In this document: in pieces, positions 1 to 64,000 of the stretch
Layout: each line of letters starts with the position of its first letter
How positions within the stretch are numbered: the first letter of the stretch is position 1
Assembly: GCF_033100135.1 (NCBI RefSeq)
Contig: NZ_CP136920.1
Coordinates: 4,149,001 to 4,213,000, forward strand
Reading direction: 5' to 3'
DNA: 64,000 nucleotides
From: Rubellicoccus peritrichatus
GTDB taxonomy: Bacteria; Verrucomicrobiota; Verrucomicrobiia; Opitutales; Cerasicoccaceae
The notes under the pieces: model-generated
Database searches by the model: none
What the model saw: the letters and a program-made list of their open reading frames with translations, nothing else
Told to the model about the DNA's origin: nothing
Made by a program: the position numbers and the translations under genes

Positions 1-1851
1 GGTCTACTTGAAGTTACTCATATTTTAGAAGAAGCTAGTAATTTCCTGGGAGACGGAACTTCCGATGATGAGAGCGAATATATGTTTATTTTCGGACCGA
101 CCTATAATGGCTCTATCCCTGGCCCAACCCTACGAGTGAAACCGGGAGATAACCTTGTCGTTCATACGGTTAACAATCTCCCACCCAATGATGATAACTT
201 TCTTGAGCTACTTGGTATCGATTTAGAATTCTGTACCCCTTTGGAGTTACAGAAAATTGCAGATGGAGACATTGCCACCCTCGCAGCCAAAACCACAACA
301 GACTTTGACTTCAACTTTCCCCACGAACTTAACAGCTACAATTTACACACACATGGCCTGCATGTTTCTCCCGCCCATAAAGCAGATGAAATTCTTAGGA
401 TCATCAAACCAGGAAGCACTTATACCAACATTATCAGTATTCCGGAAGATCATGTGCCCGGAGTATTCTTCTATCATCCTCACAACCATGGCTCAATCTG
501 GGCTCAGTATCGCAGCGGAATGGCTGGCACAATTATTGTTGAAGGAGATATAGATGAAGTCCCTGAAATCGCTGCTGCCAAAGATATTGTCCTGGTCCTC
601 CAGCAATTAGAAACGGACAGTGACTTTGGAACTGGCGAACCAGATAGCGAAACCTCTGATTTTACGGAAGTTTTCGAGACCGTAAAGGTTGCAAAAACAG
701 TGAATGGTCAATTGAATCCAACTATTAGGATTCAACCAGGTGAAGTCCAGCGATGGCGAATAATTCATGCAGGACGTGATGATAATTTTCCATTTGAATG
801 TGATGGTGTCGATTTCTACGTCATAGGCTATGACGGTATTCCAATCGAAGAACCAGTCCTGATGGAAAAGATATTTCTTGCCCCTGGAAACAGGGTCGAA
901 GTCCTGGCCAAAGGCAAAGATGCAGGCACCTATTCATTAACCAAGGTAGCTGATGGCAATGTGGATGAACTAACCATCGCAACAGTCGTCGTCGAAGGCG
1001 CAACAATAGATATGGGTATCCCGGAAACACTGCCATATCAATATGATTTATTAGCACCGATTGCTGCCGAGGAAGTCACCGGGACCCGCTCGTTAGAATA
1101 CGAAATCGTTCTACAACCAGATGCACTTGATGATCATGTAATCAACGGCAATAAGTTTGATCCAACCCGAGTAGACCAAACGATCTATTTGGACGATGTT
1201 GACGAATGGACAATCACGGGTGATGGCCATCCGCACCATATTCATTCGAACGACTTCTATGTTGTAGAACTTGAAGGAACCTACTTGTCAGATAGTAACG
1301 GAGAAAACGGTATTGATGCGACAGAACTCTACCCCACTATGCCACTCTGGATGGATACCATTATGGTGCCAAGTGATGGAAAAGTCGTGCTTCGTTCAAG
1401 ATACGAACGCTATACTGGAGCATTGGTTCTACACTGTCACATTATTCATCACGAGGAACTAGGCATGATGCAGCTCGTTGAAATTCTGCCGCCAATGGGT
1501 GAATACTACCTGGGTGTTGAACGAGCAGACACAAGTGATGACGATTATATATCCCAATGGCTGGGAGCATTCAATGTCAGCGATCTTCCATGGCTATGGC
1601 ATTACCAATTCGGCTGGCTCTATCCAGCAGGTACCGGAGCCGTGGATGACGACTTCTGGCTGTATGCTGAATCCTTGGATTTAGCCTGGCTATGGACAAA
1701 TTCACTCTCATTCCCAGCACTCTGGAGCAATGACAGATCCAGCTGGCTATTCTACCTAGATGGAGATGGCACCAATTTCTTTTACGACCTAAGTCAGAAT
1801 GAATGGTTCGAAGCGTCTGTCAGCAACTCGAATGCTGTAGCGTCACTTTAG
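1..1851 (+). CDS. Multicopper oxidase, secreted type, 5' end outside window
   Basis: The reading frame is open from base 1, so the N-terminus lies upstream of the window; the ATG at 82 is internal. All four multicopper-oxidase copper motifs are visible: HTHGLH near base 345, HPHNHG near 478, HPHHIH near 1230 and HCHIIHHEELGMM near 1433. The last carries the Cys-His bridge from the type 1 to the trinuclear site. These enzymes oxidise phenols, metals or similar substrates and reduce O2 to water, usually outside the cytoplasm. After the oxidase domain (about base 1540 on) comes a Trp/Tyr-rich tail with repeated WLW, GWLY and FWLY motifs. I recognise this as a terminal module common on verrucomicrobial secreted proteins, of unknown function. 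The substrate cannot be deduced. Confidence 0.93.
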   Translation, partial: GLLEVTHILEEASNFLGDGTSDDESEYMFIFGPTYNGSIPGPTLRVKPGDNLVVHTVNNLPPNDDNFLELLGIDLEFCTPLELQKIADGDIATLAAKTTTDFDFNFPHELNSYNLHTHGLHVSPAHKADEILRIIKPGSTYTNIISIPEDHVPGVFFYHPHNHGSIWAQYRSGMAGTIIVEGDIDEVPEIAAAKDIVLVLQQLETDSDFGTGEPDSETSDFTEVFETVKVAKTVNGQLNPTIRIQPGEVQRWRIIHAGRDDNFPFECDGVDFYVIGYDGIPIEEPVLMEKIFLAPGNRVEVLAKGKDAGTYSLTKVADGNVDELTIATVVVEGATIDMGIPETLPYQYDLLAPIAAEEVTGTRSLEYEIVLQPDALDDHVINGNKFDPTRVDQTIYLDDVDEWTITGDGHPHHIHSNDFYVVELEGTYLSDSNGENGIDATELYPTMPLWMDTIMVPSDGKVVLRSRYERYTGALVLHCHIIHHEELGMMQLVEILPPMGEYYLGVERADTSDDDYISQWLGAFNVSDLPWLWHYQFGWLYPAGTGAVDDDFWLYAESLDLAWLWTNSLSFPALWSNDRSSWLFYLDGDGTNFFYDLSQNEWFEASVSNSNAVASL

Positions 1852-2023
1852 AGATTAGCAATTACCAGACATCGGCTGTGACGTTGCCCACAATGAGCTA
1901 TTTATCGGCGGTGACTCTGTATACTAACACACAGCACTTATGGCAGCGTAAATACCGAAAAGAAGGAATACGGGAATACAAGAAACACCGCATGTCGCGT
2001 AGCACAGTTATTGAAAAGACAAA

Positions 2024-2049
2024 GACCGATCATATTTATATGACCGGTC
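2024..2049. terminator. Hairpin between convergent genes
   Basis: A near-perfect inverted repeat: 12-base arms 2024-2035 and 2038-2049 with one mismatch and a two-base centre. It lies in the 226-bp gap between the multicopper oxidase and the convergent PEP-CTERM gene. The position fits a shared transcription end, but no T-tract follows on either strand, so intrinsic termination is uncertain. Confidence 0.3.
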
Positions 2050-2077
2050 ATGATTGTGCTAAGAAAAACACTCGCCT

Positions 2078-2749
2078 TTAGCTTTGCCGAATACGGCGGC
2101 GAATCATCACTAAAAGCCCGCCACCGATTGCCATCATCAGACCATAGGTCGATGGCTCAGGGATTGAGGTAGAAACAACAACGTTATCCAAGTGAGAGCT
2201 CTCACTTCCGCCGCCGGAATTCATAATGTATCTGAGCTGGGCTGTTGTAGCTCCCAGGCCCGTGTAGTAGCTTTCCTCTATAGTAATCGTGTAACCTAAA
2301 AACGTACTGGCTCCTGAACCTGCAGCATCAGAAAGCGTAATAGTTGTCCCGCTATAAATCGAATTCACTCCGTCAGGGGCACCCATATCATTTACAATCA
2401 CTTGATAGCCTGAACCAAAATCAATTGAGAACGCAACTAGGCCATCGCTGGGTTCGAAAGTGTCATCAACGCCATAATCAAAAGAAAAAGTAAGGTCTCC
2501 CCCGCCAGTAAGATCTACAGTCCCTACCTGTGTCGTCGTGCGATTCGGCCCATTGGGGATAAACACACTTTGAGAACCTTCTGAGGCCACTGCATTCGTT
2601 ATGACTATGCCAGGGTTGCTAACCGTCCAGCCAACAGGATTGTTGCCAACGACATCGGGCGGATTTTCAAAGCTATCGGAAAAGAGTGTCGCTGCCTGTG
2701 TGGTTGTGAGAGCAGAGATTAGAAAAACAATTGGGTAGATAATTCTCAT
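2078..2749 (-). CDS. PEP-CTERM sorting-domain protein
   Basis: Exported protein of about 223 residues. The N-terminus (MRIIYPIVFLISAL...TTQA) is a typical signal peptide, so the start at 2749 is preferred over an in-frame ATG at 2773 that would add eight polar residues. The C-terminus has the PEP-CTERM arrangement: IPEPSTYG, a hydrophobic segment, then RRRIR. Such proteins are processed by exosortase and released to the surface or extracellular matrix. The body resembles a beta-rich cell-surface or carbohydrate-binding fold (an N-terminal 'FSDSFENPP...GW.VSNPG' pattern), but I cannot assign a domain. No exosortase gene is in the window. Confidence 0.88.
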   Translation of the reverse strand: MRIIYPIVFLISALTTTQAATLFSDSFENPPDVVGNNPVGWTVSNPGIVITNAVASEGSQSVFIPNGPNRTTTQVGTVDLTGGGDLTFSFDYGVDDTFEPSDGLVAFSIDFGSGYQVIVNDMGAPDGVNSIYSGTTITLSDAAGSGASTFLGYTITIEESYYTGLGATTAQLRYIMNSGGGSESSHLDNVVVSTSIPEPSTYGLMMAIGGGLLVMIRRRIRQS

Positions 2750-3065
2750 GGTGTGTATCGTGTCAGAATACATTGACTAAGTCAATTAATTTCATAAACA
2801 AAATGAAGAATCTTACCTAGAAAGTAAAACTGACCAAAAGTGCGATGAATACTCCATAATCTTAGATTAATACTGCGAATATGATATATCCATCAAACTC
2901 AGCAAGTTCGCTAAATGAACTGGCATAGCCAATTGCAATAATACCTTAATCTTAGATATTAAATCTGGTTCTTGCACAGCAATGTCTTTGTCGATGAGCC
3001 AAGCTCAACCACAAATAAGTAGCAACTTTGTTATACTCTTCAGGACTTCTTCAAATACAAAAGGC
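2750..3065. other. AT-rich intergenic stretch
   Basis: This is the space between the start of the PEP-CTERM gene and the stop of the DAHP synthase gene, both on the minus strand. It must carry the promoter of the PEP-CTERM gene. I see no convincing RNA gene, terminator with a T-tract, or repeat. Confidence 0.5.
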
Positions 3066-4130
3066 CTAGTCAGCAAAACGGCCCGAAAGCCTCTTGTGCG
3101 CATCCCGCAGAATTTCTTCTGTCGTTTCCCAGTCGATGCAACCATCGGTAATCGAAACTCCATATTTCAAGTCGGCCTTCGACTTCCCAAGCTTTTGATT
3201 ACCGACATGTATATTGCTTTCAAGCATTACACCAATAATTGAGTCATCTCCACGCTCAATCTGCCGGATGACATCATCCAACACCTCAGGCTGCCTGGAA
3301 GGATCTTTAGCCGTGTTCTCATGGCTGCAGTCAATCATCATGGCCGGAATCAAACCGTCCGACTCAAGTGCCAAACGTGTCTGCATCACGTTTTTCGCAT
3401 CGAAGTTTGTCCCGTCCGAGCCACCACGCAGAACAATATGGCAGTTCGGATTGCCCCGTGTCGTCACAGACGAGGCGCGACCATGCTCATCAACACCGAG
3501 GAAAGTTTGCTTCGCACTAGCTGCTTTGATCGCATTAATCGCAACCTTAATACTACCATCTGTCCCATTCTTGAAACCAAGTGGCATTGAAAGCCCGGAT
3601 GCCATCTGACGGTGTGTCTGACTTTCCGTCGTGCGTGCGCCAATAGCCGTCCAACAAACAAGATCAGCGATATATTGAGGTGTAATTGGATCCAACAACT
3701 CAGTTGCAGTCGGCAGTCCCAGCTCGATCACCTCACTTAAAAATTCACGTGCATGCCGCAATCCGGCAGGAATATCGTAAGAGCCATCGAGGTGCGGATC
3801 CATGATGAGCCCCTTCCAGCCAACCGTCGTTCTTGGCTTCTCAAAATATACTCGCATGACCAGGCAAAGACGGTCTGAAAGCTCCTGAGACAGCTTGAGC
3901 AGCCGCTGCGCATACTCACGGCCAGCTTCCGTATCGTGAATAGAGCAAGGGCCAACAACAACGAGGAGGCGCTTGTCATCTCCAAAAATAATGCGATGGA
4001 TTTCATCACGACTACTTGCGATAAAGCTCGCTGCGGCCTCTGTCTTAGGAATCTCTGCAAGCAGCGTGGACGGCTCTGGCAGGATCCGTGTTTCTGCTAC
4101 ATTGATATCTCGGGTTTCAACTTGGCTCAT
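3066..4130 (-). CDS. aroF: 3-deoxy-7-phosphoheptulonate (DAHP) synthase, class I
   Basis: First enzyme of the shikimate pathway: phosphoenolpyruvate plus erythrose 4-phosphate gives DAHP. The 354 residues match the usual length of the AroF/AroG/AroH family. Conserved motifs are present: VVGPCSIHD near residue 60, KPRTTVGWKG near 98, GARTTESQTHR near 168, GFKNGTDG near 188 and DCSHENTAKDPSRQ near 270. Together these supply PEP, metal and phosphate ligands. The N-terminal extension is short, as in feedback-regulated bacterial isoenzymes, but the sequence alone does not show which amino acid regulates it. It stands alone. The symbol refers to the family rather than a specific isoenzyme. Confidence 0.95.
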   Translation of the reverse strand: MSQVETRDINVAETRILPEPSTLLAEIPKTEAAASFIASSRDEIHRIIFGDDKRLLVVVGPCSIHDTEAGREYAQRLLKLSQELSDRLCLVMRVYFEKPRTTVGWKGLIMDPHLDGSYDIPAGLRHAREFLSEVIELGLPTATELLDPITPQYIADLVCWTAIGARTTESQTHRQMASGLSMPLGFKNGTDGSIKVAINAIKAASAKQTFLGVDEHGRASSVTTRGNPNCHIVLRGGSDGTNFDAKNVMQTRLALESDGLIPAMMIDCSHENTAKDPSRQPEVLDDVIRQIERGDDSIIGVMLESNIHVGNQKLGKSKADLKYGVSITDGCIDWETTEEILRDAHKRLSGRFAD

Positions 4131-4252
4131 GACTGGAATATAAAAGGTCGATTACTACGGCCATGCAAACCAGCCTTTTCAAGTTTTAATTCAATTTCCC
4201 GTCAGAAGTAACTCTTGAATATCCAAAGGCAGACCCCGTGATACCCACGAAT

Positions 4253-4284
4253 TTCTGCCTTCTCACTTTTATATTCTGCCTTCT
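4253..4284 (+). repeat. TTCTGCCTTCT doublet in the ygfZ leader
   Basis: Two identical 11-mers, TTCTGCCTTCT, at 4253-4263 and 4274-4284, separated by exactly 10 bases. The period is 21 bp, two helical turns. It ends 17 bases before the ygfZ start. The same doublet with the same spacing and orientation relative to a gene start occurs at 14020-14051, where the spacer sequence is different. Confidence 0.7.
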
Positions 4285-4301
4285 TAATCAGAACAATACC
4301 A

Positions 4302-5186
4302 ATGAACCATTATCTAATCTCTAAACCAGCTGCTCTCTTCAAAGTCACTGGAGAAGACGCCGCAGACTACCTGCAAAGCCAGTTTTCCAATGATTTGCGA
4401 CACCCAGGCGTTAATAATCCTGTGACCTACGGCCTGTGGCTTGATCAGAAGGGTAAAGTTCAAGGGGACAGCTTCATCCTCCAAAATGATGAAGAGTCAT
4501 TCCTCCTCCTAAGCTATTTCTGCGAAAAGGAAGCCCTTCTCGCCACGGTAGAAAACAACATTATCGCAGACGAAGTTGAAATTGAAGACCTCACGGAATC
4601 GGCATCTATTATCTCATTATGGGGAGAGGGCATAGCTGAGAGTCTCCCAGCATCTGGTGAATTCAAAGTTAATGGCTCCGCCTATTGCTTCAACGGCAGA
4701 CGTAGCGTAATGAGCGGTGAAATTCTCTCACTGGCCTCCACCCCAGAAAACGAGCAAAGCGTCATTGAGGAGCTCACATTGAAAAATCCGGATGCCTGGA
4801 TGCAAGCCAGTCAAAAACAGGCAGATGCAGAACGTATTCGGTCTGGTATCCCGGCGATTCCACAAGATATAGGTCCAAGTGATCTTCCACAGGAAGCTGG
4901 CCTGGAAAAAGATGCCGTTTCATTTAATAAAGGCTGCTATCTTGGCCAGGAGGTGATGGCACGCCTTCACGCCATGGGCAGAGCGCAACGCGCCTTATAT
5001 AGAGTGATCCTACCGGAATCAGTGAAATCGCTCCCCTTACCTGTATTTTCCGGAGAAAAGAAAGCTGGTGAGTTACGCAGCGCTAATGAACATAATGGAC
5101 TGGCTTTGCTAAAACGACGTATTGTTGAAGCAAAAGAACCCTTGCACTTAGGAGAGCCAAACGGAAAGCCACTTGAAATCAAGTGA
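4302..5186 (+). CDS. ygfZ: YgfZ/GcvT-type folate-binding protein
   Basis: Predicted tetrahydrofolate-binding protein of the YgfZ (IBA57) family, involved in maturing or repairing certain iron-sulfur enzymes. The family signature KGCYLGQEVMAR is present around residue 213, containing the conserved Cys of the K-G-C-Y-x-G-Q-E motif. The N-terminus 'GEDAADYLQSQFSND' matches the start of the GcvT-like fold. At 294 residues the length is normal. It begins 17 bp after the TTCTGCCTTCT doublet. GcvT aminomethyltransferase itself is less likely, because of the YgfZ signature and shorter length. Confidence 0.92.
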   Translation: MNHYLISKPAALFKVTGEDAADYLQSQFSNDLRHPGVNNPVTYGLWLDQKGKVQGDSFILQNDEESFLLLSYFCEKEALLATVENNIIADEVEIEDLTESASIISLWGEGIAESLPASGEFKVNGSAYCFNGRRSVMSGEILSLASTPENEQSVIEELTLKNPDAWMQASQKQADAERIRSGIPAIPQDIGPSDLPQEAGLEKDAVSFNKGCYLGQEVMARLHAMGRAQRALYRVILPESVKSLPLPVFSGEKKAGELRSANEHNGLALLKRRIVEAKEPLHLGEPNGKPLEIK

Positions 5187-5271
5187 ACAATCAGTCTTTT
5201 GGAGCAAGCCATTGAGTGATTCACCTCAAAAACCATAAAAACCTCACTAGCAATAAGATGTACAATTAAAA

Positions 5272-5490
5272 ATGGACAATGATCTCGAAAAACTAACTGA
5301 ATTGTGCATAAAACTAGGTTCACCCGAGAAGCAAGCGCAGGTTATGGCGGCTCAAATGATCAAGCGCGCAGACCAAATCGCTATAGAGCGCAAAACGACG
5401 CGGGTTGCAGCCTTGGACCACCTTTTACGCATCTTAATAAGCGGCCGGGAGGGGCAAGTGCCTGTGGATGACCCACCAAAAGAGGGCTAG
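5272..5490 (+). CDS. Small hypothetical protein (72 aa)
   Basis: An uncharacterised, probably helical soluble protein with no signal peptide. It has an amphipathic pattern (LTELCIKLG..EKQAQVMAAQMIKRADQIA.ER.TT) followed by a Leu/Ile-rich helix and an acidic proline-containing tail. Its position, co-directional between ygfZ and the HU gene with sensible spacing, supports a real gene. I recognise the general pattern as a small conserved protein of this lineage but know no function. Confidence 0.6.
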   Translation: MDNDLEKLTELCIKLGSPEKQAQVMAAQMIKRADQIAIERKTTRVAALDHLLRILISGREGQVPVDDPPKEG

Positions 5491-5624
5491 CGCTTGGTTA
5501 AAAAAATGAAAATTATGAATTTTGTTGCGATTTCCTATTGACGAAAGGGCAAAAAAAGCATCTCAATCAGTCAAGGTAAGTAAAAAAGCCTACCTCAATC
5601 AATAAACCATACGACAATATACCT

Positions 5625-5903
5625 ATGAATAAAGCAGAGCTGGTTCTCGAAGTTCAGAAAACTCTCGGTGCAGAGACCTCAAAAGCAAGCGCTGAGCGTG
5701 CTGTTGAAGCGGTCCTCGAATCCGTTAAGAAAGGCGTTAAGAAGGACAAGGCAGTTGCTCTTGTTGGCTTCGGTACGTTCTCTGTCGCAAAGCGTGCAGC
5801 TCGCACTGGTGTTAACCCTAAGACTGGCGAAAAAATCAAAATCGCTGCGTCTAAGACGGTTAAGTTCAAAGCCGGCGCTGGCCTCAAGGCAGTCGTCAAG
5901 TAA
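5625..5903 (+). CDS. hup: HU-family DNA-binding protein
   Basis: Histone-like nucleoid protein that bends and compacts DNA as a dimer. The 92 residues match the family. The DNA-binding beta-arm region is clear: GFGTFSVAKRAARTGVNPKTGEK near residues 47-69, including the conserved RxGxNPxTGE motif whose Pro intercalates into DNA. Both IHF subunits share this fold, but the sequence is closest to HU. A strong hairpin terminator follows at 5933. A TTGACG hexamer at 5538-5543 could be its -35 box, with only a weak -10 beyond it. Confidence 0.95.
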   Translation: MNKAELVLEVQKTLGAETSKASAERAVEAVLESVKKGVKKDKAVALVGFGTFSVAKRAARTGVNPKTGEKIKIAASKTVKFKAGAGLKAVVK

Positions 5904-5932
5904 GCTTGCCCCAAGTTGATTTACGGTTGGAG

Positions 5933-5959
5933 GCCCGCAGGTTTATACCTGCGGGCTTT
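5933..5959 (+). terminator. Rho-independent terminator of the HU gene
   Basis: Perfect 10-bp stem: arms 5933-5942 (GCCCGCAGGT) and 5947-5956, with a TTAT loop and TTT following. It lies 29 bases after the HU stop codon. Confidence 0.85.
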
Positions 5960-6041
5960 CTGCGTACTGGTTCGACAAATCAACAACAGACTTATGCTTG
6001 GCACAAAGAGTAGATAGATTTTTGCTGTATATTTTAAGCAG

Positions 6042-6308
6042 ATGCCTGCCAAGAAGCACAAAAATACCAAGCCACTTACTGGCACAGCACTGGTTAAAGA
6101 AACCTGTAAACGGATTCGTGCAGCCCGTAGTTTGTGGGATGCACATAACAACCGCGCCTGCCGTGGAGAACGCCTCAAGGCTATTGCTCTTTACGAAAGC
6201 CTCAGCAAAGAGGAGAAAGAAAAGATACCGCAGGAATTAAGGGTTTGGTTACGCTATCGAAGCGAGAAATACTTTGGCGAAGGACGAACAAAACCCGGAA
6301 GGCATTGA
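6042..6308 (+). CDS. Small basic hypothetical protein (88 aa)
   Basis: Lys/Arg-rich, probably cytoplasmic and helical. It starts MPAKKHKNTKPLTG, continues with a helix around KETCKRIRAARSLWDAH and ends with a conserved-looking stretch KEEKEKIPQELRVWLRYRSEKYF. The start is the first ATG of a clean frame downstream of the HU terminator. Function is unknown; the high basic charge is compatible with nucleic-acid or ribosome binding, but that is only a guess. Confidence 0.65.
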   Translation: MPAKKHKNTKPLTGTALVKETCKRIRAARSLWDAHNNRACRGERLKAIALYESLSKEEKEKIPQELRVWLRYRSEKYFGEGRTKPGRH

Positions 6309-6337
6309 AGTGACAGCACTAAACTCCTCTTTACAAT

Positions 6338-6685
6338 CTAATCAGCATCATAGCCTACAAGGATCTTGGTCACAAATACAGCTCGGCCATATTCTTCGTA
6401 GCTCCATTCCAATACTTCAGTGAGGCACTCCATAACACGCGCATACTCACCAACAACAACCGACGAAGTTGGCCCCGGAATAACTTTGAGGTCCGCATAG
6501 CTTTTCAGCTTGGCAATACAGTCTTGAATGAGAGAACGATAATCTTCCCGAAAGGGATACATGCTGATTTCAAGTGTGGTGATCATTTGGTGTCGTAAGT
6601 TATAAAATTTTGCCGTGAAGCACTGAGACAATCGTCGTCCCATAGTATCGGAAGAAAAGACTGCTTCCTCCAGCTCAAAAAGCAT
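6338..6685 (-). CDS. YkoF/MTH1187-like thiamine/HMP-binding-fold protein
   Basis: The core matches the YkoF/MTH1187 ligand-binding fold: TLEISMYPFREDY, then a helix, ADLKVIPGPTSSVVVGEYARVM, then a second helix and a final strand AVFVTKILVGY. The pattern (YP, helix, LKV...TS.VV.GE...V) is what I recall for proteins binding thiamine or its pyrimidine precursor. It starts about 11 bases after the stop of the upstream methyltransferase-like gene, so the two are probably co-transcribed. The ATG at 6685 follows an in-frame TTG at 6688; a shorter start at 6586 would begin directly with the conserved core. Ligand not proven. Confidence 0.6.
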   Translation of the reverse strand: MLFELEEAVFSSDTMGRRLSQCFTAKFYNLRHQMITTLEISMYPFREDYRSLIQDCIAKLKSYADLKVIPGPTSSVVVGEYARVMECLTEVLEWSYEEYGRAVFVTKILVGYDAD

Positions 6686-6696
6686 CAACTTTATCG

Positions 6697-7413
6697 TTAC
6701 TGGGCATAAGCGACATAAACTGAGTTTGATGAAGTCCCTCCAAGGATCGGATTATCAAATTCGACTAAATGCGCCTCAACCGAGGCAAACACGGACTCAA
6801 GTACCTTACAAAAGCCTTCATCTGGCTTATCATCAGACCACAAGGCGAACACACCACCGGGATGCAAATGCCTAGCCATTTTCTCAAGCCCTTCCGGTTG
6901 ATAAAAACCACCATGACTAAGGTGAAGAAAATGTTCCGGCGTGTGATCAATATCCAAAAGTATGGCATGAAATTTACGACCTGCATGCTCCGGGTCCAAA
7001 TTCGCAGACTGTGCCAATTCAAAAAAATCACCATGAAGCAGCCGACAGCGGCTATCCTGTGTCAGTTTCTCTCCCAATGGAACTAAACCTCTCTTGTGCC
7101 AGCCAATCACCTCAGACAATCCTTCAATGACAGTCAAGGAACGTAGATTGGGAAACTCCAAAGCAGCCTGAGCAGTATAACCCAAACCTAAACCTCCAAC
7201 AACGACATCGACTTGCTTCGTCCCAAAACTATCCAAACCAAGATGGCTCAATGCAACCTCTGCATCATGAAACAAACTGGACATCAGAAACTCCTCGCCC
7301 AACTTCACTTCATAAATAATTTTTCCATCGAGTGACGGAATGCTTCGCTTACGCAGCATCAAGTCACCCATATGTGTCTCACAATAATCAAGTTCCTCAA
7401 AAACAATATCCAT
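6697..7413 (-). CDS. Spermidine-synthase-like SAM-dependent protein
   Basis: A 238-residue protein with the Rossmann methyltransferase fold of the spermidine synthase family: GGLGLGYTA near residue 72 (nucleotide-binding loop), VIEG at the end of the next strand, HGDFFEL and ILLDIDH. Classical spermidine synthases have acidic polyamine-binding residues and GG(G/D)G at these sites. This sequence departs enough that it may be a polyamine aminopropyltransferase relative or a methyltransferase with another substrate. It has no signal peptide. It is the first gene of a probable two-gene unit with the YkoF-like protein. Confidence 0.75.
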   Translation of the reverse strand: MDIVFEELDYCETHMGDLMLRKRSIPSLDGKIIYEVKLGEEFLMSSLFHDAEVALSHLGLDSFGTKQVDVVVGGLGLGYTAQAALEFPNLRSLTVIEGLSEVIGWHKRGLVPLGEKLTQDSRCRLLHGDFFELAQSANLDPEHAGRKFHAILLDIDHTPEHFLHLSHGGFYQPEGLEKMARHLHPGGVFALWSDDKPDEGFCKVLESVFASVEAHLVEFDNPILGGTSSNSVYVAYAQ

Positions 7414-7516
7414 ACCTACCAGTGTTCTGTAAACAGAACAAAGACCTGGGCCAGGCGGAAAGGCAAGCTATCATAGTCATTGTGATTCAAAGCACAATCG
7501 ACTCAACCTGCAGTCC

Positions 7517-9613
7517 CTACTCTCTTGCTTTGATCTCCAACTTCATAAAATGAAGCGGCGGTGGACTGATAGTTTCTTTTTGAGTGAGAGTCATAATCTC
7601 CATGGCTGGGTCAGAACCAGGAACTGCACTAATTTCAACATCATAGTCATCGAGATTTAGCGGCAGCCACACATCCATATCGGATGATACAAGCGGTTGA
7701 AACTCAATAAAAGGCTCGATGACTCTTCGCCGGAAGGAATACTCAAACAATCTTGGATTGGATGATCCATTTTCCATCAATCTAAATGCTGGCATATAGT
7801 GGTTGGCTGAATCATTTGCCGAAGACCCTAAGGCATACTCAATCAGGTTTTTCACCCCATCTCCATCAAAGTCTCCTTCTGGCAACTCACTAAGATTACC
7901 AAATTGTCGCATCTCCCACAGATTGGGGAGATTATCTTCATCGGCAGGAAGGCCGTCAGTGTAAATTTCCACCACACCAAGGTATGCATAAGCTGCCGCT
8001 CCGGCACGCTCAATTGATAGAGTGACCTCCCCAAATTCATTCGAAAACACATCGGCAAAAACTGCGGTCTGATTTTCGTTATTGGCAGCGTTAAGATTGA
8101 TTGAGGTATCGTTGATCGTGTAAGTTCCAGTCCTGTCATTTCCAGCAATACGTGATGCGAATATGGTGAACGTGTATGTCTGATTCGGATTGAGCCCACT
8201 AAACAGTATCTCTGCCCTCGGATAGGTGGCAGATATAAACATTGTATCACGCTGTGCAGTTACGGGATAAATATCATCGACCTGCTGCCCACCAGTCTGA
8301 ATGCCATCAAAGCGAAGTAAGATCTTTGCACTAATACCCGTTGAGCTACCATCATCCGCCACCGCATTATCGATAGATCCGGCAATACGATCTGTAATGT
8401 TGTTCCAATTTCCTGGAGTGAGAAAACCGTTGTCCCCGAAATCAAAGTAAGCCCGATAACTGCCACTTCGCAGAACGGTCGCAGTCGTTGTTACTGAGCT
8501 TCCCCGATAGCCACTATCGACATAACTTGCAGTAATTTCATGGACACCAATATCAAGCCCTTCGACCAGTAACGAGCCACCATCTCCCAAGTCACCAGCC
8601 AAGTTACTTTCCCATCCCAACGTATCAGTGGAAAGTGATACGCCATCGACATCCAAAACCGTTCCTTCAAGAGTCAGTCCCTGCCCTTGCTCAATCACGC
8701 GCTGTCGAGAATTTGCTGCGATCCGAATTTCCGGTTTTACCTGATCCAGCAACCATGACCAACAGTCGACATTATTATAAGTACGACTCCATGAGTTATG
8801 AGAGCCTCCCGGGTAAAGCGTCAACTTGGGATGCGGCTTATCAGTTACAAATGGAACAACTCCCTCGGACCAGGACCATGTTCCTGTATCAACATCAAAG
8901 CTCGCCGTTTGGTTCTTCGTAGTGCCATTTGGATAATTAGACCTCACGTCTGAAGGTAAGCCTGACAATTGTGCTGCGATGCGGTTAACTGAATTTGTCG
9001 CAGTATTGCTTGCGTCACCAATCGCAGTCAGAGCCCAGTAAGGAACAGTTGATGAGGATAAAGCTCCAGTCGTATCATTCACCGAACCACGCACTGCGAC
9101 TGTCATCGCTGCAGTAATCTGGTTGGCATTCGGATCATCATTCAAGAATTCGTGAATGCCGGATGAGCCTGCACTGAGCCCAGTGAAATATATCCTTCGC
9201 GTATCGATGCGATATTGGGTCAGAACAAAATCAAGGAAAGGCCTTATATGATTTTCATTCCACCAGGTATTATTGGTAACCTGCGGAGAAAGAACAATAA
9301 CCCCTTCATCTTCAAACAGGTCATAGAGATCATGCGTGGGCGTATTCAGTATGCTTGGTGGCCCATTTCCCAGCACTTCATGCAAATCGGTCGTTCCGTT
9401 GCCACCTTCGCCAAGACCATGAAAAAAGATAACAACCGGAAAAAGAGTATCCGGCTCTTCTGTATAAGCAGTTGGGAGAAACTCCCAATAACCTCGGGGC
9501 GAGCCATTGGTTCCAATATCAATGGGCAAAAATGAACGAGCCGTTAGTGATAAGCATTGAACAGAAATGCAAATGGTAGAAATGAGAATAAGTTGGGAGC
9601 TAACCTTTTTCAT
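7517..9613 (-). CDS. Large secreted alpha/beta-hydrolase (esterase/PHB-depolymerase-like)
   Basis: Secreted protein of about 698 residues. The start at 9613 (MKKVSSQLILISTICIS) gives a good signal peptide; an in-frame ATG at 9652 adds 13 residues. The N-terminal third is an alpha/beta-hydrolase similar to carbohydrate-esterase or poly-hydroxybutyrate-depolymerase-like proteins: VVIFFHGLGEGGNG (oxyanion region), then the nucleophile elbow GLSAGSSG and a candidate catalytic His in YPGGSHNSWS. The middle is beta-rich, possibly carbohydrate-binding. The C-terminal part has DFDGDGVKNLIEYALG, a calcium-loop-like linker common in verrucomicrobial exoproteins. Substrate unknown; acetylated or feruloylated polysaccharide is plausible. 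Confidence 0.8.
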   Translation of the reverse strand: MKKVSSQLILISTICISVQCLSLTARSFLPIDIGTNGSPRGYWEFLPTAYTEEPDTLFPVVIFFHGLGEGGNGTTDLHEVLGNGPPSILNTPTHDLYDLFEDEGVIVLSPQVTNNTWWNENHIRPFLDFVLTQYRIDTRRIYFTGLSAGSSGIHEFLNDDPNANQITAAMTVAVRGSVNDTTGALSSSTVPYWALTAIGDASNTATNSVNRIAAQLSGLPSDVRSNYPNGTTKNQTASFDVDTGTWSWSEGVVPFVTDKPHPKLTLYPGGSHNSWSRTYNNVDCWSWLLDQVKPEIRIAANSRQRVIEQGQGLTLEGTVLDVDGVSLSTDTLGWESNLAGDLGDGGSLLVEGLDIGVHEITASYVDSGYRGSSVTTTATVLRSGSYRAYFDFGDNGFLTPGNWNNITDRIAGSIDNAVADDGSSTGISAKILLRFDGIQTGGQQVDDIYPVTAQRDTMFISATYPRAEILFSGLNPNQTYTFTIFASRIAGNDRTGTYTINDTSINLNAANNENQTAVFADVFSNEFGEVTLSIERAGAAAYAYLGVVEIYTDGLPADEDNLPNLWEMRQFGNLSELPEGDFDGDGVKNLIEYALGSSANDSANHYMPAFRLMENGSSNPRLFEYSFRRRVIEPFIEFQPLVSSDMDVWLPLNLDDYDVEISAVPGSDPAMEIMTLTQKETISPPPLHFMKLEIKARE

Positions 9614-9780
9614 TACAAAACACACAATTGAACTATGCTTGAGAAACAGCATAGAAAGTCTATTGTATACATTGTAAGTAAACTGTTAGAATTAACAAAG
9701 GTAATCCAAGTCCGATAAGACTTAAAAACAACATTAGGACTTCATTTTCAGCAACTTATGGATTCTGTTCAACCATATGA

Positions 9781-11124
9781 CTACGAAACCAGAACCTCAT
9801 CGCGGCTCTCGTTTCTCAGTAGCTCCGGTATTTCCGCTCGAATATTTGAACGCATCTGAGCAAGGAGATTATAGAGTCCGTAATAAGTCCGATTCAGGTA
9901 AACAGCATGACGTGACCCGCGAGCAGTATTGATGCGTCGGATCTCCTTATCCTTTTGTGTCCGTTCACTGAAAGCATAGATTTCCTTAACATACTGAGGA
10001 TCTCCAAAATCAAAGGTCTCCCGCTGAAAAGGACGTGAGAGCAGCTCAATCGACTCGCGATAGAGGTCTTTTAAAATCAATCGATCAGCCGCATTATCCT
10101 TTGGCAGGATAAGTCCGACTTTTTGTAATAACTCGACAAAAGTTGAATCATCCAGGACTTGATTCATATCGAGCAGCTGAAAATAAAGCTGGTAAAAATC
10201 CTCTTCGAGATACTTTACACAACCGAAATCCAATACATAGAGCAAACCGTCTTTAATGAGAAAATTACCCGGATGAGGGTCTGCATGAAACTCGCGTAAA
10301 TCGTGGATCTGGAAATGATAAAAATCCCACATGGCCTGACCTATCCGATCGCGTTCGGCCTGACTGACATCAGATTCCGCCCATTTATCCAGAGGCATTC
10401 CGTCAATCCACTCCATTGTCAGGATACGGCGCGTCGAATGATCACTAAAATATTTTGGAAAACGAATATCTTTGAGGTGCGAAGTGCGTTTGGAAAGGTC
10501 GATTGATCGTTTCAACTCCAGCCGGTAATCCGTCTCTTCAAGTAAACGTTCTTCCACTTCCCTGAAATAATAATCAATATCTTTTGCAGAAATTCCAAGA
10601 ATTCGTACTGCAATCGGTTTAACCAGGCGTAAATCACTTTTCAAACTTTGTGCGACCCCCGGGTACTGTATCTTTACTGCATATGTCTGGTCACCCAAAG
10701 TTGCCTTATGGACTTGCCCAATCGATGCGGCATTCACCGCCGACTTGGTGAATGTGTCAAAAAGCTTATCCGGCACTTTCCCTAACTCTTGCTTAAACGT
10801 GCGCGAGACCAAAGGATACGAAAGCGGCGGTGCCGAGTATTGGGCTTGGGCAAATTGTTCCTGATAAGCAGGCGGAAGTATGTTTTGATCAACTGAAAGC
10901 AGCTGAGCCACCTTCAACGGCCCACCCTTGAGCGTACTAAAAGCGGAGTAACTCTCTTCAGCATTTACCCGATGCAGTTCCTCTTTACTCGCCTCTCCAG
11001 TGATCTTTTTCTTCGCATAATACTTTGCATAGTTGCCACCAATCTTCGCTCCGGTTGTAACAAGCGAAGCGGCGCGTGCTAACTTATACTTTGGGATCGA
11101 GCGTTGCTCTTTGTTAGTAGCCAT
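9781..11124 (-). CDS. UbiB/ABC1 (AarF/COQ8) family atypical kinase
   Basis: Member of the UbiB/ADCK family, ATP-binding proteins linked to quinone or isoprenoid lipid metabolism. The landmarks are AASIGQVHKA (family A-loop), HADPHPGN and DFGCVK. The usual KxGQ motif reads KVAQ here (GGPLKVAQLLSVD), a Gly-to-Ala change. At 447 residues, without obvious C-terminal membrane segments, it is shorter than the second copy at 21874. It starts 11 bp after the TetR gene stop, so the two form an operon. Regulation by that TetR protein is a reasonable inference. Confidence 0.88.
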   Translation of the reverse strand: MATNKEQRSIPKYKLARAASLVTTGAKIGGNYAKYYAKKKITGEASKEELHRVNAEESYSAFSTLKGGPLKVAQLLSVDQNILPPAYQEQFAQAQYSAPPLSYPLVSRTFKQELGKVPDKLFDTFTKSAVNAASIGQVHKATLGDQTYAVKIQYPGVAQSLKSDLRLVKPIAVRILGISAKDIDYYFREVEERLLEETDYRLELKRSIDLSKRTSHLKDIRFPKYFSDHSTRRILTMEWIDGMPLDKWAESDVSQAERDRIGQAMWDFYHFQIHDLREFHADPHPGNFLIKDGLLYVLDFGCVKYLEEDFYQLYFQLLDMNQVLDDSTFVELLQKVGLILPKDNAADRLILKDLYRESIELLSRPFQRETFDFGDPQYVKEIYAFSERTQKDKEIRRINTARGSRHAVYLNRTYYGLYNLLAQMRSNIRAEIPELLRNESRDEVLVS

Positions 11125-11135
11125 TCGTTGAGTTT

Positions 11136-11789
11136 TTAGGCTACACCTTTTTCTCCGGCCATGAAACGAACGAAATCCAATGCACTGTCCAGCACCTGCG
11201 CCCCAACAAGATCAAAGGCGAGTGACGTGGATTTTTCGACAAGTGCATCTGTTCGCTCGAAACCGTCACTCTCATCTTTGAGCCAGAAATCTATGACGAA
11301 GAGAAACTGAGCGTAAAGTAACCCTGGATAGGCCTGATTCAGTCGCCCTCGACTCGCAACCTCCTTACTGTCTTTGGCCTCAGCAAGTAATGGTTTAGCA
11401 AACTCATTAAAGGCCTTTTGGAAACGTTGCAAATACACTGGTGGATTGACCAATTGGATCCCTGGAAATCGCAACAGCAAATAAGAACGTTGATCGAGGG
11501 CAGTCTCCAGAAAGGTATAGTAAAATGCACCGAGTTTCTGGCGAGCTGGATAGCTTGCATAATCCTCGTCCGATTCCAATACTTCAACCGTATCTTCAAT
11601 CATCGAAGCCCAGATGCCGCCCTCCATGGCCTCGAAAGACGCGAAATGGCCGTAAAACGCTTTCTCTGTAATGCCAAGCCCTCGACAGAACTTACGAACG
11701 CTGGCAGGCGGCTTGCCCTCGTCCATAAGGTGATCGAGATAAGCCTCAATCAGAGTTTCTCGTTTCTGTGCAGACTTTTTCGCTGGCAT
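11136..11789 (-). CDS. TetR-family transcriptional regulator
   Basis: A 217-residue one-domain-plus-ligand-domain repressor. The N-terminal helix-turn-helix is visible in SVRKFCRGLGITEKAFYGHFASFEAM (residues about 30-55), with the characteristic ..FY.HF..ke.. recognition helix. The C-terminal domain is helical and would bind an effector that I cannot predict. It directly precedes and probably controls the UbiB-like gene, 11 bp away on the same strand. Confidence 0.88.
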   Translation of the reverse strand: MPAKKSAQKRETLIEAYLDHLMDEGKPPASVRKFCRGLGITEKAFYGHFASFEAMEGGIWASMIEDTVEVLESDEDYASYPARQKLGAFYYTFLETALDQRSYLLLRFPGIQLVNPPVYLQRFQKAFNEFAKPLLAEAKDSKEVASRGRLNQAYPGLLYAQFLFVIDFWLKDESDGFERTDALVEKSTSLAFDLVGAQVLDSALDFVRFMAGEKGVA

Positions 11790-11843
11790 AAACCAACGAA
11801 AAGCGAAAAGCAGAAAAAGTGCAAGCGCACCAATGTCTTTTAT

Positions 11844-12737
11844 TTATTCATCATGCTCAGGTCTTTCGGCAATCCAGTCTTCACGAGTAGCGACACGCTC
11901 GGGATGTATCAGACTTCGGGCAAGAAAACCTGCACCACGCTCTGGCATCGGATCCTGATCGGTTGGTTGATAGCGCAGATCCATGCTCCAACGAACGCCA
12001 TCAGAGTTATTGGGCCCCGAAGCGTGAATGCAACGATCATTGAAAAGGATCATGTCACCAGGCTTCACTGGAAGAGAGAGTTCCTTTTTTCCAGCCAGAT
12101 GTTTTTCATCAATTTCCAAATACTTGGTGCTGGTTATGGTTTCGTGGTGATAGCTAAGCAGCTTTGTGTGTTGAGTGCGTGGCCATACCATCAGACAGCC
12201 ATTCTCGTCGTTGGTTTCCACTAAGGGAATCCAGACGGTGATCACCGGATTAGCATTTGACTCGGGCCAGTAAGATTTGTCCTGATGCCATGGAACAGCA
12301 CCCGCAGCAACACCTGGAACCTTGGGACGCACATTGTAAACTGGACTACAAAAGATTTCCGGACCGATCAGGGACTCAACTGCATCCAGGATCTTGGGAT
12401 TACTCATGAACTCATAACAACCGGGATGGCGATCACGCCAACCTCGGCCATACTTCAGAAAATCACTGTCCGGGCGACCTTTAAACAAATGGGCAAGGCG
12501 CTTTTCGAAGGGAGCATCCTCCATGAGGTCATCCACAATTCCTGCCTCAAGCAGCTCATCGGCAATCCGAGATACTTTGTCCATGAGTGCCTCACGAATC
12601 GGAGCCATGTCAGCATCATCAAGGATGCCTTTCAGGACCAGATACCCCTCAACCCGATAAAACTCAGCTTGTTCTTCCGTCAAATAACGACTCGCATTCA
12701 ATATAGTTTCCATGCCAATAAGATAATCTTTTTGCAT
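11844..12737 (-). CDS. Phytanoyl-CoA dioxygenase (PhyH)-family protein
   Basis: Fe(II)/2-oxoglutarate-dependent oxygenase of the PhyH family. Iron ligands are visible: HQDKSYW (His and Asp of the HxD motif, near residue 147) and the distal His in DRCIHASGPN, followed by RWSMDLRY, whose Arg would bind 2-oxoglutarate. The 297 residues fit the family. The start at 12737 has a following ATG at 12713 (METILNASRYLT), which begins nearer the conserved part. It lies 48 bp from a divergent AraC-type activator, a classic regulator-target layout. Substrate unknown. Confidence 0.88.
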   Translation of the reverse strand: MQKDYLIGMETILNASRYLTEEQAEFYRVEGYLVLKGILDDADMAPIREALMDKVSRIADELLEAGIVDDLMEDAPFEKRLAHLFKGRPDSDFLKYGRGWRDRHPGCYEFMSNPKILDAVESLIGPEIFCSPVYNVRPKVPGVAAGAVPWHQDKSYWPESNANPVITVWIPLVETNDENGCLMVWPRTQHTKLLSYHHETITSTKYLEIDEKHLAGKKELSLPVKPGDMILFNDRCIHASGPNNSDGVRWSMDLRYQPTDQDPMPERGAGFLARSLIHPERVATREDWIAERPEHDE

Positions 12738-12785
12738 TTTTTAGTCAATTGCCTCAAATTAACATTATTGGTATAAAATCACCAC
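12738..12785. promoter_or_regulatory. Divergent promoter region, PhyH/AraC
   Basis: A 48-bp AT-rich gap holds the start signals for two divergent genes, so their promoters must overlap or lie inside the coding ends. No clear Shine-Dalgarno sequence precedes either start. Autoregulation and control of the dioxygenase by the AraC protein are inferred from layout only. Confidence 0.5.
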
Positions 12786-13607
12786 ATGCAAGAAACCAGA
12801 CTAGCTAACCTCACAGAACGACCCAATATCTTCCAGGCGGGATATGGCGTCCATGGAGCACGAAAAGTCGAGAGCTATAAAATGCAAAATTTGTGGTGCT
12901 TACATCTCTATGATTATGAGGCTGATCTCGAAATTGATGGGGTGCTACTAAGCATAAAAAAAGGCTCAATCAGCATTGCATCCCCTGGTTCAAAATTGGT
13001 CTATCGCTACCAAGGCAAGTCTCCGCATTTCTTCTTTCATTTCACCCTGAAGACCGAATCTGACGCAGAGCAGCCTCTCCCTTTTATAAACCAACCGGGT
13101 GCTTTTGGCACTGGCTTGCGCGTACGCCTTGAAAATGCCGCACTACAATGGACTCAAAACAAACTCTGGAGTGAAATCCGGCTTTGGGACGCACTTTGGG
13201 CACTCAGTGAACAACATATAAGCCAAAAAGACCAACCAAGCTGGGAACCGAAATTCACAGCCATAACAAAGGCCATTGGATATATTGAGAAGAATCTCGC
13301 ACTGCCAATAGGGCTTGGTGATGTTGCCGACATTACTGGCTATTCACAGAATCACTTAAACCGACTATTCAAAAAGCGTTTCAATCAGACGGTGAGTTCA
13401 TACATTATGCTATATCGAATGAACCGGGCAGCCCACTGGTTGAAACATACCAACTGGCCAATCAAAGAAATAGCTCACGAAGTTGGTTTCCACGATCTCC
13501 ATCATTTCAACAAAGCCTTCAAGCGAATCCATGGAATTGCTCCTCGCAACTATCGCCTACTTTCTGCCAATACCACTGAAGACAACACGCAGTCCGTAAA
13601 TCAATAA
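12786..13607 (+). CDS. AraC-family transcriptional regulator
   Basis: A 273-residue regulator with an N-terminal cupin-like sensor region (residues about 20-110) and a C-terminal double helix-turn-helix. The first helix-turn-helix is in PIGLGDVADITGYSQNHLNRLFKKRF and the second in PIKEIAHEVGFHDLHHFNKAFKRIHGIAPRNYR, the typical AraC signature with GF.d..hF...FK...G..P..yR. Most such proteins activate the adjacent divergent operon in response to a small ligand, here probably the PhyH-like gene. Its last 51 bases overlap the end of the convergent ABA4-like gene. Confidence 0.9.
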   Translation: MQETRLANLTERPNIFQAGYGVHGARKVESYKMQNLWCLHLYDYEADLEIDGVLLSIKKGSISIASPGSKLVYRYQGKSPHFFFHFTLKTESDAEQPLPFINQPGAFGTGLRVRLENAALQWTQNKLWSEIRLWDALWALSEQHISQKDQPSWEPKFTAITKAIGYIEKNLALPIGLGDVADITGYSQNHLNRLFKKRFNQTVSSYIMLYRMNRAAHWLKHTNWPIKEIAHEVGFHDLHHFNKAFKRIHGIAPRNYRLLSANTTEDNTQSVNQ

Positions 13608-14009
13608 TCCAAGTGGTCCGAAAATCCAGCATGCCAGTAGCTCGGCAGGAACAAATAACTTTCGTCGCAACGAATCCTGATAGACCCATGTTCCGAGAAA
13701 AACCTGCAAGACTTGCAACTGACACCAACCTGCCAGAAAAACCATCGGATGTGCGGCCAGATCGCGACTTTCACTAAAACTGGTCCCGGTCGGCGTGGGA
13801 AGGCCAAGTATCCATGCCTTGTAACATAAATAAGCCCAGACAAAGACAAATGCCAAGGGCGCTCCCAATGGCTTGCAAACCGAACGAACAAAACTCTTGT
13901 TCGGTAGAAAGATCATACCGATCCAGACCGGCGATGTCATCAATGTGACAAACCAGAAGACACGCGTCAGCATCACGCTGGCAAAGGTTTCAATCAACCA
14001 GGCAGGCAT
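13557..14009 (-). CDS. ABA4-like integral membrane protein (DUF4281)
   Basis: A 150-residue hydrophobic protein with about four membrane segments, near residues 8-30, 45-65, 85-105 and 120-145. The arrangement, with TSPVWIGMIFLPN near the start and HPMVFLAGWCQLQVLQVFLGTWVYQDSLRRK in the middle, matches the ABA4-like/DUF4281 family. This family was named after a plant neoxanthin-synthesis protein; its bacterial role is unknown. The 3' end overlaps the convergent AraC gene by 51 bp. Its leader contains the same TTCTGCCTTCT doublet as ygfZ. Confidence 0.75.
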   Translation of the reverse strand: MPAWLIETFASVMLTRVFWFVTLMTSPVWIGMIFLPNKSFVRSVCKPLGAPLAFVFVWAYLCYKAWILGLPTPTGTSFSESRDLAAHPMVFLAGWCQLQVLQVFLGTWVYQDSLRRKLFVPAELLACWIFGPLGLLIYGLRVVFSGIGRK

Positions 14010-14019
14010 GATGTGAGTA

Positions 14020-14051
14020 AGAAGGCAGAAGACAGAGCTGAGAAGGCAGAA
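14020..14051 (-). repeat. TTCTGCCTTCT doublet in the ABA4-like gene leader
   Basis: Read on the minus strand, TTCTGCCTTCT occurs at 14051-14041 and again at 14030-14020, spaced by 10 bases (21-bp period). It ends 10 bases before the ABA4-like start codon. The doublet and spacing match 4253-4284; the spacer sequence does not. Confidence 0.7.
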
Positions 14052-14151
14052 GTGACGAATTCGCTATAAAGAAAATATAAATTTTCTAACTAACTTTGCG
14101 AAAGATACCATGCAGAGTTGCGGCTCTGCGTTAGCCATTGGCATCATCGGC

Positions 14152-15141
14152 TTATTGCAAGCGCTCTCCAGTATCCATGGAAATGATTAACTTTCCCTGA
14201 TGAAGTCCATCGCCGAAACGTTGCACGGCCTCTGCAATATCTTCCAGTGGGTATGGGCCTTCGGTTATCGGCGTAATCTCATTGTTGTCGATCATTGCGC
14301 TGATATCTCCAAGGCCTTTATTTGGTTTCAATGCAACGATGCGGAGCTTTTTTGTGCTGAACATACGAACGGCACGTCCCAGCAATAGTGTTTGAATCAG
14401 TCGAAGCGTTTGTCCTCCAACTGTGACATAGCTTCCATTCGGTTTGAGCGCCTTCAGGTATTTCAGTGGGAAACAATTGGTCTTTGTATCAAGAATAAGA
14501 TCATAAGTTTTACCAGCACTTGTGAAATCACATTGGGTATAGTCAATAACCTCATCGTAACCCAGCGAACGCATCATATCGAGCTTACTGGCATGGTCCA
14601 CGCCCACAACATGCCCTACTCCCAAAGACCTGGCGATTTGTAACCCGATGGTTCCAACACCACCGCCTGCTCCGTTGATCAAGAGCGTATCAGTCGGCTC
14701 AAGCTGGCCGACATCACGCAACCCTTGCAGGGCGAGTGTCGCTGCATGAGGAATTGCTGCGGCCTGTATGAAGTCAGCCTTGGCGGGCATACGGGAAAGA
14801 CTCGCCTCTGGTATGCTCGCATACTCAGCAAATCCTCCCAAACCACAGTCCGACAAATCTCCGTAAACCGTATCACCTGGTTGGAATGTCTTTACTGCGT
14901 CACCAACCGCTTCTACTCGACCGGCAATATCAACACCAGCAATTCTTACCTTGGGCTTTAACAGACCGCACAGCAGCCGAATGTAGAACGGACTTCCTTT
15001 AACGATGCACCAGTCCCAATCATTAATCGACGCCGCATGAACTTTTACCAAAACCTCATTGGCCCCAACTTGCGGCTGTTCCACTTCAGTAACCTGAAGA
15101 TTACGGGGAGAGCCGTATTGTGTCAGTATGGCTGCCTTCAT
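14152..15141 (-). CDS. NAD(P)H-dependent quinone oxidoreductase-like medium-chain dehydrogenase
   Basis: MDR-superfamily oxidoreductase of 329 residues. The N-terminal GroES-like domain contains EVLVKVHAASINDWD and GVDIAGRVEAVGDAVKTFQPGDTVYGD. The Rossmann domain has the NADPH-binding loop GAGGGVGTIGLQIA near residue 157. No zinc-binding Cys set is evident, so it belongs with the zinc-independent quinone oxidoreductase/alkenal reductase branch. It starts 45 bp after the lipoprotein gene and may be transcribed with it. Substrate cannot be deduced. Confidence 0.88.
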   Translation of the reverse strand: MKAAILTQYGSPRNLQVTEVEQPQVGANEVLVKVHAASINDWDWCIVKGSPFYIRLLCGLLKPKVRIAGVDIAGRVEAVGDAVKTFQPGDTVYGDLSDCGLGGFAEYASIPEASLSRMPAKADFIQAAAIPHAATLALQGLRDVGQLEPTDTLLINGAGGGVGTIGLQIARSLGVGHVVGVDHASKLDMMRSLGYDEVIDYTQCDFTSAGKTYDLILDTKTNCFPLKYLKALKPNGSYVTVGGQTLRLIQTLLLGRAVRMFSTKKLRIVALKPNKGLGDISAMIDNNEITPITEGPYPLEDIAEAVQRFGDGLHQGKLIISMDTGERLQ

Positions 15142-15186
15142 GTATTTTATGAAATGATAAAAGTAGCTGATAGCCTAGGCAATTCG

Positions 15187-15690
15187 CTATCTTGCTTGGC
15201 TGGGTGGTTCAGCAAAACCTTGCATGCTGTTTTGCCTTCCAACATGCGATAACATAAGTTCTGTGAAATCGCTTTTGACTTGTGGTAGGTCGTTTATAGA
15301 AATCCAGCCAACATTATTTAAAGGCATGATCTGAAACTGAGATTCAATAATTTCGCGAATTCCTTGTTCACTAAGTTCAACATTCTCATCATAGTCAATC
15401 AATGCAACTCCCTTGTAAAAAAGGTCTATGCTCTCTCCATCCTCACCTTTAACAAATGCGACAAAAGATCGCCGAAACAAAACACAATAGGTATAAAAAG
15501 CATATCCTCTTTGAGAGTAAAAATCAGTTGAAGCATAGAAATTCTGAAGCTCAGTGAGAGATAAATCAGCTGCTTCAGTAGTCTCAGAATTAAAGAAAGC
15601 ACTTAGAAGTTCATTCTCATGCTCCAGCTGATCCACTCTCGACTGACCATCATGACAAGCTATCAACAAGATTGGCAGCACAAGCCTCAT
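15187..15690 (-). CDS. Putative lipoprotein, unknown function
   Basis: A 167-residue protein if started at the ATG 15690; an in-frame GTG at 15720 is the alternative. MRLVLPILLIACHDG is a lipoprotein signal with lipobox LIAC, so mature protein would be anchored through the Cys at position 12 and face the periplasm or surface. The rest is acidic, with no domain I recognise. It follows the alpha/beta-hydrolase gene closely, about 43 bp. Confidence 0.6.
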   Translation of the reverse strand: MRLVLPILLIACHDGQSRVDQLEHENELLSAFFNSETTEAADLSLTELQNFYASTDFYSQRGYAFYTYCVLFRRSFVAFVKGEDGESIDLFYKGVALIDYDENVELSEQGIREIIESQFQIMPLNNVGWISINDLPQVKSDFTELMLSHVGRQNSMQGFAEPPSQAR

Positions 15691-15733
15691 GTAAAATAAC
15701 AATTTATATTTAAAAATCACGGCTGAAGTTTGG

Positions 15734-16447
15734 TTACTCGTCTTCTTTCATCAACAATTCGCTTAGCCTGACAGCGTTTGATAACATGGCATCATGTCCC
15801 GAGTCAATTTCCTCAATAACAACGCCAAGCTGCTCGGCCCAGCCTCTACATTTATCTTGAGGGAGTGCATTATCTCTTAAACATACTATGTAACGATAAT
15901 TCACTCCGGCCTGGAGTGCGTCATATTTGGCAGGTGACAAATAAACAGCATAGGGTTGTGGATTCAATCTCTTGTAAATGTTCCTGGCTTCCGATTCAGG
16001 CAAATCACTTAAAAACAAACTACGTGCCGCATCATAATCGAGATGAATCGATTTGTCCGATCGAGCGTTGGCCATTTCACCATAACTCGCCCGCCTATCC
16101 TCCGGAACTAAATCAATGGCCGCCTGCCCCCTGTTCAAAACAAGTGCCGCGAGGTAAATGACCGTGCTGATTTTACCCTCAAAACGCTCAGTTAAGTCTG
16201 GCAATACAATGCCCGCCAGTGAATGACCAACCAGCGTGATATCATCCGAATCAATATTCGCGATAAATGAAATACACGCTTCAACATACAGCTCACGGGT
16301 GACGGTTTCACGAGCGGTTTGATCATCTCCATGACCCGGCAGATCAAAAGCAAAACAACGAAATCCTTTCGCTTCCAAAATGGAAATCACATCATCCCAA
16401 CACCACGCTCCATGTGAACCCCCATGTATGAATACAAAATCAGTCAT
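15734..16447 (-). CDS. Alpha/beta-hydrolase, methylesterase-like
   Basis: A 237-residue cytoplasmic hydrolase. FVFIHGGSHGAWCWDDV is the oxyanion-hole segment, followed by FDLPGHGDD. The nucleophile elbow is GHSLAG near residue 90 and the likely catalytic His lies in IDSGHDAML near the C-terminus. The HGGSHGAWCW start and GHSLAGI elbow resemble the plant methylesterase/hydroxynitrile-lyase-like subgroup of the family, which hydrolyse small esters. The natural substrate is unknown. Confidence 0.87.
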   Translation of the reverse strand: MTDFVFIHGGSHGAWCWDDVISILEAKGFRCFAFDLPGHGDDQTARETVTRELYVEACISFIANIDSDDITLVGHSLAGIVLPDLTERFEGKISTVIYLAALVLNRGQAAIDLVPEDRRASYGEMANARSDKSIHLDYDAARSLFLSDLPESEARNIYKRLNPQPYAVYLSPAKYDALQAGVNYRYIVCLRDNALPQDKCRGWAEQLGVVIEEIDSGHDAMLSNAVRLSELLMKEDE

Positions 16448-16534
16448 TTGCAGTCATCAATTGATATGAAGCTTACAACTTGGGATGCTGGCGAAGATAG
16501 TTTTACAGCATTCAAAGTTTCATTCGCCAATAGA

Positions 16535-16843
16535 TCAGGTATTAATTCCTCCCTTGTGCTTGCCATCTATTTTTCCGTCATAGCCATCCACCATCTCGAC
16601 AACATTCTCTAGCTGGTCTTTGGTGATCGCTCCGGTATTTTTGAGCAGAACTACCAAAGAGGAAAGATACAACTTAAGCTCATCATTCTCCTTTTCCAAT
16701 CTTTCAAGCCTCTGCGTAACACTGGAGTTCGTCGCATTATTCAAACTGATTCGCTTCCTCAGGCTTCTAATCTCCTCTTTCTGATCTTCAAGATCCAGCT
16801 GCTGACCAAAGTCGCCAAGCAATAAATATTTTCCCCATCCCAT
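16535..16843 (-). CDS. Coiled-coil hypothetical protein (102 aa)
   Basis: Predicted soluble protein dominated by a coiled coil (residues about 17-65: DLEDQKEEIRSLRKRIS and RLERLEKENDELKLYLSS), with a following helix TKDQLENVVEMVD and a polar Gly/Lys tail. No signal peptide. It begins 15 bp after the stop of the secreted hypothetical gene upstream, so the pair is probably one transcript. Function unknown. Confidence 0.6.
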   Translation of the reverse strand: MGWGKYLLLGDFGQQLDLEDQKEEIRSLRKRISLNNATNSSVTQRLERLEKENDELKLYLSSLVVLLKNTGAITKDQLENVVEMVDGYDGKIDGKHKGGINT

Positions 16844-16858
16844 AGCTTGTTCTTTGTT

Positions 16859-17596
16859 TTAGTGTTTGTGTTTTTGTTTATTTTCAGAGTCAAGTGCACC
16901 GTCAGGAATCGCTTTCGCTGTTGATTCAATACATGATTCCTCATCTGAACCGGATGTTAAAAACGCAATCGATTTTGCCAATTCCTGTATACTCCGATGC
17001 TCTTTTTTCGAAAACCCTTTATCACCCAAATGATAGAGACCATAATCGACAGCATCCCACCTTCTACCATCCTTCTCGTGAATCCCGTAAGAAACTTGGA
17101 CAAGTGTATCCTTTAAGAACAGATAACGTATGTGAGCCTTTCTTTCTTTCAACTCTCGAGATTTTTGAGATAGAAAGGGATCTACTGGTTCAGTACTTGA
17201 ACTGTCATCATTATCCAATCTCTCAGGCATTTCTGGAACTGCTTTCAATGAAAAGTAGACGTAGAACCCAATATCATGATCAAAACCGTAATCTTCAGGC
17301 CTAAGTATAAAACACTGGGGTTCTACTCCATATGGCAAATACCATCTACCTGGAATATCAAGAAGAAAGGAAGGTACACTAACTTCATGATCACCCGTTT
17401 TTACAGTTAAGTATTCTAACTCAGTGTCTGAGTTTATTGCAAAGCTTCCAGAAACAGTAATGTCAGGACCGACCGACACTATCCGCTCAAAGGTATATGA
17501 GAAATTAAACTTTTTGACTATCGTGAACTCGTCCTGATGAGCATGCAGATCACATACTGAAAAAAGCAGAAGAAATAGAATGATATGTACTTTCAT
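16859..17596 (-). CDS. Secreted hypothetical protein (245 aa)
   Basis: The N-terminus MKVHIILFLLLFSVCDLHA is a signal peptide. The mature protein is beta-rich at first (SYTFERIVSVGPDITVSGSF...), with a charged Ser/Asp/Glu linker near residues 128-140. It ends in a Lys/His-rich tail (KQKHKH) that could bind metal, although that is only suggested by composition. No family recognised. It shares an operon-like arrangement with the coiled-coil protein downstream. Confidence 0.6.
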   Translation of the reverse strand: MKVHIILFLLLFSVCDLHAHQDEFTIVKKFNFSYTFERIVSVGPDITVSGSFAINSDTELEYLTVKTGDHEVSVPSFLLDIPGRWYLPYGVEPQCFILRPEDYGFDHDIGFYVYFSLKAVPEMPERLDNDDSSSTEPVDPFLSQKSRELKERKAHIRYLFLKDTLVQVSYGIHEKDGRRWDAVDYGLYHLGDKGFSKKEHRSIQELAKSIAFLTSGSDEESCIESTAKAIPDGALDSENKQKHKH

Positions 17597-17640
17597 TTCT
17601 CAAGAACGTGAAGATGTGGCAACGGCTAGTTCGCATTATA

Positions 17641-18438
17641 TTACTTAAACCATGAGACTGGAGTTGGCTTGACTGAAAATCGATTCTCACTCCAAGAATC
17701 CTTCTTTAAAATATGGTCTTGTTGTTCAGTATTTGAGAATGCAGCGGATCCATTAATGGCGAGATCTCCATCGAAATACTCATCTTGACTTTCAAATAAT
17801 ATATATCCATCGGGATGCCAGAATACAGACTCCTTCTTACAAGTCTCTTCTGGATCATCGTAGTCAACAGACCAGATTAATTCACACTCCTGAGTTAATT
17901 GTTCCCACTCGGACATGTCTTTACCAACAAATCTGGCGCTAGGCTTTAGATAGCTCAGGCTCCATAAGGCAATTCCCGCCAAAAAGTCTTCAAGCGATGA
18001 GAGCGTATACTCTTTTCTTTCATTTGTTGCTGTATCCAGTACAGAAAATGAAAAAGTGCCACCATCTATCTCTGATATAGACAAAGTATCGACGTCATTA
18101 ATATACCAGAAGTGAACGTATTTGTTTTCTCTTACCTGCATACGCTTAGCATTACAGGTTTCTCTTGAGTCAAACATTTCTAAGTGACTAGCACCGATTC
18201 TTAGGTGCGGCCACTTCTGAACTAGTTCAGAGAATTGAACCAAAGAGGTCGGAAGTTCTGGGGAATCGGGCTGAGTTTCACCGAAATATTCAAAATGTAT
18301 TAATTTTCCTTCGAGATTCTGTTCTGAATCATTCGGGATGATATCGTTCTCAATCAACGATTTAGCCCAATCATCTATGAAAATGTTAAGACCTTTCATA
18401 AATGCTTCTGTGTTTTTCAGTTTGTTTAGGTTCAACAT
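17641..18438 (-). CDS. Hypothetical protein (265 aa)
   Basis: Start chosen at ATG 18438 (MLNLNKLKNTEAF), preceded by a purine-rich AAGAAAG; a TTG-initiated extension to 18468 would overlap the upstream stop. The protein is acidic, rich in aromatic residues and lacks a signal peptide. It shows alternating strand and helix patterns (GGTFSFSVLDTATNERKEYTLSSLEDFLAGIA) but no recognised family. It lies 26 bp after the upstream gene and is probably co-transcribed with it. Confidence 0.55.
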   Translation of the reverse strand: MLNLNKLKNTEAFMKGLNIFIDDWAKSLIENDIIPNDSEQNLEGKLIHFEYFGETQPDSPELPTSLVQFSELVQKWPHLRIGASHLEMFDSRETCNAKRMQVRENKYVHFWYINDVDTLSISEIDGGTFSFSVLDTATNERKEYTLSSLEDFLAGIALWSLSYLKPSARFVGKDMSEWEQLTQECELIWSVDYDDPEETCKKESVFWHPDGYILFESQDEYFDGDLAINGSAAFSNTEQQDHILKKDSWSENRFSVKPTPVSWFK

Positions 18439-18464
18439 ATCTTTCTTGCGAATGTGGAGGTGTA

Positions 18465-19001
18465 TCAAGGAAGCAGCGAAGTCGCTTGCGTTGATACCAC
18501 CGCCTGGTTGGCTTTCTTGGTTACAAAGACTAGATCGTCCAATGGAGACTTGATTCCAACAAGCATAATACCCCAGCCGTCCAATTCTTTCACAACTCCG
18601 AGTTGGATAACTACATCGCCCTTCTCAAATTCTGAAAAAAACTGGTAACTATATAGAATATCAATGTCCGGAACCCAAGGAATAAGGTTTGGTCCCCTAA
18701 AATTATAACTAGTTCGCTTGACATCATCGACCCTTATTAAGCGACCATACTCTTCCTGCAAAGGAATCAGCCTTTCTATCGCTAGGTCCACGACTCCGCT
18801 ATCTCTAGCTTTTTCATTATATTTCGACTTTAGGTACTCAGGGTCCCAATCTGTAAAAAATTCCTCTACTACTTGGGTTGAGAATTCTTTCGATTCCTCA
18901 CCAAACTTGAAAGGGTCCCATATACCAAGTGCTACGATTGCAAGAGCGATTCCGTTTTGAAGAATGAATAGGATTCCGAGGAAGATCAGCAGCTTTTTCA
19001 T
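18465..19001 (-). CDS. Membrane-anchored hypothetical protein (178 aa)
   Basis: One N-terminal hydrophobic helix (KKLLIFLGILFILQNGIALAIVALGI) acts as an uncleaved anchor or signal. It is followed by a soluble domain beginning EFSTQVVEEFFTDWDPEYLKSKY, a pattern reminiscent of small cystatin/NTF2-like extracytoplasmic domains. That resemblance is weak. It starts after the gap containing the alternative hairpins at 19023-19059. Confidence 0.55.
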   Translation of the reverse strand: MKKLLIFLGILFILQNGIALAIVALGIWDPFKFGEESKEFSTQVVEEFFTDWDPEYLKSKYNEKARDSGVVDLAIERLIPLQEEYGRLIRVDDVKRTSYNFRGPNLIPWVPDIDILYSYQFFSEFEKGDVVIQLGVVKELDGWGIMLVGIKSPLDDLVFVTKKANQAVVSTQATSLLP

Positions 19002-19022
19002 TTTTATTCAGTCAACAATGAG

Positions 19023-19059
19023 TTTTGTGGCGGCGATCAGCCGTCCACAAAAACGGCTG
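19023..19059. promoter_or_regulatory. Two overlapping, mutually exclusive hairpins
   Basis: Stem A pairs 19023-19030 (TTTTGTGG) with 19045-19052 (CCACAAAA). Stem B pairs 19038-19044 (CAGCCGT) with 19053-19059 (ACGGCTG). Each stem's partner lies in the other's loop and the strands abut with no spacer, so both cannot form fully at once. The gap is 79 bp, between two minus-strand genes. A leader switch or attenuator-like role for the 178-aa protein gene is possible but unproven. Confidence 0.45.
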
Positions 19060-19080
19060 TTTCGATGCCGTTGTTGCGTT

Positions 19081-20637
19081 TTATTGGGCGTCCTCAATTT
19101 CTCTCGCGCGAAAGAACATGGAACTTTCCATGCCATTGTGAATAATCGGGTTTGGTCCTTGAGATTCAGCATCTCGCCAGATCTTCAAGTCAGTGCTTTC
19201 CTGCAAAATTCCTTTGTAATTGATATAGGTGGAATCTGAAGACTGGCTTAAATTTATCGCAGGCTCTAGATTTTCGTCTGCCCAAGTTACATATGTGCTG
19301 CTTGCCCAGTTGGCACTGTCGCTGTCAATTACTGCGGTATACGAATCCAAATTGTAGTTGGTTAATACAAGTCGCGCATCACTGAAAAATGTGCCTAAGG
19401 CGATCTCACCGTCCGTTTTTATATCAATATCCGTGAAACTCTGAACGAGCGGCATGGGAACCTCTAGACTGTTCAATAGAGTCCCTGTACGATCAAAATG
19501 CCTAATGACTCCATCCCATCCAGCTAGAAAGAAGGTTCCGTCCTCTGCTCCGGCAATCGCCTCATGTCGAGCAGACGGAACAGAAAATCTCGTGACGTAT
19601 TCAAGCGTGTCCGCATCATAAACTAAAATACGAGAAGTGCTACTGCCTGCAGGAATAACGTACAAGGTTCCATCAAGGCCTATATTTACATCTTTAATGC
19701 CGTTAGTATAGTTTAGGTATGCTGACGACTCATAAGTTAAGAGGTCTAATTTTTCCATTCCTTGGCTCAAGCCGCCGCTATCTGCCAGAAAGAGGAAGTC
19801 GTCGACCGTTGCAATCCCGCCAAATTCCAGGGTTAGATTGTCGATAAACCTTGATGTAGTCGCGTCCCTATCGAGATAGTGAGAAACGATTTCCATTCCA
19901 TCATTCGCATAATTGTGGACATGGATGCCGCCAAATCTCCCAATAACCAAATCTCCTGCGTTTCGCCCATTATTGGGAACATCGAAGACTCGTCCGATAA
20001 AGTCACCTTCCTTTGAGTATCGTGCGACGTATTTTGGTGCATTCGGAGACCCAGTAAATTCATTCACTGTTATGAGAGCGTCTTGAGCCAAGCTGCCAAT
20101 TGCTACGGAATCAGAAAAGTTTTGAATCACTAAGATAAGTGAATCTTTATTGGCGCCGCTTCCCCAGGAATGTTCGTAAGTGCCCGGAATGAGGCCAAGG
20201 GATGAAAAAGTATGTCCCTCCCAAATAGTGGATGCTGGGGAAATGAAGCTTCCGGATGCGTAATCGATTGGCACTTGAATTCCTGGAAGTCCACCCCAGA
20301 TGCCCAATGACTCGCCCGAGGTATTGGATGATAATGTGGAATTGCCAATTCCAATCGAGTTGCCGGAGAAAACACCCCCTCTGTAAGTGTCAAATGCGAG
20401 ACTGCCAACTCTTATGGACTTAGCGTTGGGATTGATATTTCCTACGGTTTGGTTTCCAGGGTCTAAACTGAGAGCTACATCGAGGGTCAGAGCTTCGACG
20501 TTGAGTGTACCGCCTGAATGGAACGCGACAACGTTTCCATCAATTTCTCTCATCGTTATCTTGATGTCAGCATTCAGCAGACTGGACGACGATGGAACTA
20601 TCATCAGAATTTTTAGTAATAAAGTAAGAACTCTCAT
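19081..20637 (-). CDS. Secreted beta-propeller-like protein (518 aa)
   Basis: Signal peptide MRVLTLLLKILMIVPSSSSLLNA; ATG 20637 is used, with an in-frame GTG just before it. The first ~180 residues resemble the N-terminal region of verrucomicrobial PEP-CTERM-associated proteins (YASGSFISPASTIWEGHTFSSLGL.PGTYEHSWGSG). Residues about 190-440 are repeated strands with a propeller feel, including 'DVNIGLDGTLYVI', 'EDGTFFLAG' and 'DIKTDGEIALG'. The end has the LQESTDLKIW...FFRAR module common on exported proteins of this phylum. No catalytic motif is apparent. It lacks a PEP-CTERM anchor itself. Confidence 0.65.
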   Translation of the reverse strand: MRVLTLLLKILMIVPSSSSLLNADIKITMREIDGNVVAFHSGGTLNVEALTLDVALSLDPGNQTVGNINPNAKSIRVGSLAFDTYRGGVFSGNSIGIGNSTLSSNTSGESLGIWGGLPGIQVPIDYASGSFISPASTIWEGHTFSSLGLIPGTYEHSWGSGANKDSLILVIQNFSDSVAIGSLAQDALITVNEFTGSPNAPKYVARYSKEGDFIGRVFDVPNNGRNAGDLVIGRFGGIHVHNYANDGMEIVSHYLDRDATTSRFIDNLTLEFGGIATVDDFLFLADSGGLSQGMEKLDLLTYESSAYLNYTNGIKDVNIGLDGTLYVIPAGSSTSRILVYDADTLEYVTRFSVPSARHEAIAGAEDGTFFLAGWDGVIRHFDRTGTLLNSLEVPMPLVQSFTDIDIKTDGEIALGTFFSDARLVLTNYNLDSYTAVIDSDSANWASSTYVTWADENLEPAINLSQSSDSTYINYKGILQESTDLKIWRDAESQGPNPIIHNGMESSMFFRAREIEDAQ

Positions 20638-20664
20638 CACGTTATTTTATTTGAACAGTAGTTT

Positions 20665-20688
20665 TTAAGTGACGAAAACGTCGCTTAA
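20665..20688 (-). promoter_or_regulatory. Hairpin in the leader of the propeller-like gene
   Basis: A 10-bp inverted repeat (TTAAGTGACG, AAAA loop, CGTCGCTTAA on the plus strand, one G-T pair) ends 28 bases before the start of the 19081-20637 gene. It could be a regulator site or leader hairpin. No T-tract follows, so it is not a standard terminator. Confidence 0.35.
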
Positions 20689-20869
20689 CAGATGTGTGAT
20701 AAACAGACGCACGCAGGTTTCAGTTTGAGAGGAGATTTGAGCATGGAGACGGTTTGGGAAAGATATCACTGGGCAGAGTTAGGCTTAAACACTGGAAAGT
20801 ACTTTACAGCAATTCCCGGCAAATGTGACAAGGGTAAAAGCAGCAGGAGCTCTCAACAGGACTCCCCTA

Positions 20870-20899
20870 CTTTGCGTCTTAGCGACTTGGCGTGAGACA
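20870..20899 (+). repeat. Quasi-periodic GCGTCTTAGCGACTTGGCGTGAGA motif
   Basis: A degenerate short-period sequence (TTTGCGTCTT, AGCGACTTGG, CGTGAGACAA) of a type I remember seeing dispersed between genes in many unrelated bacterial genomes. It opens a gene-poor region from 20641 to 21547, in which I find no convincing protein-coding gene. Confidence 0.45.
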
Positions 20900-20991
20900 A
20901 ACATGGTGTCTATTTAGGATTCAACACGCCGGGAGACATCCCACTCGCCTTACTCCATGATGATGACAATCCAGAACGGTTTTCCCGGCTC

Positions 20992-21096
20992 TTGGGAAAG
21001 CATTCCGAGCCCTTGGGAATGCTTTCCCAAAGGCTAAGTAAGTGTTCCCAGGACCTGGGAAAGTTTGCCGAGAGGCTAAGCATGCTTTCCCAGGGG
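20992..21096 (+). repeat. 21-nt minisatellite, five units, heptad-encoding
   Basis: Five consecutive degenerate 21-nt units begin at 20992, 21013, 21034, 21055 and 21076; weaker half-units lie on both sides. Read in frame they give heptads of the type LGKHSEP, LGMLSQR, LSKCSQD, LGKFAER, LSMLSQG, a leucine-zipper-like pattern. The frame is open from 20896 but has no ATG or GTG, only a TTG at 20992. It may therefore be a decayed gene, a leader peptide or non-coding. A strong terminator follows at 21151. Confidence 0.6.
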
Positions 21097-21150
21097 CTCA
21101 GACAGCGTGCAGGACCATTTAAAAACCCCTCATGGACATTCATCAAAAGA

Positions 21151-21187
21151 AACGGCTGCAGGTCACATCCCTGCAGCCGTTTTTTAA
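21151..21187 (+). terminator. Strong intrinsic terminator
   Basis: Perfect 12-bp stem: 21151-21162 (AACGGCTGCAGG) with 21170-21181, a 7-base loop, then T-rich TTTTT. It ends a plus-strand transcript that would include the 21-nt repeats, although no clear gene lies between 20896 and this point. Confidence 0.8.
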
Positions 21188-21189
21188 TT

Positions 21190-21330
21190 AACCACAAAAA
21201 GCACAGAAACCACAAAAGGGATGACTCCCGTGATTATTTGATCCACAGATTAAGCAGATTAGCACAGATTTTTTCCATCTTAATGCGCGTTAGGAAATCT
21301 GCGTTAATCTGTGAAATCTTGGATAGATAT
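21190..21330 (+). repeat. ACCACAAA / CACAGATTAA quasi-periodic repeat with inverted copies
   Basis: Two short-period motifs in tandem. The first is ACCACAAAAAGCACAGAAACCACAAAA at 21190-21217. The second is ATCCACAGATTAAGCAGATT at 21240-21260, repeated in inverted orientation as AATCTGCGTTAATCTGTG at 21296-21313, making a large imperfect hairpin. Similar 'cacagattaacgcagatt' strings are, to my recollection, scattered in intergenic DNA of many phyla. Confidence 0.55.
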
Positions 21331-21358
21331 TTTTCATTGAAAGACCACCGTCACGCTC

Positions 21359-21384
21359 GGCCTGTCTGGAGACTGCGCCCTACC
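21359..21384 (-). repeat. Half copy of the 26-bp inverted-repeat element
   Basis: Matches the right arm of the element at 40955-40980 in 25 of 26 positions (GGCCTGTCTGGAGACTGCGC, then CCTACC). The bases before it (CCACCGTCACGCTCGG) resemble the loop of the third copy at 51905. The left arm is absent, so this is a truncated member. Confidence 0.7.
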
Positions 21385-21547
21385 CTAATAAGCCCCAATC
21401 AGACCAGCACGAAAACTCAACGAGAAAGATAATGCTCCAAGATTAAGTCCGCTTAAAGAAGACAGAGAATCAATCAACAATCCATCCCGCGATCTCCTCA
21501 CTTCTCTCTTGTCGAAGGGCTGAATATGCCCTTATTTTACTATTGTC

Positions 21548-21853
21548 ATGATAGATTTACTTAAAAAGACCATGCTGGCAGGCGTAGGCGCTGCTGTCGT
21601 GACGAAAGAATCCGCCCAAAAGGCCCTCGATGAGTTGGTTGAAAAGGGAAAGATATCTTCTCAGGAGGCTCAGGAAATGGCGGGCAAAATCGTCGATCAG
21701 GGCCGTGAGGAATTTGAAAAGACACGCGGTGAGTTCGCGAAGCTCTTTGACGAAGCCCTCGCCAAAGCCAATCTGGCAAACCGCAAAGACCTGGAGGCCC
21801 TGGAAGCACGCGTCGCTGCGCTCGAAGGCACCAAGGAAAAAGCGGACGCGTAA
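21548..21853 (+). CDS. Phasin-like helical protein (101 aa)
   Basis: A small helical protein with the look of the polyhydroxyalkanoate-associated (PhaI/phasin-regulator-like) family. It begins IDLLKKTMLAGVGAAVVTKESAQKAL, then ELVEKGKISSQEAQEMAGKIVDQGREEF, and ends with a coiled coil NRKDLEALEARVAALEG. It lies 20 bp upstream of a UbiB-like kinase gene on the same strand, and this pairing is the strongest contextual clue. No PHA synthase is in the window, so a role in storage granules is not demonstrated. Confidence 0.7.
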   Translation: MIDLLKKTMLAGVGAAVVTKESAQKALDELVEKGKISSQEAQEMAGKIVDQGREEFEKTRGEFAKLFDEALAKANLANRKDLEALEARVAALEGTKEKADA

Positions 21854-21873
21854 GTTAAAACTGACGCCCTGCT

Positions 21874-23553
21874 TTGAAGACCTTAGACCTGCTTAGCAAC
21901 GCCGTCCGGGCCAAGGAAATCGTCACCGTCCTGGTCAGGCGCGGTTTTGGCGATATTCTGGCTGAAGTCGGCTTGCCCAAGAGCTGGCTGACTCACTTGG
22001 TCTCTCATGAGACGTTGACCCAGAACATCTGGCAACGCCTGCGTGGCACGCTGGAAGACCTTGGGCCGACTTTTGTCAAATTTGGTCAGGTTGTCAGCAG
22101 CCGCCCGGACCTTTTGCCCGATGCTTTCATCAGCGAGCTGAAGGAGCTCCGCAGCCAGGTCAAACCGGTTCCGTTTGAAGACATAAAACCAATCCTGATC
22201 GCAGAGCTCGGTTGCGACTACAACGAGTATTTTTCCGAGTTCGACACAACACCGGTAGCCTGCGGCTCAATCGGGCAGGTCTATAAGGCACGCCTGAAAG
22301 AAGACAACAGCTGGGTCGCGGTAAAAGTCCAACGTCCGAACATCAAAAAGGCGATCAAGGCGGACATCGAAATCATCAGCTGGATCATAAAGCAACTCCA
22401 TGAAAAGATGGAAGAGCTGCAGCCCTATGATCTGCCCGGGGTTGTTTCCGAAACCGGTAAAGGCATCCTGCAGGAGCTCGATTTCACAATAGAAGCCAAC
22501 AACGCGCATCTCTTCAATCTGATCAACCCTTTCCCCGAAGAAGTCTTCGCCCCTAAAGTCTACACTGACTTTACCACAGGTCGTTTGACCGTAAGTGAAT
22601 GGGTCGAGGGTTATGCTCCGGGTGATCCCAACATATCGAATGAGTTGGGAAAAAGGATCGCCGAAGCTGGTGGTCGCAGCGTCTTTCACCAAATCGTGAT
22701 TGCGGGCTTCTTCCACGCGGATCCACACAGCGGCAATCTGCTAATAACTAAAGATAATCGTGCCTGCTTTATCGATTGGGGGCTTGCTGGACAGCTTACA
22801 CGCGAGATGCGCTACTTCCTGGCAGACCTCTTTGCTGCGATTGCATCGAACGATCCGGAAAAAGTCGTGCGTGTCGCCATGACTATGGCGATTGGGAAAA
22901 AGCGAGTCGATGAAACCCACCTTGAGAAAGAAGTCGGCTTTATCCTGCGCCAGTATCAATCGAAATTCGGTCATGGTGATGCCATTGGCAAGATTGTCAT
23001 CGATCTGCTTTACCTTTTTGGACAAAATGGAATCCAACTGGCACGCGATTACTCCCTTTTGGCCAAGTCCATCGTGTCGATCGAGGAAGTCGGTCTGATG
23101 CTGGACCCGGACTTTGATATCCGTCCCATTGCAAAGCCCTTCATCTCCAAGCTGAACAAAGAGCGTTGGAATCCGGTCAACATGCTCAAAGCGCAGTGGT
23201 GGGACCTCCAGGGACACTTGCGCCGCCTGCGTGATCTCCCGGGCGATGTTCAACGCTTCTTCCGTCACCTTGAAGATGGCGAGATCAAGATCAGGATGGA
23301 GCACACCGGGCTCGATCCAATGGGCGAGCTTTTTGAATCCTCCATCAACCGCCTTGTCCTCGCGATCATCACGGCTTTTCTTCTACTCTCCTCTTCCGTG
23401 ATGGTGGCAACAACCAGCCCGGATAACCCAGACCTTTGGGATCTCTACAGCTCGCTACCGACCTTCCTCGGTATGTTCGGTTTTAAGATATCGGCTGTCT
23501 TCGGACTCTGGCTCATGTGGGACATCGTCCGTCACGGCAGGCATAAATCTTGA
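21874..23553 (+). CDS. ubiB: UbiB/ABC1 family atypical kinase with C-terminal membrane segments
   Basis: Full-length UbiB-type protein of 559 residues starting from TTG 21874. Family motifs: KFGQ in FVKFGQVVSSRPDLLP near residue 65, CGSIGQVYKA, ELDFTIEANNA, HADPHSGN and DWG. Two hydrophobic segments near the C-terminus (LVLAIITAFLLLSSSVMV and LGMFGFKISAVFGLWLMW) anchor it in the membrane, as in E. coli UbiB. The family assists ubiquinone biosynthesis, possibly by extracting lipid intermediates from the membrane. Pairing with a phasin-like protein instead of ubi genes is unusual, so the symbol denotes the family. Confidence 0.9.
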   Translation: MKTLDLLSNAVRAKEIVTVLVRRGFGDILAEVGLPKSWLTHLVSHETLTQNIWQRLRGTLEDLGPTFVKFGQVVSSRPDLLPDAFISELKELRSQVKPVPFEDIKPILIAELGCDYNEYFSEFDTTPVACGSIGQVYKARLKEDNSWVAVKVQRPNIKKAIKADIEIISWIIKQLHEKMEELQPYDLPGVVSETGKGILQELDFTIEANNAHLFNLINPFPEEVFAPKVYTDFTTGRLTVSEWVEGYAPGDPNISNELGKRIAEAGGRSVFHQIVIAGFFHADPHSGNLLITKDNRACFIDWGLAGQLTREMRYFLADLFAAIASNDPEKVVRVAMTMAIGKKRVDETHLEKEVGFILRQYQSKFGHGDAIGKIVIDLLYLFGQNGIQLARDYSLLAKSIVSIEEVGLMLDPDFDIRPIAKPFISKLNKERWNPVNMLKAQWWDLQGHLRRLRDLPGDVQRFFRHLEDGEIKIRMEHTGLDPMGELFESSINRLVLAIITAFLLLSSSVMVATTSPDNPDLWDLYSSLPTFLGMFGFKISAVFGLWLMWDIVRHGRHKS

Positions 23554-23577
23554 GTCCAGTTTTCACACTGAGTAAAA

Positions 23578-23653
23578 TGGAGCCGAGAATCGGATTCGAA
23601 CCGACGACCTACTCATTACGAATGAGTTGCTCTACCAACTGAGCTATCTCGGC
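23578..23653 (-). tRNA. tRNA-Thr (anticodon CGT)
   Basis: A complete cloverleaf on the minus strand: acceptor GCCGAGA/TCTCGGC, D-arm GCTCAGTTGGTAGAGC, anticodon arm ACTCA-TTCGTAA-TGAGT, variable AGGTC and T-arm with TTCGAAT. CCA is encoded at the 3' end. The loop places CGT at positions 34-36, reading ACG (Thr). It lies between ubiB and purB. Confidence 0.97.
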
Positions 23654-23758
23654 AGTCAAGAAAGCGAAAGACAAAAACACTGGCGGCTATTGCCGTCAAG
23701 CGGATTTATAGAGCAGTCTTTAAGTCAAATAGAGCCTCCAGGAACGTTGAATTCCAAA

Positions 23759-25183
23759 CTACAGAATCGCATCCGGCTGGAATGACGAAGCCCCAGGAAA
23801 GCGCTTTTCGACCTCCGCCACGCGTGCGTTGAAGGCGTCGGTTTGAGCCGTGGCCATACCCGTTGCCTTTGCACCGCGATCAAGGATTGCATCAAGGTCT
23901 TCGCTTGAAAGCGGGATACGGTCGTCATTGGCCAAGCGGACAAATAAGTCGTTTTCCCTGACCTTGGCCGAGCGGATATCGCGGGCCGTGGCAACAGCGT
24001 GTTCCTTGATCACCTCGTGAGCCGTCTCGCGGCCAGTGCCAGCCTTAACTGCCTCCATCAAGACGGTCGTAGTTAGAAGGAAGGGCAGATAGTGGCGATT
24101 CTCCTGTTCAATCACAGCAGGGTTTGCCTCCATTTGATTCAGCACTGTAATCAGAGTCTCCAGTAATCCATCGATCGCGAAAAAACAATCCGGCAAGAAT
24201 GCCCTGCGAACAACGGAACAAGAAACATCACCTTCGTTCCACTGGTCACCAGCCAATCCGGCGGCCATCGTCAATTGACCACGCAGGATAACATGGAAGC
24301 CATCAATGCGCTCACAACTGCGACTATTCATCTTGTGCGGCATCGCTGAAGAGCCAACTTGACCAGGCAAGAATCCTTCCGAAGCCAGCTCGTGTCCCGC
24401 CATCAGTCGTAATGTCCGGGCAAAAGATGCAGGGCCGGAGCCTAACTGGTATAGCGCGCTGGCCACGGCAAAGTCCAGACTGCGTGGATAAACCTGACCT
24501 GGCGCACCCAGCACTTGTTCAAAACCAAGATGCTTTGCGAAACGCTCTTCAAGCTCAACCACCTTGGCGACATCACCATCAAAAAGGTTCAGCGTGTCGA
24601 GCTGAGTGCCAACCGCGCCTTTCAATCCGCGTGCAGGATAGCGACTGACCAAAGTATCGAATGCCTCCCAGGCCAACAGCATCTCTTCACCAAACATGGC
24701 GATGCGCCGTCCGTAGGTCGTAGCCTGAGCAGCCACATTATGAGTGCGACCAGTAATGGGCAGATCACGGTACTGGGCCGCGCGCTTGGACAAAGCAATC
24801 ATTGCGGCAACTGACTTTTCCCGGATCAGGCGCAATGAACGCAGAACGAGCAATTGCTCAACGTTCTCGGTCAAATCCCGACTCGTCATCCCCTGATGAA
24901 CGCCTTCGGCGCCCGCCAGATCACAAAATTCCTCGATGCGTGACTTCACATCGTGACGTGTAACCCGCTCACGTTCCTGTATGGATTCCAGATTTACCTG
25001 ATCTCGAACGCTCTCAAATGAAGCAATCGCATCTGCGGAAACCGGCAGACCGAGATCCTTTTGCGCCTTCAATACCGCAATCCAGAGATCGCGTTCGGCA
25101 ATAATCCGCCCCTCAGGCGACCAGATTTCACGCATTGCGCCAGAGGCGTAACGCTGAGCAAGAACATTGGGAATTTCCTCCAT
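23759..25183 (-). CDS. purB: Adenylosuccinate lyase
   Basis: Catalyses two steps of purine synthesis, SAICAR to AICAR and adenylosuccinate to AMP. The fumarase/aspartase signature GSSAMPHKMN is near residue 272 of this start. TSRDLTENVEQLLV and RTHNVAAQATTYGRR supply active-site residues. At 474 residues from ATG 25183 the length is normal; a TTG 25222 start would add 13 poorly conserved residues. It is divergent from the tex gene, whose ATG is 148 bp away. Confidence 0.94.
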   Translation of the reverse strand: MEEIPNVLAQRYASGAMREIWSPEGRIIAERDLWIAVLKAQKDLGLPVSADAIASFESVRDQVNLESIQERERVTRHDVKSRIEEFCDLAGAEGVHQGMTSRDLTENVEQLLVLRSLRLIREKSVAAMIALSKRAAQYRDLPITGRTHNVAAQATTYGRRIAMFGEEMLLAWEAFDTLVSRYPARGLKGAVGTQLDTLNLFDGDVAKVVELEERFAKHLGFEQVLGAPGQVYPRSLDFAVASALYQLGSGPASFARTLRLMAGHELASEGFLPGQVGSSAMPHKMNSRSCERIDGFHVILRGQLTMAAGLAGDQWNEGDVSCSVVRRAFLPDCFFAIDGLLETLITVLNQMEANPAVIEQENRHYLPFLLTTTVLMEAVKAGTGRETAHEVIKEHAVATARDIRSAKVRENDLFVRLANDDRIPLSSEDLDAILDRGAKATGMATAQTDAFNARVAEVEKRFPGASSFQPDAIL

Positions 25184-25330
25184 ACTGGAAAGAGGATGTT
25201 GGCTGAAGTCAGTCGTCGGCAAGCCCTCTTTTCGAAATCATCAAATTCAGACTTTTTCACCGTTCTTTCATCCTGTTTTTCTTTGCCAAGGAAGCGCCTG
25301 TTTGCTTCCTTCCTCTGCTTTTTGAAACGC

Positions 25331-27649
25331 ATGATCGAGTCGCACATTCTTAAAATAGCAGATGAACTGAACCTGAGCAAAGAGCAGGTGCTTGCCACAG
25401 CCAGGCTCTTCGACGAAGGCGCCACGGTGCCTTTTATCGCACGCTACCGAAAAGAAGCAACAGGGCAACTGGATGAGGTGGAGATCACAGCAATTCGTGA
25501 CCGTCTGGCAGACCTAAAGGCGCTAGAGGACCGACGCACATCGATCATCAAGTCGCTTGAAGAGCGTAAACTGATGACGGATGACCTGCGTGCTAAAATC
25601 GATGGAGCCGAGAGCGTGGCGAGCCTCGAAGATGTTTATCAGCCATATCGCCCCAAGCGCCGCACACGTGCCATGATCGCCAAAGAAAAGGGACTGACTG
25701 AACTGGCGAACTTCATCTTTGAAAACCAGGGCAAGCCAATTGATGACGAAGCCGCAAAGTTCATTGTGGAAAGCGAAGAGGAAGACAAAGCAGTGCCGGA
25801 CATCGAAGCAGCACTCAAAGGTGCGCGCGATATTCTTGCTGAACAGTTTAGCGACGATACCGATGCACGCCTGGAAATCCGTCAGCTCTTTGAAAAAGAA
25901 GCCATCCTCAAAAGTCAGGTCATGTTTGAAAAGGAAGAGGAAGGCAGCAAATACAAGGACTACTTCGACTTCTCAGAGCCACTGGCACAGATTCCTTCAC
26001 ACCGTCTGCTTGCTATACGGCGCGGAGCCAGTGAGGGCTTTCTCTACTTTCGCATTCAAGTCGATGAAGAACTGGCAACCGGCATGATGAAGAAGCGCTT
26101 CCTCAGCGGAAACGGTCCGGCGGCAGAGCAAATCAATCTGGCAATTGAAGATTCATTCAAGAGATTGCTTGGACCTTCCATGGAGACAGATGCCCGTCTG
26201 TCCTCGAAAAAACGGGCAGACGAACAGGCCATCAAAGTGTTTATGGATAACCTGAGAGAACTGCTCCTAGCCTCCCCTCTCGGCCAGATGCGCGTCATGG
26301 CGATTGACCCCGGTTTCCGCACCGGATGCAAGGTTGTCTGCCTTGATGCACAAGGCGCACTCGTTCACAACACCGTGATATATCCAGGCATGGGTGAGCG
26401 TAAAGATGAGGAAGCGCGTAATGTTGTCCTCGCACTATGCCATCAATTTGAGATACAGGCTATTGCAATTGGTAACGGTACCGCCAGTCGTGAAACCGAA
26501 GACTTTATTCGCAAATGCGGTCTACCCAGTTCCATTTCAATCGTCATGGTCAATGAAAGTGGCGCATCCATTTACTCTGCATCCGAAGTAGCACGGGAAG
26601 AGTTCCCGGATCAGGATATCACAGTACGTGGTGCGGTCAGTATTGGACGTCGACTGATGGACCCTTTGGCTGAGCTGGTTAAGCTCGATCCCAAGAGCAT
26701 TGGTGTTGGTCAATACCAACACGATATCGACGAATTCAAATTAAAGGGCAGCCTCGATGACGTTGTTGTCAGTTGCGTGAATGCAGTTGGCGTCGAGGTG
26801 AATACTGCTAGTAAGGAGTTGCTTAAATATGTGTCTGGGCTGAATACGCGCCTGGCCGAAAGCATTGTGACAACTCGCACGCAGAATGGACCTTTTCGTT
26901 CAAGAAAGGAATTGCTCAAAGTCGCCGGGATGGGCCCAAAGTCCTTTGAGCAAAGCGCAGGCTTTATGCGTATACGTGGTGGCGCACATCCTCTGGACGG
27001 ATCAGCGGTTCACCCTGAACGCTATGAACTGGTCGAGCAAATGGCAAGCGATGCCAATTGCAGCATAGAAGAACTCCTGGCCAGCGATTCGCGAAGGAAA
27101 CAACTGAAACTGGAAAAGTATGTCAGCGATGATGTCGGCTTACCGACCTTGCAGGATATTATGGCAGAGCTTGCCAAACCAGGACGTGACCCACGAGAAA
27201 AGTTTGAGGTGTTCAGTTTCGCAGAAGGAATCAATGAAATTGAAGATTTAAGCGAAGGCCTTCGACTCCCTGGAATCGTTACCAACGTGGCAGCATTCGG
27301 TGCATTTGTCGATGTGGGTGTGCATCAGGACGGTCTCGTGCATGTCAGCGAACTGTCCGATGAATTCGTAAAAGATCCATCCGAGGTGGTTAAAGTCCAA
27401 CAACGAGTCCAAGTTACGGTACTGGAAGTCGATGTTCCACGTAAACGCATTTCCCTCTCAATGAAAACCCAACGCGAAAATGGAAAGCCTCATCATAATG
27501 CAGGTCGCGGTGGAAACAAAGGTGGTTCAAGTGGCAAACAGCAACGAGACAATCGCCAAAGACAGAACAACCGCCATGATCGCGGCCAGCACAGTCGAGG
27601 CAACAAACCATCAAAATCATTTGGTAATTCGCTTGGCGATTTGTTTTAG
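25331..27649 (+). CDS. tex: Tex-family S1 RNA-binding transcription accessory protein
   Basis: Tex protein of 772 residues from ATG 25331 (MIESHILKIADELNLSKEQV). The frame extends further upstream, but the extra 90 codons overlap the purB leader. Domains in order: N-terminal helical Tex region, YqgF/RuvC-like nuclease fold (VMAIDPGFRTGCKVV), helix-hairpin-helix segments (LLKYVSGLNTRLAESIV, ELLKVAGMGPKSFEQSAGF), and a C-terminal S1 domain (LPGIVTNVAAFGAFVDVGVHQDGLVHVSE). A Gly/Asn/Arg/His/Gln-rich tail follows. The family influences transcription and RNA handling; exact function is unsettled. Confidence 0.93.
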   Translation: MIESHILKIADELNLSKEQVLATARLFDEGATVPFIARYRKEATGQLDEVEITAIRDRLADLKALEDRRTSIIKSLEERKLMTDDLRAKIDGAESVASLEDVYQPYRPKRRTRAMIAKEKGLTELANFIFENQGKPIDDEAAKFIVESEEEDKAVPDIEAALKGARDILAEQFSDDTDARLEIRQLFEKEAILKSQVMFEKEEEGSKYKDYFDFSEPLAQIPSHRLLAIRRGASEGFLYFRIQVDEELATGMMKKRFLSGNGPAAEQINLAIEDSFKRLLGPSMETDARLSSKKRADEQAIKVFMDNLRELLLASPLGQMRVMAIDPGFRTGCKVVCLDAQGALVHNTVIYPGMGERKDEEARNVVLALCHQFEIQAIAIGNGTASRETEDFIRKCGLPSSISIVMVNESGASIYSASEVAREEFPDQDITVRGAVSIGRRLMDPLAELVKLDPKSIGVGQYQHDIDEFKLKGSLDDVVVSCVNAVGVEVNTASKELLKYVSGLNTRLAESIVTTRTQNGPFRSRKELLKVAGMGPKSFEQSAGFMRIRGGAHPLDGSAVHPERYELVEQMASDANCSIEELLASDSRRKQLKLEKYVSDDVGLPTLQDIMAELAKPGRDPREKFEVFSFAEGINEIEDLSEGLRLPGIVTNVAAFGAFVDVGVHQDGLVHVSELSDEFVKDPSEVVKVQQRVQVTVLEVDVPRKRISLSMKTQRENGKPHHNAGRGGNKGGSSGKQQRDNRQRQNNRHDRGQHSRGNKPSKSFGNSLGDLF

Positions 27650-27676
27650 GCGAACTTCATCAGCTTTCAATGTTAT

Positions 27677-28354
27677 CTAGCCTCGAATCGCAGCCTGTAA
27701 CGGACAGAGCTGAACATCGACCCTATGCCCTGAGCGATACTGGCTCAAAACAGCCTGAGATTGCTTGGCTAACATACGTCTGACTTCACGGCGCTGTCCC
27801 TTGATTCGAGGGATCGCCATGTTATCATAGGCAGTCGTCTGATGACGCATCCAGGCAATAGTCGCGGCCTCGGCGCGTTGTTCGATGGGAATCCGCTGAG
27901 TCCGGGCAACTGTGCCACTGCCCACTGGAGTTGCATGGGCGGCAATCCGTGCCGCCAGTTCCCTCGCAAGCAGTTGATAACGCGAGTGAAAATCCAGGAA
28001 CTCAAACACAGTCTGCTCAAAGTCCTTTACATATTGAGTTTGCTGCTCCGATCGACGTTTCCACCCCGCATTAAGCTTCTTTTGATAGACAGGATCGGCT
28101 CTTTCATTTTCCAGCTCAGTTCGAATCGAAGCAATGTCCTCAGCAGGAGCCCAAATACCACGCGAGAAAACTTTCCTCCCTTTCTTTTCTTTAACCGTCC
28201 AGGTATGTGTGGCTTTTTTAATTCTCCGGCTCAATGCAGCGTCACCAGGTTTGAGTAACTCCCAACCATGCGGAATCGGCAACACTTCACCTGATTCACT
28301 GATGACGTGATTAGGTTTCGCGCATGGTCGTACTGTTCTGCTTTCTATCGGCAC
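27677..28354 (-). CDS. DUF2293 domain protein
   Basis: A 225-residue protein of unknown function. The C-terminal half has the DUF2293 pattern EAATIAWMRHQTTAYDNM...KGQRREVRRMLAKQSQAVLSQYR, rich in conserved basic residues. The N-terminus adds WELLKPGDAALSRRIKKA. The start is GTG 28354, five bases after AGAGG, which looks like a good ribosome-binding site. It is convergent with tex, ending 27 bp after it. The basic composition suggests nucleic-acid binding, but nothing more is known to me. Confidence 0.82.
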   Translation of the reverse strand: MPIESRTVRPCAKPNHVISESGEVLPIPHGWELLKPGDAALSRRIKKATHTWTVKEKKGRKVFSRGIWAPAEDIASIRTELENERADPVYQKKLNAGWKRRSEQQTQYVKDFEQTVFEFLDFHSRYQLLARELAARIAAHATPVGSGTVARTQRIPIEQRAEAATIAWMRHQTTAYDNMAIPRIKGQRREVRRMLAKQSQAVLSQYRSGHRVDVQLCPLQAAIRG

Positions 28355-28690
28355 AATATCCTCTCTATCCAGATCTTAAGAAAAGTGACTCTCAGAGCAG
28401 CTGCAAAAGACAGCGATCATTATTTTGATGAGAACCATGTGCCAGTGCTAATAAATATCTGATTCTCTTTATGCCATCAATTAACGGCGACATTAAATGC
28501 ACAGTAACCATACACAAAAAGAACATTAAATTTGATTTAGATTATTCAAATTATCCAAACTAGAAATGTATATATCTATATAACAAGCACTTACACATTT
28601 CAAAAACATGTCCTAAATAAATTGGCACGAAGCGAGTTATAGGGATCCGTGTCTGCACAATAGCAGGCATATAATTCAAAAAAGGATCTA
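28355..28690. other. AT-rich intergenic region upstream of pspA
   Basis: This gap separates the divergent DUF2293 and PspA-like genes and must contain both promoters. An imperfect -24-like TTGGCAC at 28622-28628 is followed by GT where sigma-54 promoters need GC, so I do not call a sigma-54 site. No RNA gene or repeat is seen. Confidence 0.45.
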
Positions 28691-29344
28691 ATGAAAACTC
28701 TCTGGAAAAGATGTCGAGTCAGCTTGGGGACAAGCTTTGAAACGCTTGTTAATCGAGTTGAAAATCACGAAGCAGTGGTTGCTGAAGCCATTCGCGAGGC
28801 ACAATCAGCCGCCGCCAAGGCGCGAGTGAAATTGACCCATGTTCGCCGCGATACAACAAATATGCGTCGACGCATTGATGAGCTGGCCAATGCAAAATCC
28901 GACTGGGAACGCCGTGCGAAACAATATGGTGATGGCGATCGCGAACGAGCACTTGAATGCCTGCGACGTCGTAACCGTGCAGCCCAGGAGCTCACCCACC
29001 TATTGGGAGAAGCAACCCGCCATGAGCAAACAGAACGCAACCTGGCAAAAGATATCAGTAAGCTGGACGAACATATTGCCACTCTGAAGCGACGTAAAAA
29101 CGCGCTGGCTGCACGCGATTTCAGAGCCAAAGCCCTGGTTGCAGGTGAACAGGCAGAGGGCTCGGCGATGGCTGGTCTTGATGAAATATTTGATCGTTGG
29201 GAACTGAAGCTCGCCGAGAGCGAATGCCTGACTGAATCCGCACGAGACTCTTTTGAGGACTCGTTTATTGCAGAAGAAGAAAACCTCGGACTTGAAGCCG
29301 AGTTGGACGACCTGCTCAAAGCAGAATCAACAGAATCGAAATAA
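28691..29344 (+). CDS. pspA: PspA/IM30-family protein
   Basis: Envelope-stress protein of the PspA/IM30 (ESCRT-III-like) family. The 217 residues are almost all helix and coiled coil, with many Ala, Arg and Glu, as in PspA. It starts KTLWKRCRVSLGTSFETLVNRVENHEAVVAEAIREAQ, where the first amphipathic helix would bind membranes. Helices 2-4 correspond to DERRIDELANAKSDWERRA-like stretches, and the acidic C-terminal ELDDLLKAE helix is also typical. It lies 9 bp upstream of a polytopic membrane protein gene, presumably the operon partner. Psp sensor proteins (PspB/C) are absent. Confidence 0.85.
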   Translation: MKTLWKRCRVSLGTSFETLVNRVENHEAVVAEAIREAQSAAAKARVKLTHVRRDTTNMRRRIDELANAKSDWERRAKQYGDGDRERALECLRRRNRAAQELTHLLGEATRHEQTERNLAKDISKLDEHIATLKRRKNALAARDFRAKALVAGEQAEGSAMAGLDEIFDRWELKLAESECLTESARDSFEDSFIAEEENLGLEAELDDLLKAESTESK

Positions 29345-29353
29345 CCCTCAAAC

Positions 29354-30796
29354 ATGCTCCAGAACATGAACACACAAAATACACAATCCACTCCGCCGGT
29401 GCTCGCGACCGAATCGGCGGAAGACATAAACCACATATTCACTGACCAGAACCCACTCGGATCTCGAGTCGCTGAAACGCAGATCGAACCAACACCAAAG
29501 GTCGAAACACCGGAAGAAGCCCAAAAGCGAACCGCAATTTACACTAGAGTCCTTCGCTGGATCGGAGCATCCATTCTCGGTATTGCTGCAATATGCTTTC
29601 TTATCGGTGGCTGGGCAAATGCTTCAGATCTGCATAGAACCTATGGGTTCCTTGGTTTCACCGCCCTACTAACAGCAGCTGGTGTATTTTGCACCTACCG
29701 ATGGCGAGATGACAAAGGGGCACGAACCTTCATGGCGATTGCGACAGCTTTTTTGCCAGCAAACTTCGCACAAGTCGGCGGCTTGATCTACGCCAAAGTA
29801 AAAGCTCCAGTCCTCCATGAGGGCCTAAGAGATCATTTCTCATTTGGGGTCCTAAACACTCAGGATCTAGTGATTGTTGGACTCATATCCTTGATCGTCC
29901 TGGCTCCAATTGCTTTTCTTGGCTTCAGCGCCCTGGCACGTTCGGGAGCAAAGAAAATGACCGCTTTGTTCATATTGGGCAATGCAGCACTGTTGCTTCC
30001 TTGGCGGAGCGCCAACCTGATAGCCGGTCTGGGATTTGCACTCTGCGCAATCCTTGTCTACGCTGACCGCAAGTGGTTCGCCAAAGTTACCGCCCTGCAA
30101 ACCTGGGACGGCATTGCCATGCGCACACTGCTCTTTGCACCGGCTGGACTTTTTATTGTCCGAAATCTGGTCATGCACGGACCAACCCTCAGCCTGGTTG
30201 GCTTGATCTTCGGCCTACTGTCCGCCCTTTTCTTTTTGGGGATCCCACGATGCCTACCCGGTAAGCAAAGCGCTTCCGCCAGCCAGCTTGCCGCCCATGC
30301 ATTTTCATTCGCAGCCTGGAGCTGCCTCGTCTTCGAATTCTTTGCACCTGACTCTATATTCAACGGCCTCCCGCTCTCTCTACTTTTCCTCCCGTGGTGC
30401 ATCCTAGTTTTCAGTCTCTCATTCATTGGTGCAGGTCGCGGCGCTTTCACACGCGGTATGGTATCAATTGTGGCTTCTGGCACCTGCTGGGCTGATATCG
30501 CGAACCTTGGAGGCTATGGACCAAGCATCACCTGTATTCTCGTGGCCGTCGCACTGATCCTCGCAGCCTTCGTCCTGGAAGAAAAAGTCATACTAGCCAG
30601 TGGACTCGGAGCGCTTGGTGTCGGTATCGCCTATCATTTGCACTTCGCAATGATGCTTGTTCAAACCAATCTATGGCTTTCACTCGCGGCTGCCGGGATG
30701 GTCGTAATCCTTGCCTCGTCCTTTCTGGAGCGGCACGGGCCAACGATTCGCGGTCGCTCCCGGCAGCTTCGCGAGCGCTGGCAAGGTTGGAATTAA
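29354..30796 (+). CDS. Polytopic membrane protein, partner of PspA
   Basis: A 480-residue protein with a hydrophilic N-terminus of about 70 residues and roughly twelve hydrophobic segments. The first is RWIGASILGIAAICFLIGGW. It is rich in small and aromatic residues with few charges. It resembles DUF2157-like membrane proteins in its repeat-like organisation, but I cannot assign a family. ATG 29354 overlaps no other gene; an alternative ATG is at 29366. Its placement 9 bp after pspA suggests a role in envelope stress or membrane maintenance. Confidence 0.7.
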   Translation: MLQNMNTQNTQSTPPVLATESAEDINHIFTDQNPLGSRVAETQIEPTPKVETPEEAQKRTAIYTRVLRWIGASILGIAAICFLIGGWANASDLHRTYGFLGFTALLTAAGVFCTYRWRDDKGARTFMAIATAFLPANFAQVGGLIYAKVKAPVLHEGLRDHFSFGVLNTQDLVIVGLISLIVLAPIAFLGFSALARSGAKKMTALFILGNAALLLPWRSANLIAGLGFALCAILVYADRKWFAKVTALQTWDGIAMRTLLFAPAGLFIVRNLVMHGPTLSLVGLIFGLLSALFFLGIPRCLPGKQSASASQLAAHAFSFAAWSCLVFEFFAPDSIFNGLPLSLLFLPWCILVFSLSFIGAGRGAFTRGMVSIVASGTCWADIANLGGYGPSITCILVAVALILAAFVLEEKVILASGLGALGVGIAYHLHFAMMLVQTNLWLSLAAAGMVVILASSFLERHGPTIRGRSRQLRERWQGWN

Positions 30797-30931
30797 TTAT
30801 TTTTCCTACAAACTGGGCATAAAAGACATCCATGGCGTCTCTTACCTGTATGAAACCAACGAAAAGCTCCATCTTGCTAAAACAAAGCGAATAAAGCGCG
30901 CAGTTGGTTTTTAGAGCGAGCCATAGATAAC

Positions 30932-30970
30932 AAACCCGGCAGATCTCAAAGATATGCCGGGTTTTTGTTT
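30932..30970 (+). terminator. Intrinsic terminator upstream of lpxC
   Basis: Perfect 10-bp stem AAACCCGGCA (30932-30941) with TGCCGGGTTT (30955-30964), followed by T-rich sequence. It ends the pspA transcript and isolates the following lpxC gene. The 135 bases before it (30797-30931) hold no supported gene. Confidence 0.85.
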
Positions 30971-31019
30971 TACAAAGCCATCACTACGCCTACTTTGGGC
31001 GTTTTTCCAATTTTACCGA

Positions 31020-32351
31020 ATGAAGCAACGCTCGATTTTACGTGACGCCACAATAAAAGGGAAAGCCCTCCATACCGGAGAGGAAGTCACGCTGACCCTG
31101 AAACCCGCTGAGCCCAATACAGGGATCGTTTTTCGCCGTGTAGACCTTTATGGCAAACCGGAAGTCAAACCGAGTGTAGATCTGGTCAGCGACGTGGTGC
31201 GTAGCACAACAATCACTGATGGCCACACCAAGATTCATACGATTGAACATGTGCTAAGTGCCCTGCATGGCTGTGGCATCGATAATGCCGTAGTCGAAAT
31301 GGATGCTTCAGAGCCACCAATTCTTGATGGCTCGGCCAAACTTTACGTCAACCTGATCCATGAGGCTGAACCAGTCGAGCAAGACGCTGATCGCGAGTAT
31401 ATTGAAATCAAAGAGCCGGTTTCCGTCACCTACGGCAGCAGCTCGCTGATTGCCCTTCCCTATGACGGTCTGAAAATCACCTGCACAAGCGCTGATGACC
31501 GCGGTATCCACACCCAACATATTGCCCTGGATATCGATCCTGAGGAGTATATGGCGCAAGTCGCGCCAGCCCGGACCTTTACGATCTACGAGGATATCGA
31601 GGAGCTGTTAAAACTTGGAAAAATCCAAGGCGGTTCACTGGATTCAGCAATCGTTATCAAAGGCGACAAAATCCTCTCCAAGGAACCATTGCGCTTCAAA
31701 GAAGAATTTGCCCGCCACAAAATCCTGGATATCGTCGGCGACGTTATGCTTCTGGGCAAACCGCTTAAGGCTCACATCATTGCAGTGCGCCCCGGACATC
31801 GCCTCAATGTCGAGTTGTCCAAAGCGATTATCAAATCCCTGGAAAAGCCCGAGGGAGCCAAAGAAAAAGCGAAACGCGGGCCAGCCTATGTCCTCCCCAC
31901 GGAAGACTCATTGAACATTCGTAGAATTCTAGACACCTTACCGCACCGCTACCCCTTCGTGATGGTTGATCGTGTTGTCGAGTTCAAGAGTGAGAAAGAA
32001 CTCGTTGCGATCAAGAACGTGACGATCAACGAACCTTATTTTCAAGGGCACTTTCCTGGGCATCCAGTGATGCCTGGCGTGCTTCAGATCGAAGCAATGG
32101 CCCAGGCAGCAGGTATTCTGATGCTCCGCCAGGTCAGCTCTGAGGACACAATCGCGTTCTTCATGAGCTGTGACAAAGTAAAGTTCCGCCAAGCCGTCAC
32201 GCCTGGTGACCAACTCGAGATTCACGTAAAAATCACCAAAAACCGCGGCAAAAAAATCGGTGTGGCCGAAGGCAAATGCCTCGTCGCCGGAAAAGTGGTT
32301 TCCTCTGCGGAACTGATGTTCGCCATCGTGGATGCCGGACAAGACACCTAG
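31020..32351 (+). CDS. lpxC/fabZ: Bifunctional UDP-3-O-acyl-GlcNAc deacetylase / 3-hydroxyacyl-ACP dehydratase
   Basis: A fusion of LpxC (lipid A synthesis, zinc deacetylase) and FabZ (fatty-acid dehydratase). Start at ATG 31020 ([22 protein letters not shown]), giving 443 residues. LpxC zinc ligands are visible in [11 protein letters not shown] and [10 protein letters not shown]. LpxC ends near residue 290 at a Lys-rich linker. FabZ begins at [22 protein letters not shown], with catalytic His in [11 protein letters not shown] and Glu in EAMAQ. The fusion is known from Bacteroidota, Chlamydiota and Verrucomicrobiota and supports the taxonomy. An upstream in-frame ATG at 30954 lies in the terminator and is rejected. 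Confidence 0.96.
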
Positions 32352-32375
32352 ATTTAAAACGAGCTTTCCAAAATA

Positions 32376-32401
32376 GAGCTGAAGGCTTACTTCTTCAGCT
32401 C
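32376..32401 (-). terminator. Hairpin at the end of the 489-aa gene
   Basis: Nine-bp stem GAGCTGAAG (32376-32384) with CTTCAGCTC (32393-32401). It overlaps the minus-strand stop codon at 32387, and the minus strand continues with TATTTTGG. It probably terminates the minus-strand gene and may also act on lpxC/fabZ from the other side. Confidence 0.5.
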
Positions 32402-33856
32402 GATCAGTTCAGGAAATTGCGGATAAGGCCAAACCCAATCGCCTTCTTCGGAGTCACGCTGAAGCCCATTTCGCTTTTTGAGTCGAACAGCAACCTTCCC
32501 TGCGTCGTTGGTTTCATTCCAACCGATACTCCATAGTCTAAACGATACACCATCAGCTAATTGCTCATAATGGTAATCCGCGCCACCGATTCTATCCTTT
32601 GGTAGAGAGTCGATATAATCAGGCACTAAAGACTTAAGAGATACAGGATAGCCACCATTTACGCGCTGAAACCTGGTCAATGCACATGACAGAAGAGCCA
32701 TATCAATGTAAGCCTGTGCTTCAGCCACTTGCGATGTGACCCGGTCCAATGCTGGCATCGCCATGGCAACTAAATGACTACTTTCGATGATCAATTTTAA
32801 ATTCAGACTATCACTCTCATCGTGATTCAGTTGATCAAGCCCAAGTTCACTCTCAATCCGTTCGCTAACCAAACGCCCATCCGGATAAACAATACCATCA
32901 TCAAAATAAGCATCGACTACCTCACTTAAGCTTTCCGTGTAGACTCGAAAACTCCTGTCCATGAAAATTCGCCCGATACCATAACCGCTGCGAAATTCTT
33001 TTGATGCACTGATTGAACCGATTACAGAAGCTCTCTCGACTATCAGTGCCAATTCCAATGCCCGCACCAAATCAACTTGAGCAAATGCTGACTCAAACCA
33101 CACTAGCTGTTCATCAGTCCAGACATCCTTGATCAGGCCGTTGATAAAAAGTGGCAGGAACCAATTTTTCAGCACCATACTGTCGATCATTACATTAAAC
33201 AGATTCGGTAATCGTGAGTTTGCTTGAACAATCGCATAGATCGCTTTTTCGCTCCGAAAGGCAGAATCAGAATCACCTAGTTCTATCTTTTGCAAAGTAT
33301 ACGCATACAATACAGCCACCCAACTTCTTACGAGCCGATAACTCATAATTGGGACTTCATGTGGCAGTTGATATGATCCAATGGTTTGTCCTTTGGGGCA
33401 TTGCTCGGTCGCAACAATGATCGACTCAGCATAAGGCATGTACGGTTCAAATAAATCAATGTAGTGAGGCCACAAATCCTCGCCCAAAGCCTCTTGTTCC
33501 ATTTCGAGTCTTTTGGCCAACTTCCTTCTGAACTGGTACTGTTCATTCTCCAGACCAGAGTAATAGTCCACCGGACAAAAATCTCGCAAATGGGATGGAT
33601 CCTTCTTCAGACCATCTGGAACGGCTGCGTCTGTCATGATGTCTAAAGCAAAAAAGTTTTCCTCTCGCGGTAGAAGCGGTAGCTCATAATCACGCCAATT
33701 CAAACTCTGTCCCCTTGCTTCAATTGCGATTTTTGTTTCCTGCCACTTTTTTGACTCATTGAGCCAGGCCATAACTGCAATAGAAACCACCAAAAAGACC
33801 AGCAGGCCAAAGATTCCCCAGATGATGATTTTGGATTTTGTGCTATCTAAGCTCAT
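32387..33856 (-). CDS. Membrane-anchored hypothetical protein (489 aa)
   Basis: Single N-terminal transmembrane helix (KIIIWGIFGLLVFLVVSIAVMAWL) followed by a large, probably extracytoplasmic, mostly helical domain of about 450 residues. The C-terminal part (ALTRFQRVNGGYPVSLKSLVPDYIDSLPKDRIGG...YHYEQLADGVSFRLWSIGWNETNDAG) resembles the end of secretion-type pseudopilin-like proteins, which usually carry 'SxGWNxxDDGG'. No pilin cleavage site is present. I recognise this architecture from planctomycete and verrucomicrobial genomes but know no function. Confidence 0.7.
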   Translation of the reverse strand: MSLDSTKSKIIIWGIFGLLVFLVVSIAVMAWLNESKKWQETKIAIEARGQSLNWRDYELPLLPREENFFALDIMTDAAVPDGLKKDPSHLRDFCPVDYYSGLENEQYQFRRKLAKRLEMEQEALGEDLWPHYIDLFEPYMPYAESIIVATEQCPKGQTIGSYQLPHEVPIMSYRLVRSWVAVLYAYTLQKIELGDSDSAFRSEKAIYAIVQANSRLPNLFNVMIDSMVLKNWFLPLFINGLIKDVWTDEQLVWFESAFAQVDLVRALELALIVERASVIGSISASKEFRSGYGIGRIFMDRSFRVYTESLSEVVDAYFDDGIVYPDGRLVSERIESELGLDQLNHDESDSLNLKLIIESSHLVAMAMPALDRVTSQVAEAQAYIDMALLSCALTRFQRVNGGYPVSLKSLVPDYIDSLPKDRIGGADYHYEQLADGVSFRLWSIGWNETNDAGKVAVRLKKRNGLQRDSEEGDWVWPYPQFPELIELKK

Positions 33857-34014
33857 GCGATTTGAGGATAATCCATCTACATTTGAGGACGGTCAAGAGG
33901 CAAGGAAGCGTGTATGAGCTGCTGAATTGCTCTAAAACTGTCCAGAAGGCTTCATAAATTCCTCTCTCTTTTAAGCTTTATTCCCACCTCCGATGTCTTT
34001 TTCCTCTACACCTC

Positions 34015-34404
34015 ATGATTTCTTCTTATCTGGATATGCAGGAGCGGCGTGGACCGCTTGGATTCTTGATTAGCCTTGTGGCCTTTTCCGCATTGGGGCT
34101 TGGATTGTATGAGCTGAGCGAAAAAGCGCTCCACTTCAACCATCACTTTTCAGGGCTGGCTATATTTCTAGGGATCCTTGCAGGCATACTCTGCTACTCA
34201 ATCATCCTGACTCAGGCAATACGTCGCACGAACGACATGGGGCGCGCTGGCATTCTATCAATGTTATCCGCTATCCCAGTCCTCAACGTCCCGCTTTTCC
34301 TGATTTTCCCATCAAGCACGGTTTTTGGCTCTGCCTTGATCGTAATGCCGATCCTTGGTGTGCTCTCGACCCTCTTCCTGATGCTCCCAGGTAAGAAAGC
34401 CTAA
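34015..34404 (+). CDS. Small membrane protein, DUF805-like
   Basis: A 129-residue protein with four hydrophobic segments, near residues 15-32, 45-65, 82-100 and 103-122. The segment RRTNDMGRAGILSMLSAIPVLN matches the DUF805 hallmark RR.hDiGrSG between helices. The start ATG 34015 is the first in frame. It lies 71 bp upstream of the aminopeptidase gene and may be co-transcribed with it. Function unknown. Confidence 0.65.
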   Translation: MISSYLDMQERRGPLGFLISLVAFSALGLGLYELSEKALHFNHHFSGLAIFLGILAGILCYSIILTQAIRRTNDMGRAGILSMLSAIPVLNVPLFLIFPSSTVFGSALIVMPILGVLSTLFLMLPGKKA

Positions 34405-34475
34405 AAGGCTCAACACATCCCTTAACCTACCAAAGATTTATCCGAATAAATCTTACCTAAACGCCTCACATTCAT

Positions 34476-35591
34476 ATGGATCCACGCATTAACCAGCTCG
34501 CTGAAGTCCTCACTGGATTCTCTACCTCCTTAAAGAAGGGCGAAAAAGTCCTGATTGAAACTTATGACGTGCCGGATGAGGTTTCACTGGCCATCGCACG
34601 TGCGGCCCGTGACCTGGGCGCAGATCCCTCTTTCATCATTCGCCGCAGCCGTGTGATGCGCGAGTTCATCATTGGTGGAAACCCCAAAGCTTTCAGGGCC
34701 GAGGCCGCCGTCGAGTTAAAGCGGATGCAAGGCGTCAATGCCTACATCGCAGTTCGTGGCAGCAATAATATCTTCGAGTCCTCCGATATTCCCAGTGACC
34801 AAATGGCAGCCTATCTCAAGGCGATGAAGCCAGTTCTTGATCATCGGGTTAACAAAACGCGGTGGGTCGTGCTCCGCTGGCCGACAGGCTCAATGGCCCA
34901 GCAGGCCATGATGAGCACCGAGGCTTTTGAAGACTTTTTCTTCCGTGTCTGCACTTTGGACTATGCCCGCATGATTCCAGGCATGAAAGCGCTGAAAAAG
35001 CTGATGGAGAAAACCGACCATGTCCAAATCACTGGCCCTGGCACCGACCTCTCTTTTTCAATTAAAGGCATTCCAGCAATCCCATGTGGCGGTGAATACA
35101 ACATCCCAGATGGCGAAGTCTTCACGGCTCCAGTTAAAGACAGTGTCGAAGGTGAAATCACATTCAACGCTCCTACGGTCTATCAGGGCAGCTCTTTTGA
35201 CAACGTCCGCCTGGTTTTCAACAAGGGCAAGATTATCGAAGCAACCTCAAGCGACACAGCTGGACTCAACCGGATTCTCGATTCGGACAAAGGTGCACGT
35301 TACATTGGCGAATTTGCGATTGGCTTCAATCCTCATGTAAAAGAGCCCATGCGTGACATTCTTTTCGATGAGAAAATCGCTGGTTCATTCCATTTCACTC
35401 CTGGGCAGGCATATGAACAGGCCGACAATGGCAACCGCTCGCAAGTCCACTGGGATCTGGTCAATATCCAGCGTCCAGATTGGGGAGGCGGAGAGATTCG
35501 CTTCGATGGAAAAGTGATACGGAAAGACGGAATTTTCGTTCCCAAATCACTAAACAAGCTGAATCCCGAATATCTGCTAGGAAAGAAGTAG
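34476..35591 (+). CDS. M29-family aminopeptidase (AmpS-like)
   Basis: Thermophilic-type metallo-aminopeptidase, family M29, of 371 residues; releases N-terminal amino acids. The metal-binding region includes [17 protein letters not shown] near residue 206, [14 protein letters not shown] near 270, [11 protein letters not shown] near 308 and QVHWDLV near 328, supplying Glu, Glu, His and Asp/His ligands. Length and motif order are as in AmpS and PepS. No signal peptide, so it is cytoplasmic. The next gene is convergent and ends only 3 bp beyond. Confidence 0.93.
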
Positions 35592-35594
35592 CCT

Positions 35595-36512
35595 TTAGCA
35601 AATCCTGCCTCGTTTACCGGCCAGACCATGAGCGATTGGATTTTCACCAACCCAACGGTGATCAGCAGGCTGGCTGGAGCGCTGGTAACGTGTATCGGAT
35701 GAGATGCGGATTTGATCGGTCTGATTCTGGATGCTTGCGTGGATCATCTCCATGCCAAAAACAATAACATCGCCCATTTTAAACTCAGTGCTCAACCAGC
35801 GCCCACCAAATTTCTCACGCAAGGAAACAGGATTTTTGCTGAGTGCCCCATCCCATTCCCATGCTTTTTCTCCTGCTTCAATCGCTTCAGCATGAGGTCC
35901 ATTTTGGCAATAGCTATCCACATCGCGACTGAGGTAAGTCTTTATTCGATCACGTTGTTTGTGGCTGCCTTCCAAAAGCATTAGCCCACCCACATCGTAA
36001 CCAATATCACCGAATGGCGTCCACGCAGTGTAAAGCTGTCGCGTTCCCCGTCCCATGTAAACGATGTCACAATGTGGCTTTGAATAAGCCTTGAGCCCCA
36101 TAGCCCGTAACCAAATGAAATCAAAGTGGAGTGCTGATTCTTCAAAAACATTTTCCCAAAAACGCATCATTCGCTGGCCAAACAACAGGCTTTTGACTTC
36201 GGGAATTCCCATACCAATTTCTGCTATAAATGCATTCTGAAGTTCCTTCGCGACAACGATATCCCCCTGAATCGCATCAGCAGTCAGAAGCCCTTGCTCC
36301 ACCATGCGATCAACAATAGCGCTTCTGACCTTTCTTACCTCATCGCGCTCCCAAAAACCCGGTATATAGAGGTAGCCATCCTCATCCAGACGCTGGGCTA
36401 ATACCTTGGGCTGGTGAAGGATATCTGCAGATGAGTTCAGAACACCAAACGCTTCTTCAGAAGTGTCTAGCTCAAGGTTAGCTGAAATCAGGGGAAAAGT
36501 TGATGATAACAT
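35595..36512 (-). CDS. Phytanoyl-CoA dioxygenase (PhyH)-family protein
   Basis: Second PhyH-like Fe(II)/2-oxoglutarate oxygenase, 305 residues. The HxD pair is in KPHCDIVYMG, the distal His in MEMIHASIQNQT and the 2-oxoglutarate Arg in IRISSDTRYQ. A long insert with DGALSKNPVSLREKFGGRWL and a stretch ending 'AFGVLNSSADILHQPKV' near the N-terminus sets it apart from the copy at 11844. This shape fits PhyH proteins of polysaccharide-degrading or small-molecule pathways, but the substrate is unknown. Confidence 0.87.
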   Translation of the reverse strand: MLSSTFPLISANLELDTSEEAFGVLNSSADILHQPKVLAQRLDEDGYLYIPGFWERDEVRKVRSAIVDRMVEQGLLTADAIQGDIVVAKELQNAFIAEIGMGIPEVKSLLFGQRMMRFWENVFEESALHFDFIWLRAMGLKAYSKPHCDIVYMGRGTRQLYTAWTPFGDIGYDVGGLMLLEGSHKQRDRIKTYLSRDVDSYCQNGPHAEAIEAGEKAWEWDGALSKNPVSLREKFGGRWLSTEFKMGDVIVFGMEMIHASIQNQTDQIRISSDTRYQRSSQPADHRWVGENPIAHGLAGKRGRIC

Positions 36513-36629
36513 CCCCTAACGATATCATAAACCAGCACTTATGGAAATGTCAGGCCTGGCAACAAACCTGTGTCATTTGGGAAAACTATAGAAAGCCCAA
36601 ATTCATACTTCAGAGCAAAAGACTTAACC

Positions 36630-37841
36630 TCATCTCGATGGCACCTTGACTCCGACCCATTTGCGAATGAAGAACTCGCCATCTTTTACTTCTGCAACAA
36701 AAGCATATTCGCCTGGCTCCTTTAGAAGAACACGCACTGATGCAACATTTGGGTTGTTGTTTTCAAATTCAGCAGTCTTCGGTCCTTTTACCTGCTTCCA
36801 TGTGATTTCTGGAGACTGTGTGTCATCATCATTATCATCAATCACGGCGGACAGATCGACATACTTACCGTCTTTAGCCAAATCGTAACTGACCTGTACA
36901 CTTGGTGGTGTATTGCGACCAGCCTCTTGCCTTGATGCAATCTTCTTGGTGATTCCAGGAGTGTTATCAAGACCAGCAGCCCAAAGCGTTATGCGCTGAG
37001 CAAATTCCCGATTGTCACTATGACTCAGGCGTGTGCCGGGACCAGCATTCCAAAAGAGATTGCGATCAAACACACCGACGACTCTACCTTTGCCAACTTC
37101 GGCTATAGCAAGGGCGGCATCGCGATCCGGGTCCATCTTTCCATCGACTTTGCTCAAACGAAGACCACCACCCAGTCCACCTTCCTGAAAACGGGCCAGC
37201 ATTCTGGCAGGTGGAGAAACTCTAACCACACTGACACCTTCGCCTCGAAAATCCACGCCGCCATCTTTTTGGAAATTGTTGATAAAGTGATCATCCTCGT
37301 ACTGCGTGACCAGATAATTACCAGCGCCATTATCCGTCATAAAATACATACCATAAGGCTCGGTCAGGTCATTATTGGAAAGTCGTCCCAGTTCATTATC
37401 AACCCCGACTTCACGGAAATGTCCGCCAAACGCGCTGTCGGACCAGGCAATAAGCCCGCCACCAGCTGTGATCCAGTCCAGTAATGCCTTTTCCTCCGCA
37501 TCGCTAAACCGGCGCTGATTGGACCCAAGAATCAAAACATCGATCTTCTCCAATGTCGGCTGATCCAGTGTCACATCCACATCATAAATCTGCTGAACAT
37601 CAAACCCGACCGCCTCCAAAGCAGCCTTAAACTGAGACATACCTAAATGCCCTTTGTCATCAAGACGCATTTGATGAAATGGTTCGGCGTCGCCAGATGG
37701 AACGGTACCATCCGCAGCAACATCACCGTAAACATAGAGCACAACAGGTTTATCCTTGGCCAAGGCTGAAAGGCACAAACTGCCGACACATATTGACACG
37801 AGTAAAACAAATCTGGTGGCGATGACAAATAGGTGTTTCAT
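36630..37841 (-). CDS. Secreted ThuA-like protein with C-terminal Ig/PKD-like domain
   Basis: A 403-residue exported protein with signal peptide (FVLLVSICVGSLCLSALA). It then has a ThuA/class-I glutamine-amidotransferase-like fold: VVLYVYGDVAADG, a core DVLILGSNQRRFSDAEEKALLDWITAGGGLIAW and VGKGRVVGVFDRN. The last 100 residues (SYDLAKDGKYVDLSAVIDDNDDD..ITWKQVKGP) form a PKD/Ig-like beta domain. Such proteins are frequent in Verrucomicrobiota and are thought to act on periplasmic sugars or trehalose-like compounds; activity unproven. Confidence 0.75.
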   Translation of the reverse strand: MKHLFVIATRFVLLVSICVGSLCLSALAKDKPVVLYVYGDVAADGTVPSGDAEPFHQMRLDDKGHLGMSQFKAALEAVGFDVQQIYDVDVTLDQPTLEKIDVLILGSNQRRFSDAEEKALLDWITAGGGLIAWSDSAFGGHFREVGVDNELGRLSNNDLTEPYGMYFMTDNGAGNYLVTQYEDDHFINNFQKDGGVDFRGEGVSVVRVSPPARMLARFQEGGLGGGLRLSKVDGKMDPDRDAALAIAEVGKGRVVGVFDRNLFWNAGPGTRLSHSDNREFAQRITLWAAGLDNTPGITKKIASRQEAGRNTPPSVQVSYDLAKDGKYVDLSAVIDDNDDDTQSPEITWKQVKGPKTAEFENNNPNVASVRVLLKEPGEYAFVAEVKDGEFFIRKWVGVKVPSR

Positions 37842-37887
37842 ATGAGTATATTAGTTACGTTTTTATTTTCTAAAAATCAAACCCTCT

Positions 37888-38730
37888 TCATGCTTTGCGC
37901 ATTACTTTATCGAAGTAGCCTTCCGTATATAGAGTGACTTCCCCCTCGCAGGCTTTGGCAAATGATGGAATCTCCTCCTCTCGCATCAACATACATGCGG
38001 TAGAGTAAGCATCGGCGATCGCGGCAGAGTCGCATACTACCCACAAACGCTTGAAAGCATATGACGGCGAATCTCCAGTATCCGGATCAATGATGTGAGC
38101 TCCTTGAATTCCAATGCCGCTTGAACTGAGCGCCTGCCCTTTCAGTTGTAACTTGATCTGATCCTCATCCCCGCGAAGCTCCATCTCCCAGGCTTGTTGC
38201 CCAACCACGAGATGAGTGCTTGCACCTGCACTCAGTAAGGCAGACTCCACACCAAGTTCTTGAAAATGCTTACCGATTTCGTCGAGAGCAAATCCCTTTC
38301 CAATGCCGCCAAGATCAATTTGGCGACCAGCCTCAAGGCATTCCAGGAAAGGACGATCTGGCGATAATGCCAGTTTACCACAAAGCGGTGTCCCATTTGC
38401 CTGTACTGAGCCTTGAGACCAGGTCTTTGAGCCGATGGTCACATCGAACAATCCAGCAGTCATATTGGTCGCTTCCATTGCAAGCATCAGGCAGCGGTAA
38501 GTGGCGTCTGCCAGCAACATAGAGTCTCCGGCTTTCATCTGATTGATCCGAGTGACTTCACTGTCGGCACGAAAACGACTAAGCTCATCTTCAAGGCTTT
38601 CGAGAAGTCGAAAACCGTTCCCTGCGATGCGTTGAGCTTGCTCGCGATCAGAATGTCGAAGCCTGAAAGCAAAGACGGTATTCATCGCCTCAGCTTCAAA
38701 CGTATGTACGGACGATGTATTATTCTCCAT
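37888..38730 (-). CDS. apbE: FAD:protein FMN transferase (ApbE family)
   Basis: Flavin transferase attaching FMN to Ser/Thr of target proteins, 280 residues. Features: EAMNTVFAFRLRH near the N-terminus, GGIGKGFALDEIG near residue 136, the AHIIDPDTGDSPSYAF segment with a conserved His and Asp, and ADAYSTACMLM near the C-terminus. The first residues show no clear lipoprotein or signal sequence. The gene overlaps the 3' end of the upstream GT gene by 11 bp, implying translational coupling. The flavinylated target is not in the window; NQR-type or FMN-binding proteins are usual. Confidence 0.92.
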   Translation of the reverse strand: MENNTSSVHTFEAEAMNTVFAFRLRHSDREQAQRIAGNGFRLLESLEDELSRFRADSEVTRINQMKAGDSMLLADATYRCLMLAMEATNMTAGLFDVTIGSKTWSQGSVQANGTPLCGKLALSPDRPFLECLEAGRQIDLGGIGKGFALDEIGKHFQELGVESALLSAGASTHLVVGQQAWEMELRGDEDQIKLQLKGQALSSSGIGIQGAHIIDPDTGDSPSYAFKRLWVVCDSAAIADAYSTACMLMREEEIPSFAKACEGEVTLYTEGYFDKVMRKA

Positions 38731-40276
38731 CGGTATTTTTCATATACTTATTCCAAACATCATTTCTTACCGCAACCATAACCAAGACTTCTTCGCGCAA
38801 ACCACGAGGAATCAAAGTATGTGATTCTTCAAGTGCGGCAGCTGATTCTTCAGCAGCAGAAGGAAGAACAAGAATGATGGGAAACTCACCTCCATGGCTG
38901 GGTAACTCCGGCCAATATCCAACCGAATCCATCTTTCGTAAATACCATGGTAGTGGCCAGTATTCACGACCGATAACAGCCAACGAAACTTCCGCTGTTC
39001 CTCCTGAAAGTTGTTGTAACTCTTCCAGCCAGGCGGGGAGCCGTTCAAGATCTTTAGAAGTCGGAACATAAGCATAGGGATTGCGGGCGTCCGAAGAAAA
39101 ACGATGAATCGCATAGTAGCTCTGCAGATATTGCCATGAAAGCACCAAGGCCACAACTGTAACGACAGGAACCCGCCAGAAACCTTGAAACGAGCGTACA
39201 ATTGCAGCCGCTCCCATCCCTGCCGCCAGACATATCTGCAACCAGCCGAGTGAAGCCAACCATGGCGTCTTGTAGGAGATAAAAGAAAAGACCAGAAGGT
39301 AAACCAAACCGCCATGAAAGAAGAATCGGCATGCATCACGACCAGCACCAACAGGATAACGAATATAGCCAATCAGCGCGAAGAGTAAGACACCGATTTG
39401 TGTCCACCATAGCCAACCTAACTGCTGTGGCCATAGAAGCAGCTGAAAGTAATAATAAAACGGCTTCTCATGACCTGATACAAGTTTGTATGCAAAGTAT
39501 GTCTGGATAAAATCAAAAACACCACGCGAATTTTTCCCAAAATCCGAATATCCAAGTACAAGAATTACCAGAGAAACCACTGCAGCCAAAATCAAAGGCT
39601 TCACGTAAAGAGAAATATTTCCCTTAAGCCATTCCGTAAGACCTAAGTCACCACGTTTGCTGAACAGCCAGATAATTGAAGCAATCAACCAACTAAAGAT
39701 TGCAATGACGAATGTTTCGCGCGTCACCGCCATCAGGCCAAAGCCAATTCCAACAAGTATTGCATTGATAACAGATGGGCCTCTTAAAAAGAGCCACAGC
39801 GAAATCACCGAAAGCAATCCACAAGCTGTAAACACCGGCTCATGTATGTACATAGTTCCATAATAGGCCAACAAGGGTGATGTCGCGACAAAAGCGGCAG
39901 CAGCCAAGCCGTCCCCCCGTTTTCCGAATCGCTCCAAATAAAAAGCACCTGAAACCGTCAACAAAGCGAGGAGCGCTACACTGATACGCAAACTGGTGAT
40001 CGAAAGCGTCTCCCAAGTTGTCTCGTCTTGAAGTAGTGATACTACAGGAGCAGAAACCATACTGAGCAAGGGACCGTGAAAATGGTTCGGATCAAAATGA
40101 TAGGAACCAGATTCGATGCGATCTGCCAAAATACGAGCCCCTGTTGCCTCATCAAAATGAACAGGACGTTCACCCAAATCATCCAGGTAGAGAAATCCGG
40201 CAGTGCCCAGAATCAAAATGACTCCAAGGCAAAACGCAAAGCGTCCGAACACTGCTGATTTTAAAAAGGCACTCAT
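38720..40276 (-). CDS. GT39-like/Agl23-family multipass membrane protein
   Basis: Membrane protein of about 518 residues (ATG 40276; GTG 40291 is an alternative). It has around ten hydrophobic segments after an N-terminal helix (FGRFAFCLGVILILGTAGFLYL). The loop motif GERPVHFDEATGARI, with the HxDEA acid pair, matches the dolichyl-phosphate-mannose-like GT39/Agl23 (TIGR03663-type) proteins. These use a lipid-linked sugar donor at the outer face of the membrane. Which sugar or acceptor is involved is unknown. Overlap with apbE indicates a common transcript. Confidence 0.8.
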   Translation of the reverse strand: MSAFLKSAVFGRFAFCLGVILILGTAGFLYLDDLGERPVHFDEATGARILADRIESGSYHFDPNHFHGPLLSMVSAPVVSLLQDETTWETLSITSLRISVALLALLTVSGAFYLERFGKRGDGLAAAAFVATSPLLAYYGTMYIHEPVFTACGLLSVISLWLFLRGPSVINAILVGIGFGLMAVTRETFVIAIFSWLIASIIWLFSKRGDLGLTEWLKGNISLYVKPLILAAVVSLVILVLGYSDFGKNSRGVFDFIQTYFAYKLVSGHEKPFYYYFQLLLWPQQLGWLWWTQIGVLLFALIGYIRYPVGAGRDACRFFFHGGLVYLLVFSFISYKTPWLASLGWLQICLAAGMGAAAIVRSFQGFWRVPVVTVVALVLSWQYLQSYYAIHRFSSDARNPYAYVPTSKDLERLPAWLEELQQLSGGTAEVSLAVIGREYWPLPWYLRKMDSVGYWPELPSHGGEFPIILVLPSAAEESAAALEESHTLIPRGLREEVLVMVAVRNDVWNKYMKNTDGE

Positions 40277-40406
40277 CCAGAAAGCACCCACCCAATAGCG
40301 GTGAGTGACTCCAATGTTGTAAGAGGCTGACTAAAGTGCCAACTCTTATTCACCATCTGAGATATTTGTATTTTCCATCACTTATTTTGTACAAGCGCGG
40401 AGATCC

Positions 40407-40438
40407 ACTCAGCATTTAGCACTCAGCGTACAGCGCTC
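40407..40438 (+). repeat. CACTCAGCATTTAGCACTCAGC quasi-periodic repeat
   Basis: Short-period degenerate repeat of CTCAGC/AGCACTCAGCG. It belongs by appearance to the same class of short-word repeats as those at 20870-20899 and 21190-21330. Function unknown. Confidence 0.4.
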
Positions 40439-40539
40439 ATAACTTGACTGTCAAAGAACGTTTACCGTCCGGTGATAAGTCTCTCGTAAAGTGCAACCTC
40501 CAGCTTTTGTTCGTCTAATCGTTTAAGACATGGGCGGTC

Positions 40540-40725
40540 CCACACTTGCGCACCTGGGCAAGCGTGGCTGATTTCTCGGAGCTATGAACAGCTCCTGCGA
40601 CGACAGCCGAAAAACCACTCGTGGAAAAGTCTTCCTCACATCAACCCGGTCCTTGATTTAGATACTGAATCGAGCTCGACTCTGCCGAAGCAGAATCGCG
40701 TGATGGAAAACCGTTAATCACCATT
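40540..40725. ncRNA. Candidate structured RNA (orientation unresolved)
   Basis: Consecutive stems: 40540-40549/40558-40567 (10 bp, one mismatch); 40567-40570/40604-40607 enclosing 40578-40583/40590-40595 (GGAGCT/AGCTCC); 40652-40658/40668-40674 (7 bp with one G-T pair); 40681-40685/40690-40694 (TCTGC/GCAGA closed by a CGAA loop); 40700-40704/40717-40721. It matches none of the RNA families I can recall; tmRNA, RNase P, SRP and 6S hallmarks are absent. It might instead be a decayed repeat or gene. Confidence 0.35.
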
Positions 40726-40896
40726 CGTGTTTTCGGGAAGCATTACTATGGCGGTATGTATATTCGATGAGCATTCATGCCACCGATTATAACATACGAA
40801 AAAAATCCGTCAATTGATCGGCTTGATACCCTTGATCTGTTTGATTGTTTGGATCATTTGGTTCTGTTTGATATACTTGATATATTGGATAAAAAA

Positions 40897-40980
40897 GGTA
40901 GGGCGCAGTCTCCAGACAAGCCGAGCGTTACGCAAAGCTTTACCCCACGGTTGCGGCTTGTCTGGAGACTGCGCCCTACC
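40897..40980. repeat. Perfect 26-bp inverted-repeat element
   Basis: Arms 40897-40922 (GGTAGGGCGCAGTCTCCAGA, then CAAGCC) and 40955-40980 are exact reverse complements, with a 32-base centre. It would form a very stable hairpin. Related copies lie at 21359-21384 (right half only) and 51905-51971. This looks like a REP/MITE-type dispersed element; no transposase gene is in the window. Confidence 0.85.
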
Positions 40981-41051
40981 CCAAATGTGAGCTGAGGCTT
41001 GGCCTTCCCAGGATAATTGATCAAGCATCCTTGTCTGAGATAATACTGCAT

Positions 41052-41078
41052 AAAAAACCCGGCAATAAATTGCCGGGT
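41052..41078 (-). terminator. Intrinsic terminator of the discoidin-lipoprotein operon
   Basis: On the minus strand: ACCCGGCAA, loop TTTA, TTGCCGGGT (stem 9 bp), followed by TTTTTTA. It lies 70 bases after the stop of the 41149-41889 gene and ends its operon. Confidence 0.88.
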
Positions 41079-41148
41079 CACAATCAATTCGTCCTGCTGG
41101 GACGACCAAAAATCGATACAAGATGAAGCTCTACGCTTCGTATTTGCC

Positions 41149-41889
41149 TTATGGCTTACCGAATACTTCAACTTCGATGTAATGATTCATATCATTCGAA
41201 GTATTACCAGCACTGTAAAGACGCACATACTGACCTTTAACTCCATCAACTGAAATTAACTTCCCATAGCGCGACTCCACATAAGGCTTGTCACTTCCCT
41301 GCCCCATGCCTCCAGAATTATCGTAGTCATTGTTGAACAAAGTCGTAACGTCACTCTTGAACTCGGCATCATTCGAAATCTGAACAATCACGTCATTATA
41401 AGCACGACGCTGACTGTGATAGTGCCAGAGCCAAATCGCATAAATCGTCGAAGGCTGTCCAAGGTCGATTTGAACCCACTGGAGGCCATCCATTAATTCG
41501 ACAAAATAACCCTCACCCGCCAACTTATCACCATCAGTGATATAAGCAAGCTCACCAACAATAGGGAAATCATCACTTCCAGTCACTGGCTTGCCCTTAG
41601 AGAGCAAAACAGTTCCTTCCGGCACATTGATGGTTGGAGTTGTCCCAGGGGCAGCCTCAAGATTTGGAATCTTCACAGGCATTGGCGTACCTTCGATCTG
41701 CTCCGGTGGAATCTCTGTTTTAAGAACCATCGTTCCGGATCCGGAAGAAGACGCCGGAGCTGACTGGCTAGTCGCTGGCTGGGAAGCATCCGCCGCCGGG
41801 GCTTCGCTTTTACTGTCCCCCCCACAGCCCACGAAGGAAAGCGAGAGAGTTACTGCTGCAAATGTAGTTAGGTATTCGGTGTATTTCAT
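41149..41889 (-). CDS. Lipoprotein with F5/8-type C (discoidin-like) domain
   Basis: A 246-residue lipoprotein from ATG 41889 (MKYTEYLTTFAAVTLSLSFVGCGGD; lipobox FVGC). A Ser/Ala/Pro-rich linker follows, then a beta-sandwich with discoidin features: KPVTGSDDFPIVGELAYITDGDK, LQWVQIDLGQPSTIYAIWLWHY, VIVQISNDAEF and QYVRLYS..........HYIEVEVFG. Such domains bind sugars or lipids. Its ATG overlaps the stop of the preceding Gfo/Idh gene in an ATGA, so the genes are translationally coupled. It is probably periplasmic or surface-located. Confidence 0.82.
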   Translation of the reverse strand: MKYTEYLTTFAAVTLSLSFVGCGGDSKSEAPAADASQPATSQSAPASSSGSGTMVLKTEIPPEQIEGTPMPVKIPNLEAAPGTTPTINVPEGTVLLSKGKPVTGSDDFPIVGELAYITDGDKLAGEGYFVELMDGLQWVQIDLGQPSTIYAIWLWHYHSQRRAYNDVIVQISNDAEFKSDVTTLFNNDYDNSGGMGQGSDKPYVESRYGKLISVDGVKGQYVRLYSAGNTSNDMNHYIEVEVFGKP

Positions 41890-43316
41890 ACGTGAAGGTG
41901 ATCGTCGGTGAAAAGGATAGTTTGTTTGGTTTCTGCGGCTGGGTTGACCCAGTATATCGGTGCTTCCGATTCTAAGGCATGCCGGGCATCGCAATTCAAT
42001 GTAGCTTTGCCTCTCACTGAATCAATAAAGTTCTCAATATGTGGCTGGTGTGGTGGTTTGCCCAACGCTCCTGGCAGCAGGTATTCCTCCGGTGCAGCAG
42101 ACTCATAAGATGCCACTGCATCCGAACTTGTCGCAGCTGGTCCCGCACTGCCTTTGTTAAGAATACCGCGCGCAACCAGCCCGTCCCATTTTTCTGCAAC
42201 TGCCTCGGAAACACCGCCCTCACGGTAGATGTTCGAATAAGCTTCACGCTCGGAAATCTTGACTGTGCCTTCGGTTCCCATGAAGGACTCATAGTAACCG
42301 CCACCTGAACTGGTTGTGGTTAGCACCTGATAAAACGCACGTGCCCCACCCTGAGGTGTGTCATATTCGAACACACACATAACATTGTCAAAATGCTCAC
42401 GATCCTTAAAGTAGTTGTTGCCACCTGAAGCCATAACCGATGTTGGCTGACTTCCCATAAACCAGTTAAAAATATCAATCTGGTGTGCACCGAGGTCAGA
42501 AATAGGACCACCGGATAAGGCCTTATACCAACGCCAGTTCAGAAAGCGGTGGCGTAATTCGTCTAGAGTCAGCTCACCATTGGCACCATTATTAAAGCCG
42601 TATTTACGCAGGGTCTTGGCATCGGGCAAAATACTTGGCTTCACCTCGATATCCTGGGAAGAGCTAACCGCGCGATTCCACTGGCCATTAATGTTAACAA
42701 TCTGACCGCAAATCTGCTCACCATTGATCAGATAATTCAAAGTGTATAGGTAACGTGGATTACTGCGACGCTGGTGACCAATCTGACAAAGCTTTCCTGA
42801 ACGATCCATCGCTGCCACCATTGAACGGGCACCTTCGAGTGAGTCCGCCATCATCTTTTCGCAGTAGACATTGCAGCCAGCCTCCAGTGCCATGATCGTA
42901 TGAGGAGCATGCCAGAAGTCAGGTGTTGCCACAAAAACCACGTCGAGGTCCTTCTCCTTCGAAAGCATATCTTCGGCATCGAGATAGCGATTGATGTTAT
43001 AACCGAAAGCACTCTTAACACGGCCGAACGTCCCTCCGACACGGTCACGCATGATATCGCATGCGGCCACATAGCGAAGACCGGGAATGTTTTTCATCGC
43101 ATCCCACAATACCTGATGCTGCTTACCACATCCGATAAATCCGACACGGATTTCATCAGAGGGCGCATTCTTTGCCTGTGCACTTAGAATACTGGGAGCA
43201 CCAAGAACAAGACCAGCCCCTGCCATGCTACCATGACGAAGAAAACTGCGTCTGCTGAGAAATCGATTCAGACTTTGGGATTCCACTTTAGTAACCGGGC
43301 TGGATTCTTCGTTCAT
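41886..43316 (-). CDS. Gfo/Idh/MocA oxidoreductase with Tat signal
   Basis: A 476-residue NAD(P)-dependent dehydrogenase. The twin-arginine signal SRRSFLRHGSMAGAGLVLGA near residue 20 sends it, folded with cofactor, to the periplasm. The Rossmann motif is VGFIGCGKQHQ; the active-site segment CEKMMADSLEGARSMV contains the conserved EK(M/P) Lys; GQWNRAV is nearby. The substrate is likely a sugar or inositol-type polyol. It lies 10 bp downstream of a DoxX-like membrane protein gene and is coupled to a discoidin lipoprotein. This arrangement suggests periplasmic sugar oxidation. Confidence 0.9.
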   Translation of the reverse strand: MNEESSPVTKVESQSLNRFLSRRSFLRHGSMAGAGLVLGAPSILSAQAKNAPSDEIRVGFIGCGKQHQVLWDAMKNIPGLRYVAACDIMRDRVGGTFGRVKSAFGYNINRYLDAEDMLSKEKDLDVVFVATPDFWHAPHTIMALEAGCNVYCEKMMADSLEGARSMVAAMDRSGKLCQIGHQRRSNPRYLYTLNYLINGEQICGQIVNINGQWNRAVSSSQDIEVKPSILPDAKTLRKYGFNNGANGELTLDELRHRFLNWRWYKALSGGPISDLGAHQIDIFNWFMGSQPTSVMASGGNNYFKDREHFDNVMCVFEYDTPQGGARAFYQVLTTTSSGGGYYESFMGTEGTVKISEREAYSNIYREGGVSEAVAEKWDGLVARGILNKGSAGPAATSSDAVASYESAAPEEYLLPGALGKPPHQPHIENFIDSVRGKATLNCDARHALESEAPIYWVNPAAETKQTILFTDDHLHV

Positions 43317-43326
43317 AGTAATGAGT

Positions 43327-43863
43327 TTATTTCTTTTTTAAAAGTCCGCCCACCTCGAACCGGTTGTATCCGGCATAAATCAACATGAGCACTATTAATA
43401 TTACATGTGTAGCCAACCATGCAACCCCGGAAGGTTGATTAATCAAGATTAGGCCAAAAGTCAGCGAGGTGTAAACCAACCCCATGACAAAAAGCGATAT
43501 GCGAGAAAAGATACCCAGCAAAACGGTTAGCCCAAGGACGATTAAAAGAGGCCCCAGTACTGTATCGTAAATACCCAGCATAAATCCAGGTATGAGCGGT
43601 TCTCCCTCAAATTTATCCATTAGTGCTGCTGGAACACCATGATAACTATCCAGACTGTAGACTTTTTTCGCTCCCTCCGCAACGAGTTCGTACTCAACGG
43701 GCCTCCCATCGACAATCACTTGCTTCTCCACAGTCTCCTTTCCAGCATATTTTTCCACACCGGAGAGGAAGGCACGAAAACCGAGCCAGATTCGCATCAG
43801 CAGCACGGCGAGCGTTACACCAAGAACATTGTTGTTCATCGAAGAGGTATCTTGTTGAGCCAT
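43327..43863 (-). CDS. DoxX-family membrane protein
   Basis: A 178-residue protein with four hydrophobic helices: GVTLAVLLMRIWLGFRAFL, DTVLGPLLIVLGLTVLLG, ISLFVMGLVYTSLTFGLIL and AWLATHVILIVLMLIYAGY. An extracellular loop lies between helices 1 and 2. This is the DoxX arrangement; DoxX proteins include the small subunit of thiosulfate:quinone oxidoreductase, and many others are uncharacterised. It is first in the operon with the Tat-type oxidoreductase and the discoidin lipoprotein, and divergent from a PAS-AraC regulator, 141 bp away. Confidence 0.8.
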   Translation of the reverse strand: MAQQDTSSMNNNVLGVTLAVLLMRIWLGFRAFLSGVEKYAGKETVEKQVIVDGRPVEYELVAEGAKKVYSLDSYHGVPAALMDKFEGEPLIPGFMLGIYDTVLGPLLIVLGLTVLLGIFSRISLFVMGLVYTSLTFGLILINQPSGVAWLATHVILIVLMLIYAGYNRFEVGGLLKKK

Positions 43864-44004
43864 TAGAATGAAGCTAGCAGTAAAGATTTGGACTTAGCTA
43901 GCATTAAAGGTACACGTAGGATCATTTTTGACATATCCGATCAAAGGCATGAAACCACAAATGTCAAATACTTTAGCATTAAATAAGGCTCATTAAAGTT
44001 TCCA

Positions 44005-44817
44005 TTGAATTTTTCATTGTCAAATCAAGTCATCCATGCATTTTTTGCTAATGTTGTGGATAAGAGTGCCCCAGATCTCAAATTATTCCTGGAAAAACTC
44101 CAGCCCGGACAAATGCTTGAAGCCCTGTTTGATTCGATTCCAGGCGCCTTTTACTTTGTCAAAAACCTGGACGGCCGCTTCATAACTTGCAGCCTTAGCT
44201 TCGCAAAAACAATGGGGGCCAAATCGGTCGAAGAAGTCATTGGTAAGAACGACCATGATTTTTCAGCAAAGTTCCTGGCAGACGCTTTTGTCAAAGATGA
44301 CAAACGAGTCATCGAAACAGGTCGTTCTATTATTAATCGTGTCGAATTAGTGCCAAATGAGAATTCACTGGATTGGCTATCCACAACAAAGATACCACTT
44401 TACGACAAGGATGGCAGCATAATCGGCCTTGCCGGCATAACCCGCAAAACCAGCGACTCGGACGAGCTTTATCAGGATCACCCGGAAATGCAAAAGATTG
44501 TGGCATTCATCCGCCAGCATTACCGGGACAAAATTACAATCGCCGACATGGCGGATGCCGCGGGGATATCCAGCAGTACGGTCGACCGTCTTTTTCGGAA
44601 AACATTCGGCATAACACCTGCCATGTACGCCCGCAAGATACGCCTGAATGCCGCTTGCCGAAAAATCTGCGAAACCGACGAAGATCTTTCCACCATAGCA
44701 ATTGCATGCGGATTCAGTGATCAAACCAATATGACACGCGCTTTCCGCTCCGATCTCAAAATAACTCCTAACCGTTACCGTCAAAGATTTCAGGATCAGA
44801 ACCTAAAAATTGCATAA
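44005..44817 (+). CDS. PAS-domain AraC-family regulator
   Basis: A 270-residue regulator, start TTG 44005 in the current frame; no ATG in frame lies upstream of the conserved part. The sensor is a PAS domain: LFDSIPGAFYFVKNLDGRFITCSLSFAKTMG through GKNDHDF and LYDKDGSIIGLAGITRKTSD. The C-terminal AraC DNA-binding domain contains ITIADMADAAGISSSTVDRLFRKTFGITPAMY and a final FSDQTNMTRAFRSDLKITPNRYRQ. It is divergent from the DoxX operon and upstream of an MFS gene, so either could be its target. Confidence 0.88.
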   Translation: MNFSLSNQVIHAFFANVVDKSAPDLKLFLEKLQPGQMLEALFDSIPGAFYFVKNLDGRFITCSLSFAKTMGAKSVEEVIGKNDHDFSAKFLADAFVKDDKRVIETGRSIINRVELVPNENSLDWLSTTKIPLYDKDGSIIGLAGITRKTSDSDELYQDHPEMQKIVAFIRQHYRDKITIADMADAAGISSSTVDRLFRKTFGITPAMYARKIRLNAACRKICETDEDLSTIAIACGFSDQTNMTRAFRSDLKITPNRYRQRFQDQNLKIA

Positions 44818-44877
44818 ATACTTTTTACGGAAACATACCCTAACTGTTCCCGTCAATGCCTCCACCCCTAACCATCC

Positions 44878-46437
44878 ATGGCTCAACATAACCGAAACGA
44901 CAAAATAGTTTTTTGGGGCTCCTTCATAGCCCTTATTACAACATCAATGGCATTCATTATTCGTGCCATTTTGATTAACAGCGGCATCTGGCCCGAAGCC
45001 TTTGGCCTTGATAAGGTCCAAGCCAGTGTTTTGTTCGGCGCAGGTATCTGGCCATTCGCAATCAGCATCATTCTGTTCAGCCTGGTGATCGATTATGTCG
45101 GCTATCGCTTCGCCATGTTCTTCAGCTTTGTATGCTATGCGATATTTGGCGTACTCGCAATGATGGCCTATGGTGCCGTCAGCGGGGAGGTCGCCGACCT
45201 GGCCGCTGCTCAAGCCAAAGCCTGGCATTATCTCTACTGGGGGTCTGTTATACTAGGGCTTGGTAATGGCACGGTTGAAGCCTTCATCAACCCGGTCGTC
45301 GCAACGATTTTCAAAGACGAAAAAACCAAATGGCTTAACATACTCCATGCGGGCTGGCCAGGTGGACTGGTTCTCGGAGGTGTGCTCGCAATCACCCTTT
45401 CAGGTATCGTTGCAGACGACTGGCGTATTCTTATAGCGCTCATGTTCCTGCCTGCTGTGATCTACCTCATCATGCTCTTTAAAGCAAAGTTTCCGGTTAA
45501 CGAGCGAGTCGCCGCTGGAACAAGTTATAAGGAGATGTTGGCTGAGTTCGGTGTAGTCGGTGCCTTCATTGCATTTTCACTCATATTTGCTCAAATTGGT
45601 GATGTTCTCGGCCTTTCCTCAACCATCACCTGGGCACTTATTGCAATTACAGTAATCGGCTATGGGGTTTATTGCCGATCCATTGGTAACTTTTTCCTGA
45701 TCCTAATGGTGATCATCATGATGCCACTGGCGACGACGGAGCTCGGCACAGATGGCGCCATCTCCGGCCTGATGGAAAACTCCATGCATGATGCAGGGCT
45801 AAATCCTGCCTGGGTGCTTGTCTATACTTCGTTGATAATGATGATACTCCGTTTCAATGCTGGACCAGTCATCAAGGCACTGACTCCACTGGGACTGCTT
45901 TGCACCTGCTCGGCCCTGGCAATCGTAGGCTTGTATCTACTATCTTTCGCTCAAGGTCTGGGCTTCATCTTCCTGGCTGCCACCGTTTACGGAGTCGCCA
46001 AAACCTACTTCTGGCCAACCATGCTGGGTGTCGTTTCAGAACAAACCCCCAAGGGTGGCGCATTAACAATTAACGCGATTGCCGGCATTGGTATGTTGTT
46101 TGTGGGAATCGTTGGCGGTCCTATTATCGGCTATATTCAAGAGACATCTGCCACTACTGCGATCGAAGAAGAAATGCCGGCAATCGTCGAGCAGATCACG
46201 CAGGAAAACTCATTTTTGTTAGGTGATTACACAGCGATCAATGCCGACTCATTGTCAGAATTACCCGAAACAGTCGAAAGCGATGTTAACGTCATCCGCC
46301 AAAGAGAGAGTCAGGGAGCTTTAGCAAAAATTGCTATTTTTCCTGCATTTATGTTAGTCTGTTTCATCGGCCTGCTGCTTTACTTCAAGAGTAAGGGCGG
46401 ATACAAACCGAAGGTTATTAGTCAGGACTCGCACTGA
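44878..46437 (+). CDS. MFS-family transporter
   Basis: A 519-residue polytopic protein with about twelve transmembrane segments, the first being IVFWGSFIALITTSMAFIIRAIL. It has the central cytoplasmic loop and end-region features of MFS sugar-type transporters (LDKVQASVLFGAGIWPFAIS, VGGPIIGYIQE). An insert near residues 425-470, acidic and probably extracytoplasmic, breaks the usual pattern. It begins an operon-like run with ankyrin, ThuA, Gfo/Idh and HEAT genes. Import of a sugar or polyol is inferred from context, not from sequence. Confidence 0.85.
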   Translation: MAQHNRNDKIVFWGSFIALITTSMAFIIRAILINSGIWPEAFGLDKVQASVLFGAGIWPFAISIILFSLVIDYVGYRFAMFFSFVCYAIFGVLAMMAYGAVSGEVADLAAAQAKAWHYLYWGSVILGLGNGTVEAFINPVVATIFKDEKTKWLNILHAGWPGGLVLGGVLAITLSGIVADDWRILIALMFLPAVIYLIMLFKAKFPVNERVAAGTSYKEMLAEFGVVGAFIAFSLIFAQIGDVLGLSSTITWALIAITVIGYGVYCRSIGNFFLILMVIIMMPLATTELGTDGAISGLMENSMHDAGLNPAWVLVYTSLIMMILRFNAGPVIKALTPLGLLCTCSALAIVGLYLLSFAQGLGFIFLAATVYGVAKTYFWPTMLGVVSEQTPKGGALTINAIAGIGMLFVGIVGGPIIGYIQETSATTAIEEEMPAIVEQITQENSFLLGDYTAINADSLSELPETVESDVNVIRQRESQGALAKIAIFPAFMLVCFIGLLLYFKSKGGYKPKVISQDSH

Positions 46438-46471
46438 TTTAAAATCAAACGATCTACAGTAAGAATAACAC

Positions 46472-47152
46472 ATGCCCCGACTATCGACATTATGCAGTAT
46501 AGGACTGATGCTTTGCATCACATGGACTGTTAGTGCCACAACACAGGAGTTGCCGGAAGATGCATCCTCTCCTCGCTACAGCACCATTGATGAAGCGATT
46601 GCCCGAGGCGATGCGGATGATGTAAAGCGTCATATCAAGTCCAACCCCGATTCAGTCAATCAGGGCAAGAATCCGAAGTTGCCACCTTTGCATCAGGCAA
46701 TCTTGCGCAAGCGGACCGAAATCGCACTTATCCTGATCAAAGCAGATGCAAATCTGAATGCTCGCGATTCCAGCAAGCGCACACCACTGCATCTCACAAC
46801 GGAACGAAACCTGCCCGAGGTTACTTCTGCACTGGTTAAGAAAAAAGCTAACACGAATCTATTGGATAGTATTGGCTGGACTCCGCTCCACCATGCCGCA
46901 GCCAAGGATCAAATAGTTATCGCCAAAGCATTGCTGAAAGGAGGAGCAGATCCGAACACTTTGAGCGAGCGAGGCGGCACCCCTCTGCACGAAGGAGCTG
47001 CCAGTGGTAGCGCCGAAATGATTGAGCTGCTGCTACGATATAAATTCGACCCGAATGTTGTCTCTGACAATGGAGACACGGCACTGTCTATTGCCCAAGA
47101 AAATGGCAACACAAGTGCCATCCAAATATTAGAATCAGTAACTAAGAAATAG
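46472..47152 (+). CDS. Exported ankyrin-repeat protein
   Basis: Signal peptide (MPRLSTLCSIGLMLCITWTVSA) followed by about five ankyrin repeats, residues 35-220. Repeats carry the TPLHxA-type motif (PPLHQAILRKRTEIALILIKADANLN, TPLHLTTERNLPEVTSALVKKKANTN, TPLHHAAAKDQIVIAKALLKGGADPN, TPLHEGAASGSAEMIELLLRY). Ankyrin repeats mediate protein contacts; a periplasmic partner is likely. It lies 34 bp after the MFS gene and 31 bp before the ThuA gene. Confidence 0.87.
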   Translation: MPRLSTLCSIGLMLCITWTVSATTQELPEDASSPRYSTIDEAIARGDADDVKRHIKSNPDSVNQGKNPKLPPLHQAILRKRTEIALILIKADANLNARDSSKRTPLHLTTERNLPEVTSALVKKKANTNLLDSIGWTPLHHAAAKDQIVIAKALLKGGADPNTLSERGGTPLHEGAASGSAEMIELLLRYKFDPNVVSDNGDTALSIAQENGNTSAIQILESVTKK

Positions 47153-47183
47153 TTTTGCTTACACTCTGAATCGAATAACAACA

Positions 47184-48611
47184 ATGAATGCAAAAGCACT
47201 AGGTTTTCTATTAGTACTTCCAATGTCCCAGCTTATTGCGGAAATCGATTGGAAGCCTACCTTCAACGACAAACCAGTTCCTGCAGATCAACAGGAATCG
47301 ATCCGCAAAGCTGTCCCTCAGGAACCAATCGTTGAACCAGATGAAGACCGAAAAGTTCTTGTTTTCAGTGCCACCAGTGGATTCCGCCACGGGTCGATCC
47401 CAACAGGCAAACTCGCTCTTGAACTGATGGGCGAATCCACTGGCGCTTATGAAGCGGTAGTCAGTGATGATCCTGCCAATTTCGAACCAGACGCACTTGA
47501 TGAATTTGACGCAGTAATTTTGCTCAATCCCACGCAAAATTTCTTTATGCCGAACAACAAGCAGAAAGGTGAATTCAGCAAGGAGGAGTGGCAACAGCTG
47601 CAGCAAAGACATAAGCGACTCGTTGATAATCTCATAAAGTATCTGAATGACGGAGGTGGCATTGTTGGCATTCATGCAGCAACAGATGCCTGCTATGGTC
47701 ATGCTGAGTATGGAGAAGCAATGGGGGGATACTTTGCTGGTCATCCATGGGGTGGTGGTAACAATGTGACTATCGTCGTTGAAGATCCGGATCATGCGAT
47801 CAACAAAGCCGCCTTTGACGGCCTCGAAGACTTTCAGTTACGCGAAGAAATTTATCAGTTTAGTGAAAAACCCTATTCACGAAATAATCTTCGCATCTTG
47901 CTCAATCTGGATCCAGAACGTAGTGACCCAGTCGGAGGCAAGAAGCGAATGGATGACGACTATGCCGTTTCCTGGGTTCACCAAGTTGGTGACGGGCGCC
48001 TCTTCTATTCTTCAATTGGTCACAACCATCACATCTATTGGAATCCAATGATTTTAAAACACTACCTTGCGGGCATTCAGTTCGCAACTGGTGACCTGGA
48101 AGCCGACACCACTCCAAGCGGAAATCCCAAACCTAAAATCTGGAAACCGCTGAGCGCATGGAAGGGGCTGCCAAACTGGTCGGAAGAAAATGGAACGAAT
48201 GCCTTTAAGGTCAATAGAGGCATCATCGCCTACAATCTTCAAAACGCAAAAGCCAACGCTTTCCTGGCTTCCAATCAAGAATACGGGAACTTCATACTGG
48301 AATTTCAGGTCAAAGCTAAAACACCTCGATCCGGTGTTCAAATCCGCGCGGAAACCAAAAATTATGGCATGAACAAACGTATTAATGGCTATGCAATAAA
48401 AAGTGGTGATAACTTTTCGAAGGATAGATGGAATTCCTACCGCATCGAGGCAAAAGGCTCCACGATACAAACTTGGCTCAATGGAAAACTCATCGATGAG
48501 ACCAATAAGATTTCTCACGCCAAAGGACTCATCTGCCTTCAGGCAGAACATAATGGCAAACCAGGCGGTGCCATCGAATGGCGGAGTATCCGCATCAACG
48601 TATTAGATTAA
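47184..48611 (+). CDS. Secreted ThuA / DUF1080 two-domain protein
   Basis: A 475-residue exported protein (signal peptide [19 protein letters not shown]). Residues about 48-300 are a ThuA-like domain: [66 protein letters not shown]. Residues about 325-475 are a DUF1080 (3-keto-disaccharide hydrolase/laminin-G-like) domain: [20 protein letters not shown]-like [11 protein letters not shown] and [23 protein letters not shown]. These domains co-occur with Gfo/Idh oxidoreductases in sugar catabolism via 3-keto intermediates. That fits the next gene. Confidence 0.87.
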
Positions 48612-48633
48612 TCGACGCAAACCCAGCGACATA

Positions 48634-49920
48634 ATGAAAAACAAACCAAGCAATACTCGTCGTAACTTTATCAAGAACGGCGCGACCCTGGGAGCAGCAC
48701 TATTTGGAGCCCCCATGATTCTTCGAGCCGAGACACTCGGGCTTAACGGAAGAACCAGTCCCAACAGCAAAATCGGTATGGCATTCATCGGCATGGGCCT
48801 GCAAATGAAGGGCCATCTCGGAATGGCATGGAATGATGATGTCGAGCCACTCTATGTCTGTGATGTAAAGCCCAATAAACTAGCTGCTGCCCTCAAAGAA
48901 ATGCAGAACCGCGGCTTTAAAGAAATCCAGGCGACACCGTTTTCTGAAGACATCATGAGCGATGATGCTGTGGATGCAGTTGTTGTTTGTACTCCGGACC
49001 ACTGGCATGCTGCACTTTCAATTGACGCGATGCGCAACGCAAAGGATGTCTACGTTGAAAAGCCAATGACACTGACCATCGAAGAAGGTAAGGCGATGGT
49101 TGAAGCTGAAAAGCGATATGGTCGCGTTCTGCAAGTAGGCTCGCAGCAGCGTTCCAATTATGCGTTCCGTAAAGCTGCCGAAATGGTTCGAAATGGCTGG
49201 ATCGGCGAGGTTAAGGAAATCTATGCGGGTTTAGGTAGTTTCCCTCCCCCACGCCTGCATGCACCTGAAGCGATTCCCGAAGGTTTTGACTACGACAGAT
49301 GGCTTGGGCCTGCTCCATACGAGGATTATTTCCCTTATCGAGTTGAAGGCAACTATGGTGGCGGTTGGCGCTGCTATTGGGACTATGGTTCACGCAAAGC
49401 CGGAGACTGGGGCGCTCACCATTACGACATTATCCAATGGGCACTAGGCATGGACAATAGCGGACCAACGTATTTTGTCCCCAAAGGCCACTCAGGATCA
49501 CCTCACAACTATTTCGTTTATGAAGAAGGCCCCAAGGTGGTGCGTGACCATCCGGACAGAAAAGGCTTTATGATTCGTTTTATTGGTACAGAAGGCGAAG
49601 TCATGGTCAGCCGTGACAATAAACTTTCTACCACACCTACGGAGCTCGCCAGTCGTCCATTGAGTCCGAATGACGAACGCCTCTATGTCTCGAACGGTCA
49701 TTCTAAAAACTGGATAGATTGCATCAAGAGCCGGAAGACCCCAATCTGCTCAGCAGAGATTGGTCACCGTTCAGCAACGGTTTGTCAATTGACAGGGATC
49801 GCCGAGCGTCTGAATCGTCCTATACGCTGGGACCCTGTAACCGAACAGATAATCGACGACCCTGAAGCCCAACGCTGGCAAGATCGTGTAAGGCGCGCTG
49901 GCTATGAACTGCCAGCCTAA
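48634..49920 (+). CDS. Gfo/Idh/MocA oxidoreductase with Tat-like signal
   Basis: A 428-residue oxidoreductase. The N-terminus has a twin-Arg ([20 protein letters not shown]) that fits a Tat signal. The Rossmann region is [15 protein letters not shown], the Lys-containing active-site motif is [16 protein letters not shown], and [16 protein letters not shown] adds the substrate-binding His and Asp. The long family variant is typical of periplasmic sugar oxidoreductases in this phylum. It starts 22 bp after the ThuA/DUF1080 gene, which supports joint oxidation and hydrolysis of a disaccharide or polyol. Confidence 0.9.
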
Positions 49921-49946
49921 ACATTTAAAAAACAAACATTTTAACG

Positions 49947-51857
49947 ATGAATAAGAAAACCATATCTTTACTCGTAGCATTTGCGTTCGCTTGCAACGCA
50001 TTCGCAGTCGATGTAGCCGAAATTGTAAAACAGCTCGATTCCAACGACTATAAAGCACGCATGGTAGCCCGCGAGGAATTAAAGAATGCCATGGCCACCG
50101 CTTCCAGTCCCGGGACCGACCCCACCGAACTTGTAAGCCTACAAGGAGAGGTGATCAATTACCTTGGTTCATTTCAGCCTCAATCGACCAGACTTTGGAT
50201 GATCCGTATGCTGGAACTTTTTGGCAATGAAGATGCGGCAGAGCCACTTAACAGACTTCTAAATGATTCAGATGATACGGTAAATGACGCCGCCCGCAAA
50301 GCACTAGGCGCTATTCCCGGCAGCCAGGCAACCAAATATCTGGAAGCCGCATTGTCCAGTGCTCCAATAGATCAAAAAAGTGAGTATATTAATGCGTTGG
50401 TCTACAGAGGGGATGAGGCTTCCGCTAAAACCATCGCTGTCTGGCTGACCTCCAAAGATGAAAGCCTGGCTATCCAGGCCGCTCAGGGACTGGGTAAATT
50501 AGGTACAGTTGAAGCAATTCCCCTGCTCCTCTCGACTAGCAAAACAGCTACTCCGGCTGCAAAGATTGTCATGGAAGGAGCCCTCCTTGACATTGGCGTA
50601 GATGCCGACACGGCTTATCAATTGGCAGGCACAGGAGCCAATGCATCCATTCGTGCCGGTGCGTTTGCCGAACTCACAAAACAGGATAGCGTGCGTGCGA
50701 TGAAAGCACTGTCTGCCATCCGCAACGATCCTGCTTTTCTTGGTCGACCAGCGATACTGCGTGAAGCAATGGCGATTGGGCCTGAAGCCATGCAATTGAG
50801 TTTGGTTTCAGACCTACCAAACATGACTTTTGAAGATCAGGTTGTTATTCTTGGGGCAATTTCCGACTACTCTTTAACGCAATTCGAGCCACAAGTGATC
50901 GCATTGCTGGCGGGTGCAAGTGGAAACCTTCAGAAGGCAGTCATAAGCACACTGGGAGTAATTGGAGGCGACCAAAGCTACGACCCAATCTATCAAGCTT
51001 ACCTTGCTTCTCCCAGCGATAAGAACATTACTTATGCATTTGCTAGCTTAAAAGCCCCATCGACAGATGCGCAATTACTTGAAACGGTAAAAAGTGGCGA
51101 CGTTAGCGGTCAGGTCGCCGCATTAAAAATCCTCCAGCTTCGTAACACTCCTGGTGTGATGGAATTGACCAACCAATTTGCTAGCCCAGACAACGATGAT
51201 CAACTCCGCCAGACAGCTTTCAAATCGATGGAAAAAATCGGTAATGTCGAAAGTGCCCGTATTATGCTGTCCTTAATTGAGAACAACGATCCGCTTACGC
51301 GCCAGATACAGGGTAGTCTGAAAAAATTGTCAGTCAGGTTGGAAGAACCCGATTACTTGTGGGAAGAAATCTACTCGCCAGCACTGGAAAATGCAGAGGA
51401 TGACAAAACCCGGGAGAACATCATCATAATCCTTGATGGCGTAGCTGGTAAAGAATCACTGAACTACGTTAAAGGGCTGATCGCAGATGATTCATCTTCA
51501 TTGCGGCCAATTGCATTGCGCTCACTCCAGCGCTGGCCAAATATTGATGCCGGCCAGATTTGGTTTGGCATGATGACAGCAGACGGTGTTTCCGACTCTG
51601 ATTTTGCAACGGCTCAAAAAGGGCTAAAGCGGGTTTTAACCAGCAGCAGCGTCAAAGGTCCCGAAGATCAACGAGTAAAACTCGCAGCTGAGGTCATACA
51701 GAACGACTCTTCATCCACTGAGTTCAAAGAAACAATCCTCAGCGGATTCAAAAAACCAAAGTGGAACCAAAAGAAGCACATTAAGAAGCACTTTCAACCA
51801 CTTTTGGAAGACCAGGAAATAGCTGTAACTGTCCAAAGTATCATTGATAAATGCTAA
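49947..51857 (+). CDS. Secreted HEAT-repeat protein
   Basis: Signal peptide (MNKKTISLLVAFAFACNAFA), then about twelve HEAT-like helical repeats across 600 residues, for example DAAEPLNRLLNDSDDTVNDAARKALGAIPG and AIPLLLSTSKTATPAAKIVMEGALLDIG. No enzyme motif is seen. It is last in the MFS-ankyrin-ThuA-Gfo cluster, 26 bp after the previous gene. HEAT-repeat proteins often accompany secreted sugar oxidoreductases in Verrucomicrobiota; a scaffold role is a guess. Confidence 0.82.
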   Translation: MNKKTISLLVAFAFACNAFAVDVAEIVKQLDSNDYKARMVAREELKNAMATASSPGTDPTELVSLQGEVINYLGSFQPQSTRLWMIRMLELFGNEDAAEPLNRLLNDSDDTVNDAARKALGAIPGSQATKYLEAALSSAPIDQKSEYINALVYRGDEASAKTIAVWLTSKDESLAIQAAQGLGKLGTVEAIPLLLSTSKTATPAAKIVMEGALLDIGVDADTAYQLAGTGANASIRAGAFAELTKQDSVRAMKALSAIRNDPAFLGRPAILREAMAIGPEAMQLSLVSDLPNMTFEDQVVILGAISDYSLTQFEPQVIALLAGASGNLQKAVISTLGVIGGDQSYDPIYQAYLASPSDKNITYAFASLKAPSTDAQLLETVKSGDVSGQVAALKILQLRNTPGVMELTNQFASPDNDDQLRQTAFKSMEKIGNVESARIMLSLIENNDPLTRQIQGSLKKLSVRLEEPDYLWEEIYSPALENAEDDKTRENIIIILDGVAGKESLNYVKGLIADDSSSLRPIALRSLQRWPNIDAGQIWFGMMTADGVSDSDFATAQKGLKRVLTSSSVKGPEDQRVKLAAEVIQNDSSSTEFKETILSGFKKPKWNQKKHIKKHFQPLLEDQEIAVTVQSIIDKC

Positions 51858-51904
51858 GTTAGATGTCTTTGATCTTTTATAGATAATTCCTCGAGTAATT
51901 TTCA

Positions 51905-51971
51905 GGCAGGGCGCACTCTTCCGACAAGCTGCCACCGTGACATTCGGCTTGTCATAAGAGTGCGTCCTGCC
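51905..51971. repeat. Third copy of the inverted-repeat element
   Basis: Arms 51905-51929 (GGCAGGGCGCACTCTTCCGA, then CAAGC) and 51947-51971 pair with three mismatches around a 17-base centre containing CCACCGTGACATTCG. The arms resemble those at 40897-40980. It sits between convergent genes and could double as a terminator. Confidence 0.75.
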
Positions 51972-51991
51972 AACCTATAGCTCGCAAATGA

Positions 51992-53827
51992 CTAACGCGA
52001 TCCATCGGTCAACTGGATGACGACCTCATAGGCATCGCCTCCCACGATGACTTTGGAACTAGCTCCGTATTTTTTAGCCAATTCAACCATTCCTATATTG
52101 TCTCTGTTAACCAGGCCCCATAAACGTTGAATACCTTGACTTTCGGCAAAATTAACCAGCGTCTCCATTAGCACATTCCCCATACCAATCCGTCGCTTAC
52201 TTTCGTCAACGACAACGGCAAACTCGGCCGAAGTCGGATCATCATCCGAAAAATACCTTCCAACCGCTCGAATGATCTGACGCGCGCCTTGCCATTCAAA
52301 AATGCCAATAGCCATATCGCGTTTTTGGTCTACGTTGATGAGCTGGTAAGCCCTTTCGCGAGTCATGCGACCTGGATGATAACCATAACGTTGATGGATT
52401 GTCTCGGAGCTATGTGAATAGAAAAAGTCCTGCAATTTGCGCTGATCCGAAGGATGAAGAGGTCGCAATAAATATGACGTCCCTCGTAATTCTATTTTTT
52501 TCGATTCCAATCCCTCAATCTCTGTCACTACCGGTGGCGTATAATCCTGATAAATTGGAACCCAATGGCGTTCCCGAGCCACCTTCATTAAGTCATCACG
52601 GAAATCCGGATGCGCAATTTGAATGAGTTCAAGGACACGTTCACGAATACTTCTGGCTCGCAGTGAGGCTATGCCAAATTCCGTTACCACGTATTGAACA
52701 TCCCCTCGTGAAGTAACAACACCGGTCGCTTCATCTAATTGTGCAACAATTCGGGATACCGTTCCATTGTTTGCTGTTGAAGGCAAAGCAATGATAGATT
52801 TCCCATCCAAACCCATGGCAGCACCGCGAATGAAGTCTACCTGTCCTCCGATACCACTATAAAAGCGATAGCCAAATGAATCGGCTGCAACCTGCCCGGT
52901 AAGATCGATCTGCAAGGCACTATTAATCGAAACCATTTTATGATTTTGAGCAATCAGCAGCGGACTGTTTGTTACCTCGCTTGGGTGAAACTCAATCGCG
53001 GAGTTCTGATCAACGAAATCATACAACTCACTACTTCCAAAACAAAACGAGGCAACGGCTTTACCCTTATGAACTGTGCAAAGGGTGTTGTCGATGACTC
53101 CTTGCTTCATCAGATGCATGGCGCCATCGCCTAACATTTCCGTATATAAACCAAGGTGCTTATGTCCTCTCAGTTCAGCACAAATCCCATTAGTAATATC
53201 AGCAATACCCAGCTGTAATGTGCTGCCATCATCGACCAATTGAGCAACATATCTCCCTATCTGAGAAGCAACTTCATCGGGTTCCGTAGTCGGACATTCC
53301 GGAATCGATTCATCATTTTCCATGAAATAATCGATAGCCTCAACACTGATCTCAGACTTACCGTAAGTGCGTGGCATCCGTGGGTTCACCTGGGCAACCA
53401 CTGTTCGGGCAGAACGGCTAGCAGCCAGAACAATATCCACACTGACTCCCAACGAGCATATCCCTTTATCATCTGGCGGACTGACACTGATGAGTGCGAC
53501 ATCAATCGGCATAACTCCGCTTAAGAAATGTCGAGGTATCTCAGACAAGAAGCAGGGTGTATAGTCAGCCCGGTTTTCATAAACCGCTTCGCGTGTCTGT
53601 TCCCCCAAAAACAATGCGTTTGTCGTTATATTCTCTGAGAATTCAGGCTTCACCCAGGGGCAGTCTCCCAAAGTTAGAATATGCACAATTTCAACATCAC
53701 AAAGCGAGTGGTGATCCTTCATCATTCGACTCACAAGTGCCTGTGGGCATGCCGCCCCGGAGCCTATGAAGACCCTGCTTCCCGGGCGAACAATTGATAA
53801 CCAGTCTTTAGCGGTAAGTTCTTTCAT
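51992..53827 (-). CDS. Acetyl-CoA hydrolase/CoA-transferase fused to a GNAT acetyltransferase
   Basis: A 611-residue two-domain protein. Residues about 1-430 are a class-I CoA-transferase/acyl-CoA hydrolase domain of the 4-hydroxybutyrate/acetate type: RPGSRVFIGSGAACPQALV, LGVSVDIVLAAS, IGGQVDFIRGA and VTEFGIASLRARSIRER with the catalytic-type Glu. Residues about 445-611 are a GNAT domain: YLLRPLHPSDQRKLQDFFYS, EFAVVVDESKRRIGMGNVLM with the acetyl-CoA-binding R-x-x-G-x-G, and LVNRDNIGMVELAKKYG. The GNAT part could acetylate the transferase or another enzyme. It is last in the decarboxylase operon. Confidence 0.85.
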   Translation of the reverse strand: MKELTAKDWLSIVRPGSRVFIGSGAACPQALVSRMMKDHHSLCDVEIVHILTLGDCPWVKPEFSENITTNALFLGEQTREAVYENRADYTPCFLSEIPRHFLSGVMPIDVALISVSPPDDKGICSLGVSVDIVLAASRSARTVVAQVNPRMPRTYGKSEISVEAIDYFMENDESIPECPTTEPDEVASQIGRYVAQLVDDGSTLQLGIADITNGICAELRGHKHLGLYTEMLGDGAMHLMKQGVIDNTLCTVHKGKAVASFCFGSSELYDFVDQNSAIEFHPSEVTNSPLLIAQNHKMVSINSALQIDLTGQVAADSFGYRFYSGIGGQVDFIRGAAMGLDGKSIIALPSTANNGTVSRIVAQLDEATGVVTSRGDVQYVVTEFGIASLRARSIRERVLELIQIAHPDFRDDLMKVARERHWVPIYQDYTPPVVTEIEGLESKKIELRGTSYLLRPLHPSDQRKLQDFFYSHSSETIHQRYGYHPGRMTRERAYQLINVDQKRDMAIGIFEWQGARQIIRAVGRYFSDDDPTSAEFAVVVDESKRRIGMGNVLMETLVNFAESQGIQRLWGLVNRDNIGMVELAKKYGASSKVIVGGDAYEVVIQLTDGSR

Positions 53828-53863
53828 CCCACTCCCCTAACCTATTTGTGATGCAATAAAGAA

Positions 53864-54856
53864 CTATAATTTCAAAAGCTCACTCAATGCAACGGAAACT
53901 GGTACTTTGCCCTCACCGACAGCAATTTCCATTTCTTCAATACAATCTGCATTCATTGACGAGAAACGTTGCATAACTGCCTGTTGCAATAAAGAGCGAA
54001 ACCAATCGACATTCTGCTGACTACGGCGCTTTTGCAGTACTCCGGATGCAGACATTTCATCGCGAAATGTTTCCACTACTTTCCATATTGAATCAACGCC
54101 TTCACCATGCAGGGCGGAACATGTCATTGCACGTGGTTTCCAACCAGGCGTGAAAGGATGCAGAAAGTGCAGAACACGTGCATACTCAACTTTGGCTTGC
54201 TCGGCTTTGATACGATTATCGCCATCAGCTTTGTTTACGACAATGGCGTCTGACAACTCGATAACACCCTTCTTGATACATTGCAATTCATCGCCAGCTC
54301 CAGCAATCTGTAGCAGGAGAAAAAAATCTGTCATCGTGCGGACCTTCGCTTCGCTCTGACCTACTCCAACTGTTTCCACGATAACAACATTATAGCCAGC
54401 TGCTTCACAAAGAAGCATTGCCTCGCGGGTACGTGCAGCAACACCACCCAGGCTATTGCCCGACGGCGAGGGTCTTATGAATGCATTAGAATGGCGCGAC
54501 AATTCCTCCATGCGGGTTTTATCGCCGAGAATACTTCCTCCCGTAATCGAACTGCTGGGATCAACCGCCAACACAGCTACCCTCTTATCCTCTCGGCATA
54601 GAAAGGTACCCAAGCTCTCAATAAAAGTGCTCTTGCCCGCACCAGGAACACCGGTCAGTCCAACTCGTATTGCCCCACCCGTATGCGGGAGAATCCGCCG
54701 CATAAGCTCTTGGGCTGGAGCCTGATGCTGCTCTGCACGACTCTCTGCCAGGGTAATCGCCATAGCCAACCGACCACGATCACCTGCGAGCACACCCTCT
54801 ACGAGTGAGTCGATATCTGGTTTTCGTCGTCGATTTTTTATTTGAGGCATTAACAT
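53864..54856 (-). CDS. meaB: MeaB/ArgK-type GTPase, methylmalonyl-CoA mutase chaperone
   Basis: A G-protein that loads and protects coenzyme B12 in methylmalonyl-CoA mutase. P-loop GVPGAGKSTFIE near residue 70; DPSSSITGGSILGDKTRME next; the Mg2+/switch region ETVGVGQSE; and NKADGDN for guanine recognition. The 330 residues from ATG 54856 (a TTG precedes it) match the family. The mutase genes themselves are divergent, 6 kb away, but belong to the same pathway cluster. Gap to the CoA-transferase upstream is 47 bp. Confidence 0.94.
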   Translation of the reverse strand: MLMPQIKNRRRKPDIDSLVEGVLAGDRGRLAMAITLAESRAEQHQAPAQELMRRILPHTGGAIRVGLTGVPGAGKSTFIESLGTFLCREDKRVAVLAVDPSSSITGGSILGDKTRMEELSRHSNAFIRPSPSGNSLGGVAARTREAMLLCEAAGYNVVIVETVGVGQSEAKVRTMTDFFLLLQIAGAGDELQCIKKGVIELSDAIVVNKADGDNRIKAEQAKVEYARVLHFLHPFTPGWKPRAMTCSALHGEGVDSIWKVVETFRDEMSASGVLQKRRSQQNVDWFRSLLQQAVMQRFSSMNADCIEEMEIAVGEGKVPVSVALSELLKL

Positions 54857-54903
54857 CAATTAAAACGTCATGCTATTGATTGCCATTACAATTCGTCAAT
54901 TGC

Positions 54904-56397
54904 TTACCAAGCGACACCCCGCATATCCTTCTTCTCCATGAAAGCTTGATGCATGGCAAAAGCAGAGCCCAATGTCTGCGGAGTATGGCCGTTTTTAGCA
55001 TTCTCGAAATAAGCACTCAGTTGATCACGATAATCTGGATGCGAACACTTATCGACAATTTCCCGGGCACGCTCCACCGGGTCTTTGCATCGCAAATCCG
55101 CCACTCCCTGATCCGTTACAATGACCTGCACACTATGCTCGCTATGATCAAGGTGAGCAACCAACGGAACAATCGTACTAATCGCCCCACCCTTGGCAGT
55201 CGATGGACAAGTAAAAATCGAAATGTAAGCATTGCGTGTGAAATCGCCAGAGCCGCCAATGCCATTCATCAGGTTTTGCCCCATGACATGAGTCGAGTTC
55301 ACGTTCCCCCAAATATCAACTTCGATGGCCGTATTGATGGAAATAATCCCAAGACGTCGAACGACCTCCGGGTGATTTGAAATTTCCTGAGGACGGAGAA
55401 GAATACGCTCTTTGAAAAAAGGTAAATCATTATAAACCGCTTCAAGCATTGCAGGCGTAAGCGTCAAAGAAGTGGCACTGCCAAATGTGAGCTTACCACT
55501 TCTCATCAAATCAATAACGCTATCCTGAATCACCTCGGAATACATTTCAAATGGAGGAATACTTGGATTCTTCCCAAGTGCACCAAGGACCGCATTCGCA
55601 ATATTGCCGACTCCGGACTGAATCGGAAGAAAACTTTTCGGTATACGACCTCTCTCGATTTCATTAGCAAGGAAACTCGATACATTTTCACCGATTTTCT
55701 GCGTGATTGCATCGGTCTCTTTAAAACCACCGACTTCGTCCGGACGATTCGTTTTTACGATTCCGATGATCTTTTTAGGGTCAACCTTAAGCGTTGTTGA
55801 GCCAATGCGATCATTGCATCTATAGACAGGTATCTCACGACGATGCGGAGGATCTTTCGGCTCATAAATATCATGCAAACCCTTAAGCTCAGACGAATGA
55901 TACTCATTCAGTTCGACAAAAATTCTATCTGCCACATTACAGAAGGTATTACTCGCACCCACACTGGTTGACAGTGTTATTTCACCGCCCTCACTAACTG
56001 CGGAAGCCTCAATCACTGCAAAGCTTATTTTACCAAGAGATCCATAACGCGTCGCTTCCGGAAGCATCGAAAGATGCATGTCAAAGAATCGCGTTTCGCC
56101 ATGATTAATTGCACTGCGAAGGTACTTGTTACTCTGATACGGCGTACGAAACAACACGGCATTAGCACGCGCCAATTCTCCATCAAGACTATCACCGGTT
56201 GAGGCTCCGGTAATAACACCTATTTTGAACTCGCGCCCCGCCTCATGCTCCACTTTCGCACGCCTGGCAATTGCTGTAGGAATTTCCTTGGCGGCACCAG
56301 CAGGGGTAAATCCACTAAAACCAATAGTGTCACCGTGGTTGATCATTGCGGCCGCCTCATCAGCGGTCACTACGGGATATCTCGTTGCTGTAAGCAT
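54904..56397 (-). CDS. Succinate CoA-transferase (acetyl-CoA hydrolase family)
   Basis: A 497-residue CoA-transferase, similar to AarC/YgfH-type succinyl-CoA:acetate or propionyl-CoA:succinate transferases. Motifs: FSGFTPAGAAKEIPTAIARRA at the start, IQSGVGNIANAVLGALG, the active-site-type Glu in EMYSEVIQDSVIDLM, and GGSGDFTRNAYISIF. In the succinate-propionate pathway it regenerates succinyl-CoA from succinate with propionyl-CoA as donor. Its position between the Na+-pump beta subunit (22 bp away) and MeaB fits exactly. The acetate-specific alternative cannot be excluded. Confidence 0.88.
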   Translation of the reverse strand: MLTATRYPVVTADEAAAMINHGDTIGFSGFTPAGAAKEIPTAIARRAKVEHEAGREFKIGVITGASTGDSLDGELARANAVLFRTPYQSNKYLRSAINHGETRFFDMHLSMLPEATRYGSLGKISFAVIEASAVSEGGEITLSTSVGASNTFCNVADRIFVELNEYHSSELKGLHDIYEPKDPPHRREIPVYRCNDRIGSTTLKVDPKKIIGIVKTNRPDEVGGFKETDAITQKIGENVSSFLANEIERGRIPKSFLPIQSGVGNIANAVLGALGKNPSIPPFEMYSEVIQDSVIDLMRSGKLTFGSATSLTLTPAMLEAVYNDLPFFKERILLRPQEISNHPEVVRRLGIISINTAIEVDIWGNVNSTHVMGQNLMNGIGGSGDFTRNAYISIFTCPSTAKGGAISTIVPLVAHLDHSEHSVQVIVTDQGVADLRCKDPVERAREIVDKCSHPDYRDQLSAYFENAKNGHTPQTLGSAFAMHQAFMEKKDMRGVAW

Positions 56398-56419
56398 GAT
56401 CTTATTTTTATTCTATCAA

Positions 56420-57907
56420 TCAATGTCCTGATGTAAAGACTGTGAGGAAAAAGCCGGCAACCAATGCAGTGCCAATTACTCCGGCAACATTAGGCCCCAT
56501 TGCATGCATCAAAAGAAAGTTGCCTGGATCAGCCTTCTGACCTTCCACCTGACTGACACGAGCAGCCATCGGCACGGCGCTGACTCCTGCAGAACCTATA
56601 AGTGGGTTAATCTTCTGCTTCGAAACGGCATTCATTACTTTTGCCATGATGACACCGGCCCCAGTCGCAAGGCAGAATGCCAATACACCGAGAACCATAA
56701 TGCCCAATGTTTCTGCACGTAAAAAGCGATCCCCGGTCATCGTGATTCCGACACTGGAACCGAGAAATATAGTGATTATATTGATGAGCTCATTCTGCGC
56801 AGCTTTGCTCAAACGATCGACCACCTTACATTCACGGAGAAAGTTGCCAAACATCAGCATACCGATTAATGGTGATGCCGGTGGCACAAGCAAAACACAG
56901 GTAATCGTAACAATCACTGCGAATATTAGCTTTTCTATACGACTTACCGGACGTAAACTTTTCATCCGAATCCGGCGCTCCTTTTCTGTTGTGAGCAAGC
57001 GCATGATAGGTGGCTGGAGTACCGGAACCAATGCCATGTAGCTGTAAGCTGATACCGCAATTGGAGCCAGTAATTCCGGTGCAAGTGAATTGGCCAAAAA
57101 GATCGAAGTGGGCCCATCCGCACCTCCGATAATGCCGATTGCACCAGATGCCTGGGCACTAAACCCAAATAACTGCGCACCAATAAAAGTCCCAAAGACT
57201 CCAAACTGAGCTGCTGCCCCCAATAGTAACACGCGGGGATTTGCAATGAGCGGCCCGAAGTCAGTTAAAGCACCAACTCCGAGAAATATTAGTGGAGGAA
57301 AGATTTCCAGAATCACACCAAGCTGAATGTAGTGAAACAAGCCACCACTGTGCTCACTGTGGAGCTCAGCCAAAGGCTCCCCCTTGAAGACTCTTTCCCC
57401 AATAGCGACATCAACGGAAACAACTCGCCCATCTGCTTCGGCCCAAACAAGTATATCTGATTTACGTAAGCTTGTCTGTGCAATTGCATCTGTTTCATTA
57501 GTTGTATCCGGACGGACAATAAAAAGCAGGGATCGTGCTCCAAATCCCTCGACTGCTTCACCATTAAGTAAGCGCGATAAAATTTCCTGATCCAGGTCCC
57601 CAACTGTAGTGGGCATAACACGCTCTACGGCATTCAACCGAACCGGATCGCCTTCCTGTACAACGGCAAAAACGACTTCTCCATTCACCGGACTCCGCAA
57701 TACACTTGCCGGCTTGTTGATGATACCCTCTGTCGGCAGGTTGGCCAACATGGCACCGAATGCAATTGGCACTAACAGCAAAGGTTCAAACTTTCTGTAA
57801 ACTGCCAAGTAAAGGAGAACACCTACCACGACCCACATCGCCAGCATGCGCCAGTCGAGATGGCTGAAACCTGTGTTCTCATAAAGGCGCTGTAGAAGAT
57901 CGGCCAT
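56420..57907 (-). CDS. mmdB: Na+-translocating decarboxylase beta subunit with an internal barrel-sandwich-like insert
   Basis: Membrane subunit (495 residues) of the sodium pump of OadB/MmdB type; couples decarboxylation of the biotin-bound carboxyl group to Na+ export. Conserved channel segments: VGALTDFGPLIANP (Asp Na+ ligand), IIGGADGPTSIFL, NELINIITIFLGSSVG, and GSAGVSAVPMAARV. Between the first membrane segments, residues about 62-188 form an unusual hydrophilic insert with two half-motifs, SPVNGEVVFAVVQEGDPVR and ILVWAEADGRVVSVDVAIGE, like a biotinyl/HlyD barrel sandwich without a biotin Lys. Other beta subunits I recall have a shorter, unrelated segment there. Confidence 0.92.
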   Translation of the reverse strand: MADLLQRLYENTGFSHLDWRMLAMWVVVGVLLYLAVYRKFEPLLLVPIAFGAMLANLPTEGIINKPASVLRSPVNGEVVFAVVQEGDPVRLNAVERVMPTTVGDLDQEILSRLLNGEAVEGFGARSLLFIVRPDTTNETDAIAQTSLRKSDILVWAEADGRVVSVDVAIGERVFKGEPLAELHSEHSGGLFHYIQLGVILEIFPPLIFLGVGALTDFGPLIANPRVLLLGAAAQFGVFGTFIGAQLFGFSAQASGAIGIIGGADGPTSIFLANSLAPELLAPIAVSAYSYMALVPVLQPPIMRLLTTEKERRIRMKSLRPVSRIEKLIFAVIVTITCVLLVPPASPLIGMLMFGNFLRECKVVDRLSKAAQNELINIITIFLGSSVGITMTGDRFLRAETLGIMVLGVLAFCLATGAGVIMAKVMNAVSKQKINPLIGSAGVSAVPMAARVSQVEGQKADPGNFLLMHAMGPNVAGVIGTALVAGFFLTVFTSGH

Positions 57908-57915
57908 TGTAGAAC

Positions 57916-58305
57916 CTACGCAATGGTGATAAGTGACTGTCCCTCTTCCACAGAGCTGCCAACTGAAACATGAATTGCCTCAACCTTCCCTGCTTGCGGA
58001 GAAGAAACGAGTGTATTCATCTTCATCGCTTCAAGCGTGAAAACCTTCTGCCCTTCCTCAACGGTATCACCAACTGCAACATCGATCGATATCACGACCG
58101 CAGCCAATGGGCTCTTTACATCACCGTCACCCCCAGCAGCTGGTTTCGGAGCAGCGGCTGGTTTTGGAACTGCGATAGGTTCGGAGACACGTGTGCTACT
58201 TGCTGGCACACGAGGCTGTGGAATCGGTGACGCGGTGCCTTCATCCAGAAGTTCCACTTCAACGTCGTAAGACTTACCTTCTACAGTAATACGTAAGCGT
58301 TTCAT
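57916..58305 (-). CDS. mmdC: Biotin carboxyl-carrier subunit of the decarboxylase
   Basis: A 129-residue biotin carrier. The attachment motif EAMKMNT has the biotinyl-Lys at position 95, in the standard location about 35 residues from the C-terminus. A Pro/Ala-rich flexible linker (residues 26-58) joins it to a short N-terminal region, KRLRITVEGKSYDVEVELL, as in MmdC-type carriers. It carries the carboxyl group from the carboxyltransferase to the membrane beta subunit. It lies 8 bp upstream of the beta subunit gene. Confidence 0.95.
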   Translation of the reverse strand: MKRLRITVEGKSYDVEVELLDEGTASPIPQPRVPASSTRVSEPIAVPKPAAAPKPAAGGDGDVKSPLAAVVISIDVAVGDTVEEGQKVFTLEAMKMNTLVSSPQAGKVEAIHVSVGSSVEEGQSLITIA

Positions 58306-58338
58306 AACAATTGTCCTTAAAATTCCCTATATATTTAT

Positions 58339-58770
58339 CTACCTCACTCTATGTGATGAAAAAATTTGACGACGTCCCTCTTGAGCCCATCCTGGGCCAC
58401 CTGGGCGGATTGACACAATACGATGCGGGCGATCTTTTAACATCGTGTAAACAGCGGCACTGATTACGGCTGCTACTTCGGGATCTTCAACCTCTGCGGT
58501 TTCTTTGTCATCCCTGGCAGCAATCATCTGACTGTTGGTTTCCGCAATCGACTTTGTAGATTCTGCAGTTTTCTCAAGATTTCGTGACACCTTAACCAGG
58601 TCGGCAGCAGCTTTTTTTACGAAGAAAGCGCCAAATATTGCAGTCACTGCTGCAATCAAAGCCAAGACGACCATAACAAAGAGAAAGCCAATCACAACGA
58701 TACCAAACAGCTCAGGTGATTCAGTATTCGTTACAGTATCTACCGATGCGATGTTTCCTATATAACTCAT
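58339..58770 (-). CDS. mmdD: Decarboxylase gamma/delta subunit (OadG-like)
   Basis: A 143-residue subunit with one membrane helix (LFGIVVIGFLFVMVVLALIAAVTAIFGAFF, residues 21-50), a charged helix, and a C-terminal motif EVAAVISAAVYTMLKDRPHRIVSI that matches OadG/MmdD. It is thought to assemble the carboxyltransferase with the membrane subunit and often binds a metal through the C-terminal part. Order and spacing with neighbours support the role: carboxyltransferase, then this, then biotin carrier, then beta subunit. Divergent sequence is normal in this family. Confidence 0.88.
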   Translation of the reverse strand: MSYIGNIASVDTVTNTESPELFGIVVIGFLFVMVVLALIAAVTAIFGAFFVKKAAADLVKVSRNLEKTAESTKSIAETNSQMIAARDDKETAEVEDPEVAAVISAAVYTMLKDRPHRIVSIRPGGPGWAQEGRRQIFSSHRVR

Positions 58771-58806
58771 AGTGATTCAGTTCCAACGGTCTGACATACC
58801 TAATTA

Positions 58807-60357
<1,551 letters not shown>

Positions 60358-60405
60358 TATTCAAACCTCCTAATGTGTTTTCAGTCCTATTCGTGAACAC
60401 ACTTA

Positions 60406-60807
60406 CTACTTTTCCTGACAAAACTCGGTCAGAACACCATGCGTCGATTTTGGATGCAGAAATGCAACAAGCTTATTCGCAGCCCCTTCGAAAGGAACTT
60501 CATGGATCAAGCGAACCCCGGCCTCAGAAGCTTTAGCCAGTTGACCCCCAATATCATCGGTATGGAAAGCAATGTGGTGGATCCCCTCTCCGCTCTTCTC
60601 AAGGAATTTGGCGATCGGACTATCAGGAGCAGTCGGCTCCAGTAATTCGATATGCACATCTCCTGCCTCAAAAAAAGCCGTCCTGACTTTTTGTGAGGCG
60701 ACTTCCTCACGACCATGACAATGCAAACCGAGCGCGTTTTCGTAGTATTTAACGGTTTCGTCAAGGTCCTGAACCGCAATCCCAAGGTGATCTATTTTAG
60801 TAATCAT
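60406..60807 (-). CDS. mce: Methylmalonyl-CoA epimerase
   Basis: A 133-residue VOC-fold protein interconverting (R)- and (S)-methylmalonyl-CoA. Metal ligands are visible: His in IDHLGIAV, Glu in HIELLEP, His in GIHHIAFH and Glu in LTEFCQE. AGGAG (60821-60817) precedes the start. It is first in the decarboxylase operon and 137 bp from the divergent mutase genes, linking mutase (R product) to decarboxylase (S substrate). Confidence 0.94.
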   Translation of the reverse strand: MITKIDHLGIAVQDLDETVKYYENALGLHCHGREEVASQKVRTAFFEAGDVHIELLEPTAPDSPIAKFLEKSGEGIHHIAFHTDDIGGQLAKASEAGVRLIHEVPFEGAANKLVAFLHPKSTHGVLTEFCQEK

Positions 60808-60944
60808 TGCTATAATCTCCTGTTGTCATAAACAAACCAATCAATAACTTATTCTTATGTCAAATAGTTTTGAGATTAAATATTCTTATTGACAGGTTTC
60901 CATACCTTTAAGAGTCTAAAGACATTAAGAACACAGACTGTACC
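60808..60944. promoter_or_regulatory. Divergent promoter region between mce and mutA
   Basis: The 137-bp AT-rich gap must drive both halves of the pathway. Perfect TTGACA boxes occur on each strand: plus 60889-60894 and minus 60863-60858. Neither has a good -10 hexamer at 16-18 bp, so promoter assignment is tentative. No inverted repeat or riboswitch is evident to me. Confidence 0.45.
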
Positions 60945-63092
60945 ATGCGTAAGGATAGCAAAAAGAACGTCAGACTCCTAGAGAATTTTCCTCCTTCAAC
61001 ACCGGAAGAATGGCGTAAGGCAGCTGACAAATTACTGAAGGGAAAGCCTTTTGATAAGGTCATGATAGCGAACTCGCCGGAAGGCATTCGTCTGGAACCG
61101 ATCTTTTGGAAGGAAGTACTTGATGGCTTGGATGCAGCTGAATCATTACCAGGATTTGATAGTTACCTTCGAGGCACGAACGCCTCCGGGTACAATCACA
61201 AACCATGGGAGATCGCCCAGGAACTGCCCTATGGAACACCTGCGGAGTTTAACCAAGCCACATTGGAAGATCTGATGCGCGGACAAAATGCGCTCAATAT
61301 CATCCTCGACATCGCAACACTAAAAGGAGTCGACCCTGATGGCGCAAAGCCAGGCGAAGTTGCCGCTTGTGGCCTTTCGATTGCCTGTCTGCAAGACCTT
61401 CGAACTGCTTTTAAAGATATCATTCCCGACGCAATCAGTTTTCACATCCGTTCTGGTTGCTCAGGTCTAAGCATTGGAGCAATCTTCTTTGCCTGGCTAA
61501 TGGAGCAAGGTACCGATTTGAAGAAAATCAAAGGGAGCATCGGGATGGATCCAATTGCTGTGCAGGCTGCTGCTGGAACATTGCCCGTTAAATTGAAAAA
61601 CCTCTTGGATGAACAGGCAATCCTGGCACACTTTTGCACCAAAGAAGCCCCGGGAATTAAAGCCATTACCGTCTCTACTCTACCCTATCATCAGGCAGGA
61701 TGCTCTGCAGTTGAGGAGCTCGGTATCGCGCTTGCAACGGGTGCCTGCTATTTACAGGAAATGACTGAACGCGGAATTTCGATTAACGAGGCCGCTAATC
61801 AAATCCGTTTCAGCTTCGCCATCGGTCCAAACTTCTTCATGGAAGTTTCAAAGTTTCGCGCCGCGCGTGTTTTATGGGCAAATGTTGTGTCCGCATTTGG
61901 AGGCAACACAGAGGCGCAGAAAATCCATGTTCATGCGCGAACCGGTCTTTTCAACAAAACAAAAAACGACCCCTATGTGAACATGCTCCGCACAACAACG
62001 GAAGCACTCAGCGGAGTCATCGCAGGAGTCGATAGCCTCTGTGTCGGTAACTTTGATGAAGTCACGCGTCTACCCGATACCTTCAGCCGTCGTATCTCGC
62101 GCAACACACAAATCATCCTGCAAGAAGAGTGTGAACTTACGGGAATCGTCGATCCAGCAGGTGGATCCTGGGCTGTCGAATGGTTAACTAATCAGATCGC
62201 TGAAAAAGCATGGAGTTTCTTTCAGGAAACCGAAAGCAAAGGTGGCGTAATACCAGCACTAAAAGACGGATTCATTCAGGATCACATCGCTGCAACTGCC
62301 CAAGGCATGGATAAGCAACTCAACCAGCGCCGGATGAGTCTGGTAGGGACAAATGTCTATCCAAACGTTGACGAACAACAACTTGAAGAGAAGCCCATCG
62401 ACTACACCGAACTTCGCGATAATCGCGCGCGCGAAATTGCGGCTGCCCGAGTAGAGCTTGATGAAGATGCCGATGCCAAAGTCATGTCCGCCCTCAATGA
62501 TATCCTTGAGGCCGATGGTAATACCCTGATGCCTGCCTTGATCGATGCCGTACAAACAGGAGCAACTCTCGGAGAAATAACCAAGACACTGCGTGCATCG
62601 GTCGAGCCGGAAGATGCCATCAAGCCATTGCCATCTGCTCGACTTGCCGCTAAGTATGAAGCACTCCGGGAAGCCTCAAATGCATTTGAAGTGAATACCG
62701 GCCAACGGCCACTCATTTTCCTGTGTAATCTTGGACCGCTTCGTCGCCATAAATTGCGTGCCGATTTTACTAAGTCTTTCTTTGCCGCAGGTGGTTTTAA
62801 AATTATTTCGCCCAACGGCTTTGAAGATCCAAAAGAGGCGGTGGATGCTTTGGCCGAATCAGGTGCGGGTATTACCGTTGTTTGCGGCACGGATGATGAC
62901 TACGTCGAAAGATTCGCTGAATATGCAAAAGCGATCAAGGCTGCGTTGCCAGATACACGTATCGTTCTTGCTGGGTTTCCCGGCGATAACGAAAAAGCAT
63001 TTCGAACGGCGGGCATGGATGATTTCATCTTCATCAAATCAAATAACTATGAAGTGAACCGCACTTACCTTGAAGGCCTGGGCGTATTATAA
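60945..63092 (+). CDS. mutA: Methylmalonyl-CoA mutase small (alpha/beta partner) subunit
   Basis: A 715-residue subunit of the heterodimeric mutase (succinyl-CoA to (R)-methylmalonyl-CoA). N-terminal domain: TPEEWRKAADKLLKGKPFD and a TIM barrel with SGYNHKPWEIAQELPYG. The C-terminal domain keeps the B12-domain fold (FLCNLGPLRRHKLRADF...FIKSNNYEVN) but lacks the DxHxxG motif that binds cobalamin, as expected for the non-catalytic subunit. The next gene is the large subunit, 41 bp away. No Shine-Dalgarno sequence is apparent. Confidence 0.94.
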   Translation: MRKDSKKNVRLLENFPPSTPEEWRKAADKLLKGKPFDKVMIANSPEGIRLEPIFWKEVLDGLDAAESLPGFDSYLRGTNASGYNHKPWEIAQELPYGTPAEFNQATLEDLMRGQNALNIILDIATLKGVDPDGAKPGEVAACGLSIACLQDLRTAFKDIIPDAISFHIRSGCSGLSIGAIFFAWLMEQGTDLKKIKGSIGMDPIAVQAAAGTLPVKLKNLLDEQAILAHFCTKEAPGIKAITVSTLPYHQAGCSAVEELGIALATGACYLQEMTERGISINEAANQIRFSFAIGPNFFMEVSKFRAARVLWANVVSAFGGNTEAQKIHVHARTGLFNKTKNDPYVNMLRTTTEALSGVIAGVDSLCVGNFDEVTRLPDTFSRRISRNTQIILQEECELTGIVDPAGGSWAVEWLTNQIAEKAWSFFQETESKGGVIPALKDGFIQDHIAATAQGMDKQLNQRRMSLVGTNVYPNVDEQQLEEKPIDYTELRDNRAREIAAARVELDEDADAKVMSALNDILEADGNTLMPALIDAVQTGATLGEITKTLRASVEPEDAIKPLPSARLAAKYEALREASNAFEVNTGQRPLIFLCNLGPLRRHKLRADFTKSFFAAGGFKIISPNGFEDPKEAVDALAESGAGITVVCGTDDDYVERFAEYAKAIKAALPDTRIVLAGFPGDNEKAFRTAGMDDFIFIKSNNYEVNRTYLEGLGVL

Positions 63093-63132
63093 ATCAGATC
63101 ACCAATCAGATAACTGAAAACTCAATTTCACA

Positions 63133-64000
63133 ATGAAACCCGACTTTACCAACATCGCTTACGAAGCACCCAAGCCAGCCACTTCGCGTGAGGAATGGGC
63201 TGCGCAAGTGGAAAAAGAAACCGGCAAGTCTGTCGAGCATCTGGTTAACGAAACCATGGAGCGTATCGACGTCGATCCACTCTATACCAAAGAGGCTTAC
63301 GAAGGCATGGAGCATCTCGACTACACAGCCGGAATTGAACCTCACTTACGTGGCCCTTATGCCACCATGTATGCCTTTCGCCCATGGACGGTGCGCCAGT
63401 ATGCGGGATTCTCCACAGCCGAAGAATCCAATGCATTCTATCGGCGAAACATCGCGGCCGGGCAACAGGGCCTATCCGTAGCATTCGACCTTGCGACTCA
63501 TCGCGGTTATGATTCCGACCATCCTCGCGTCGTGGGTGATGTTGGCAAAGCCGGCGTCGCAATCGATTCGATTCTGGATATGCAAATCCTTTTCGATCAA
63601 ATCGATTTGAGCAAGGTGTCTGTCTCCATGACAATGAACGGAGCTGTCATTCCCATTCTTGCCTTCTACATTCTGGCCGGACTTGAACAGGGCTGCAAAC
63701 TGGATCAACTCGCAGGCACGATTCAAAATGATATCTTGAAAGAGTTCATGGTGCGTAACACTTACATCTACCCACCGGAACCCTCCATGCGGATCATTGG
63801 CGACATCTTCGAATACACATCGCAACACATGCCGAAGTTCAACTCAATCTCGATCTCGGGCTACCATATGCAGGAGGCTGGAGCCACTGCCGACCTGGAA
63901 ATAGGTTACACCTTAGCCGATGGCCTCGAATATCTGCGGACCGGTGTAAACAATGGCCTCGATATTGACGCCTTTGCACCACGGTTATCTTTTTTCTGGG
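63133..64000 (+). CDS. mutB: Methylmalonyl-CoA mutase large subunit, 3' end outside window
   Basis: Starts at ATG 63133 ([15 protein letters not shown]) and stays open to the last base, about 289 residues of a protein normally over 700. Highly conserved catalytic-barrel sequence is present: [49 protein letters not shown] and [17 protein letters not shown], which carries the substrate-binding His. The cobalamin-binding domain with DxHxxG lies beyond the window. It is the catalytic subunit of the mutase; any longer operon continues outside. Confidence 0.95.

Follow-up and report, generated by a model that had tools for sequence, protein, structure and literature searches.

A biotinyl-type insert in the beta subunit of a putative verrucomicrobial decarboxylase sodium pump

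What is a folded domain of about 120 residues doing between two membrane helices of the Na+-transporting subunit of a decarboxylase pump? This question is raised by a 64,000-nucleotide stretch of the Rubellicoccus peritrichatus genome (hereafter the window), in which a first-pass annotation made from the letters alone had noted an insert in a pump beta subunit, with two halves resembling those of biotinyl/lipoyl domains. The annotation proposed that the insert docks the biotin carrier protein or forms an arm beside the channel. Here we computed the predicted fold of the insert, its insertion site, its missing lysine motif, its restricted distribution among sampled genomes and the constraint on its sequence. 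The pump type is known, and the clade-restricted version of its beta subunit that bears the insert is new; we found no description of such an insert in the open-access literature searched, as judged by titles and the starts of abstracts.

A putative sodium pump with an enlarged beta subunit

The 495-residue product of the beta gene scores 505.5 bits against PF03977 (OAD_beta, cut-off 31.6) and 496.3 bits against TIGR01109 (cut-off 190.6), passing both curated cut-offs across the full profile, which places it in the OAD_beta family. On the minus strand, the cluster runs from an epimerase gene through MmdA-like, OAD_gamma-like, biotin carrier and beta genes to genes for an acyl-CoA transferase and MeaB, and the alpha, beta, carrier and small membrane subunits are encoded together, as judged by gene order and Pfam matches (Table 1). 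The acyl-CoA transferase passes the NCBIfam cut-offs for butyryl-CoA:acetate and succinate CoA transferases, and a methylmalonyl-CoA mutase-like gene adjoins the cluster on the plus strand. The same order from epimerase to CoA transferase is present in two public loci, L112 and L113, the first of which also has a MeaB-like frame (open reading frame lists, with genes named by likeness).

The MmdA- and MmdC-like proteins score below their NCBIfam cut-offs (Table 1), so the substrate was instead read from neighbouring genes: the epimerase, the mutase-like gene and MeaB nearby lead us to infer that it is methylmalonyl-CoA. Judged by sequence, the window genes encode a putative methylmalonyl-CoA decarboxylase Na+ pump in which Na+ transport is putatively coupled to decarboxylation. 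An OadABG pump is listed for a verrucomicrobial isolate in one report (PMC13274419).

The small membrane subunit, whose OAD_gamma score is weak, ends in a tail, WAQEGRRQIFSSHRVR, that is nearly identical in L112, L113 and L203. This tail is perhaps a docking peptide for the carboxyltransferase.

Table 1 Features of the beta subunit and of the neighbouring pump genes
Feature	Coordinates	Strand	Basis or remark
Beta subunit (carboxybiotin decarboxylase/Na+ transport) of decarboxylase sodium pump, 495 residues	56420..57907	-	PF03977, TIGR01109, AlphaFold2 model
Second barrel-sandwich half, residues 152–184	57356..57454	-	Model strands 152–155, 160–165, 178–183
Strand and hairpin, residues 126–151, at the position of the biotinyl Met-Lys-Met hairpin	57455..57532	-	Acceptor Lys motif absent; model strand 127–133
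Extra excursion, residues 92–124, with short helix 107–114	57536..57634	-	Mostly missing in compact relatives L083, L084, L102
First barrel-sandwich half, residues 67–91	57635..57709	-	Model strands 68–71, 76–81
Inserted domain, residues 62–188, between helices T2 and T3′	57344..57724	-	Translation, alignments, model
Helices T3′ and T3, residues 190–214, then Thr215-Asp216	57266..57340	-	Thr215-Asp216 = Salmonella Thr148-Asp149, cytoplasmic face
Helix T2, residues 42–55, with Glu41 just before	57743..57784	-	Glu41 = Salmonella Glu40, cytoplasmic face
Biotin carrier subunit, MmdC-like, EAMKM motif	57916..58305	-	PF00364 64.5 bits; NF047903 65.8 bits, cut-off 200 not reached
Small membrane subunit, OAD_gamma/MmdD-like	58339..58770	-	PF04277 29.1 bits, cut-off 27; TIGR01195 17.1 bits, below 36.05
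Carboxyltransferase (MmdA-like) subunit	58807..60357	-	PF01039 584.9 bits; TIGR01117 729.9 bits, cut-off 998.8 not reached
Methylmalonyl-CoA epimerase, upstream of pump genes	60406..60807	-	TIGR03081 153.9 bits, cut-off 114.95

The insert is predicted to share the fold of biotin carriers

The insert lies where the first-pass annotation had put it, and both motifs quoted there are present. An AlphaFold2 model of the insert alone, built on five aligned inserts (window and L112–L115; mean pLDDT 80.8), consisted mostly of strands with one short helix. A full-length model from 33 sequences, five of which carry the insert, has a pLDDT of 86.8 and a pTM of 0.77. In this model the insert contains six strands and a single short helix (Table 1), and in both models it is mainly beta rather than helical or disordered.

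Foldseek searches with the insert-alone model return carrier domains of biotin enzymes as the best solved matches (8xl3, E = 4.5e-04; 5gu8, E = 8.7e-04), which are the only two of 547 matches that reach E ≤ 0.001 and have TM-scores of 0.47–0.50 over the query. The predicted fold is shared over all 70 residues of the gamma subunit of Pyrococcus horikoshi methylmalonyl-CoA decarboxylase (2d5d), with 31–33% identity in the structural alignments; VIA-align gives Z = 10.1 and an rmsd of 1.6 for the insert-alone model, and Z = 10.5 and an rmsd of 1.5 for residues 67–183 of the full-length model. These models describe the insert as a predicted barrel-sandwich hybrid of two pseudo-repeats, of the biotinyl/lipoyl type, as the annotation had anticipated.

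The insert also departs from the carrier. It has no Met-Lys-Met acceptor and is larger by an excursion of 33 residues and by a lengthened hairpin at the expected Met-Lys-Met tip; unlike 2d5d, it sits within a membrane protein on what is probably its periplasmic face. Three relatives (L083, L084 and L102) do without most of the excursion and have a length closer to that of an ordinary carrier domain. A loose acceptor-motif pattern that fits all 28 carriers examined does not occur in the window insert, which bears out the earlier observation that the biotin-accepting lysine is missing. Among the 28 homologous inserts, the pattern is found in six, always ahead of the hairpin and never in it. By this lysine test, the insert is biotinyl-like and not a carrier.

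The annotation had also likened the insert to HlyD. Like the window insert, HlyD/MacA adaptors have two separated barrel-sandwich halves and are periplasmic, the side assigned to the insert by homology. However, these adaptors carry a long helical hairpin between the halves, where the window insert has only an eight-residue helix, and the insert, at 21.7 and 21.6 bits, stays below the HlyD_3 cut-off of 22.2. The fold matches include 4l8j, BesA (4kku) and EmrA (4tko), but biotin carriers rank higher. The biotinyl half of the comparison stands, and membership in the HlyD family was rejected on the score and the missing hairpin.

Could the resemblance be a chance motif match? For the window, Pfam evidence is marginal: PF00364 scores 22.8 bits against the insert alone and 17.8 bits within the whole protein, with a cut-off of 22.1. 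The wider set consists of 28 inserts selected visually on the motif from 32 loops of at least 70 residues (L049, L050, L051 and L091 were left out because the motif is absent, and the window replaced L001). PF00364 matches 22 of these at E ≤ 0.01 (best 4.2e-08), Biotin_lipoyl_2 matches 14, HlyD_D23 matches 10 and HlyD_3 matches 9. By contrast, biotinyl/lipoyl and HlyD families match none of 38 control loops of at least 45 residues that were cut by a motif script from the same site where the domain is absent; two of these match unrelated families.

A hidden Markov model built from the 28 carriers gives 23.2 bits for the window insert and 9.4 to 28.1 bits across the 28 inserts. Among the 38 other loops no score exceeds 4.5 bits, and the best of 2,000 shuffles of the window insert reaches 9.6 bits, a value that the weakest insert, L074, does not surpass. 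A profile of the inserts run against PDB sequences has near its top MacA (4dk1, 1.7e-05, the best match), a Bacillus biotin/lipoyl attachment protein (3.1e-05), the transcarboxylase 1.3S subunit (1e-04) and Pyrococcus MmdC (1.5e-04), with a few unrelated proteins among the best 60 of 80 matches. Sequence, profile and fold evidence agree, negative controls included, and the sequence comparisons indicate that the biotinyl resemblance exceeds chance. A chance match in a helical or disordered insert is thus extremely improbable, even with the marginal Pfam score and the position of L074 in its favour.

The insertion site and probable membrane side

The only beta-subunit sequence with a solved structure that we found is that of Salmonella oxaloacetate decarboxylase (OAD; two entries). 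Residues 14–493 of the full-length window model superimpose on 6IWW chain A with Z = 46.1 and an rmsd of 3.4 over 387 residues, indicating the same transporter fold. The structure report describes an extra solvent-exposed and poorly conserved domain E between T2 and T3′ (PMC7274780), and our alignments and model place the window insert at this same site. The two segments differ in kind: domain E is a roughly 60-residue segment of four helices, whereas the window insert is a predicted barrel-sandwich hybrid.

Membrane side was assigned by homology. Query residues 5–64 align to Salmonella chain residues 4–63, so that E41 corresponds to Glu40, and a second aligned stretch sets T215-D216 on Thr148-Asp149. 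These three Salmonella residues are among the cytoplasmic-face residues surveyed in that report (PMC7274780). With cytoplasmic positions just before T2 and just after T3, the loop between them, and with it the insert, should be periplasmic.

This assignment bears directly on the two roles suggested by the annotation. Docking of the biotin carrier, or mimicry of the carrier at the decarboxylation site, draws on the shared fold, since hhalign aligns the inserts with 14 verrucomicrobial carriers at probability 97.6 with 24% identity over 72 columns. By the Salmonella homology (PMC7274780), however, an insert between T2 and T3′ would lie in the periplasm, across the membrane from the carrier and the cavity that binds it. 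The similarity is also hardly specific to the clade: profile–profile scores against the inserts are 67.1 for verrucomicrobial and 60.8 for clostridial carriers, and BLASTP gives no alignment between the compact-form insert of L115 and its own carrier. We consider docking or mimicry very unlikely. The other suggestion, an arm beside the channel, survives only as a periplasmic element on scaffold helices.

The trimer contacts of Salmonella OAD indicate where such an element would sit. According to the same report, T1 and T2 touch the neighbouring monomer at the outer trimer interface, T3′ and T3 lie towards the centre, T3′ is at the inner interface and lines a central cavity that opens to the periplasm, and helix α-E4 makes a minor trimer contact (PMC7274780). 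Because T2 belongs to the outer interface and T3′ to the inner one, a trimer formed as in Salmonella would hold three copies of the insert above the trimer interface.

Loops between T2 and T3′ range from 37 to 196 residues in a non-random sample of 157 distinct loops. The domain is present in 29 (117–196 residues between motifs) and absent from 128 (37–171 residues), of which 76 have fewer than 60 residues, 25 have 60–99, and 27 have 100–171 but are unrelated. The annotation had described a shorter, unrelated segment at this position in other beta subunits, which is right for most of those examined. Beta subunits of several phyla decorate the site with unrelated segments, and insertions seem to be frequent there in more than one phylum, as at a hot spot.

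Several clostridial beta subunits (L117, L118, L120, L121, L127–L129, L132, L133, L136, L137 and L142) have unrelated loops of roughly 110–165 residues at this site. Clostridial long loops looked promising as further instances of the domain, but those read are unrelated and the ones scanned match no biotinyl family. Two more lineage-specific loop types, Akkermansia-like (L049, L050, L116 and L122; 128–132 residues) and Opitutaceae-like (L052, L053, L055, L056, L139, L145 and L174; 69–88 residues), are likewise unlike the barrel-sandwich insert. The Akkermansia and Opitutaceae loops were considered as candidate eroded versions of the insert; the scanned ones have no match to a biotinyl family, although the tree of beta cores puts them near domain-bearing rows, if not firmly.

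Distribution and sequence constraint

In the genomes sampled, the barrel-sandwich insert is largely confined to a single verrucomicrobial branch. All 10 genomes examined from the window's family have it. Within the order (Opitutales/Puniceicoccales), a profile search matches 27 of 132 sampled genomes at E ≤ 1e-6; one match (G100) is a different, 261-residue frame, leaving 26, and G366, whose compact-form locus L102 is missed at this threshold, was added by reading, for a final count of 27 of 132. For comparison, 55 of the 132 genomes encode a beta subunit above the Pfam cut-off. The search of the class gives 50 matching genomes among 384: 12 reach E ≤ 5e-35, of which G636 alone is from outside the order, and the other 38 have only weak matches (E ≥ 3e-06), some being carrier-size frames that adjoin the beta gene, as in G344. 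Across the phylum, seven of 288 genomes have the insert, besides the G100 match. Loops were labelled as having the domain by reading, with which the profile search agrees except for L102 in G366; among the public loci, L176 was left out and some others were read over their first 200 residues.

Phyla other than Verrucomicrobiota were sampled through a public genome scan, in which at least four of the best 80 loci carry the insert: L112 (Opitutia UBA7441), L113 (Cerasicoccus frondis), L114 (Puniceicoccaceae Marseille-Q1082) and L115 (an Opitutales metagenome-assembled genome). Over their final 440 residues, the beta frames of L113 and L006, the latter from the window's family, agree. Most beta subunits examined are without the domain; the refuting outcome named in the annotation, the same insert in most OadB proteins, did not arise.

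In another order of the class, the G636 locus (L203, C13:27788-28222) carries this insert next to MmdA-, MmdD- and MmdC-like frames. This copy was possibly acquired by gene transfer.

The insert is constrained in sequence, although less so than the core. Of 12 close pairs, nine allowed dN/dS to be computed for the insert, and in these it is 0.13–0.35, compared with 0.035–0.083 for the core; synonymous sites are near saturation (pS 0.49–0.71 in inserts), which makes these ratios rough. The insert diverges roughly two to five times faster than the core.

These data bear on a reading in which the insert is a lineage-specific decoration of a tolerant loop, still folded and with no dedicated function. 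Its faster divergence and the unrelated segments of 37–171 residues in the same loop of the 128 sequences without the domain fit such a decoration. Ratios of dN/dS well under 1 do not, nor does retention of the domain in every examined genome of the family and of the long form in both beta copies of the three f75 genomes in which the two copies were read (G307, L098/L104; G321, L099/L103; G360, L094/L100). On balance we regard mere decoration as unlikely.

A possible structural role for the insert

We know of no role for the T2–T3′ site beyond the minor trimer contact of α-E4 in Salmonella. Relatives in the same order have loops of 40–50 residues, so pumping as such can probably proceed without the domain. 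A folded, clade-restricted domain on the probable outer face offers a handle on the function of this site.

The explanation that we favour, with some reservation, is that a degenerate biotinyl/lipoyl-type barrel-sandwich domain, its attachment lysine gone, was grafted into the T2–T3′ loop, where it would project on the periplasmic side and brace or cap the beta trimer. Its job would be structural: the domain may brace or cap the static scaffold trimer from the outer side as the elevator core transports Na+. Counting against this explanation are the short loops of relatives, the faster divergence of the insert, its Pfam score in the whole protein, the two Foldseek matches at E ≤ 0.001 and the five insert-bearing rows in the full-length alignment. 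The bracing or capping function, taken by itself, is more tentative, although it stands first in plausibility, followed jointly by a partner-binding lobe and by decoration.

A partner-binding lobe would bind an envelope component, either a periplasmic protein or peptidoglycan, and anchor the pump in the manner of membrane-fusion proteins. It gains from MacA being the best sequence match and from the adaptors among the fold matches, and loses from the ranking of biotin carriers over adaptors by fold and from the absence of a candidate partner gene in the pump gene cluster. Such anchoring is, like decoration, an unlikely alternative to a brace or cap.

With a brace or cap, as with any role on the periplasmic side, a biotin-carrier fold would be present in a biotin-dependent pump on the face opposite to the biotin chemistry, an unusual re-use of a fold. 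Lineage-specific insertion of a barrel-sandwich-type domain into a conserved host has a precedent in the HABAS (hammerhead/barrel-sandwich hybrid) insertions of RNA polymerase β′, which concern a soluble host and another domain type, and for which the abstract draws no link to biotin enzymes (PMC11515920).

Origin of the domain

A recent duplication of the adjacent carrier gene would be a possible source of the insert but is not supported. Verrucomicrobial carriers score only slightly above clostridial ones, and BLASTP of the window insert against its own carrier yields fragments (best E = 7e-04, in a single comparison), with none in L115. A more elaborate proposal is that the membrane subunit took up a biotinyl carrier domain of the pump's enzyme family, which then lost its lysine and came to serve on the opposite membrane side as a trimeric cap, gating or buffering the release of Na+. 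We hold this to be improbable; if true, a single fold would serve both faces of one pump.

A quick tree of 92 beta cores, with the loop removed and rows thinned by hand, requires at least three changes in the presence of the domain, but its firmly supported branches force only one; several forks are open, and a long-branch warning applies elsewhere in the tree. A single origin with later losses is therefore possible. The window groups with L013, L014, L015 and L112 (support 99).

In the same tree, three alphaproteobacterial beta subunits with short loops (L124, L130 and L138, from Rhodospirillum and Tropicimonas) fall within the verrucomicrobial group with modest support, a placement that suggests gene transfer.
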